This document shows, in pieces, positions 1-38,233 of a stretch of 38,233 nucleotides of DNA. A program made the position numbers and the translations under genes. Within the stretch, counting starts at the first letter, position 1, and each line of letters begins with the position of its first letter. Where the stretch lies: assembly GCA_913020555.1 (NCBI GenBank), contig CAJWAC010000017.1, positions 1 to 38,233 of the forward strand, given 5' to 3'. The DNA comes from an uncultured Polaribacter sp. (GTDB lineage Bacteria > Bacteroidota > Bacteroidia > Flavobacteriales > Flavobacteriaceae). The notes beneath the pieces are model-generated. The model saw nothing but the letters and a program-made list of their open reading frames with translations, ran no database searches and was not told the DNA's origin.

Positions 1-30
1 TAAAAGTTAAAATTAAAAATTTACGTCAAT

Positions 31-1584
31 TTAATTACTTTTTTTTGAATATGATATCTTTAATACTGCTTTTTTACTAGTGTTTGTAGTTGAGTTTCTA
101 AATAAGGTAACTGCTTTTGGGTTCCAGCTTAAATTATTAAAGATGGTATCAGATACTGGTAAATCTGTGGGATTAAATGCTTTTATTCTTAAGGCGGGAG
201 AATAATTTGTTTCTTCGCTCAAAATATCTGAAACATAATCTGTAATTCTAAAAGTATATTTTTCTACCTTTCCATCATCGTCTCTTTCTAATTGACCTGC
301 TATGCCACCAAAAGCACTTTCACTATAAGCGTCCTTTACCTGACTAAAAGAAACATTCGCTGCGCTATTATTTTTGTATAAGTATAATCTTTCAGGCACA
401 TAATTGGTATCTGCAGATTGATTGATATAAAAAATTAAAGAAGCATCATTTATCAATAAGTTTTGAGATCTCAACTCATCAATTTTATTTTGATCAAATA
501 AAGTAACTTCTCCTTCACTTCCGGCAGTTCCTTGAATAATTATTTCATCGTTATCAGGATATACTTTTTCATCCATATTAAAAGTATTTACCCTAAAACC
601 TGATAAGAGAAATGAATCATTTTTATAAATTGTATCAACAATATTTGTACCTGATTCTAAAACAGTATTTGTGTAATAAGCCTCAATTGATGGGTTTAAT
701 GCAAAACTTGTATTATTAAAACTAAAAGAAATTAAGGAACCCTCTATACCAGTTGCCTCTATAATTAGGCCTCTAAAATAATCATTAAATGCATCTTGAG
801 AATCAAATTCTCCTGTTTCATATTTATCCAGAAATAATTCTTTAAATTTTTCTTCATTTAAAGGAATTCTAACGAAAGGAATTTTTACTGTGCTCGCCGC
901 AGAACTAAATATATTTAAGGTATCTGTTGTTGCAACACTATCATCAAATAACCTTCTCTTTATTACCAAAGTAGTATCGTTTACATTAGGTTTAAAAGCA
1001 ATATTTTGTTCATCATTAAGCTTATCTCCAATTTTTTCAAAAACATCGTTAGAGTAGTAACGATTAATTTTTGTTGGATCAGAGGGATTATAAAGGTTCA
1101 TGTAAGTATTAGATCTGTAAATATTTAATGTAAACTCTTTACTTTGGTCTCCAATAATAGAATCTAATTCGTAACCATTACCGTCAGCATTTAACGTAAC
1201 CTGATAAGGTAATTTTAAAAATACTGTATCCATTTTAGTTACTACTGTAGTATCGGCTCCGTAAGTATTTGACTCAACTTGTAAACCCGCAGTTATTGCT
1301 AATTGAGATACAATAGAAGCTTCTATTTTTTCATAATCAAGAGTTGGACTGGAATATACTCCCAATAAATATTGCCCCAATCTTGTTGAAATGTTGTCTG
1401 ATTGCACCCTTTCTAAGGGTACATTTTCAGATGTAACATCCAAATTAATTGAACTTGTATCAAACTTTGTGTTCGTTAAAACGTTAGAATCTATATTTGT
1501 AAAGTCTTCTTCACAAGATAGTATTGCCGCAGAAAGGCATATAAAAACACCTAAATAGAGGCTTCTTTTAAAATAATTTTTCAC
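31..1584 (-). CDS. DUF4270 family lipoprotein
   Basis: A 517-residue exported lipoprotein. The first 24 residues are a short basic start, a hydrophobic stretch and a lipobox ending in Cys24 (ILSC), followed by acidic residues (EED), as in Bacteroidota lipoproteins sent to the cell surface. The rest is a long beta-rich region with repeated Asp/Asn/Thr and no catalytic motif that I can see. Length and pattern fit the DUF4270 family, which in flavobacteria is usually encoded beside the short glycogen-synthase-like gene and panC, as here. It follows the glycogen-synthase-like gene by 11 bp on the same strand, so the two are probably cotranscribed. The biochemical role is unknown. The stop is 30 bp from the window edge. 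Confidence 0.85.
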   Translation of the reverse strand: MKNYFKRSLYLGVFICLSAAILSCEEDFTNIDSNVLTNTKFDTSSINLDVTSENVPLERVQSDNISTRLGQYLLGVYSSPTLDYEKIEASIVSQLAITAGLQVESNTYGADTTVVTKMDTVFLKLPYQVTLNADGNGYELDSIIGDQSKEFTLNIYRSNTYMNLYNPSDPTKINRYYSNDVFEKIGDKLNDEQNIAFKPNVNDTTLVIKRRLFDDSVATTDTLNIFSSAASTVKIPFVRIPLNEEKFKELFLDKYETGEFDSQDAFNDYFRGLIIEATGIEGSLISFSFNNTSFALNPSIEAYYTNTVLESGTNIVDTIYKNDSFLLSGFRVNTFNMDEKVYPDNDEIIIQGTAGSEGEVTLFDQNKIDELRSQNLLINDASLIFYINQSADTNYVPERLYLYKNNSAANVSFSQVKDAYSESAFGGIAGQLERDDDGKVEKYTFRITDYVSDILSEETNYSPALRIKAFNPTDLPVSDTIFNNLSWNPKAVTLFRNSTTNTSKKAVLKISYSKKSN

Positions 1585-1595
1585 TTTGAAAATAA

Positions 1596-2405
1596 TTAAG
1601 TTGCCGAGATTAAATCAGCGTAAAAATTTAAATAAGATTCTTTTAAATTCTCTGCTTGGAAATCTAAAACAGGAATTTCTTGTGCTTCTATAAAAGAATT
1701 TAACTCTTCATCGAGAGTTTCACTTCCCTGAATAATTGCATCAGAATTTTCGATAGCACTCTTTAAAATATTGTTGTGGTTAGGAGTTTTAATTGTTTCT
1801 ATTTTACTAGAATCATTCAAATCAAATTTTACTTTATCCGCTAAATCATGGTTTAAATTTCCATCAAAACCGCTATTATACAGAGACGTAACTATTTTGC
1901 TTTCTGTAAATAAAGGTTCTTCTTTATAAAACTCTCTAAGGTAAAGAGGCAGTAGGGAAGCCATCCAACCATGAATGTGTATAATATCTGGAGCCCAATT
2001 TAATTTTTTTACTGTTTCAACTACACCTTTTGCGAAGAAAATTGCCCTTTCATCATTATCTGGAAATAACTTATCATCTTCGTCTGTAAAAACAGCTTTT
2101 CTTTTAAAATATTCTTCATTATCTATAAAGTAAACCTGCATTCTTTCCTTTGGAATAGAAGCTACTTTAATAATTAATGGCATATCTAAATCATTTACAA
2201 CCAAATTCATTCCTGATAAACGAATTACTTCGTGTAATTGATGTCTTCTTTCGTTAATAACGCCGTATCTAGGCATAAAAATACGAGTTTGTACTCCTTT
2301 AGAGTGTGCATTTTTAGCAGAATTAAACGCTGTAGAAGAAAGTTCTGTTTCTGGTAAATACGGAACAACTTCTGATGATACAAATAATATTCTCTTGTCC
2401 TTCAT
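1596..2405 (-). CDS. Short glycogen/starch synthase-like protein (GT5 N-terminal domain only)
   Basis: About 269 residues matching only the N-terminal, ADP-glucose-side half of GT5 glycogen synthases. It opens with a beta strand and SEVVPYLPE, has a conserved NERRHQLHEVIRLSGM segment, and contains HIHGWMASLLPLY, equivalent to the family HxH loop region. Full GlgA proteins are about 480 residues; the C-terminal GT-B domain is absent. The KxGGL motif that normally follows SEVxP is also missing. I chose the ATG at 2405 because the longer frame begins with GTG at 2417 and adds only four residues. Flavobacterial annotations call this glycogen synthase, but the missing motifs make catalysis doubtful. 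It is divergent from panC and upstream of the DUF4270 lipoprotein gene. Confidence 0.8.
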   Translation of the reverse strand: MKDKRILFVSSEVVPYLPETELSSTAFNSAKNAHSKGVQTRIFMPRYGVINERRHQLHEVIRLSGMNLVVNDLDMPLIIKVASIPKERMQVYFIDNEEYFKRKAVFTDEDDKLFPDNDERAIFFAKGVVETVKKLNWAPDIIHIHGWMASLLPLYLREFYKEEPLFTESKIVTSLYNSGFDGNLNHDLADKVKFDLNDSSKIETIKTPNHNNILKSAIENSDAIIQGSETLDEELNSFIEAQEIPVLDFQAENLKESYLNFYADLISAT

Positions 2406-2469
2406 TAAATCAATCACTTTTAAAAAACGCGAAAATACAAATTATTATGCTAATATGATGTTAAATTGG

Positions 2470-2477
2470 TAAGTTTG
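2470..2477 (+). promoter_or_regulatory. Candidate -7 box for panC
   Basis: TAAGTTTG fits the Bacteroidota -7 consensus TAnnTTTG and ends 23 bp before the panC ATG. No TTTG or TTG element sits at the usual -33 distance, so this rests on one element only. Confidence 0.5.
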
Positions 2478-2500
2478 CATACTTTTTACATCATTTTAAT

Positions 2501-3346
2501 ATGGATATTTTTACAGAAAAGCTAACCTTAAAAACACATCTTTCTAAGCTAAAAGCACAAAATAAAACGATAGGATTTATACCTACAATGGGAGCTTTGC
2601 ACAAAGGGCACTTATCGCTGATTAAAAAAGCACAAAAGAAAAATGATATTGTTGTAGTAAGTATTTTTGTAAATCCCACTCAATTTGATAAAGCGGAAGA
2701 TTTAATCAATTATCCTAAAACATTAGAAAATGACATTCAACTTCTACAAAGTGTTGCATGTAATGTTTTGTTTCATCCCTCTGTTAAAGAAGTTTACGGA
2801 AAAAACACTGTTTCAGAAAAATTTAATTTTGATGGCCTTGAGCATGAAATGGAAGGTAAATATAGAGATGGCCATTTTGATGGTGTTGGCACAGTTGTAA
2901 AAACATTATTTGAAATTGTAAATCCTGATACCGCTTACTTTGGACAAAAAGATTTTCAGCAATTACAGATTATCAAAAAAATGGTAAAACAGAATCGTTT
3001 ACCATTAAAAGTTAAAGGTTGTAAAATCTTTAGAGAAAAAAATGGTTTAGCCATGAGCTCCAGAAACGCAAGATTATCTAAAGAACATCGTGCTGCTGCA
3101 ACATTCATTTATAAAACTCTTAAAAAAACAAAAAAGCGATTCCACACAAAAAGTGTAAACGAAATTTGTGATTGGGTCACAAATCAATTTAAAAACCATC
3201 CATTGTTACAATTAGAATATTTTACAATTGCTGATGAAAAAACACTAAAAACCATAGAAATAAAAGAATCTGACAAAAAATACCGAGCTTTTATTGCAGT
3301 ATTTGCAGGAGAAATCAGATTAATTGACAACATTCCATTAAGATAA
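2501..3346 (+). CDS. panC: Pantoate--beta-alanine ligase
   Basis: Cytoplasmic enzyme that joins pantoate to beta-alanine with ATP to make pantothenate, the last step before CoA synthesis proper. The 281-residue length is typical. Visible signatures are PTMGALHKGH with the HxGH nucleotidyl-transferase motif at residues 34-37, FVNPTQF at about 56-62, YFGQKDFQQ at about 146-154, and LAMSSRN at 183-189 (the KMSKS-like loop). It is followed 30 bp later by panD, whose product supplies beta-alanine, so the two last substrate branches are encoded together. A -7 box lies just upstream. Confidence 0.97.
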   Translation: MDIFTEKLTLKTHLSKLKAQNKTIGFIPTMGALHKGHLSLIKKAQKKNDIVVVSIFVNPTQFDKAEDLINYPKTLENDIQLLQSVACNVLFHPSVKEVYGKNTVSEKFNFDGLEHEMEGKYRDGHFDGVGTVVKTLFEIVNPDTAYFGQKDFQQLQIIKKMVKQNRLPLKVKGCKIFREKNGLAMSSRNARLSKEHRAAATFIYKTLKKTKKRFHTKSVNEICDWVTNQFKNHPLLQLEYFTIADEKTLKTIEIKESDKKYRAFIAVFAGEIRLIDNIPLR

Positions 3347-3364
3347 GAATAACAAAAAAAAACC

Positions 3365-3372
3365 TATTTTTG
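3365..3372 (+). promoter_or_regulatory. Candidate -7 box immediately upstream of panD
   Basis: TATTTTTG matches TAnnTTTG perfectly and ends 4 bp before the panD ATG. If used, transcription would start at or within a base or two of the start codon, giving a leaderless or near-leaderless mRNA. There is no -33 element at normal spacing, so it could also be a chance match in AT-rich DNA. Confidence 0.35.
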
Positions 3373-3376
3373 CAGA

Positions 3377-3727
3377 ATGTTAGTACAAGTTGTAAAATCT
3401 AAAATCCATCGTGTAAAAGTTACAGGTGCAGATTTAAATTATATAGGAAGCATTACCATTGATGAAGATTTAATGGATGCGGCAGGAATCATAGAAGGTG
3501 AACGTGTTCAAATTGTAAATAATAACAATGGCAATCGTTTAGAAACTTATGCTATTCCCGGCCCAAGAGGAAGTGGAGAAATCACATTAAATGGAGCAGC
3601 ATCTAGATTAGTTGCAGTTGGTGATGTTTTGATATTAATTGTTTACGCTTTTATGGAATTGGAAGAAGCTAAAAATTTTAAACCTCAGCTTGTTTTTCCG
3701 AATGAAAAAGATAATACACTTACTTAA
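3377..3727 (+). CDS. panD: Aspartate 1-decarboxylase (pyruvoyl enzyme precursor)
   Basis: Decarboxylates L-aspartate to beta-alanine for pantothenate synthesis. It is made as an inactive proenzyme that cleaves itself between Gly24 and Ser25 (YIGSITID), turning Ser25 into the pyruvoyl group; that site is intact. Thr57 and Tyr58, needed for processing and catalysis in the well-studied bacterial enzyme, are also present (LETYAI). At 116 residues it is slightly short but within the family range. The gene lies between panC (30 bp upstream) and a membrane protein gene (2 bp downstream), consistent with one transcript. Confidence 0.97.
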
Positions 3728-3729
3728 TT

Positions 3730-4674
3730 TTGGATATCAAAAAAATATTAAAAATCATAATACCTCTCTTTTTGGGAGGTTTTTTAGTTTGGTATTCCCT
3801 TACTATTGTTTCTCTGCAAGAACTTGTACAATATTTTAAAAATGCAAATTATTCTTGGATTGCTTTAGGATTATTTTTTGGTCTTTTAAGTCATCTTTCT
3901 AGAGCTTATAGATGGAAGTTTTTACTAGAACCTTTAGGCTATAAACCAAGTTTTATAAATTCAACTTTAGCCGTTTTAGTAGCCTATTTAATAAATATTT
4001 TTCTCCCAAGAGTTGGAGAAGTTTCTAGAGCTGCAGTAATGACAAATTATGAAGATATACCTTTTGAAAAAGGATTTGGCACCATTGTAGCAGAGAGATT
4101 AGCAGATTTATTGATGATGCTTATTGTAATAAGTATTACTCTTTTTATTCAATTTGATTTTATTTGGGAATTATTAACACAAGACATTAATCCAGTAAAA
4201 ATCATTACAAGTTTACTCTTACTCCTTGGGATTTTTGTAGTTATTATACTCTATATCCGAAAAGGAAAATCAAAATTTGCTTTAAAATTAAAAGGTTTCA
4301 TCTTAGGATTGAAAGACGGTGTTTTTAGTATTTTAAAAATGAAAAAAAAATGGGCATTTATTTTCCACACTATTTTTATTTGGATAATGTATGTAGCCAT
4401 GTTTTGGGCAACAATACCCGCAATAAATGGCTTAGAGGTTCCTATTGGTGGGATTTTAATTGGGTTTATTGCTGGAGGGCTTTCTATAGCCGCAACAAAC
4501 GGAGGAGTAGGTTTATATCCTGTTGCTGTAGCTGGAGCTTTGGCTCTTTTTGACATTGACAAAGTTACTGGAAATGCTTTTGGGTGGATTATGTGGACAG
4601 CACAAACCGCAATGATTATTGTTTTTGGAGGATTAGCCTTTTTACTATTACCAATTATAAATAAAAACAAATAA
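3730..4674 (+). CDS. Flippase-like integral membrane protein (lysylphosphatidylglycerol synthase TM family, PF03706)
   Basis: A 314-residue protein with about eight predicted membrane helices. It contains the family landmarks RAYRWKFLLEPLG near residue 60, a helix with FLPRVGEVSRAA near 100, ERLADLLMML near 125, and a glycine-rich segment near the end (GLYPVAVAGALALF). It belongs to the UPF0104/LPG-synthase transmembrane family without the catalytic lysyl-transferase domain; such proteins are thought to translocate or bind lipids, but the substrate here is unknown. The start is a TTG at 3730, two bases after the panD stop, and no better start is visible nearby, so translation is probably coupled to panD. 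Confidence 0.85.
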   Translation: MDIKKILKIIIPLFLGGFLVWYSLTIVSLQELVQYFKNANYSWIALGLFFGLLSHLSRAYRWKFLLEPLGYKPSFINSTLAVLVAYLINIFLPRVGEVSRAAVMTNYEDIPFEKGFGTIVAERLADLLMMLIVISITLFIQFDFIWELLTQDINPVKIITSLLLLLGIFVVIILYIRKGKSKFALKLKGFILGLKDGVFSILKMKKKWAFIFHTIFIWIMYVAMFWATIPAINGLEVPIGGILIGFIAGGLSIAATNGGVGLYPVAVAGALALFDIDKVTGNAFGWIMWTAQTAMIIVFGGLAFLLLPIINKNK

Positions 4675-4709
4675 TTTACAGGTATTTTAATTTTTTAGGA
4701 GCCCTTTTG

Positions 4710-4727
4710 ATTAATTTATAAATTAAT
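4710..4727. repeat. AT-only 18-bp perfect palindrome in the 186-bp gap before radA
   Basis: ATTAATTTATAAATTAAT reads the same on both strands. It is composed only of A and T, in a gap between the flippase-like gene and radA that otherwise holds only the radA -7 box. It could be a protein-binding dyad, but chance is a real possibility at this base composition. Confidence 0.3.
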
Positions 4728-4823
4728 TCCTCTCTTGGTTTGAAAGATAATTCATAAAATTAGTCACTTTTGGTGCGCATGTTTTTATTCTATTTTTTAA
4801 AAGTTAAAAGCTTAAAAACTTTG

Positions 4824-4831
4824 TAACTTTG
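4824..4831 (+). promoter_or_regulatory. Candidate -7 box for radA
   Basis: TAACTTTG matches TAnnTTTG and ends 29 bp before the radA ATG. The 186-bp gap before radA makes an own promoter likely. No clear -33 element is visible. Confidence 0.5.
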
Positions 4832-4860
4832 ATAATCTAAAACTTTGCAACTCTCATAAA

Positions 4861-6222
4861 ATGTCAAAAACAAAAACAACTTTTTTCTGTCAAAACTGTG
4901 GAACCCAACACGCAAAATGGGTGGGCCAGTGCGGAGCTTGTAAAGAATGGAATACCATAGTTGAAGAGGTTATTCAAAAAGAGGAAAAACGAGTTTGGAA
5001 GCAAAGTAAAAATGCAAAACAAGCCACTAATAAGCCATTAAAAATTGCTGATATTCAATTAAACCCTGAAGAAAGAGTAATCACCAATAACAAAGAATTA
5101 GACAGTGTTTTAGGCGGTGGTTTGGTAAAGGGTTCAGTTACACTTTTAGGTGGCGAACCAGGCATAGGAAAATCAACATTATTACTGCAAGTTGCTTTAA
5201 ATATAAAGCAAAAAGTATTATATGTTTCTGGCGAAGAAAGTCAATCTCAGATAAAAATGAGGGCAGAACGTTTGGATGCAAAAAATTCTAATTGTTTAAT
5301 TCTAACAGAAACAAACACCCAACAAATATTCAAAAACATAGAGGAAACTGAACCTGAAGTTTTGGTGATTGATTCTATTCAAACACTTCACACAAATTCA
5401 ATTGAAGCTTCTCCAGGAAGCATTTCTCAAATTAGAGAAACAAGTGCTGAATTGATAAAATTTGCCAAAGAAACTGCAACACCTGTATTATTAATTGGAC
5501 ACATTAACAAAGAAGGTAACATTGCAGGGCCCAAGATTTTAGAACATATGGTAGATGTTGTTTTACAATTTGAGGGAGATAGAAATCACACTTACAGGAT
5601 TTTAAGAAGTCAAAAAAATAGATTTGGCTCAACCTCTGAATTAGGTATTTATGAAATGTTGTCTAATGGATTGAGAGAAATTTCAAATCCATCAGAAATC
5701 CTAATCTCAAAAAAAGACGCAGATTTAAGTGGAACAGCAATAGCATCAACCTTAGAAGGAATAAGGCCTTTAATGATTGAAATTCAAGCACTAGTTTCAA
5801 CAGCAGTTTATGGAACACCACAGCGTTCAACGACGGGATATAATATAAAAAGACTGAATATGTTATTGGCTGTTTTAGAAAAAAGAGCAGGTTTTAAATT
5901 AGGAGCAAAAGACGTTTTTTTAAACATTACTGGAGGCATTAATGTTGATGATCCTGCAATTGACATGGCTGTTGTTGCAGCTATTTTATCATCTAACCAA
6001 GATATTGCCATCAACCCAAATGTATGCTTTGCTGCAGAAGTTGGTTTGGCAGGAGAAATAAGGCCCGTTTCTAAGATAGATCAACGAATAATAGAAGCAG
6101 AAAAATTAGGCTATAAGAGTTTTGTTGCCTCAAAATACAATAAAATCTCTTCTAAAAATCATTCTATTAAATTAATTCTAGTAGGTAAAATAGAAGAAGC
6201 TTTTGCTACTTTATTTGCATAA
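4861..6222 (+). CDS. radA: DNA repair protein RadA (Sms)
   Basis: RecA-related ATPase that helps process recombination intermediates and branch migration. The 453-residue protein has all domains in order: an N-terminal four-cysteine zinc finger (C10, C13, C24, C27), a Walker A motif GGEPGIGKS at residues 97-105, the Walker B region LVIDSIQT near 168-175, the RadA-specific KNRFG motif at 252-256, and a C-terminal Lon-protease-like domain (GGINVDDPAIDMAV). It has its own candidate promoter and ends at a symmetrical terminator shared with the convergent hemD operon. Confidence 0.97.
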   Translation: MSKTKTTFFCQNCGTQHAKWVGQCGACKEWNTIVEEVIQKEEKRVWKQSKNAKQATNKPLKIADIQLNPEERVITNNKELDSVLGGGLVKGSVTLLGGEPGIGKSTLLLQVALNIKQKVLYVSGEESQSQIKMRAERLDAKNSNCLILTETNTQQIFKNIEETEPEVLVIDSIQTLHTNSIEASPGSISQIRETSAELIKFAKETATPVLLIGHINKEGNIAGPKILEHMVDVVLQFEGDRNHTYRILRSQKNRFGSTSELGIYEMLSNGLREISNPSEILISKKDADLSGTAIASTLEGIRPLMIEIQALVSTAVYGTPQRSTTGYNIKRLNMLLAVLEKRAGFKLGAKDVFLNITGGINVDDPAIDMAVVAAILSSNQDIAINPNVCFAAEVGLAGEIRPVSKIDQRIIEAEKLGYKSFVASKYNKISSKNHSIKLILVGKIEEAFATLFA

Positions 6223-6301
6223 CAATTTGAAATAATCACTGAATTAATTCTGATAATTATAATGTTTGGTGAGACACTATTTTAGGACGAGACATCTTTT
6301 T

Positions 6302-6342
6302 AAAAACAAAAAACCATTCATTTCTGATGGTTTTTTGTTTTT
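6302..6342. terminator. Bidirectional intrinsic terminator between radA and hemD
   Basis: A perfect 16-bp inverted repeat (AAAAACAAAAAACCAT at 6302-6317 and its complement at 6327-6342) encloses a 9-base loop. The A-rich outer arms give a T-run on each strand, so it can end both radA transcripts (plus) and hemD/DUF4271 transcripts (minus). Confidence 0.85.
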
Positions 6343-6374
6343 TTATGAGAATGAAGAAATAAATTTAGTGTAAT

Positions 6375-7121
6375 TTATCTCTTATTTGCTTCTTTTATAT
6401 ATTTATCTAAAGCCATTGTCATTGACGGAGTTTCTTTGGATGGTGCAACAATATCACACTTTAAACCCGCTTCCGTAACAGCTCTAACGGTAGAATTACC
6501 AAATGCTGCAATTCTAGTTTCGTTTTGTTCAAAATTAGGGAAGTTTTTAAATAAGGATTCTATCCCTGAAGGACTAAAAAATACCAAAACATCGTAAAAT
6601 ACATTTTCTAAATCAGACAAATCGCTCACAACTGTTCTGTATAAATCTACCCTTGTCCAAGTTACACCTAACTTATCCAATTCAGAAGGAATTAAAGGCT
6701 TTAATTTATCTGAAGACGGTAATAAAAACTTTTCGGTTTTATGTTTCTTAATTAATTTTGCTAATTCAGGAAAAGTTCTATTCCCAACATAAATTTTACG
6801 CTTTCTATACACTACATATTTTTGCAAATAATAAGCTACAGCTTCTGATTGACAAAAATACTTCATAGCATCCGGCACTTTAAAACGCATTTCTTCAGCA
6901 ATTCTAAAGAAATGATCCACAGCATTTCTACTCGTTAAAATAATAGCTGTAAATTTTGACAAGTCAACTTTTCCTGCTCTTACTTCTTTAACAGATATAC
7001 CTTCTACGTGAATAAAAGATCTAAAATCAATCTTAACCCTCTGTTTATCAGACAAATCAAAATAAGGAGATGTTTCCGTTTTAGGGGCTGGTTGAGAAAC
7101 CAATATCGTTTTCACTTTCAT
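6375..7121 (-). CDS. hemD: Uroporphyrinogen-III synthase
   Basis: Cyclises hydroxymethylbilane to uroporphyrinogen III, the branch-point intermediate for heme and siroheme. The sequence is divergent, as is normal for this family, but recognisable: an N-terminal SQPAP strand, the AIILTSRNAVDHFF segment near residue 60, LLPSS near 133, LYRTVV near 160, VFFSPSGIESLF near 183, and IAAFGNSTVRAV near 205. The 248-residue length fits. It is 18 bp downstream of the DUF4271 gene on the same strand, an arrangement I recognise from other flavobacteria, and ends at the shared terminator. Confidence 0.92.
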   Translation of the reverse strand: MKVKTILVSQPAPKTETSPYFDLSDKQRVKIDFRSFIHVEGISVKEVRAGKVDLSKFTAIILTSRNAVDHFFRIAEEMRFKVPDAMKYFCQSEAVAYYLQKYVVYRKRKIYVGNRTFPELAKLIKKHKTEKFLLPSSDKLKPLIPSELDKLGVTWTRVDLYRTVVSDLSDLENVFYDVLVFFSPSGIESLFKNFPNFEQNETRIAAFGNSTVRAVTEAGLKCDIVAPSKETPSMTMALDKYIKEANKR

Positions 7122-7139
7122 AGGCTTTCGGTTGTGTAT

Positions 7140-7781
7140 TTAAAACATCAATTTAAAAAGTACAAATAGCGGTGCTATTTCAAGGGCGCAAATATACAAA
7201 ATAAAATAAAACAACTTATTAAATATCAGCTTTTTATTTCTTACAACTAAAAAAGCAAACCTTAAAAAGAATAAAAAGCCCGCAAAAAAGAATAGATACA
7301 AATGATCAATATCTGAATATTCTAATAAAATTAGACCTATCAACAAAAAAAATGAAAGACTGTTTAGATAATTATTTTTCAATAAAATAAATGATTGCAT
7401 CTCATTCTTAATAGCAAAAATTATCATTAAAAGATACTCAAAAACTCGTTTACAGAAATAATAGGTTAATAAGCTGTAGAAAACATCCAAAAAAGAAGTT
7501 AAACTACTTTTAGTGTTTGGAAATTTATATAATTTGAAATGATACAATAGGAAGGCTAAAACTATAACCGAAAAAATAAAAATTAAGATTTCAAAAAAAT
7601 CAAAGAAATCCTTTCTTTCAATATCTTTATCATCAATGAAACTTAAATTTACAAAAGCAAAAAAGTTTTCGTTTAGTTTTTTGGCATCAACCAATTTTAA
7701 TAAAACCACACCAGCAAGTAATAGAACGAAAATAATCGTTATCCAATCGTTAGAATACACTATTTTATCTACAGCCTGCAA
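7140..7781 (-). CDS. DUF4271 family membrane protein
   Basis: A 213-residue integral membrane protein with about six hydrophobic helices, starting after a short cytoplasmic N-terminus (IVYSNDWITIIFVLLL). Conserved-looking features are SLLTYYFCKRVFEYLL in the middle and FLRFAFLVVRNKKL near the end. It matches the pattern of DUF4271, found almost only in Bacteroidota and usually encoded directly upstream of hemD, as here. The function is unknown. A reverse-strand -7 box lies 28 bp upstream of its start. Confidence 0.8.
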   Translation of the reverse strand: MQAVDKIVYSNDWITIIFVLLLAGVVLLKLVDAKKLNENFFAFVNLSFIDDKDIERKDFFDFFEILIFIFSVIVLAFLLYHFKLYKFPNTKSSLTSFLDVFYSLLTYYFCKRVFEYLLMIIFAIKNEMQSFILLKNNYLNSLSFFLLIGLILLEYSDIDHLYLFFFAGFLFFLRFAFLVVRNKKLIFNKLFYFILYICALEIAPLFVLFKLMF

Positions 7782-7808
7782 TTAACTTTTATTTATAAAT
7801 GATTACAG

Positions 7809-7816
7809 CAAAATTA
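7809..7816 (-). promoter_or_regulatory. Candidate -7 box for DUF4271-hemD (minus strand)
   Basis: CAAAATTA on the plus strand is TAATTTTG on the minus strand, matching TAnnTTTG, 28 bp upstream of the DUF4271 start. It sits back to back with the plus-strand box at 7831-7838, so the 82-bp gap would hold two divergent promoters. Confidence 0.5.
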
Positions 7817-7830
7817 GTAATTAAATCATG

Positions 7831-7838
7831 TATATTTG
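7831..7838 (+). promoter_or_regulatory. Candidate -7 box for the GT2-GNAT-pyrC operon
   Basis: TATATTTG matches TAnnTTTG and ends 25 bp before the glycosyltransferase ATG. No obvious -33 element is visible. Confidence 0.55.
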
Positions 7839-7863
7839 TTTACTTTCTACTGAAAATTAATTT

Positions 7864-8586
7864 ATGTCAGACGCTTTAGTAATCATTCCCACATATAACG
7901 AAAAAGAAAATATTGAGGCCATTATTAGAGCTACCTTTAATCAAAAAAAATCTTTTCATATTCTTATTGTTGATGATAATTCTCCTGACGGAACTGCTAA
8001 AATCGTAGAAAATTTAATTTCTGAATTTAAAAATGAACTTTTTCTAGAAAAAAGAACTGGTAAAAATGGTTTGGGCACGGCATACATTCATGGTTTTAAA
8101 TGGGCATTAGCAAAAAAGTACGACTATATAATTGAAATGGATGCCGATTTTTCTCACAATCCGAAAGATTTAGTTCGTCTTTACAATGTTTGCCATTTAG
8201 ATGGTGGAGATGTTTCTGTAGGATCAAGATATGTAAACAACCAAGTTAACGTGGTTAATTGGGATATTAAAAGGTTACTACTTTCCTACTTTGCTTCAAG
8301 ATATGTAAGAATTGTAACTAGAATTCCGCTTTATGACACCACTGCTGGTTTTGTTTGTTGGAAACGCAATGTTTTAGAAACGATAAACCTAGACAAAATT
8401 AAATTTGTAGGTTATGCTTTTCAAATTGAAATGAAATTTAAAGCTTGGAAACATAAATTTAATATTAAAGAAGTTTCTGTTATTTTTACAGATAGAGATT
8501 TAGGCGATTCTAAAATGAGTGGAAATATTGTATCTGAAGCACTGTTTGGTGTAATAAAAATGAGATTAAAAGGTTTGCCAAAATAA
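7864..8586 (+). CDS. GT2 glycosyltransferase, polyprenol-phosphate mannosyltransferase-like
   Basis: A 240-residue soluble-type family 2 glycosyltransferase resembling dolichol-phosphate mannose synthase. It would transfer a sugar from a nucleotide sugar to a polyprenyl phosphate at the inner face of the cytoplasmic membrane. Visible motifs are IIPTYNEKENI at residues 8-17, LIVDDNSPDGT at 34-44, the metal-binding DAD at 93-95 (EMDADFSHNP), and the GSRYV and TAGFVCW acceptor-side segments. It lacks the C-terminal membrane domain of some relatives, so it is the short type. It starts a tight four-gene unit with GNAT, dihydroorotase and DUF4296; the sugar is not predictable from sequence. Confidence 0.9.
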   Translation: MSDALVIIPTYNEKENIEAIIRATFNQKKSFHILIVDDNSPDGTAKIVENLISEFKNELFLEKRTGKNGLGTAYIHGFKWALAKKYDYIIEMDADFSHNPKDLVRLYNVCHLDGGDVSVGSRYVNNQVNVVNWDIKRLLLSYFASRYVRIVTRIPLYDTTAGFVCWKRNVLETINLDKIKFVGYAFQIEMKFKAWKHKFNIKEVSVIFTDRDLGDSKMSGNIVSEALFGVIKMRLKGLPK

Positions 8587-8588
8587 AT

Positions 8589-9050
8589 ATGAATGCTATT
8601 TCTACTAGAACTGCAACTCTTAAAGATTTAGAAACCTTGTTAGACTTTGAACAAGGAGTAATTGAAGCAGAGAGGCCTTTAGATCCTTTTTTAGAGAAAG
8701 GAGAGATATGCTATTATAATATTCCTGAATTAATATCTGCTGAACATATTCATTTAATTTTGGCAATTTGTAGAGAAGAAATAGTAGGTTCAGGTTATGT
8801 TAGAATCGAAAATTCTCAGCATTATCATAAGAATCGGAAACACGGTTATATTGGTTTTATTTTTGTAAAACCTTCTTTTAGAAAGCAAAAAATAAGTACT
8901 TTAATACTAGACTCACTAAAATATTGGTCGAAAAGTAAAGGTTTAAAAGAATTAAGATTAGACGTATATAGTAATAATATTAATGCATTAAAATCTTACG
9001 AACGATTTGGTTTTAAAAAGAGTTTAATGAATATGAGAATGGATATTTAA
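8589..9050 (+). CDS. GNAT family N-acetyltransferase
   Basis: A 153-residue single-domain acetyltransferase. The central strand GYIGFIFVKPSFRKQKISTLIL (about residues 86-107) is the acetyl-CoA binding motif A, although the usual R/Q-x-x-G-x-G/A loop is degenerate (RKQKIS). It is followed by LRLDVYSNNINALKSYERFGFKK, the typical motif B with the conserved Asn and Tyr. The substrate is unknown. It begins 2 bp after the glycosyltransferase stop and ends 5 bp before the dihydroorotase start, so it is almost certainly cotranscribed with both. Confidence 0.88.
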   Translation: MNAISTRTATLKDLETLLDFEQGVIEAERPLDPFLEKGEICYYNIPELISAEHIHLILAICREEIVGSGYVRIENSQHYHKNRKHGYIGFIFVKPSFRKQKISTLILDSLKYWSKSKGLKELRLDVYSNNINALKSYERFGFKKSLMNMRMDI

Positions 9051-9055
9051 ATAAA

Positions 9056-10396
9056 ATGAAAAAATCAATTTTAATTAAAAACGGAAACATAGTTAATGAA
9101 AACAAAACTTTTAAAGGAGACGTTCTCATTGAAAATGACATTATAAAACAAATATCAACCACAATTGCTCCAAAAGAAAATATAGAAGTCATTGATGCGA
9201 AAGGAAAATATATAATTCCTGGTTTTATAGATGATCAAGTGCATTTTAGAGAACCTGGATTAACACACAAAGGTAATATTGCTTCAGAAAGTAGAGCTGC
9301 GGCTGCTGGCGGAATTACAACTTTTATTGAGCAACCTAATACAGTTCCGCAAGCTATAACTCAAGAATTACTAGAAGATAAATTTGAAATTGCATCAAAA
9401 AGTTCTTACGTAAACTATTCCTTTATGTTTGGTGGTACAAATACCAATTTGGAAGAGTTACTAAAAACTGATCCTAAAAAAGTAGCAGGTATCAAATTAT
9501 TTTTAGGCTCATCTACAGGAAATATGTTGGTAGATGACGTTGAGGTTTTAGAAAATATTTTTTCGTCAACAAAAATGATTATTTCTTTACATTGTGAAGA
9601 TGAAGGTACAATTAGAAAAAACACGGCAAAATTTAAAGAAAAATTTGGTGATGATATTCCCATAAAATACCACCCTATTATTAGAAGTGAAGAAGCCTGT
9701 TATATTTCATCATCAAAAGCAATTGAACTGGCTAAAAAAACCGGTGCTCGAATTCATATTTTTCACGTTTCCACAGCTAAAGAAACAAATCTCTTTAGAA
9801 ATGATATTCCTATTGAAGAAAAACAAATTACTGCAGAAGTTTGTGTGCATCATCTTTGGTTTTCTGAGAAAGATTATGAAGAAAAAGGAACGCATATTAA
9901 ATGGAACCCAGCAGTAAAAACTGAAAAAGATAGACAAGGATTGTGGGAAGCTTTTTTAGATGACAGAATTGATGTTTTAGCAACTGATCATGCACCACAT
10001 ACTTTAGATGAAAAAACTAATGTTTACACAAAAGCTCCAAGTGGTGGGCCTTTAGTGCAACATGCTTTAATTGCTATTTTAGAAAAAGTAAAAGAAGGTG
10101 TAATTTCTATTGAAAAAGCTGTTGAAAAAATGAGTCATAATCCTGCAAAATTATTCCAAATTGAAAAAAGAGGGTTTATCAAAGAAGGCTATTTTGCCGA
10201 TTTAGTTGTAATAGATCCAAAAAAATCACAAACAGTTTCTAAAGACAATATTTTATATAAATGTGGTTGGTCTCCTTTTGAAGGCACAACATTTTCGTCT
10301 ACGATAACACACACCTTTGTCAATGGAAATTTAATATATAATAATGGAGTTTTTAATGATGACATTAAAGGAAAACGTTTGACATTTAATCGCTAA
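9056..10396 (+). CDS. pyrC: Dihydroorotase
   Basis: Cyclises carbamoyl aspartate to dihydroorotate in pyrimidine synthesis; an amidohydrolase-fold enzyme of 446 residues. The binuclear metal site is largely visible: the metal-bridging lysine at about K147 (GIKLFLGSSTG), H179 (SLHCEDE), H234 and H237 (RIHIFHVSTAKE), and catalytic D311 (LATDHAPH). The N-terminal motif reads DDQVHFREPG, so the first histidine of the family HxH is Gln61 while His63 and Arg65 remain. I believe this substitution is shared by Bacteroidota homologues, but cannot check. It is tightly packed between the GNAT gene and DUF4296. Confidence 0.93.
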   Translation: MKKSILIKNGNIVNENKTFKGDVLIENDIIKQISTTIAPKENIEVIDAKGKYIIPGFIDDQVHFREPGLTHKGNIASESRAAAAGGITTFIEQPNTVPQAITQELLEDKFEIASKSSYVNYSFMFGGTNTNLEELLKTDPKKVAGIKLFLGSSTGNMLVDDVEVLENIFSSTKMIISLHCEDEGTIRKNTAKFKEKFGDDIPIKYHPIIRSEEACYISSSKAIELAKKTGARIHIFHVSTAKETNLFRNDIPIEEKQITAEVCVHHLWFSEKDYEEKGTHIKWNPAVKTEKDRQGLWEAFLDDRIDVLATDHAPHTLDEKTNVYTKAPSGGPLVQHALIAILEKVKEGVISIEKAVEKMSHNPAKLFQIEKRGFIKEGYFADLVVIDPKKSQTVSKDNILYKCGWSPFEGTTFSSTITHTFVNGNLIYNNGVFNDDIKGKRLTFNR

Positions 10397-10397
10397 C

Positions 10398-10880
10398 ATG
10401 AAAAACTTAAGCTACTTATTGGTTTTCTTGTGCTTATTTTCTTGCACAAGTAATACAATTTTTGAGAAACCAGAAGATTTGATTCCCAAAGACACAATGA
10501 GTCTTTTATTACAAGAATTAAGCATTGCTTCTTCATCAAAGTTTATGAAAAACAAAAATTTTGAAAAGAAAATAAATTATATGCCATTGGTATACGACCA
10601 GTTTAAAATTGATAGCACACGATTTAAAACTAGCAATCTTTATTATATGTCTAAAATAGACGAATACCAAGAAATTTTAGAAAATGCCAAAAAAAACCTA
10701 GAAGAAGAAAAGGCTTTTTATGAGAAACTTAAAAAGAGAAAAGATTCTATTAGAAAAGATTCGTTGAAAAACATTAAAACCTTAAAAAAAGGAAAAAAAG
10801 AACATGATTCCTTAAAAAAAATGATGCTAAAATTTAGAGATACTTTGCAATTAGATAAGATTAAAAAAACTAGATATTAG
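10398..10880 (+). CDS. DUF4296 family lipoprotein
   Basis: A 160-residue lipoprotein with a signal peptide ending in the lipobox LFSC (Cys16). The N-terminal half has the family-like pattern EKPEDLIPKDTMSLLLQEL, and the C-terminal half (about residues 92-157) is a highly charged Lys/Glu-rich stretch likely to be a long helix or coiled coil. It starts 1 bp after the dihydroorotase stop, a neighbourhood common in flavobacteria. The function is unknown. Its last 11 bp overlap the 3' end of the convergent epimerase gene. Confidence 0.82.
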   Translation: MKNLSYLLVFLCLFSCTSNTIFEKPEDLIPKDTMSLLLQELSIASSSKFMKNKNFEKKINYMPLVYDQFKIDSTRFKTSNLYYMSKIDEYQEILENAKKNLEEEKAFYEKLKKRKDSIRKDSLKNIKTLKKGKKEHDSLKKMMLKFRDTLQLDKIKKTRY

Positions 10881-11871
10881 TATAGTTTCTGCAAACTCTT
10901 TCAACAGTTTCTTCCAAAGGCTCAAAACTGTAATTTAAACTTTTCTTTATTTTTTCTGATGAATATTTTGAAATTGAATGTGCACTTTTAGCTGAATGTT
11001 TACTAATTAGAGGGGGTTTCCCTGTAAACCTAGAAATCAGCATCGCAATTCTCCAAAAAACAGCTGTCTGCCAAGGTTTTATTTTTTTGAATGGTCGTTT
11101 TTTTTGAAATGCATCTGCAATTGAAAAGAAAACATCTTTAAAAGATTTGTTTTCTGATACCAATATGAAACGTTCATTTTTAATATCTGACTTCATTAAC
11201 TGAATCATCGACTTTACCACATCTTTCACAGCAACAAAACCTGTAACTCCTTCTGTGTAATATTTAAATCCATTATAAACTTGCATAAATAATTTACCTG
11301 AACCAGAGTTCCAAAAACCACTTCCAAAAATTACTCCAGGATTTACAATAATAACATCTACTCCTTCTTGGCTAGCTCTCCACACTTCTGTTTCTGCGCC
11401 AAACTTGGTAATGGAATATCCAGAGTTATCTAACTCTTTGTTCCATTCATTTTCCTCTGTTACAACATCGCCTTTTAAAGAATCTCCAACTGCAGCAATA
11501 GAACTTACCAAACATAATTTATCAATTTTAGCATCTATAGCTAAATTTACAACAATTGCAGTTCCATGAATATTTACCTTACGCATTTCTCTATAATCCT
11601 TTGGATTGAAAGAAATTAAAGCAGCACAGTGGTAAACATGTTTTACATTGTTAAAAGCAGGAATCATGGCTGGTACCTGAGTAATATCTGCTTGAAACCA
11701 TTCTATTTTATGAAAAAAAGAAGTCTCTGAAGTGTACAAAGAAAAGACTTTTTTTACTTTTTCTAGAGACTTCTCCGTTCTGTAAATTGCCCTTATTTTA
11801 TCATTCTCTAAACTTAAATAATATAATAAATGTGAACCAACCAAACCTGTGCCTCCAGTAACTAAAATCAT
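10870..11871 (-). CDS. NAD-dependent epimerase/dehydratase (extended SDR)
   Basis: A 333-residue extended short-chain dehydrogenase. The Rossmann nucleotide motif is at the very start ([15 protein letters not shown], residues 5-19), with the active-site YxxxK as YSITKFGAE near residue 152 and [10 protein letters not shown] near 177. Such proteins act on nucleotide sugars, sterols or dihydroflavonol-like substrates; nothing in the sequence fixes which. It is divergent from tyrS, with a near-consensus reverse box (CGAATTTA, one mismatch) at 11876-11883, which would give an almost leaderless transcript. Its end overlaps DUF4296 by 11 bp. Confidence 0.88.
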
Positions 11872-11904
11872 ACAACGAATTTAGCATATTTTGGTTGATA
11901 AACT

Positions 11905-11912
11905 TATATTTG
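11905..11912 (+). promoter_or_regulatory. Candidate -7 box for tyrS
   Basis: TATATTTG matches TAnnTTTG and ends 21 bp before the ATG at 11934. It lies downstream of an alternative in-frame start at 11895, which argues that the upstream start is not used. Confidence 0.55.
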
Positions 11913-11933
11913 CCAACTGATAAATTGATTACA

Positions 11934-13226
11934 ATGAAGAATTTTATTGAAGAATTACAGTGGAGAGGAATGTTGCATGACGCCATGCCAGGAACTGAGG
12001 AACATCTTTTAGAAAAAATGAGAAGTGCATATGTAGGTTTTGACCCCACTGCAGACTCTTTGCATATTGGTAATTTAGTGCCAATCATGCTATTAGCTCA
12101 TTATCAGAGATGTGGACACAAACCTATAGCTTTAGTTGGTGGTGCAACTGGTATGATAGGAGATCCTTCAGGAAAATCTGCCGAACGTAATTTATTAGAT
12201 GAAAAAACTTTAAGACATAATCAAGAATGTGTAAAAACTCAATTAGGTCATTTTTTAGATTTTACTTCGGATGAAAAAAACGCTGCAATTCTAGTAAATA
12301 ATTATGATTGGATGAAAGAGATTTCTTTCCTCGAATTTATTAGAGATGTAGGAAAACATATCACCGTAAATTATATGATGGCCAAAGATTCTGTAAAAAA
12401 TAGAATTGGTTCAGAATCTAAAGAAGGCATGTCTTTTACCGAATTTACCTATCAAATGGTGCAAGGTTATGATTTCTTGCATTTATTCAAAGAAAATGCA
12501 ACCACAATTCAAATGGGTGGCTCAGATCAATGGGGAAATATTACAACAGGAACTGAGTTGATTAGAAGAATTGGCGGCGGAAAAGGGTATGCAATTACTT
12601 GTCCTTTAATTACAAAATCTGATGGTTCTAAATTTGGAAAATCTGAAGGAGGAAATGTTTGGTTAGATGCCAAAAGAACCTCTGCTTATAAATTTTATCA
12701 ATATTGGTTAAATACTTCTGATGAAGATGCAGAAAAGTATATTAAGATTTTTACCTTCTTAGATAAAACTACTATTGATTCTTTAATTGAAGAACACAAA
12801 GAAGCTCCCCACGTTCGTGTTTTACAAAAACGTTTGGGAGAAGAAGTTACCATTTTAGTTCACGGAAAAGAAGAATATGAAAAAGCCATTGGAGCTTCAA
12901 ATATTTTATTTGGAAAATCTTCAGCTAGCGATTTAAAATCTTTAGACGAACAAACTTTTTTAGATGTCTTTGATGGTGTGCCTCAAGCTACAGTAACACA
13001 AGAAGATTTTTCTAAAGGTTTAGATATGATTGGCGCGTTATCTGCAAAAACAAACTTTTTAAAATCGAATGGAGATGCCAGAAGAGCTTTAAAGGAAAAC
13101 TCTATTTCTGTGAATAAAGAAAAAATTAAAGACGATTTTGTAATTACCACGGATGACCTAATTGCGGATAAATATGTGCTTTTACAGCGTGGTAAAAAGA
13201 GCTACTTTCTTTTGATAGTGGAATAA
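11934..13226 (+). CDS. tyrS: Tyrosyl-tRNA synthetase
   Basis: Charges tRNA-Tyr; class I aminoacyl-tRNA synthetase of 430 residues from the chosen start. It shows the HIGH-type motif HIGN at residues 44-47, GGSDQWGN at about 195-202, and the KMSKS-type loop KFGKS at 233-237, followed by a C-terminal S4-like RNA-binding domain ([20 protein letters not shown] near 378-397). The frame is open to an ATG at 11895, but the homologue-like start [12 protein letters not shown] at 11934 and the promoter box between the two make 11934 the better choice. Confidence 0.97.
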
Positions 13227-13273
13227 TATTTACATAACAAAGAGTTACTGCAAGCGTGAGAAACGAAAACTGA

Positions 13274-13654
13274 ATGCAAAAAATAATAATTAGAACTATT
13301 TTCAAGTATTCAATCGCTTTAGTTTGGATTGCAAATGGACTACTTTGTAAAGTCTTAAATTTTGTTCCAAGACACGAACAAATTGTAGCACGAATTTTAG
13401 GAGATGAATATTCAAGACTATTGACTATTTTAATCGGAATATCTGAAATTGGAATGGCAATATGGTTTTTAAGAGGTATAAAGTCACGCCTAAATACAAT
13501 ATCTCAAATTGGAATTGTGGCAACAATGAATATTCTCGAATTTATACTTGTGCCTGATTTGTTACTTTGGGGTAAATTGAATTCAATGTTTGCGTTTATT
13601 TTTATAATTGTAGTTTACTACAATCACTTTCATCTAAATAAAAAAGGTTTATGA
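13274..13654 (+). CDS. DoxX-like family membrane protein
   Basis: A 126-residue protein with four hydrophobic helices (about residues 10-27, 45-65, 75-93 and 100-118), matching the small DoxX-like family in size and in the IANGLLCKVLNFVPRHEQIVARI segment after the first helix. The family is loosely linked to quinone or redox membrane proteins, but no catalytic residues are evident. It is the first of four genes whose ends overlap (the next starts inside its stop as ATGA), so translation is probably coupled. It begins 47 bp after tyrS with no terminator seen between. Confidence 0.75.
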   Translation: MQKIIIRTIFKYSIALVWIANGLLCKVLNFVPRHEQIVARILGDEYSRLLTILIGISEIGMAIWFLRGIKSRLNTISQIGIVATMNILEFILVPDLLLWGKLNSMFAFIFIIVVYYNHFHLNKKGL

Positions 13655-14391
13655 TTTCATTTTTAAAAAATCATCCTTTTGCTGTTGAAACTCATTTTGA
13701 AAGTTCAATAGTTTTGACATTTGCAATACCTAAAAAAGAATTACAAGATTTTATCCCAGAATGTTTAGAGTTAGATACATTTCAAGATAAATGGGCTTTT
13801 ATAGCAGTCGCAATGGTTCAAACAAAAGAATTAAGACCTAAAGGTTTTCCTAAATTTCTTGGAAACAATTTTTTCCTAATTGGTTATCGAGTATTTGTAC
13901 GATATACCAATAACGCAGGAAAAAGGTTAAGGGGATTATATATTCTAAAATCAGAAACAAATAAGAAGAAAATGGCATTTTTGGGTAACATTTTCACACA
14001 TTATAATTACTCGACAACAGACATTTCAGAAGTAAATAAAAGTAATTTTAAAGTAATTAAGTCTATCAAATCTAAATTCACTTTAAAAATAGACACTGCG
14101 GAAAAGGAAATAAATTTGCCTGAAAATTCACCGTTTGAAAATTGGAAAGAAGCAAGACGATTTGCAGGACCTTTACCTTTTACATTCACTTACAATGAAG
14201 AAAAAAGGGAAGTCTTAATAATTGAAGGCGTTAGACAAAATTGGAAACCGAAACCGATAGAAATTGTTAATTATGATTTTTCATTTATTAACAAATTTAA
14301 TTTCCAAAATTCTGTTTTAGCAAACGCTTTTGTCATTGAAAACATTCCATATTATTGGAAAAAAGGAAAAATTGAGAAATGGAAAAAGTAA
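13651..14391 (+). CDS. DUF2071 family protein
   Basis: A 246-residue soluble protein fitting the DUF2071 (COG3361-type) family. The N-terminal part has HPFAVETHFESSIVLTFAIP and a KWAFIAVAMVQTKELRPKGFP segment near residues 48-70, followed by YRVFVRY and GLYILKSET strands, as in relatives related to acetoacetate-decarboxylase-like folds. No enzymatic activity is established for the family. It overlaps the upstream DoxX-like gene by 4 bp and the downstream methyltransferase gene by 13 bp. Its conserved surroundings suggest a job shared with the membrane proteins and the methyltransferase. Confidence 0.78.
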   Translation: MISFLKNHPFAVETHFESSIVLTFAIPKKELQDFIPECLELDTFQDKWAFIAVAMVQTKELRPKGFPKFLGNNFFLIGYRVFVRYTNNAGKRLRGLYILKSETNKKKMAFLGNIFTHYNYSTTDISEVNKSNFKVIKSIKSKFTLKIDTAEKEINLPENSPFENWKEARRFAGPLPFTFTYNEEKREVLIIEGVRQNWKPKPIEIVNYDFSFINKFNFQNSVLANAFVIENIPYYWKKGKIEKWKK

Positions 14392-15137
14392 GAAAGCCAT
14401 ATCAAGGAATATTAAATATTATCCGTTTCAATTGGCATTTTTATATAACTGCTTTTGTTCTTGTATTATTAACAATCCTTTTATCAAACTACGCTAATCC
14501 AGCAATCAAAATAATCTTACAAATAATTAGTCTTTTTATATCGATAACAATTTTTGTATCATTATCTGTTTCATATTATGTTTATGATTTGTCGGGTTTT
14601 TACAAATTGAAATGGATTAATAACAATGATGATAATATTTCAATAATCAATATAAATGCAGGTTTTGATGAAACAAGTGCATTACTTAAAAAGAAATTTA
14701 TAAACTCAAATTTGATAGCACTAGATTTTTACAATCCAGATAAACACACAGAAATATCCATAAAACGAGCAAGGAAACAATATCCACCTTATCCGAATAC
14801 ACAAGAAATAGAAACCTCAAAAATTGATTTAGAAAGCAATTCAATTGACAAAATATTTGTAATTCTATCAGCACACGAAATAAGAAACAAAAAAGAGAGA
14901 ATTATTTTTTTCTCAGAACTAAAAAGAATATTAAAACCAAAAGGACAAATAATTGTCATTGAACATTTAAGAGATATTTCAAATTTTATAGCATATAATA
15001 TTGGCTCATTTCATTTTCATTCAAAATCTACTTGGTTGAATACTTTTAATAAATCAAAATTAACAGTAGTATCTGAAATTAAAAATACGCCATTTATATC
15101 AACCTTTATACTCGAAAAAAATGGAATTGCATTATAG
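14379..15137 (+). CDS. Membrane-anchored class I methyltransferase-like protein
   Basis: A 252-residue protein with two membrane helices near residues 20-38 and 41-60, then a cytoplasmic Rossmann methyltransferase-like domain. The later motifs are good: SNSIDKIFVILSAHEI (motif II-like acidic region), FFSELKRILKPKGQIIVIEHL (post-II/III, the classic L-K-P-G-G site). Motif I is degenerate: NINAGFDETS replaces the usual D/E-x-G-x-G-x-G, keeping one glycine only. It may bind SAM in a modified way or have lost activity. It overlaps both neighbours (13 bp upstream, 17 bp downstream), so it belongs to the four-gene unit. Confidence 0.72.
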   Translation: MEKVRKPYQGILNIIRFNWHFYITAFVLVLLTILLSNYANPAIKIILQIISLFISITIFVSLSVSYYVYDLSGFYKLKWINNNDDNISIININAGFDETSALLKKKFINSNLIALDFYNPDKHTEISIKRARKQYPPYPNTQEIETSKIDLESNSIDKIFVILSAHEIRNKKERIIFFSELKRILKPKGQIIVIEHLRDISNFIAYNIGSFHFHSKSTWLNTFNKSKLTVVSEIKNTPFISTFILEKNGIAL

Positions 15138-15516
15138 AATAATAGGAATTATATTGATTGCTTTGGCGTTTGTTCATATCATATTTCCAAAGTATTTCAA
15201 ATGGAAAGAGGAGTTGCAACATTTAAGTCTAATAAACCAACAAATTATGAAGGTTCATACATTCTTTATTGCATTGGTTGTTTTCCTAATTGGTCTTTTA
15301 TGTCTAACATCTTCAAATGAGTTAATTAATACAGAGTTAGGGAAAAAAGTATCACTTGGTTTAGGAATTTTCTGGGGTTTTAGATTAATTATTCAATTTT
15401 TTGGCTACTCTTCTAAACTGTGGAAAGGAAAAAAAATGGAAACTATAATTCATATCATATTTTCAATTTTATGGGTATATTTAAGTTATACTTTCTTAAA
15501 AGTATATTTAACTTAA
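15121..15516 (+). CDS. Small four-helix membrane protein
   Basis: A 131-residue protein of unknown function with four hydrophobic helices (about residues 5-22, 41-60, 77-95 and 108-128). Charged loops include HIIFPKYFKWKEEL after the first helix. It overlaps the methyltransferase gene by 17 bp and ends the four-gene unit; a terminator follows at 15550. The size and topology resemble the DoxX-like protein that opens the operon, although I see no clear sequence similarity between them. Confidence 0.7.
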   Translation: MELHYRIIGIILIALAFVHIIFPKYFKWKEELQHLSLINQQIMKVHTFFIALVVFLIGLLCLTSSNELINTELGKKVSLGLGIFWGFRLIIQFFGYSSKLWKGKKMETIIHIIFSILWVYLSYTFLKVYLT

Positions 15517-15549
15517 AAGAAATATTTATATAGGTAATATACCAATGCG

Positions 15550-15610
15550 AAAGTGCTTATTAAATGAACCTACTTATCTTAAAATAAACCTATTAAACAA
15601 GCACTTTTTT
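15550..15610. terminator. Bidirectional terminator downstream of the four-gene unit
   Basis: AAAGTGCTT at 15550-15558 pairs with AAGCACTTT at 15599-15607, and the stem extends inward imperfectly (about 20 bp with two mismatches) to a loop of roughly 25 bases. A T-run follows on the plus strand. It lies between the plus-strand membrane protein gene and the minus-strand LuxE-like gene, so it may serve both. Confidence 0.65.
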
Positions 15611-15707
15611 ATATAAATTAAATTTAAAATTTCTCAAATTTGTACTTAAAATACAATTAATTTTTAATAATTTTCTTTAGATGAAAACTGTTACTTAGTT
15701 ATAATTT

Positions 15708-16682
15708 TTACAATACCATCAAATTGCAACCTCTAATATCTGAATTATCAAAACGCCCAATGATTTCAAAAGTTCCATTTTGATGCAATTTACCTAAGTC
15801 TTGGGTAGCAATAAAAGAACACGAATTATAATTAGCCAAATCAATAACATTAATTCCTCCATTTTTCTCTTTAGAATTTATAGTTAAAGCATCTTCAGTA
15901 TCTCTAGTTAAAATTTGCATCCAAGGAGGTGTTTCAAAAATTCCATTTCCATTGGAATACCCTTGACTCAATAATTCTGTCATGCCATATTCTGAATGAA
16001 TTTCTTTAACTCCAAATCCGTTTTGTAAAATTTGATGTAACTCTTCGCGAATCAATTCTTTTCTTCTTCCTTTCATCCCTCCAGTTTCCATAATTATTGT
16101 ACTTTTTAAGTTGAATTGCTGTTTTTCAACTAAATCTAACAAAGCAAAAGAAACTCCTATTAGTAACACTTTTTGATTCTTTTTATCTAGATTTATCAAT
16201 TTTTGAGCTAAATCATCTAAGTTATTTAGGTAAAATCCACTTTCTGAATTTTTAGTTTTTTTTATCAAATCATTAACCATAAAAACCAAGGATGAACCTT
16301 TACGTTCTAAATAATTTGGCAACAAAGCCAAGACTACATAATCTTCTATATTTCCATAAAAATGCGCGAATCCTTTTAAATAACTTTCTTTATATACATT
16401 AATATTGGTTACAAAATGTTTGCTGGTAATATTACCTGTAGTGCCAGAACTCGTAAAAGTTTCATCAATTTGGTTTAAAGAGGATAAAACCTTTCTACTT
16501 TTAAAAAATTGAATGGGTAAAAACGGAATATCTTCAATCTTAGCAATATCCGAAGGGTGTTTGTAGAGCAAGTCGCAAAAAGAACGATAAACTTTATTGT
16601 TTTTAAATTGATGTTTAAAAACTTTAAGCGCAATTTCTGTAAACCGCTCTTGACTTTCTATATTAAAAATATCTAACTCCAT
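15708..16682 (-). CDS. LuxE/PaaK-like acyl-activating protein
   Basis: A 324-residue protein related to LuxE acyl-protein synthetases, which activate fatty acids with ATP and carry the acyl group on a C-terminal cysteine. Key motif: TSSGTTG at residues 77-83, the adenylate-forming P-loop; HSEYGMTELLSQGY near residue 230 is the second conserved adenylate site. A cysteine sits four residues from the C-terminus (GCNLMVL), close to where LuxE has its acyl-bearing cysteine. I chose ATG at 16682 over an upstream start at 16709 because a -7 box lies between them. No lux reductase or transferase genes are nearby, so light production is not implied; an acyl transfer to a glycan or lipid is more likely. 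Confidence 0.82.
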   Translation of the reverse strand: MELDIFNIESQERFTEIALKVFKHQFKNNKVYRSFCDLLYKHPSDIAKIEDIPFLPIQFFKSRKVLSSLNQIDETFTSSGTTGNITSKHFVTNINVYKESYLKGFAHFYGNIEDYVVLALLPNYLERKGSSLVFMVNDLIKKTKNSESGFYLNNLDDLAQKLINLDKKNQKVLLIGVSFALLDLVEKQQFNLKSTIIMETGGMKGRRKELIREELHQILQNGFGVKEIHSEYGMTELLSQGYSNGNGIFETPPWMQILTRDTEDALTINSKEKNGGINVIDLANYNSCSFIATQDLGKLHQNGTFEIIGRFDNSDIRGCNLMVL

Positions 16683-16690
16683 AATTTTTA

Positions 16691-16698
16691 CAAAAATA
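16691..16698 (-). promoter_or_regulatory. Candidate -7 box for the LuxE-like gene
   Basis: CAAAAATA on the plus strand is TATTTTTG on the minus strand, a perfect TAnnTTTG, 8 bp upstream of the ATG at 16682. It would give a nearly leaderless transcript and rules against the start at 16709. Confidence 0.5.
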
Positions 16699-16855
16699 AC
16701 ATATATCAACGCAACCTTTTTATTCTTTTTGTATCTTATAAGAAAACGAACAAATTATGATGACTTTTTAATATGTATTGCTATCAATATTTAGTTATCA
16801 AATTAATAATTGAAGAAATATTGATTAAAATTTAATTTAAAAAACATAAAAACCA

Positions 16856-17275
16856 ATGAAAAGTAAAATACTAATTATATCACTATTTCTAATTTCAATT
16901 TTTTCATGTGAAGAAAATATTGTTAGTGATGACTTTAGAAATGAAAGTGTGATAATAGATAGTAATCTTTATAATCAAAGTGAATCTAATAATTACAGTA
17001 TTACTAATGTGCAGCTAAATGGAAATAATTTAACGATAAGAATCAGTAGCAGTGGTTGCAGCTCAGATTCTTGGAAAGCAATTTTAATAGATGCCAACGA
17101 AATTTTAGAATCTTATCCTGTTCAAAGAAAAATTAAACTCTCTTTAGAAAATAATGAAGCCTGTTTAGCTGTTTTTGAAAAGGAATTTACGTTTGATATT
17201 TCTAGCTTAAAAGAAGATTATGACACAGTACTTCTTAACTTAAAAGGTTGGGATACTCAAATAAATTATAACTAA
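16856..17275 (+). CDS. Small lipoprotein of unknown function
   Basis: A 139-residue lipoprotein: hydrophobic signal with lipobox IFSC (Cys18), then EEN. The mature part is beta-rich and contains SSSGCSSDSWKAILID and NEACLAVFEKEFTF, giving two cysteines about 40 residues apart that could form a disulfide in the periplasm or on the surface. I do not recognise a named family. It opens a five-gene plus-strand unit: the next lipoprotein follows after 14 bp. The 146 bp upstream of it contain no TAnnTTTG box, which may point to a different sigma factor. Confidence 0.75.
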   Translation: MKSKILIISLFLISIFSCEENIVSDDFRNESVIIDSNLYNQSESNNYSITNVQLNGNNLTIRISSSGCSSDSWKAILIDANEILESYPVQRKIKLSLENNEACLAVFEKEFTFDISSLKEDYDTVLLNLKGWDTQINYN

Positions 17276-17289
17276 GAAAAGAATAAATC

Positions 17290-17985
17290 ATGAAACTAAA
17301 ATATTTAATTTTACTCTGTTCATTAGCCTTATTATCATATTCGTGCGAAGAAAATAGTATAAACATAAATGATGATAATTTGCTTTTAGGAAGTTGGATT
17401 GAACCCAATTATGAAGGAGAAAGAATTACCTTTAAAAGAAGTAATAAACTGCTAGATAAATCTTACGGCATAACTTTTATCCAAAATGGAAGTTTTACTG
17501 AAAAAACCTCTGGTTTTTGTGGAACACCTCCTTTATCTTTTTTTAATATTGAAGGCACTTTTGCTTTAGATAACAATTTAATAAGTATTTCTAATGAAGG
17601 CTACACTTCCTCTTATATCTGGACTATTTTAGAATTGACAGAAAATAAATTAGTAGTAAAAATAGAGCTATCTGAACAAGAAAAAGAACATAGAGCATTA
17701 ATGGAGCTATTCAATGAAATCTCAGAAATTGCTTTTAAAGAACCATGTATAGATGCTAATGAGTGGGAGTTTATACCTTATGGCGCCAAAGCTTGTGGGG
17801 GTCCTCAAGGATATCTTCCTTATTCAAAAAACATAAACATTCAGACTTTTTTAGAAAAAGTAAATGCTTACACAGCCGCAGAAAAAAAATATAATGTTAA
17901 CTGGAGTATAATTTCAGACTGTGCTTTTATTAACCCTCCAAAAAATGTTGGATGCCAAAATGGTTATCCTGTATTGAATTATTAA
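17290..17985 (+). CDS. Lipocalin-like lipoprotein with a second cysteine-rich domain
   Basis: A 231-residue lipoprotein with lipobox SYSC (Cys19) followed by EEN, just as in the preceding gene. Residues about 30-135 look like a lipocalin-type small barrel (GSWIEP, YGITFIQNGSF, IEGTFALDNNLISI, IWTILELTENKLVV). The C-terminal part (about 140-231) has KACGGPQGYLPYSKNI and four further cysteines (PC, SDC, VGC), suggesting disulfides outside the cytoplasm. The role is unknown; the N-terminal barrel hints at binding of a small hydrophobic ligand, which is only an inference from fold. It lies 10 bp upstream of the third lipoprotein gene. Confidence 0.72.
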   Translation: MKLKYLILLCSLALLSYSCEENSININDDNLLLGSWIEPNYEGERITFKRSNKLLDKSYGITFIQNGSFTEKTSGFCGTPPLSFFNIEGTFALDNNLISISNEGYTSSYIWTILELTENKLVVKIELSEQEKEHRALMELFNEISEIAFKEPCIDANEWEFIPYGAKACGGPQGYLPYSKNINIQTFLEKVNAYTAAEKKYNVNWSIISDCAFINPPKNVGCQNGYPVLNY

Positions 17986-17995
17986 ATTTATAATT

Positions 17996-18403
17996 ATGAA
18001 AAAAATAACCTTACTTTTTGTTAGTTTAATCCTTTTTTACTCTTGTTTAGATAGTGACAATGATGCTCCAAATTTAGCCTATCAAATACTACCAATTGAT
18101 GAGTATACAACTCCAGATAGTTTTACTTTTGGACAAAGAGACACCATAAAATTAAAGTACTCTTTACCAAACGGTTGTTATTATTTTGATGATATTTACT
18201 ACGAATATCAAGATACTGCAAGAGTAGTGGCAATACGATCTATAAGAGATTTAGATGCAGTATGCACTGAAGCTGTAGTACAATACGATTATGATTTAAT
18301 TGTAACCGCAACACAAGCAGAAGACTATCTTTTTAAATTTTACAAAGGAGAAGATGCAAATGGAGATAGTATTTTTGAAGAAGTTGTAGTTCCTGTAAAT
18401 TAG
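17996..18403 (+). CDS. Small lipoprotein preceding the ECF sigma gene
   Basis: A 135-residue lipoprotein with lipobox FYSC (Cys17) followed by LDSDND, an acidic stretch like Bacteroidota surface-export signals. The mature part includes PNGCYYFDDIYYEYQDT and a cysteine near residue 97 (AVCTEAV), probably pairing with Cys 60. The C-terminal strand FKFYKGEDANGDSIFEEVVVPV resembles an immunoglobulin-like end strand. No function is known. Its stop codon overlaps the first possible codons of the sigma factor gene, so the two are coupled; it may be a surface partner of the signalling unit. Confidence 0.72.
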   Translation: MKKITLLFVSLILFYSCLDSDNDAPNLAYQILPIDEYTTPDSFTFGQRDTIKLKYSLPNGCYYFDDIYYEYQDTARVVAIRSIRDLDAVCTEAVVQYDYDLIVTATQAEDYLFKFYKGEDANGDSIFEEVVVPVN

Positions 18404-18944
18404 ATTTATCAAACTAGAAGCACTTATAGAAAAATGTTGTGAGCAAAATTTAGAAGCTCAGTCTAAAGTTTATCACCTTTTTGCGGATAAACTTTTTGCT
18501 GTTTCTTTAAAATACTCTAAAAACTATCAAGATGCAGAAGACAATTTACAAGATAGTTTTTTAACTATTTTTGATAAAATTCAACAATACAAACACAAAG
18601 GATCTTTTGAAGGATGGTTAAAAAGAATTACGATTCATACAGCAATTCAGAAATACAGAAAAAAAGCTCCTTTAGAAATTGTAAAAGAAGTTTCTGATGA
18701 TATAGAAGATGAAGTTATAGATTTTAAAAACACAACTTTTCATCTAGACGTTTTATTAAACTGTATTCAGCAATTGCCAGATAGATATCGATTAATTTTT
18801 AATTTGTATGCGTTAGATAATTATTCACATAAGGAAATTGCAAAACTGTTGAATATCTCTGAAGGAACCTCAAAATCAAACTTGTCTAGAGCAAGAAAGA
18901 TTTTGAAAAATAAATTAGAAATGTTGAAAAATGAACAAAATTAA
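18399..18944 (+). CDS. ECF RNA polymerase sigma factor with no NTG start codon
   Basis: An open frame of 181 codons encodes a clear ECF sigma factor that has no ATG, GTG or TTG near its start. After a stop at 18396-18398 it reads ATT AGA TTT ATC AAA CTA GAA, then the region 2 core (YSKNYQDAEDNLQDSFLTIF; FEGWLKRITIHTAIQKYR), a short linker, and region 4 (LPDRYRLIFNLYALDNY; HKEIAKLLNISEGTSKSNLS). Homologous N-termini would begin just before KLEALIEKC, so ATT at 18399 or ATC at 18408 is the likely start. The ATT overlaps the preceding stop TAG, and the frame's own stop overlaps the next ATG by one base. A single-base sequence error is the main alternative. The product would direct RNA polymerase to a surface-stress or signalling regulon, held back by its neighbour. 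Confidence 0.85.
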   Translation: MRFIKLEALIEKCCEQNLEAQSKVYHLFADKLFAVSLKYSKNYQDAEDNLQDSFLTIFDKIQQYKHKGSFEGWLKRITIHTAIQKYRKKAPLEIVKEVSDDIEDEVIDFKNTTFHLDVLLNCIQQLPDRYRLIFNLYALDNYSHKEIAKLLNISEGTSKSNLSRARKILKNKLEMLKNEQN

Positions 18945-20233
18945 TGGGCGATAAAAAAATAGATAATTTGTTTCAGGAACAACTCAAAAAATTGGAAGTT
19001 TCTCCAAATAAAAGAGTATGGAACAATATTGAAGCCAAACTTAAAAAGAAAAAGCGAAAGGTTTTTCCTTTTTGGTGGTTTTCAGGTGCTGTTGCCTCAA
19101 TTATACTCTTAACTTTTATTTTTAACGAATATTCCTCAGTTGAAAATCCTAAATTTAATATAAATCCTGATAAAACAATAACAATTATTCCTGAACGCGA
19201 AACAATCATCAACAATAAAATTGATAGTTTAGATTTGAAAAATAATCGTAAAAATGAAATTTTACTTTCTAAAGAAGATAATGTGATAAAGGTTGATAAA
19301 AATAAAATTCAAAATTCACGTTCACAAAAAGAAATCTATAAACCAAGAAAAAGTAAAACGTCCTTAATTTTGAATTATAATTCTGTTGCTACCAATTTTA
19401 GAATAGTACCACAAGAATCTCCTTTAAAGATTTCAAAAAGAACCACTATTAAATACAATGATAAAAAATTAGATATTGCAAGTGTAATTAAAACAGAAGA
19501 AAATGCAAATGATAATAAATCTGAAAATAATTGGTCTATTGCGCCATCATTTGCTGTTCTAAAATCAAATTCTCTATCGGATACCTCTCCAATTAATGCA
19601 GGTTTGTCAGAATCTACTTCTGGCGAAAACAGTTATTCATATGGTGTGCAAGTTGCATATCAAATAAATAAGAAATGGTCTATTCAATCTGGAATTCATC
19701 TTCAAGAAAACAGTTATGCTAACAACCAAGTTTCTGTTAACAGTTCTTCAGAAAGAAACCCTTTTGCCACAGCCTTTTCCAATGGTGATGTATTTTCTTT
19801 TAACAAAAATAATGACATCACTGAAAGTGCCCAACTAATAGGTAATTCTGTTTTAAATGCTGGAAATTCTAATACTGGAAATATTTCCCAAAACTATGGT
19901 TATGTTGAAATACCTATAGAAGTGAAATATAACTTTTCGAATAGTAACAAACTACAAACTCAATTTGTAACAGGATTTAGTACTTTGTTTTTAAATAAAA
20001 ACGAAGTTATTTTAGATACGCAAAATTTTTCTAGAACTTTGGAAGCCGCAAACCTAAATAACATCAATTTTAGTGGAAACATCGGCTTTGATTTCAATTA
20101 TAATTTATCCAAAAAAATAGCTTTAAACTTAAATCCAATGTTTAAAGTACAGTTCAATACATTTAGTAATAATTCCAATGGATTTGCACCGTTTAATATT
20201 GGAATTTACACAGGTATTAAATATCAATTTTAA
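18944..20233 (+). CDS. Anti-sigma-like / outer-membrane beta-barrel fusion protein
   Basis: A 429-residue protein with three parts. Residues 1-40 form a charged cytoplasmic head (DNLFQEQLKKLEVSPNKRVWNNI) like the short anti-sigma region seen beside Bacteroidota ECF sigma genes. One hydrophobic helix spans about 43-61. After a Lys/Asn-rich periplasmic linker to about 190, the C-terminal 235 residues show alternating strands (YGVQVAYQINKKWSIQSGI; YVEIPIEVKYNF) and end in an aromatic (YQF), as in PorT-like outer-membrane barrels. It probably holds the sigma factor at the inner membrane and senses the outer membrane, although both parts cannot be embedded in one membrane. It starts one base before the end of the sigma gene. 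Confidence 0.8.
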   Translation: MGDKKIDNLFQEQLKKLEVSPNKRVWNNIEAKLKKKKRKVFPFWWFSGAVASIILLTFIFNEYSSVENPKFNINPDKTITIIPERETIINNKIDSLDLKNNRKNEILLSKEDNVIKVDKNKIQNSRSQKEIYKPRKSKTSLILNYNSVATNFRIVPQESPLKISKRTTIKYNDKKLDIASVIKTEENANDNKSENNWSIAPSFAVLKSNSLSDTSPINAGLSESTSGENSYSYGVQVAYQINKKWSIQSGIHLQENSYANNQVSVNSSSERNPFATAFSNGDVFSFNKNNDITESAQLIGNSVLNAGNSNTGNISQNYGYVEIPIEVKYNFSNSNKLQTQFVTGFSTLFLNKNEVILDTQNFSRTLEAANLNNINFSGNIGFDFNYNLSKKIALNLNPMFKVQFNTFSNNSNGFAPFNIGIYTGIKYQF

Positions 20234-20410
20234 AACTATTTAGAAATGGATTTACCCTATATTTTGGTGTTTATCCATGATATTTAGACGTTTAGCGAAG
20301 TTAGTTTCTAAAACCTAAATTAATGCATATCTTTAAGTTCTAATTGAGTTTAGTATTTTAAGTTTATTAAAAATAATTGCTTCGAAATCAATAATGTTAA
20401 AAATCACAAA
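20234..20410. other. 177-bp intergenic gap with no feature found
   Basis: AT-rich sequence between the sigma operon and a small orphan gene. I see no TAnnTTTG box, no strong hairpin with a T-run, no tRNA and no plausible small open frame. The sigma operon may therefore read through, or end by a factor-dependent process. Confidence 0.5.
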
Positions 20411-20755
20411 ATGAAGCTTATTGAAGTTACGTACAGAACATTATCAGGTACTAAAAAAATTCTAAAAATTCCAGGAAGAAAATCAACACAATGGATCATT
20501 TATCAGGACAATGAACCAAAATATTATGTAGATTTATTTGATTTGTCCATAGAATCTAATGCTATGATGAATAGTTTAGTTTTGTGCACCAAAAGCAAAA
20601 TGAGAGATGTTTTAACATTGATTAACAAAAAAAACAATATAAACTTATCTACCCGAAATTTTTCAAGTTTAGGTTTTCACAAAACAAGAGATAGTAAGAT
20701 TGTAAATATTGATTTAAAACCTCTACCAGAAGAATGGCTAGATTATTCTTTATAG
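20411..20755 (+). CDS. Small protein of unknown function
   Basis: A 114-residue soluble protein without signal or membrane segments. It is rich in Lys and Ser, begins MKLIEVTYRTLSGTKKILKIPGRK and has TKSKMRDVLTLINKK in the middle. I do not recognise a family. Base composition and codon use look like the neighbours. Its last 13 bp overlap the end of the convergent asparaginase gene, which supports it being real, although it is short. Confidence 0.6.
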   Translation: MKLIEVTYRTLSGTKKILKIPGRKSTQWIIYQDNEPKYYVDLFDLSIESNAMMNSLVLCTKSKMRDVLTLINKKNNINLSTRNFSSLGFHKTRDSKIVNIDLKPLPEEWLDYSL

Positions 20756-21804
20756 ATTTTAACTACTAAATCCCCTTTGTCGTTCATAGAAGCTCTGTAC
20801 ATTCCTGCTGTATTAAACTCAAAAGACATATTTCCATTTTTATCTAAAGCAACAACACCTCCAGTGCCACCAAGTGTTGTTAATTTGTTTTGAATAACAT
20901 CCTTTGTGGCTGCTTTTAATGTTTTCTGTTGATACTCAATTTGCGCAGAAATGTCATAAGCTACCTGACTTCTAATAAAGTATTCTCCCCAACCTGTAGA
21001 AGAAACTCCACAAGTCTTATTATTTGCATAAGTTCCTGATCCTATAATTGGAGCATCTCCAATTCTTCCCCATCTTTTGTTAGTCATTCCACCTGTTGAT
21101 GTTCCTGCAGCAATATTTCCATTTTTATCTAAAGCTACACAACCAACAGTGCCAAATTTTGAATTTTTGATATCAGCATCATAAAAAGCGGCTTTTTTAT
21201 CATTGTGGTCTAGTTCTGTTTTATTTATATTTTTTATTTTTTGTAAAGATTTAAAACGTCTTTCTGTGTAAAAATAACTTGGTGCTACAATTTCTAAACC
21301 TTTTTCTTTTGCAAATACTGATGCTCCTTTTCCAGAGAGCATTACGTGATCAGAATCGGTCATTACCTTTATTGCCAATTCAATCGGACTTTTTACATCG
21401 GTAACACCTGCAATAGCTCCAGCATTTAAAGTTTTTCCGTCCATAAATGAAGCATCCAATTCATTGGTTTCTTCATGCGTAAAAACAGCACCTTTACCGG
21501 CATTAAACAAAGGCGATTCTTCCATTACTTGAATTGTTTTCATTACAGCTTGTTGACTAGTTCCACCGCTTTTCAATATTGTATATCCAACTTTTATCGC
21601 TTCACTTAACTTTTCTTGATAAGCCAATTCTTTTTCAGGAGTCATATTTTTCTTTAAAATAGTTCCTGCGCCTCCATGAATAATAATTGCAAAATCATTC
21701 ACTTTTTTATTTGATAAGATATCTGCTTCGTCATTCATTTTTGAATTGAAATTACATCCTAAAAAAAGAATTATTGACAACAGTAAAAGAAGTAATTTTT
21801 TCAT
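20743..21804 (-). CDS. Exported isoaspartyl peptidase / L-asparaginase (Ntn hydrolase)
   Basis: Plant-type asparaginase of 353 residues that hydrolyses isoaspartyl dipeptides and asparagine. It is made as a precursor that cleaves itself before a threonine: Thr219 lies in the FGTVGCVALD motif, and the downstream STGGMTNKRWGRIGDAP and IIGSGTYA substrate loops are intact. The start carries a signal with lipobox FLGC (Cys17), so it is a lipoprotein outside the cytoplasm. The N-terminal half has FAIIIHGGAGTI and AGKGAVFTHEETNELDASFMDG. It is divergent from an ALDH gene and overlaps the small orphan gene by 13 bp. Confidence 0.93.
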   Translation of the reverse strand: MKKLLLLLLSIILFLGCNFNSKMNDEADILSNKKVNDFAIIIHGGAGTILKKNMTPEKELAYQEKLSEAIKVGYTILKSGGTSQQAVMKTIQVMEESPLFNAGKGAVFTHEETNELDASFMDGKTLNAGAIAGVTDVKSPIELAIKVMTDSDHVMLSGKGASVFAKEKGLEIVAPSYFYTERRFKSLQKIKNINKTELDHNDKKAAFYDADIKNSKFGTVGCVALDKNGNIAAGTSTGGMTNKRWGRIGDAPIIGSGTYANNKTCGVSSTGWGEYFIRSQVAYDISAQIEYQQKTLKAATKDVIQNKLTTLGGTGGVVALDKNGNMSFEFNTAGMYRASMNDKGDLVVKIYKE

Positions 21805-21869
21805 AATTTGTTAAATTTTAAACAATAAGTTTTGTTTTTGTTAAATTTATATATATGTGAATTTATTCG

Positions 21870-21890
21870 TAAATTCGCTCTTCGAATTTA
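21870..21890. promoter_or_regulatory. Dyad upstream of the ALDH7-type gene
   Basis: TAAATTCG at 21870-21877 and its exact complement CGAATTTA at 21883-21890, separated by five bases, lie between the divergent asparaginase and ALDH genes. Each arm resembles a -7 box with TTCG in place of TTTG, so it could be a pair of divergent promoters or an operator for a dimeric regulator. Confidence 0.4.
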
Positions 21891-21913
21891 AATAACTTAA
21901 ACAACACTACAAA

Positions 21914-23455
21914 ATGACTGATTTTGGAATGGATAAAGCTTTAAAAGATTTAGGCTTACAAGATATTAATAATGGAACTTCAACAGGTTCAAATAACTTT
22001 TCTAATGGAGAAATTATTGAATCATACTCTCCTGTTGATGGTAAATTGATTGGTAAAGTAAAAACTACCACTAAAGAAGATTATGAAAAAGTGATGGATG
22101 CTGCTACAAAAGCATTTTTATCTTTTAGAAATATGCCTGCTCCACAAAGAGGAGAAATTGTACGTCAGTTTGGTAATAAATTACGAGATCTCAAAGAACC
22201 ATTAGGTAAATTAGTTTCTTATGAAATGGGAAAATCATTACAAGAAGGTTATGGCGAAGTCCAAGAAATGATTGACATCTGCGATTTTGCTGTAGGTTTA
22301 TCACGTCAATTAAACGGGCAAACAATTCCATCAGAAAGACCGGGCCATGTTATGAGAGAACAATGGCATCCTATAGGCGTTGTTGGCATTATTTCTGCAT
22401 TTAACTTTCCAGTAGCTGTTTGGGCATGGAATACAGCTTTAGCCTGGATTTGCGGTGATGTGTGTGTGTGGAAAGCTTCTGAAAAAGCTCCTTTATGTGC
22501 TGTAGCTTGTCAAAACATTATTGCAGAAATATTAAAAGAAAATAATTTACCGGAAGGCATTTCTTGTATTATAAATGGAGATTACAAAGTAGGAGAAATG
22601 ATGACTACAGATAGCAGAATTCCTTTAGTTTCTGCAACAGGATCTACAAGAATGGGCAGAATTGTTGGCGCAACAGTAGCGCAGCGTTTTGGTAAATCTT
22701 TATTAGAATTAGGAGGTAATAACGCTATAATTATTACACCAACTGCAGATTTAAAAGTGGTTGTACCTGGTGCAGTATTTGGTGCTGTTGGAACTTGTGG
22801 TCAAAGATGTACTTCTACCAGAAGATTAATTATTCATGAATCTGTTTATGATAAAGTAAAAGATGCAATTGTTGGTGCATATAAACAATTGGTTATTGGA
22901 AATCCTTTAGATGAAAAAAATCATATTGGTCCATTAATTGATCATGATGCTGTAAATACATATTTAGCTGCTATAGAAAAAGCACAAACTGAAGGTGGAG
23001 CTATATTGGTTGAAGGTGGCGTTTTAGAAGGTGACGGTTACGAATCTGGTTGTTATGTAAAACCAGCAATAATTGAAGCTGAAAATCATTTCGAAATTGT
23101 ACAACACGAAACGTTTGCTCCTATCTTATATTTAATGAAATATAGTGGTGAAGTTGAAAATGCAATTGCAAAACAAAACGGAGTTGCGCAAGGTTTATCA
23201 TCAGCAATTATGACCAACGAAATGAAAGAAGCAGAAAAGTTCTTGTCTTACGCAGGTTCTGATTGTGGAATTGCAAATGTAAACATTGGTACTTCTGGAG
23301 CTGAAATTGGCGGTGCTTTTGGTGGTGAAAAAGAAACTGGTGGTGGACGTGAATCTGGTTCTGATGCTTGGAAAGTTTATATGAGACGTCAAACAAATAC
23401 CATAAATTATTCAGATGAATTGCCTTTAGCACAAGGTATTAAGTTTGATTTATAA
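21914..23455 (+). CDS. ALDH7-type aldehyde dehydrogenase (alpha-aminoadipic semialdehyde dehydrogenase-like)
   Basis: A 513-residue NAD-dependent dehydrogenase most like antiquitin-type (ALDH7) enzymes that oxidise alpha-aminoadipic semialdehyde in lysine breakdown. The nucleophile is Cys299 in GTCGQRCTSTRRL, with general base Glu266 (LLELGGNN) and the NAD-site SAFNFPVAVWAWN near 161-173. The C-terminal KKE-type ending GGEKETGGGRESGSDAWKVYMRRQTNT is typical of ALDH7. No other lysine-degradation gene is close by. A strong terminator follows the stop. Confidence 0.93.
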   Translation: MTDFGMDKALKDLGLQDINNGTSTGSNNFSNGEIIESYSPVDGKLIGKVKTTTKEDYEKVMDAATKAFLSFRNMPAPQRGEIVRQFGNKLRDLKEPLGKLVSYEMGKSLQEGYGEVQEMIDICDFAVGLSRQLNGQTIPSERPGHVMREQWHPIGVVGIISAFNFPVAVWAWNTALAWICGDVCVWKASEKAPLCAVACQNIIAEILKENNLPEGISCIINGDYKVGEMMTTDSRIPLVSATGSTRMGRIVGATVAQRFGKSLLELGGNNAIIITPTADLKVVVPGAVFGAVGTCGQRCTSTRRLIIHESVYDKVKDAIVGAYKQLVIGNPLDEKNHIGPLIDHDAVNTYLAAIEKAQTEGGAILVEGGVLEGDGYESGCYVKPAIIEAENHFEIVQHETFAPILYLMKYSGEVENAIAKQNGVAQGLSSAIMTNEMKEAEKFLSYAGSDCGIANVNIGTSGAEIGGAFGGEKETGGGRESGSDAWKVYMRRQTNTINYSDELPLAQGIKFDL

Positions 23456-23477
23456 AATTAACAAACATGTTAAAGTT

Positions 23478-23507
23478 AAACCAGTTCTTATGAGCTGGTT
23501 TTTTTTT
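23478..23507 (+). terminator. Intrinsic terminator after the ALDH7-type gene
   Basis: AAACCAGTTC at 23478-23487 pairs with GAGCTGGTTT at 23492-23501 (one G-T pair) around the loop TTAT, followed by a run of T to 23507. It separates this gene from the serine hydrolase downstream. Confidence 0.9.
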
Positions 23508-23569
23508 GATTTAAATTTTTAGTAAATTCAAAAAAAAATAAAAAACTGCAAAAACTTAACCAAAAAAAT

Positions 23570-24856
23570 ATGAAAAGAACCAAATACTTATCTTTAATTG
23601 GACTTTTATTAATGTTACTTTCTTGTAAACCGGAAATCACTTCATTTCAGAAATTTGAATTTGTAGCGCCTGAGAAAGTTGGAATGATCTCAGATAGTTT
23701 AGCAAAAATTGATCAAATGGTAAACGCCTTTGTTAAAGCCAAAAAGTATCCTGGCGCTGTTACCTTAATTGCAAAAGAAGGAAAGATAATTTATGAATCA
23801 GAGGTTGGATTTTCAGACTCTTTAAAGACTGAGCCTTATAGAAAAGACCATTTATTTAGAATGGCATCAATGACAAAACCAATTGTTTCGGTTGCCGCAA
23901 TGCAACTCATAGAAAAAGGTAAATTGTCCTTAGACGATAAAGTTGGAAAATATATCCCTTCTTTTAAATCAACAGAAATATTAACTGGTTTTAATACTGA
24001 AGATAGCACTTGGACTTCTAAGCCAACTAAAACAACACCAACAATACGTCAGTTATTAACGCATACTGCAGGCGTTCCATATGGTTTTATGAATCCTCCT
24101 TTGAATGGTGCTATTCTTGCAAAAAATGGAATACCCGACTTAAGTACACATCTTCCACTAACAATTGAAGAAACAATGAGTAAAATAGGAGATTTACCTC
24201 TTATGCACGAACCTGGGGAAAAATGGATGTATGGCTTAAATACAGATGTTTTAGGAAGAGTTGTAGAAGTAGCATCAGGAGAAAAACTAGATGATTATAT
24301 TCGTGAAAATATTACAAAACCGTTAAAAATAGATTTTTTAGACTTTTACTTTGATACTGTTCAAAAGAAAAATCTTACAAAAGTATTTGTGCCGTCTCCA
24401 AAAGGAAAAAACATGCAAGTATCTGACATGGGGGTTATGTATATTGCTGATTACCCTACAGACGGAGCAAAAAAATATTTATCTGGCGGTAGTGGAATGA
24501 CTGGAACTGCAAGAGATTATTTCTTGTTTTGCCAAGCAATGCTTGATAACGGAACATTGTTTGGGAATGAAATATTAAAGAAAAAAACAGCACAAGAAAT
24601 GCATAAAAATCAGATAGATACTATTTCTTATCCATGGGGGCCAGCCAAATTTGGTTTTGGATTTGACGTGGCAGATGGTCATCCAACAAGGCCAGACGGA
24701 ACTTACAGTTGGGGAGGAGCATTTAGTACTGTTTTTTGGATTGATCCTAAAAATGAACTTATTGTAATTCAATTAAGGCAAGTACTGCAGTCTGCATTTA
24801 ATCAAGAAATTAATGCTGCTTTAGAGAAAATTGTTTACAGCGCTATTCAAAAATAA
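23570..24856 (+). CDS. Serine hydrolase of the beta-lactamase/esterase VIII family, lipoprotein
   Basis: A 428-residue exported hydrolase with lipobox LLSC (Cys19). It has the SxxK nucleophile motif S100-M-T-K103 (MASMTKPIVSVAAM), a Tyr-containing motif near residue 221 (WMYGLNTDVLGR; spacing YxxN rather than YxN), and WGGAFSTVFWIDPKN near the end in place of the KTG box. That WGG form is typical of family VIII esterases and EstB-like proteins rather than true beta-lactamases, so an esterase or peptidase outside the cytoplasm is likelier than antibiotic resistance. The DUF1295 gene begins 10 bp after its stop. Confidence 0.9.
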   Translation: MKRTKYLSLIGLLLMLLSCKPEITSFQKFEFVAPEKVGMISDSLAKIDQMVNAFVKAKKYPGAVTLIAKEGKIIYESEVGFSDSLKTEPYRKDHLFRMASMTKPIVSVAAMQLIEKGKLSLDDKVGKYIPSFKSTEILTGFNTEDSTWTSKPTKTTPTIRQLLTHTAGVPYGFMNPPLNGAILAKNGIPDLSTHLPLTIEETMSKIGDLPLMHEPGEKWMYGLNTDVLGRVVEVASGEKLDDYIRENITKPLKIDFLDFYFDTVQKKNLTKVFVPSPKGKNMQVSDMGVMYIADYPTDGAKKYLSGGSGMTGTARDYFLFCQAMLDNGTLFGNEILKKKTAQEMHKNQIDTISYPWGPAKFGFGFDVADGHPTRPDGTYSWGGAFSTVFWIDPKNELIVIQLRQVLQSAFNQEINAALEKIVYSAIQK

Positions 24857-24866
24857 AAAATATTTA

Positions 24867-25646
24867 ATGACCTTATTTTTACAAGCCTCGCTTATCATTT
24901 GGATTTTAGTAACCTTACTCTGGCTACTAAGTGTTGCTATAAAAAATGTAAGTATTGTAGACATTTTCTGGGGATTTGGTTTTGTTGTTGTCAATGCTTT
25001 TTATGTCTGCAATTTAGAGGTAATAAACCCAAGAAATTGGTTGCTTCTTTTATTGGTTAGTGTTTGGGGATTGCGTTTAACTCTTTATTTAGCGATTAGA
25101 AATATTGGAAAAGGAGAAGACTACAGATATCAACAATTCAGAAAAGATTATGGCGCAAAACGCTATTGGTGGTTTTCATATTTCCAAGTGTTTTTATTGC
25201 AAGGTGCTTTAATTTTAATTGTTTCCTTGCCTTATTTAGGAGTTCATTTCAGTGTATCTTCTGGTGAATTAAACGTGTTAGATTATCTGGCTACTATTGT
25301 TTGGTTTGTTGGCTTTAGTTTTGAAGCTGGTGGTGATTATCAATTATATCAGTTTAAAAAGAATCCGAAGAATAACGGTAAAGTTTTAAATACTGGTTTT
25401 TGGAAATATACAAGACACCCCAATTATTTTGGAGACTCTGCCGTTTGGTGGGCTTATGCTTTATTTAGTATTTCTGCTGGCGGGTATTGGCAAATTATTG
25501 GAGCTATAATTATGACTTTATTAATTATTAAAGTTTCTGGAGTTGCTATGTTAGAAAGAACATTAAAAACCTCAAAACCAAAATATAAAGACTATGTAAA
25601 AGCAACAAGTTCTTTTTTACCATGGTTTCCTAAAAAAGAATTATGA
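24867..25646 (+). CDS. DUF1295 / steroid 5-alpha-reductase-like membrane protein
   Basis: A 259-residue protein with about six membrane helices and the signature TRHPNYFGDSAVWWAY near its C-terminal third, the nucleotide-binding H-P-N-Y motif shared by DUF1295, isoprenylcysteine methyltransferase and sterol-reductase-like proteins. The substrate is unknown. I chose ATG at 24867 because the longer frame begins with TTG at 24831 inside the hydrolase gene. It overlaps the next small gene by 4 bp (ATGA), so the pair is coupled. Confidence 0.85.
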   Translation: MTLFLQASLIIWILVTLLWLLSVAIKNVSIVDIFWGFGFVVVNAFYVCNLEVINPRNWLLLLLVSVWGLRLTLYLAIRNIGKGEDYRYQQFRKDYGAKRYWWFSYFQVFLLQGALILIVSLPYLGVHFSVSSGELNVLDYLATIVWFVGFSFEAGGDYQLYQFKKNPKNNGKVLNTGFWKYTRHPNYFGDSAVWWAYALFSISAGGYWQIIGAIIMTLLIIKVSGVAMLERTLKTSKPKYKDYVKATSSFLPWFPKKEL

Positions 25647-25912
25647 TTGACTTTTTAAAAGAAAATATCTGGTTTATACTTTTCCTTATTTGGGGGTTAC
25701 CTTTGAGCATATACAGAAGTCGATTTCGAAAAATTGTATATCAAACTGATAGTTGGCTAATTAATATAAAACCTTTATTTATTAAAGAGATTAGAGGGCT
25801 TTTTGGAAATTTATATCCAAAAAACAAAATATATATAAAACAAAGAAACTTTTACAGATTGTATTTGAGTATTTATACAGTGCTCTTTATCTTGTATTTA
25901 GTCTATGCTTAA
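25643..25912 (+). CDS. Small two-helix membrane protein
   Basis: An 89-residue protein with a hydrophobic helix at about residues 8-24 and another at about 71-88, joined by a basic, Arg/Lys-rich loop (RSRFRKIVYQTDSW; KNKIYIKQRNFYR). I do not recognise a family. Its start overlaps the DUF1295 stop, indicating coupling, and its end overlaps the convergent methyltransferase gene by 15 bp. Confidence 0.65.
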   Translation: MIDFLKENIWFILFLIWGLPLSIYRSRFRKIVYQTDSWLINIKPLFIKEIRGLFGNLYPKNKIYIKQRNFYRLYLSIYTVLFILYLVYA

Positions 25913-26572
25913 GTTGGTATATAATGTTGTTATAATTTTTCCTTTATCATCCTCTAAATCCTGCGTAAGCATTATTTTTTCTTTACCAACATTGAAGTAA
26001 AATGGAGCTTTTGCTATTTGTAAACCACTTTTATTTTTTAATCTAATTCCCTGACCTGCAATGATATCTTTATTTGGAATAAAATCTCCATTTGGAATGT
26101 GTTCTGTGACAATAATGTATTTATAATGAGAAAGTTTATCTAATATATTTGCTACTTCATTATTAGATAAATGTTGTAAAACTTGTCTTATTATCAAACA
26201 ATCTGCTTGAGGTAAATTATCCTTAGAAATATCTAAACAATGAAACTCTAAATTATCATTGTTATATATTTTAGAATTAAAATCAATTAAACTTGAAACA
26301 ATATCAATAGCAATATACTCTTTTACATGTATAATAAAATGTTTCCCAACATTAAAATCGCCGCAACCTAAATCGCAAATAACCAAAGGCTGTTTAAAAG
26401 ATTTTAAAAAAGTAGACACAACTGTTATATAGGGTTCTATAATTTTTGGATGATGTGAACCCTCGCCTGAATAAAAATTTGAGTTATTATTGCCCCAAAG
26501 TTTCATCTCATAAATTTGCTCCATTACTTTGTTTGTAGGCCAAGGTTTTTTAGTTTTTCGTAAATCTTTCAA
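25898..26572 (-). CDS. Class I SAM-dependent methyltransferase
   Basis: A 224-residue methyltransferase with an intact motif I, LVICDLGCGDFNVGKHF, near residues 63-79, an acidic post-I strand (YIAIDIVSSLIDFN), and DCLIIRQVLQHLSNNEV near 120-140. The N-terminal KLWGNNNSNFYSGEGSHHP resembles uncharacterised small-molecule or glycan methyltransferases. It is the last gene of a minus-strand operon, 7 bp after the AlbA_2 gene. The substrate is unknown. Confidence 0.85.
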   Translation of the reverse strand: MKDLRKTKKPWPTNKVMEQIYEMKLWGNNNSNFYSGEGSHHPKIIEPYITVVSTFLKSFKQPLVICDLGCGDFNVGKHFIIHVKEYIAIDIVSSLIDFNSKIYNNDNLEFHCLDISKDNLPQADCLIIRQVLQHLSNNEVANILDKLSHYKYIIVTEHIPNGDFIPNKDIIAGQGIRLKNKSGLQIAKAPFYFNVGKEKIMLTQDLEDDKGKIITTLYTNLSID

Positions 26573-26579
26573 AATAAAT

Positions 26580-27722
26580 CTAATTGTATTTTACTTTTCG
26601 AATTATCCTCATAGCCTCTTTATATTTTATATAAGTGGATTTATCTGGTAGGTTTTTAATATATATTTTTACCTTTTGTAACTCATTTTGAGCATCTAAA
26701 AACCCATTTAAGTAACACAATAAAAAGTTGTTGGATAACCTAAAAATAGCTTCATGTTCAGTTTTAGTTAAAGGATTATTTTGTGCTATTTTATTTACAA
26801 TCTTTAATCCTTTATTATAAATCTGATTTATGATTGTACTATCGTATTTTGGAGCATTAAATAAAAACTCTTTTTTAATATCGTGTTTTCCATTCTCTTT
26901 AAAATGAATTACTGTTTTTTCTAAAGGATAGTATTTTTCTTCATTATCAATACCTATTGCTATAAATTCTGTAATGATAAAGGAAGTATTATTGTAGGTG
27001 ATTTGAACATCATCTAATGCAGAGAAAAATATACGAACTTGCTCATTAATCAATTCAATATCTACTCTTGAAAAGTAAACTTCGTTATTGATTTCTTTCT
27101 TTTTACCAGCCCAACATAAAACAAACTGCTCATTAAAAACTTTATATTGTGGATTGTAGATTTCTTTATGGTTCTTAATAAAATCAAATACTCCGTTTAA
27201 AGTAAGTTCAATATTATTTCTGGCATTTTTTTCTATACTTTCAACGATCTTTTTATTGGTATTTCTGAGTTCAAAATTTACTCCTAAAAATGGCATTGAA
27301 TTACTACCTCTTCTATAAAAAATTGAATTTCTTCTGTATTTCCATGCGTTTTTAAGTAATGATGATACTTTATTGTTCGGGAAAATGGTTACCAAACCAA
27401 CAACTCTATACCTTGCCAATCTTGGAAAAGGCACGTTCTCATATTGAATTTTAGGAGGATTTGCTAAATAAGCATTCACTAAATTCTGAATTTTACTGTC
27501 ATCAAAAAAATCAACCCCTATAACTTTATTCTCCTCATCCGTTACCCCAATAATTATGTATGCATTGTTCTCTGGATTAGCGTTAGACAGGGCACAAATA
27601 TGTTTTAAAAATTTTGCTTTGCCTTCTTTAGAATCTAAGGATAGTTTTTGCTTTTTATCATAAAAACTATTCTCATCATTATGAGAAAGTAGGTTTTTGA
27701 TTAAAAGTCTCTTGTTTATCAT
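26580..27722 (-). CDS. AlbA_2 (Schlafen-type) nucleic-acid-binding protein
   Basis: A 380-residue protein whose N-terminal ~130 residues match the AlbA_2 domain: SKEGKAKFLKHICALSNAN followed by NAYIIIGVTDEENKVIGVDFF and a PFPRLARYRVVGLVTIFP strand. AlbA_2/Schlafen domains bind nucleic acids and in some proteins carry RNase or regulatory activity; many bacterial members were annotated as ATP-binding or transcriptional regulators. The C-terminal half (about 150-380) is not recognised. It lies between the HD hydrolase gene (2 bp) and the methyltransferase gene (7 bp) in one operon. Confidence 0.78.
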   Translation of the reverse strand: MINKRLLIKNLLSHNDENSFYDKKQKLSLDSKEGKAKFLKHICALSNANPENNAYIIIGVTDEENKVIGVDFFDDSKIQNLVNAYLANPPKIQYENVPFPRLARYRVVGLVTIFPNNKVSSLLKNAWKYRRNSIFYRRGSNSMPFLGVNFELRNTNKKIVESIEKNARNNIELTLNGVFDFIKNHKEIYNPQYKVFNEQFVLCWAGKKKEINNEVYFSRVDIELINEQVRIFFSALDDVQITYNNTSFIITEFIAIGIDNEEKYYPLEKTVIHFKENGKHDIKKEFLFNAPKYDSTIINQIYNKGLKIVNKIAQNNPLTKTEHEAIFRLSNNFLLCYLNGFLDAQNELQKVKIYIKNLPDKSTYIKYKEAMRIIRKVKYN

Positions 27723-27724
27723 TT

Positions 27725-28360
27725 TTAATTTAGTAATCTCAATTCTTTAGTCAAATTTTCTCTGGCTTGTACTTCCAATAATTGTTGGTATTTTTCTGTG
27801 AAAAAAAGTGTTTTTCTATCTAAAAAATGGCGTAATACTTTTATTCTTCCTGGATTGTATAAAAAGTCAGGATAAATCTGATATTCTTTCCTGATTTTTT
27901 TAATATAATTCTGATAAACTTCCCAAGATTGTCCAAGAATTGACAAATCAAAATCTAACAAAAATGCATTGTCTTGATTTTCTCCTAGAATGATTTCATG
28001 TGATTTTGTTGAAACGATAAGTTGATGGATCTTATTGATATGTAACTTTTTTTTGGAAGACTTTTCTAAAGCCAGTTTTGCAAAATCAGCACTTTTTTCT
28101 TCATTCTTTTTAGATGTAGATTTATAAACAATATCGTGAAACCAAATTGAGAACAAAATTTCATCAAAATTGATAATTTGAGACTTGTTTTCTTTTGCTA
28201 AATTCAACATTGTTGAAATGTGTATTAAATTATGATAATACCTACTTTTTGAGGTGTATTTCTTTTGAATAGACTTCCACAAAGACCCAATAATTGCGTC
28301 ATTATCAAAATATTTTTCTGATAATGCTGTCCAATCACTTTGTAAGTTATCAATTACCAT
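27725..28360 (-). CDS. HD-superfamily metal-dependent phosphohydrolase
   Basis: A 211-residue HD-domain protein of the COG4339 type. The metal ligands are visible as RYYHNLIHI at residues 40-48, WFHD at 73-76 and a later Asp in LLDFDLSILG near 134-143. Proteins of this kind hydrolyse nucleotides or other phosphates; the substrate is not known. The start codon overlaps the stop of the SDR gene by one base, and the AlbA_2 gene begins 2 bp after its own stop, so it sits in a tight operon. Confidence 0.85.
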   Translation of the reverse strand: MVIDNLQSDWTALSEKYFDNDAIIGSLWKSIQKKYTSKSRYYHNLIHISTMLNLAKENKSQIINFDEILFSIWFHDIVYKSTSKKNEEKSADFAKLALEKSSKKKLHINKIHQLIVSTKSHEIILGENQDNAFLLDFDLSILGQSWEVYQNYIKKIRKEYQIYPDFLYNPGRIKVLRHFLDRKTLFFTEKYQQLLEVQARENLTKELRLLN

Positions 28361-29115
28361 TATAGATTTTTGTGAACCACAGTAGCACTTGCTTGAGCGG
28401 TTGGATATACCACTAAATCTTCGATATTTACGTGATAAGGTCTAGTAACCACAAAGTGGATAATATCTGCAATATCATCTGCTTGTAAAGCTTTATAACC
28501 TTGATAAACTGTTTTTGCTCTTTCGGAATCTCCTTTAAAACGTACATCAGAAAACTCAGTTTCTACCAAACCAGGATGAATGGCTGAAACTCTAACATTA
28601 TGTTCGTTCAAATCTAAACGCATAGACTTATTTAGAGCGTTTACAGCAAACTTTGATGCACAATATACATTTCCGTTTCTATAAACTTCTTTACCTGCTG
28701 TAGAACCAATATTTACAATAAACCCATTTTTATTTTCAATCATTTGTGGAATAATAGCTTTGGAAACATAGAGTAATCCTTTTACATTAATGTCTAGCAT
28801 TGCATCCCAATCATCTATACTTCCGTCTTGAATTGTTGATAATCCGTGAGCATTTCCTGCATTATTTATCAAAATATCAATATGCTTAAAGTGTTCAGGT
28901 AAATTTGCTATTTGTTTAAAAACATCATCTTTATCTCTAACATCAAATTGTAAAGTAGTAACTTCTGTTTGTTTTGAAAGCGCCACTTCCAATTCCTCTA
29001 AACGTTCTTTTCTGCGACCACAGAGAACTAATCTAAAATTATTTTTAGCAAATAATTCTGCTGTTGCTTTTCCTATTCCTGATGTTGCTCCTGTTATAAA
29101 TACTGTTTTCTTCAT
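28360..29115 (-). CDS. Short-chain dehydrogenase/reductase, YdfG-like
   Basis: A 251-residue classical SDR. It has TGATSGIGKATAELF at residues 9-23 (Rossmann glycine motif), DILINNAGNAHGL near 81-93, and the catalytic set N-S-Y-K with NIGSTAG near 135-141 and YCASK near 151-155. The pattern resembles 3-hydroxy acid dehydrogenases such as YdfG, which usually use NADP. It is the first gene of the SDR-HD-AlbA_2-methyltransferase operon. Confidence 0.92.
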   Translation of the reverse strand: MKKTVFITGATSGIGKATAELFAKNNFRLVLCGRRKERLEELEVALSKQTEVTTLQFDVRDKDDVFKQIANLPEHFKHIDILINNAGNAHGLSTIQDGSIDDWDAMLDINVKGLLYVSKAIIPQMIENKNGFIVNIGSTAGKEVYRNGNVYCASKFAVNALNKSMRLDLNEHNVRVSAIHPGLVETEFSDVRFKGDSERAKTVYQGYKALQADDIADIIHFVVTRPYHVNIEDLVVYPTAQASATVVHKNL

Positions 29116-29241
29116 ATGTTGAGTAATTACTACTTTGTAAGAAAGTTTATTTTTAGAATTCTGTTATTTTTTTCTGTTATTAAGTAAAAAAAGTAATGAC
29201 ATAAAAATACGAACTTTTAAACCAATAATAGGTATAGAAAA

Positions 29242-29263
29242 AGCCACCCTTTTTAGGGTGGCT
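29242..29263 (-). terminator. Intrinsic terminator for the minus-strand lipoprotein gene
   Basis: AGCCACCCT and AGGGTGGCT form a perfect 9-bp GC-rich stem around a four-base loop; on the minus strand it is followed by TTTTTC. It lies 50 bp past the end of the lipoprotein gene. Confidence 0.9.
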
Positions 29264-29271
29264 CTCCTTTC

Positions 29272-29293
29272 GATTGGTTATTGAAAACCAATC
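29272..29293. repeat. Second hairpin just before the terminator
   Basis: GATTGGTT at 29272-29279 and AACCAATC at 29286-29293 form a perfect 8-bp stem with a six-base loop in the 3' untranslated region of the lipoprotein gene. It has no T-run and might act as an mRNA-stabilising element. Confidence 0.45.
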
Positions 29294-29313
29294 AAAAATC
29301 AACTAACCAAACT

Positions 29314-30246
29314 TTATTTTAAATTTCTTCTATCTTTTGCTTTTCTTATTACTTTAGTACGTTTTCTATTGTTATTCCTTACAATTTCTTTTGCTGTTTT
29401 AACAGATTTTTCACTTTTTAAATATTGAACAAATCCTCTTCCAGAAAATTCGTAGGTAGTCTCAGAATTAATGTGATAAAGACTAACCCTTCCATCATTA
29501 ATAACGCTCAATTCAAACTCTTCTATATCTCCAGCATCATAATTCAATGTTAAAATTTTAAGGTCTTCGAAACCATTCACATCAAAAATTTCATAACCTC
29601 CAACATAATCCCAATTTATATCTAAAATTTCTGTACCAAATTCATCTTGAGAACTATAAAAAGTTGTTATATTTTCTGGAGTAAAAGCCAAGAAATTTTC
29701 ACTATCAAAAGTGTTCGCATTTCCGCCTCTAGAACTCACTTTTTCCCAAGCTTCATATTCTTGCAGAAAATATTCTATGTTCTCATAAAATAATTTATCG
29801 TAATCAAAATTATTCACATTATAACCTATCAAATAATAATTTACATTTTCTCTATAATTGTACAATCTAATTTCATTGTTTGACAAAATATCTACTTCAA
29901 AATCGTTAAACCCATCAATATCATGATTCGTTTCTAATAAACCATTAAAAGTATTGTAAGTTCCCACATCAATACCTAAACCATTTCCTGTTCTTCCAAT
30001 ATCTACAATATTGTTATTTGCATATAAAATTCCGTTGATAAAAGATAATGTAAATGCTCTAGAAACGTAAGGCACATCTCCGTATCCTGTTGTTCTGTGA
30101 TAATCTACATACCATAAATCATAACCCGAAACAACTTCCTCTAATGTTGGTGGATAGTTTTCTACAAAACCGTCATCGTAAATTGTACATGAGCTTAAAA
30201 ATGCTCCAATAATAATAGTCGTAAAAAGTAGTTTTAGCGTCTTCAT
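29314..30246 (-). CDS. Flavobacterial lipoprotein with basic C-terminus
   Basis: A 310-residue lipoprotein with lipobox LSSC (Cys20). The mature part opens with GYDLWYVDYHRTTGYGDVPY and has many Tyr/Asn/Asp residues in beta-rich repeats such as FTLSFINGILYANN. Relatives in other flavobacteria are, I believe, often mis-annotated as nicotinic acid mononucleotide adenylyltransferase; no nucleotidyl-transferase motif is visible here. The last 34 residues are very basic (about 16 Lys/Arg), odd for a surface lipoprotein. It is followed by two hairpins; no function can be given. Confidence 0.75.
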   Translation of the reverse strand: MKTLKLLFTTIIIGAFLSSCTIYDDGFVENYPPTLEEVVSGYDLWYVDYHRTTGYGDVPYVSRAFTLSFINGILYANNNIVDIGRTGNGLGIDVGTYNTFNGLLETNHDIDGFNDFEVDILSNNEIRLYNYRENVNYYLIGYNVNNFDYDKLFYENIEYFLQEYEAWEKVSSRGGNANTFDSENFLAFTPENITTFYSSQDEFGTEILDINWDYVGGYEIFDVNGFEDLKILTLNYDAGDIEEFELSVINDGRVSLYHINSETTYEFSGRGFVQYLKSEKSVKTAKEIVRNNNRKRTKVIRKAKDRRNLK

Positions 30247-30369
30247 AAGCTTTCTAGTTAATAATTATACTAATGATTAAACAAATGGCGTGCCAAAAAA
30301 TATATATATTTAAAAAATTAACCTAAACTGATTATTATCAACGTATTAAAAGTTTACTGAAAATGATAT

Positions 30370-30822
30370 TCACTCCTTTTTTAAATCTGATATTCTAAAA
30401 TACTTTATTTTTTTATCAACTTTATAACTGATAATTGCTTCATTTTTTTTCAGCTTAAAAGGAAATTTTTGAAAATTAGGTAACGGATTATGAAGCTCTT
30501 TAATTGGATTTTTATCTAACACAAATTCATTATTAAAATTAGAATTTTTTAAAATACCGATAAGCCGCTTATTTGAATTGAAAGATGCAACTTCAAGTTT
30601 AGCAATTTTATTATTGAAATAAATACTATCAAATGAAATTTCTTTGGTTGAAGTATAGCTAATTTTAACAACAGTCTCTCCAAATATTTTAGACACCTCG
30701 TGATCATTTTGGTAGGTTGCAGTCAATATTTTAAATGGTGGATTATTTTCAAATTTTAAAGAGCCACATTGAAAAAAAGATGTCAAAATAATGCCTATTA
30801 AAAAAAATTTCATTGCCTTCAT
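30370..30822 (-). CDS. Small lipoprotein of unknown function
   Basis: A 150-residue lipoprotein with lipobox FFQC (Cys19). The mature part is basic and beta-rich (ISYTSTKEISFDSIYFNNK; FPFKLKKNEAIISYKV), a pattern that suggests a small immunoglobulin-like fold. No named family is recognised. It is separated from the next minus-strand gene by about 120 bp without a visible terminator, and from atpG by a strong terminator. Confidence 0.65.
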   Translation of the reverse strand: MKAMKFFLIGIILTSFFQCGSLKFENNPPFKILTATYQNDHEVSKIFGETVVKISYTSTKEISFDSIYFNNKIAKLEVASFNSNKRLIGILKNSNFNNEFVLDKNPIKELHNPLPNFQKFPFKLKKNEAIISYKVDKKIKYFRISDLKKE

Positions 30823-30962
30823 AATCTAAATATTTAATTCAATAGTGTCAAATTATGTGCCAGTGTTAAGCTTATTATAGAATTTATAGCATATTGAGAT
30901 ATCATAATTTAAAAAAACTTATTCTAAGATTTCATCTCTATTCAAAAAAATAAACATAAAAA

Positions 30963-30988
30963 AAAGCGAACCTAATTAGGTTCGCTTT
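30963..30988 (-). terminator. Terminator of the atp operon
   Basis: A perfect 26-bp palindrome centred between 30975 and 30976 (arm GCGAACCTAA), 22 bp after the atpG stop. On the minus strand its A-rich start becomes a long T-run, so it ends the atpBEFHAG transcript. Confidence 0.92.
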
Positions 30989-31009
30989 AAAATAATAGTT
31001 TATGCTGTA

Positions 31010-31873
31010 TTAGTTATTCAAAGCTTCAGCTCCACCAACAATTTCTAAAATTTCGTTAGTAATTGCTGCTTGACGCGCTTTGTTGTATGTCAATAACAAC
31101 TCATCTCTTAATTCTGATGCATTATCAGTTGCTTTGTGCATTGCTGTCATACGTGCTCCGTGTTCTGAAGCAAAACTATCTCTAATTGCTTTGTATAACT
31201 GAGTTTTTAATGATTTTGGAATTAAAGCTTCAACAATCTCTATTTTTGATGGTTCAAAAATATAATCAGAATTTGTAATTGCTTCACCACCTTCAACTGG
31301 TTTTATTGGTAAAAACTGTTCTACTTGTGGTAATTGTGTAGCTGCATTTTTAAATTGATTGTAAACTAATTCAATTTTATCATAACTGCCATCAACATAT
31401 AAACTCATTAAGTTTTCTGCAATTAAAGCAACATTATCAAAAGTTAAATCGTCATAAATATCATTTCTGTTAGAAACAATCTCATATTCTTTAGATAAAA
31501 CATCTCCTCCCTTTTTACCAATTGAAAAAACATCTACTTGTTTATCAGCATACTTTTCTGCAACTGTTTTTATAACTGTTTTGGTTATTGATGAATTAAA
31601 GCCACCGCATAAACCTCTATTGGATGTTACTACTACTAATAAAACTTTAGAAACTTCTCTTTCTGTAGAATACGCTCCACCAGTATCACCATCTAAAGTT
31701 GCACTTAAATTTTGTAACAACTCTGTTAATTTCGAAGAATAAGGACGCATTGCAACAATTGCATCTTGCGCTTTTTTCAACTTTGCAGCAGATACCATCT
31801 TCATTGCAGATGTAATCTGCATTGTAGATTTTATAGAGGTAATTCTGTTACGTATTTCTTTTAAGTTTGCCAT
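31010..31873 (-). CDS. atpG: F1 ATP synthase gamma subunit
   Basis: Central rotor stalk of F1. The 287-residue sequence has the family ends: KEIRNRITSIKSTMQITSAMKMVSAAKL at residues 5-32 and the C-terminal helix region SEHGARMTAMHKATDNASELRDELLLTYNKARQAAITNEI. SNRGLCGGFNSSI near 84-96 is also diagnostic. It is the last gene of the unit, 70 bp after atpA; the spacer has low-complexity TTAGTTATTAGT sequence and a weak hairpin at 31900-31925. Confidence 0.98.
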   Translation of the reverse strand: MANLKEIRNRITSIKSTMQITSAMKMVSAAKLKKAQDAIVAMRPYSSKLTELLQNLSATLDGDTGGAYSTEREVSKVLLVVVTSNRGLCGGFNSSITKTVIKTVAEKYADKQVDVFSIGKKGGDVLSKEYEIVSNRNDIYDDLTFDNVALIAENLMSLYVDGSYDKIELVYNQFKNAATQLPQVEQFLPIKPVEGGEAITNSDYIFEPSKIEIVEALIPKSLKTQLYKAIRDSFASEHGARMTAMHKATDNASELRDELLLTYNKARQAAITNEILEIVGGAEALNN

Positions 31874-31943
31874 TCTCTAGTTGTTAGTTATTAGTCTTTG
31901 GTTTTTAGTACCTGTGTCTAAAACCTATGAGCTAACTTCTTAT

Positions 31944-33539
<1,596 letters not shown>

Positions 33540-33542
33540 TTA

Positions 33543-34100
33543 TTAAATTTTTGGAATATAATGACTGTTGTCAAATTCCTTTTTTAATTCACTTAAATGA
33601 TTTGAGATACTTGCATCATACTGCACATCTCCAACACGTAAAATGAATCCTCCTAAAATATTTGGATTCACTTCATTTTCTAAGCTCGCTTTTTCTCCTG
33701 TTAAAGCTTCTATTTTAGCCAATACTTGCTTTTCTATAGCTGCAGTAATAGGCACAGCTGTAGTAACTTTTGCTACTTGAATGTTTTTGTAGTAATCAAA
33801 AATTATAGTGTATTGCTTTGCAATAGCATTTAACATTGAGATTCTTTTATTTTCTTGCAATAAATTAAAAAGACCTAAAGTAATATTATTTACTTGCTTA
33901 GAAAAAGTAGCTTTTAAAACATTAATTTTATCAGCAGACTTTATAACTGGACTTTGCAAAACAACAGCAAGTTCAGGGTTTTCTGAAATTGTTGAAGCAA
34001 TTAATTGCATATCTTTATTTACAGCAGAATCTTTTTTAGCATCTTTTGCAAGATTTAAGATTGCTTTTGCATAACGTAATGCTGCTCTTGCGTCTTTCAT
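33543..34100 (-). CDS. atpH: F1 ATP synthase delta subunit
   Basis: Peripheral-stalk subunit that links F1 alpha to the b subunit. The 185-residue protein has the typical N-terminal helical domain (ARAALRYAKAILNLAKDAK) and C-terminal signature NPNILGGFILRVGDVQYDASISNHLSELKK near 144-173. It begins 4 bp after the atpF stop. Confidence 0.95.
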   Translation of the reverse strand: MKDARAALRYAKAILNLAKDAKKDSAVNKDMQLIASTISENPELAVVLQSPVIKSADKINVLKATFSKQVNNITLGLFNLLQENKRISMLNAIAKQYTIIFDYYKNIQVAKVTTAVPITAAIEKQVLAKIEALTGEKASLENEVNPNILGGFILRVGDVQYDASISNHLSELKKEFDNSHYIPKI

Positions 34101-34104
34101 ACAA

Positions 34105-34605
34105 TTAGTTTAACTCTACTTCTTTTAAAATTCCTTCAACTAAAGCTAATTGATCTTTCTTAGAAGATAACTCTTTTTTAATCACAGATTCTGCAATACC
34201 AATAGACAATTCTGCAACGTTCTTTTTTAACTCTGCTAAAGCTGCTTGCTTTTCTTGCTGAATAGAAGCTTGTGCATTTTCAATTAACTTGGTAGTTACT
34301 TCTTTAGCATCTTCTTTAGCTTCAGCAATCATTGTTTCTCTGATGTCTCTAGCCTCTTTCATCATTGCGTCTCTTTCCGCTCTTGCTTCCTTTGCTAATT
34401 TTTCATTATCAGCAGTTAAGTTTTGCATTTCTTTACGCGCATTTTCTGCTGCAGCTAAAGCGTTTTCAATTCCTGATTCTCTTTCTTCTAAAGAGTTTAG
34501 TATTGGTTTCCAAGCAAATTTTACCATTAAACCAATTAAAGCTAATAATAAAATTGTAGATACTACAAATAATCCCGGTGAAAAATCGTTTAATAAAGTT
34601 TCCAT
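34105..34605 (-). CDS. atpF: Fo ATP synthase b subunit
   Basis: Membrane-anchored peripheral stalk. The 166-residue protein has one N-terminal membrane helix (about residues 10-30, FVVSTILLLALIGLMVKFAW), then KPILNSLEERESGIENAL and a long Ala/Glu/Lys-rich coiled coil to about residue 140. A strong hairpin lies between its start and the end of atpE. It overlaps no neighbour and is 4 bp from atpH. Confidence 0.97.
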   Translation of the reverse strand: METLLNDFSPGLFVVSTILLLALIGLMVKFAWKPILNSLEERESGIENALAAAENARKEMQNLTADNEKLAKEARAERDAMMKEARDIRETMIAEAKEDAKEVTTKLIENAQASIQQEKQAALAELKKNVAELSIGIAESVIKKELSSKKDQLALVEGILKEVELN

Positions 34606-34646
34606 TCTATAAACTAATTTATATTATATTTTTTTGTCTAATTTTA

Positions 34647-34688
34647 AAAATAGGTTCTGTAACCAACCGTTACAGAACACTATTTTTT
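34647..34688 (-). promoter_or_regulatory. Long hairpin between atpE and atpF
   Basis: A 10-bp perfect stem (GTTCTGTAAC at 34655-34664 with its complement at 34670-34679, loop CAACC) extended by 8 further pairs (AAAAATAG at 34647-34654 with CTATTTTT at 34681-34688) across one bulged A. On the minus strand it ends in a short T-run, like a weak terminator. It lies just after atpE, where a stabilising or partial-termination element could raise c-subunit output relative to b. Confidence 0.75.
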
Positions 34689-34701
34689 GTTTATGTTTGG
34701 A

Positions 34702-34911
<210 letters not shown>

Positions 34912-34926
34912 TTAAACAAACTTGTA

Positions 34927-36063
34927 TTAATGAGCTTCAGCATGATCTTCTACTGCCATACCAATAAACAATGCCGAAAGCATTGTAAAGATATACGCTT
35001 GTAAAAAAGCAACTAAAACCTCAATTAATGTTATAAAAAATGATAATACTAATGACAAACCTGTTGCACCAACAACCCCTAGAGATTCTTTTAAAGTGAA
35101 CATAATTGCAATTAAGCTCATTACCACAATGTGACCTGCTGAAATGTTTGCGAACAAACGAACTAATAATGAAAATGGTTTAATTAATAATGCTCCAGCC
35201 AATTCTATGATTGCTAAAACTGGGCGAATTAATACAGGAACTCCTGGCATCCAAATCATGTGCATCCAATATCCTTTTGTACCACTAACAGAATAAATGA
35301 CTAAAGTAAAAATTGCTAAACATGCCGTTACTGCTAACTGACCTGTAACATTAAACCCTAATGGTGTTAAACCAGCTAAATTTAAAACCCAAATAAAGAA
35401 AAACACAGTTAATAAATACCCTGTGAATCTTCTGTAATGCTTATCACCAATGTTTGGTCTTGCAATTTCGTCTCTAACATAAATTACTAAAGGCTCTAAA
35501 ACCCTAGCAAAACCAGTAGGCACTTTTTTTGTTTTGTATTGTTTGGCCAAACCAGAAAACCAAAAAAGCAATAGAAATCCTATTAATAATATACCAACAA
35601 CACTTTTAGTGATTGAAAAATCCAATATTTTATGAGCGTTAGTTGCATGATGTGTTTCGTCAAAAGAAACTACAGCTGCATCAACATCTAATTCGTAAAT
35701 TTTTGAATGAATCTTAGCAAATTTAGCTCCGTTTTTTTCTACGATTACATGTCCATCATCATTGTGATGAAACTCAGAAGACATAAAAGCAACTAAACCT
35801 TTACTAGACCATAATATCACTGGTAAAGGAAAGCCTAAATGTTTTCTTTCTCCTGCATCATTTGTGTAAGAATACAAAGAAAAATCGTGAGAATCTTTAA
35901 TGTGATGAAGAATGTAAGCATCTACCTCTTCTTTGGTATTTACACGTTGTCCGTCATTTTGATCATCGTGTTTTTTATCTGAACCACTGGCAAAAATAGT
36001 CGCTGAAAAAAGCACTATTGCTGCTATTGTAAGAAACTTGATTGATTTTTTTGCAATCTTCAT
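34927..36063 (-). CDS. atpB: Fo ATP synthase a subunit with a long exported N-terminal extension
   Basis: Proton-channel subunit. The core (about residues 150-378) has five to six helices, the essential Arg302 in SLLVRLFANISAGH, and the end FLQAYIFTMLSALFIGMAVEDHAEAH. At 378 residues it is about 100 longer than the enterobacterial subunit. The extra N-terminus begins with a cleavable-looking signal (MKIAKKSIKFLTIAAIVLFSATIFASG) and continues for about 120 residues rich in His and Asp, predicted to be periplasmic. A complete promoter lies 28 bp upstream of its start. Confidence 0.96.
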   Translation of the reverse strand: MKIAKKSIKFLTIAAIVLFSATIFASGSDKKHDDQNDGQRVNTKEEVDAYILHHIKDSHDFSLYSYTNDAGERKHLGFPLPVILWSSKGLVAFMSSEFHHNDDGHVIVEKNGAKFAKIHSKIYELDVDAAVVSFDETHHATNAHKILDFSITKSVVGILLIGFLLLFWFSGLAKQYKTKKVPTGFARVLEPLVIYVRDEIARPNIGDKHYRRFTGYLLTVFFFIWVLNLAGLTPLGFNVTGQLAVTACLAIFTLVIYSVSGTKGYWMHMIWMPGVPVLIRPVLAIIELAGALLIKPFSLLVRLFANISAGHIVVMSLIAIMFTLKESLGVVGATGLSLVLSFFITLIEVLVAFLQAYIFTMLSALFIGMAVEDHAEAH

Positions 36064-36090
36064 GGTAAAATACGCTTTCTAAATTCGGCG

Positions 36091-36120
36091 CAAAAATACG
36101 TAATAATTCAAAACTACAAA
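36091..36120 (-). promoter_or_regulatory. Promoter of atpBEFHAG
   Basis: On the minus strand TTTG (36120-36117) is followed by 18 bases and TATTTTTG (36098-36091), giving both the -33 and -7 elements of the Bacteroidota consensus at near-ideal spacing. The -7 box ends 27 bp upstream of the atpB ATG. Confidence 0.8.
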
Positions 36121-36142
36121 CCCTTTTTTTAAATATTTTTTA

Positions 36143-36532
36143 TCACATCCTTTTCTTTAAAATTTTAGCAACAAAAATAGCTTCTGTTAATAAAAAAATA
36201 ATCATTGGAACAAATAATGATAATCTTGAAGTAAATGATAGATTTTCTTCGGTAAATATTGGATTATAGAAGATTATGCAAAAAAGAATTAGCTTAAAAG
36301 CAATTGTTGCTAGATATATAAAACCTAATTGCTCAAAAATTTTATCAACAGTAGAAAGTAGTAAAAAATTAGTGCAGATTAGTAAGGAAAAACTGAAGTG
36401 AAAAAGGTATATTTTTTTAAGAGAAAATGGCAACAGCATGTCGTTATTTTCTAAATAATATTGATGTAAAAAAAAACTTACGGTAAATAAGGAAAAGAAT
36501 ACAAGAGCAAATAGAAATATATTTTTAATCAT
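36143..36532 (-). CDS. Small four-helix membrane protein (DUF6168-like)
   Basis: A 129-residue protein with four hydrophobic segments (about 4-25, 40-60, 70-90 and 105-125) and little polar sequence. It fits the small membrane protein usually found between atpZ and atpB in flavobacteria (DUF6168 as I recall it). Its start overlaps the atpZ end by 8 bp. A role in Fo assembly is an inference from position only. Confidence 0.7.
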   Translation of the reverse strand: MIKNIFLFALVFFSLFTVSFFLHQYYLENNDMLLPFSLKKIYLFHFSFSLLICTNFLLLSTVDKIFEQLGFIYLATIAFKLILFCIIFYNPIFTEENLSFTSRLSLFVPMIIFLLTEAIFVAKILKKRM

Positions 36533-36767
36533 TAATTCTATTGGCTTGTTTTATGAGAGCATACATTGCTAGAAAAATTGAAAGTAAGGTAATGGTTTCT
36601 TTTAAAAATTGAGTTTTAAAAGTAGCGTCTAGCCACTTACCCAAGATAAAACCCAAATATATAGTTAAACCCATTTGCAACCCTGCTCCAGAAAGTTGCA
36701 AGGCTTTATTTAAAGGCTTTTTTATCTCTTTTTTGATTGTTTTGTTTTTCGGCTGCTTTTTTTCCAT
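36525..36767 (-). CDS. atpZ: AtpZ/AtpI family protein
   Basis: An 80-residue protein with a basic N-terminus and two membrane helices. LQLSGAGLQMGLTIYLGFILGKWLDATF in the middle is the AtpZ/AtpI signature, with the conserved GLQxG and GxWLD. In other bacteria it helps c-ring assembly or magnesium/calcium transport. Its first 62 bp overlap the 3' end of the bactofilin gene in another frame. Confidence 0.88.
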   Translation of the reverse strand: MEKKQPKNKTIKKEIKKPLNKALQLSGAGLQMGLTIYLGFILGKWLDATFKTQFLKETITLLSIFLAMYALIKQANRIND

Positions 36768-37113
36768 CCTCTATACTTACGACTTTAGGTGCTTTCATTT
36801 TACAAGAGGCATTAAATGTTGCTCCTGGCTCGATAGATAGTTTTCCTACAATAACATCACCAGAAATATTAGAACTTGCTTTAACTGTTAAAATTTTTTC
36901 TACATTTAATATTCCTGAAAATGTGCCTTCAATATCTGTATTTAAGGCATTAATAGTGCCTTTTACTAAACCTCCAAGCCCAATAATAACCCTACCTTTT
37001 GTAGTTAAATCTCCTTCTAAAACACCATCTATTCTATAATCGCCTTCAGAAACTATTTGTCCTGTAATTTTTGTGTTTTTAGCAATAACGTTTCTTTCCA
37101 TTGTTGTTGTCAT
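36706..37113 (-). CDS. Bactofilin (polymer-forming cytoskeletal protein)
   Basis: A 135-residue bactofilin (DUF583). The body is a stack of short beta turns with repeating hydrophobic and glycine residues (KITGQIVSEGDYRIDGVLEGDLTTKG; GTINALNTDIEGTFSGILNVEKILTV), and the C-terminus is basic (EKQNNQKRDKKAFK). Bactofilins form filaments that place envelope machinery. It lies 32 bp after the sprE-like gene and overlaps atpZ by 62 bp. Confidence 0.93.
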   Translation of the reverse strand: MTTTMERNVIAKNTKITGQIVSEGDYRIDGVLEGDLTTKGRVIIGLGGLVKGTINALNTDIEGTFSGILNVEKILTVKASSNISGDVIVGKLSIEPGATFNASCKMKAPKVVSIEDGKKAAEKQNNQKRDKKAFK

Positions 37114-37145
37114 TTGATTTTTAAAAGCTTGGCCTCACAATTAAA

Positions 37146-38233
37146 CTATTTGACTAATTTTGCCACAATAGCTTTGGCTTTTTTGCCTTCTTCTGTATTC
37201 CCATAGCTCACAGCTACAAACTCTAAAGCTTTTTGGTATGCTATTTTATCTTGAAACTTACCAATTGCAAACGCTTTTAAAAGTTCGAATTTTGGTAACA
37301 GTTCTGAGTTTGGTATTGTAGGTAAAAATTCATTAGTTTTAGTGATTACCTCTTCAAACTTATCTGCTTTGTAAAGGTAATACATTTCTTTATATGTCTT
37401 TTCTACTTCATTTATGGTTGCCTCCTCTTCCTGAAATTTAGCATCAGGATTTTTAATAATTTGTGCAAATTTTGTTTCTGGATATGTTGTAAGAATTACA
37501 TTTTTATATTTATCTGCCTGAGCAGCATCACCTAAATTGGTGTAAATTTGATATAAATGCCAATTGATAGGTAAAATTAAGGCTTTATCGGGCTGTAAAC
37601 TAGACACTCTTTCTAGCCTTTGTTTTGCTAAACTTTGATTTTTAAATTGCTCTTTATAAATTAAACCTAGTTCGTATAATGCTTGATTACGCTCGGTTTT
37701 TAAACTATCAATAACACTGTTATCAGTAGGAATTGCGCTGATATACGTATCTAAATCATATTTAGCATTTATTTTGTTTAATTTTTCTGCATCTTTAGTT
37801 GCTCCTCCAATTGTGGCTTTTTCAGACCATCTCCAATTATCTTCTAATTTTCTTTTACCCCAGATTTTTTGAAACTCAGACTTTCCAAAACTTAAAGATT
37901 GACTATTATAAAAATACCAATTTCCTTTGTTTGCTCCTTGTAAGCCTCCGCCAATATTTCCAAAAGCCAATTGATTTAAACGTAATTGAGCAGCATCTTC
38001 ATCTGCCTTTTTAATTTTGGCAATGTAGTTTTCAAAAAACTCTTTTTGTTGTTCTTTTGATAATGAAGCAATTCTTACAATACTATCATTTGTAGTAACT
38101 ACATCTTCAAATTTAATTAACGAAGCTAGATTTCTATATTTTCTTTTTATACGCCTAATTCTTAGATTTAATGTATCTTTAGTTACTTGTAAAACACTAT
38201 CATAATAAGCACTGGCGTTTTGATACTCATCTG
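37146..38233 (-). CDS. sprE: SprE/PorW-like TPR lipoprotein (gliding and type IX secretion), cut by window edge
   Basis: The frame stays open from the stop at 37146 to the end of the window, giving 361 visible residues without the N-terminus; the TTG at 37970 is internal. The visible part resembles SprE of gliding flavobacteria, the counterpart of Porphyromonas PorW, a tetratricopeptide lipoprotein needed for gliding and type IX secretion. Seen are DSIVRIASLSKEQQKEFFENYIAKIKKADEDAA, a Gly-rich segment, KSEFQKIWGKRKLEDNWRWSEK, then TPR-like helices such as NQALYELGLIYKEQFKNQSLA and ELLPKFELLKAFAIGKFQD. It is followed by bactofilin and the ATP synthase genes. Confidence 0.8.
   Translation of the reverse strand, partial: DEYQNASAYYDSVLQVTKDTLNLRIRRIKRKYRNLASLIKFEDVVTTNDSIVRIASLSKEQQKEFFENYIAKIKKADEDAAQLRLNQLAFGNIGGGLQGANKGNWYFYNSQSLSFGKSEFQKIWGKRKLEDNWRWSEKATIGGATKDAEKLNKINAKYDLDTYISAIPTDNSVIDSLKTERNQALYELGLIYKEQFKNQSLAKQRLERVSSLQPDKALILPINWHLYQIYTNLGDAAQADKYKNVILTTYPETKFAQIIKNPDAKFQEEEATINEVEKTYKEMYYLYKADKFEEVITKTNEFLPTIPNSELLPKFELLKAFAIGKFQDKIAYQKALEFVAVSYGNTEEGKKAKAIVAKLVK

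Follow-up and report, generated by a model that had tools for sequence, protein, structure and literature searches.

An AUC, AUU or AUA codon as the probable start of an ECF sigma factor gene in Polaribacter and Tenacibaculum

The sigma factor gene and its neighbors

The window is a stretch of 38,233 nucleotides from an uncultured Polaribacter species. The region of interest contains an ECF sigma factor gene, preceded by a gene for a lipoprotein-like product and followed by a gene for a candidate anti-sigma factor. The features are as follows:

17996–18403, + strand: upstream gene (open reading frame), lipoprotein-like product of 135 amino acids, ends 4 nt ahead of ATC 18408
18399–18401, + strand: ATT, start codon named in the original prediction, judged not to be a start, overlaps the end of the lipoprotein gene
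18408–18410, + strand: ATC (AUC in the mRNA), the start codon proposed here, aligned with the NTG starts of other Flavobacteriaceae and at the onset of residue conservation
18408–18944, + strand: gene for the ECF sigma factor, 178 codons counted from ATC and then TAA
18423–18428, + strand: codons 6 and 7, CTT ATA in the window gene (CTC ATA in most relatives)
18944–20233, + strand: gene for the candidate anti-sigma factor, Dma-like in architecture, sharing 1 nt of its ATG with the sigma stop codon

The frame 18399–18944 is open and encodes a complete ECF sigma factor, according to both the reading of the open reading frame and family searches. ECF sigma factors have regions 2 and 4 of Sigma70 but lack region 3. 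This product contains both of the expected regions, with the Pfam families PF04542 and PF08281 above their cut-offs, and none of its five Pfam matches is a region 3 family. The superfamily TIGR02937 is also found (E 1.8e-25, 89.5 bits against 42.9); among the 25 NCBIfam matches listed, of 89, every other family is below its cut-off. A profile built from 28 homologs matches SigW (5wuq) across positions 1–169. The predicted model is all-helical (helices 3–11, 15–35 and six more, mean pLDDT 83).

An in-frame stop codon, TAA at 18396–18398, is followed by ATT AGA TTT ATC. The last T of ATT 18399–18401 is also the first T of the lipoprotein stop codon, TAG 18401–18403. Counted from ATC 18408, codon 123 of 178 is the first in-frame NTG, and the frame has no ATG, GTG or TTG ahead of it. 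The original prediction had described this open frame with intact regions 2 and 4, the stop codon and the overlap between ATT and TAG, all of which we confirm. Its statement that there is no NTG before the middle of the protein is, if anything, too mild.

The N-terminus of the upstream product (...LILFYSC) resembles that of a lipoprotein in our reading; this 135 amino acid product has no family match in Pfam or NCBIfam. On the other side, the sigma stop codon TAA 18942–18944 and the ATG of the next gene overlap by one nucleotide (TAATG). The AlphaFold model of this next product (mean pLDDT 67) shows two short helices, a helix at 43–60, a low-confidence stretch at 61–192 and a beta-barrel at 197–428, mostly above 85 pLDDT except for 261–310. 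We read the 43–60 helix as a probable membrane helix, and the 61–192 stretch is taken as disordered. The Pfam family OMP_b-brl_2 matches the product and, at E ≤ 0.01, 17 of its 22 homologs, and the top Foldseek match of the barrel is an OmpA barrel.

On this reading, the predicted model contains an N-terminal domain, a transmembrane helix, a disordered tether and a beta-barrel, arranged as described for Dma2 (PMC13088901). The Das/Dma system of Bacteroides thetaiotaomicron consists of an ECF21 sigma factor and a dual membrane-spanning anti-sigma factor (PMC13088901). The window likewise has an ECF sigma factor gene beside a gene for a predicted tethered barrel protein, although the window pair is flavobacterial and is likened to Das/Dma by domain architecture.

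A candidate ATG start is found for the next gene in all 189 loci with a readable N-terminal motif (of 216), while a looser search which prefers ATG finds it in 212 of 216. The first methionine is invariant in the 22 aligned homologs, whose rows were cut at the ATG.

Homologs and alignment

Homologs of the sigma factor come from contigs of named genomes (63 loci), 59 relatives, 166 genomes of the genus and 397 genomes of the family. A match at E ≤ 1e-45 is found in 88 of the 166 genus genomes, and a match at E ≤ 1e-40 in 317 of the 397 family genomes. We have read 110 of these 317 genomes, all of them best matches, so that weaker members are under-represented; they correspond to 30 loci, which include the window's own genome and one genome already known, and 80 regions. 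At E ≤ 1e-30 the sigma factor was matched in 281 loci, from which removal of repeated sequences and of scores below 150 bits left 221 orthologs.

The 221 orthologs were aligned with MAFFT, including up to 15 upstream codons where the frame was open (209 of 221 had some). Codon 1 is the column of ATC 18408; codons 1 to 7 are free of gaps in 220 of the 221 rows. The genus set of 88 genomes contains one locus per genome, unselected with respect to codon 1. A quick LG+G4 tree was obtained from 215 rows, L087 being omitted for missing columns.

Codon 1 in related genomes

The codon 1 column contains TTG (98), ATC (59), ATT (24), GTG (23), ATG (8), ATA (4) and other codons (5). An NTG codon is therefore present in 129 of the 221 orthologs and AUC, AUU or AUA (AUH) in 87, counts which are not independent, since the orthologs are related. 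All five orthologs with other codons have an NTG nearby: a TTG immediately precedes codon 1 in L034, L039 and L045, L202 has TTG two codons later, and L200 has ATG/TTG 17–16 codons earlier.

The genus set has ATC in 58 genomes, ATT in 24, ATA in 4, CTT in 1 and GAA in 1. AUH is present in 86 of 88 genomes, the exceptions being L200 and L202, with their NTG elsewhere. Named records with AUH correspond to Polaribacter, Tenacibaculum and MAGs. All eight ATG orthologs lie outside the genus set. The original prediction named an ATG at this position in closely related genomes as evidence that would count against it; none of the 88 genomes has it, and the observation stands. A sequencing error at the start is very unlikely, since AUH is shared by 86 genomes and ATG by none.

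No upstream in-frame NTG is found in 85 of the 87 AUH orthologs; the other two, L086 and L214, carry an in-frame ATG or TTG 6–12 codons upstream. The first in-frame NTG of the AUH genes is codon 15 in 23 of 87, with a median at codon 32, and no NTG near the 5' end is conserved among the 87. Two of the same genomes contain paralogs of the sigma gene (L218 and L219, 53% identical), which have TTG in the codon 1 column.

The tree shows a single change between NTG and AUH (SH-aLRT 95) and at least 14 changes of the third base of codon 1 among C, T and A, with G in no row of the AUH side; 99 of its 212 inner branches have a support below 80 and several long-branch joins are flagged. ATC is found at codon 1 in 59 of the 87 AUH genes, as against 7.6% ATC among their own isoleucine codons from codon 13 on. 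Part of this excess may be due to descent or local context, since it is concentrated in genes which abut an upstream gene (47 of 51, against 12 of 36 elsewhere).

A separate case is L086, whose genome is placed in another family. Its sigma factor is of the ATC type, 65% identical, with the in-frame ATG located 12 codons upstream; its sequence would be compatible with a possible transfer.

Position of the start codon

Conservation of the protein begins at codon 1. In the 88 genus genomes, residue entropy is 2.9 bits at codon -2 and 3.46 bits at codon -1, where 15 kinds of residue are found, and drops to 0.18 bits at codon 1. It is still low, 0.81 bits, at codon 3, which codes for leucine in 74 genomes and isoleucine in 11, with at least four leucine codons in use. 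High entropy before codon 1 and low entropy from there on indicate that the translated part begins at about this codon. Codon 1 lies where sister groups have NTG, which speaks for a start rather than a mere isoleucine codon. From these sequence comparisons, translation almost certainly begins at ATC 18408.

The original prediction is supported as to the kind of start: a rare codon like that of infC, which would probably keep the sigma factor scarce and lead gene finders to truncate or miss the gene. Its place and codon, on this evidence, have to be changed: AUC at 18408 instead of AUU at 18399.

Alternative explanations

The alternative that survives best, although we consider it unlikely, is that the sigma factor has no separate start: It would be made by re-initiation or frameshifting after the abutting upstream gene, and AUH would be incidental. 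The upstream stop codon is only 4 nt away in the window, a gene ends 1–5 nt upstream in 51 of the 87 AUH loci, and a weak start could benefit from re-initiation coupled to termination. On the other hand, 36 of the 87 genes have AUH without any gene of at least 50 codons ending 1–5 nt upstream; the upstream gap is 11–50 nt in 22 of the 87 and 51–400 nt in 7. The conservation of AUH also suggests that the codon is significant. Coupling to the upstream lipoprotein gene, as originally suggested, is thus possible in the window but is not a general rule. Frameshifting from the upstream gene as a general rule is rejected, since AUH is retained in genes which lack such a neighbor.

It is very improbable that translation starts at AUU 18399, within the last codons of the lipoprotein gene. 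AUU is a known rare start, and ATT is almost constant at codon -3 in the 51 AUH genes which abut an upstream gene (ATT 48, ACT 2, CTA 1). Nevertheless, the codon is part of the conserved end of the upstream gene, which explains its constancy, and 3 of the 51 genes lack ATT. Among the 36 genes without this overlap, 30 have the codon in an open frame, and only 4 of the 30 have ATT. In addition, the NTG starts of relatives align with 18408, codons -2 and -1 are highly variable, and only one codon separates the in-frame stop from the AUU of codon 1 in 3 of the 87 AUH genes. The ATT named in the original prediction is most likely wrong, and we have rejected it as the start for its dependence on the overlap and the onset of conservation at codon 1.

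There is equally little chance of a downstream start, at AUA codon 7 or a later NTG, which would give a shorter sigma factor. Codons 6 and 7 are strongly conserved at the nucleotide level, the infC frame of this genome has GTC ATA GCA, and TTG is the codon 15 of the 23 AUH genes mentioned above. Against this, codons 3 and 6 keep leucine or isoleucine through synonymous changes and hence look translated, codon 1 is NTG or AUH in nearly all orthologs (129 and 87 of 221), a downstream start would lose the predicted helix 3–11, and NTG codons near the 5' end are not conserved. We have rejected codon 7 or a later codon as the sole start for the lack of a conserved NTG and the translated appearance of codons 3 and 6. 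As judged from the sequence, some minor initiation at codon 7, in addition to the main start, is possible.

Finally, a decaying and untranslated gene which has simply lost its start is hardly credible: An internal stop is found in one ortholog (L087) and the gene has no counterpart at E ≤ 1e-45 in 78 of the 166 genomes of the genus, including 50 among the 128 of high quality, but AUH is present in 86 of 88 genus genomes, the other 87 orthologs of the genus set are 53–79% identical to the sigma factor of the window with one internal stop among the 88, the candidate anti-sigma frame follows in the loci where it is readable, and both genomes without AUH have an NTG nearby. The absence of a match in those 78 genomes does indicate that the sigma gene is dispensable. 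L087 (genome G028, the same as L187) keeps ATC at codon 1 and has TAA at codon 8; it is possibly a dead copy.

infC and other rare start codons

The genome of the window also lacks an NTG at the start of infC, whose frame reads GTC ATA GCA ATT AGA (G000:C30). A match to infC is found in 94 genomes, from which we have read 60 loci (L300, L302–L360 and the window's own genome). All 60 contain ATA-GCN, followed by a codon for isoleucine, leucine or phenylalanine, near the 5' end of the frame, mostly preceded by GTC or GCC. Between the opening of the frame and roughly 25 codons beyond the aligned start, 55 of the 60 have no NTG; the loci which have one are L333, L341, L342, L344 and L347. These sequences suggest that infC of Flavobacteriaceae starts at AUA. 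Initiation at AUH is therefore to be expected in these bacteria in any case, and gene finders which require NTG are expected to truncate or miss both the sigma gene and infC in these genomes.

To our knowledge, non-canonical starts outside infC are few. The infC gene starts with AUU in E. coli and with AUC in Streptomyces, and is presented as a rare well-characterised example of a non-canonical start in PMC5472188. An AUH start would be common to infC and the sigma gene of the window, with the difference that infC regulates itself, whereas IF3 would act on the sigma gene without being its product.

The closest parallel is sigR of Streptomyces, as described in PMC5472188. This gene has a GTC start, repressed by IF3, and the codon is conserved: GTC is found in 32 and GTT in 2 of 34 Streptomyces. 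When GTC is changed to a canonical start, or when IF3 is impaired, SigR exceeds the anti-sigma factor RsrA; the weak start prevents this excess (PMC5472188). As proposed for the window, the non-canonical start is conserved in a clade and belongs to an ECF sigma gene with an anti-sigma gene, in the window a candidate, next to it. There are several differences. Streptomyces belongs to another phylum, and its codons are GTC and GTT, as against AUC, AUU and AUA, with a third-base mismatch, in our case. The RsrA protein is a redox-sensing zinc protein, while the partner in the window is a Dma-like anti-sigma candidate. The sigR gene has an extensive ribosome binding site, while Bacteroidetes, the group to which the window belongs, do without Shine–Dalgarno sequences (PMC6847099). 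In these bacteria, more of the control may therefore fall to the start codon and the sequence around it. IF3 favors start codons with a strong pair at the third base and rejects those with a weak one (PMC10158994). Among the matches listed for the open-access literature, there is no report of an AUH start on a sigma factor gene in Flavobacteriia.

Proposed role of the start codon

We consider it quite probable that this is a working ECF sigma gene whose conserved AUH start, AUC 18408 in the window, keeps the sigma factor below its presumed anti-sigma factor under the restraint of IF3. The initiator tRNA would read AUC 18408 as formylmethionine. From this weak start, less sigma factor would be made than presumed anti-sigma factor, whose overlapping gene starts with ATG. 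The sigma factor would bind to the envelope-spanning anti-sigma candidate and would remain silent until released by it. By analogy with infC and with sigR of Streptomyces, IF3 would restrain initiation at the AUC codon. A low level of sigma factor, as the sequence of a rare start implies, is likely.

A probable AUH start on a sigma factor gene is present in the genomes of 86 species of one genus, with NTG at the same codon in sister groups. The retention of AUC, AUU or AUA in relatives suggests that a low output of sigma factor is useful to these bacteria. If our proposal is correct, this would be, together with sigR of Streptomyces, a second independent case of a sigma factor held below its anti-sigma factor by the start codon, and two independent cases would suggest a general design.

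The start region in NTG and AUH genes

A possible stem, NTGAGT(T)...AACTCA, covers part of the start codon in the NTG group of 129 rows (L133, L225 and L253 are examples). Its pairs are kept in 89% of the cells, as against 30–55% when the arms are slid by 1–4 bases, repeated sequences being counted once. The G of the start codon faces C in 107 of the 129 rows and U in 6. Folding of single sequences from -12 to +40 gives -6.1 kcal/mol in 120 NTG rows, against -3.7 for single-letter shuffles; the corresponding values of the AUH group are -2.5 and -2.6 kcal/mol. Codon 2 RGN is associated with codon 6 CTC (98, 5, 9 and 17 of 129; Fisher p 8e-11, a value which ignores relatedness). On the other hand, RNAalifold gives no consensus structure of the start region in either group, which counts against a hairpin, and the stem is absent from some NTG genera, such as the Aquimarina records L023–L026. 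These sequences may form a hairpin over the start codon in many of the NTG relatives.

The AUH group has lost the left arm of the stem and retains CTC ATA. Codon 6 is CTC in 66 of the 82 leucine codons of this group, compared with a usage of 2.3%. No other codon of the gene shows synonymous conservation as strong as this. All 87 rows have ATA as codon 7. A search for the complement of CTC ATA within 300 nt in the AUH group gives no position common to more than 14 of the 87 genes, even with 5-mers, and TATGAG, its complement, is absent from the 16S locus of the window's genome.

A tentative extension of our proposal, more doubtful than the proposal itself, is that Flavobacteriaceae have two interchangeable brakes on this gene: most genera would bury a UUG or GUG start in a hairpin, and Polaribacter and Tenacibaculum would use an AUH start free of structure, which would wire the envelope response to IF3 alongside infC with its AUA. 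A single change of the third base would both break the pair between the start codon G and C and create the AUH start. We have slightly lowered our estimate for this extension because the RNAalifold result and the NTG genera without a stem oppose a general hairpin.

A second family of ECF sigma genes, paralogous to this one and found in L065, L098 and L099, has TTG at the apparent start (TTGAAAATTAT...), so that genes of this kind may often have weak starts in these genomes.
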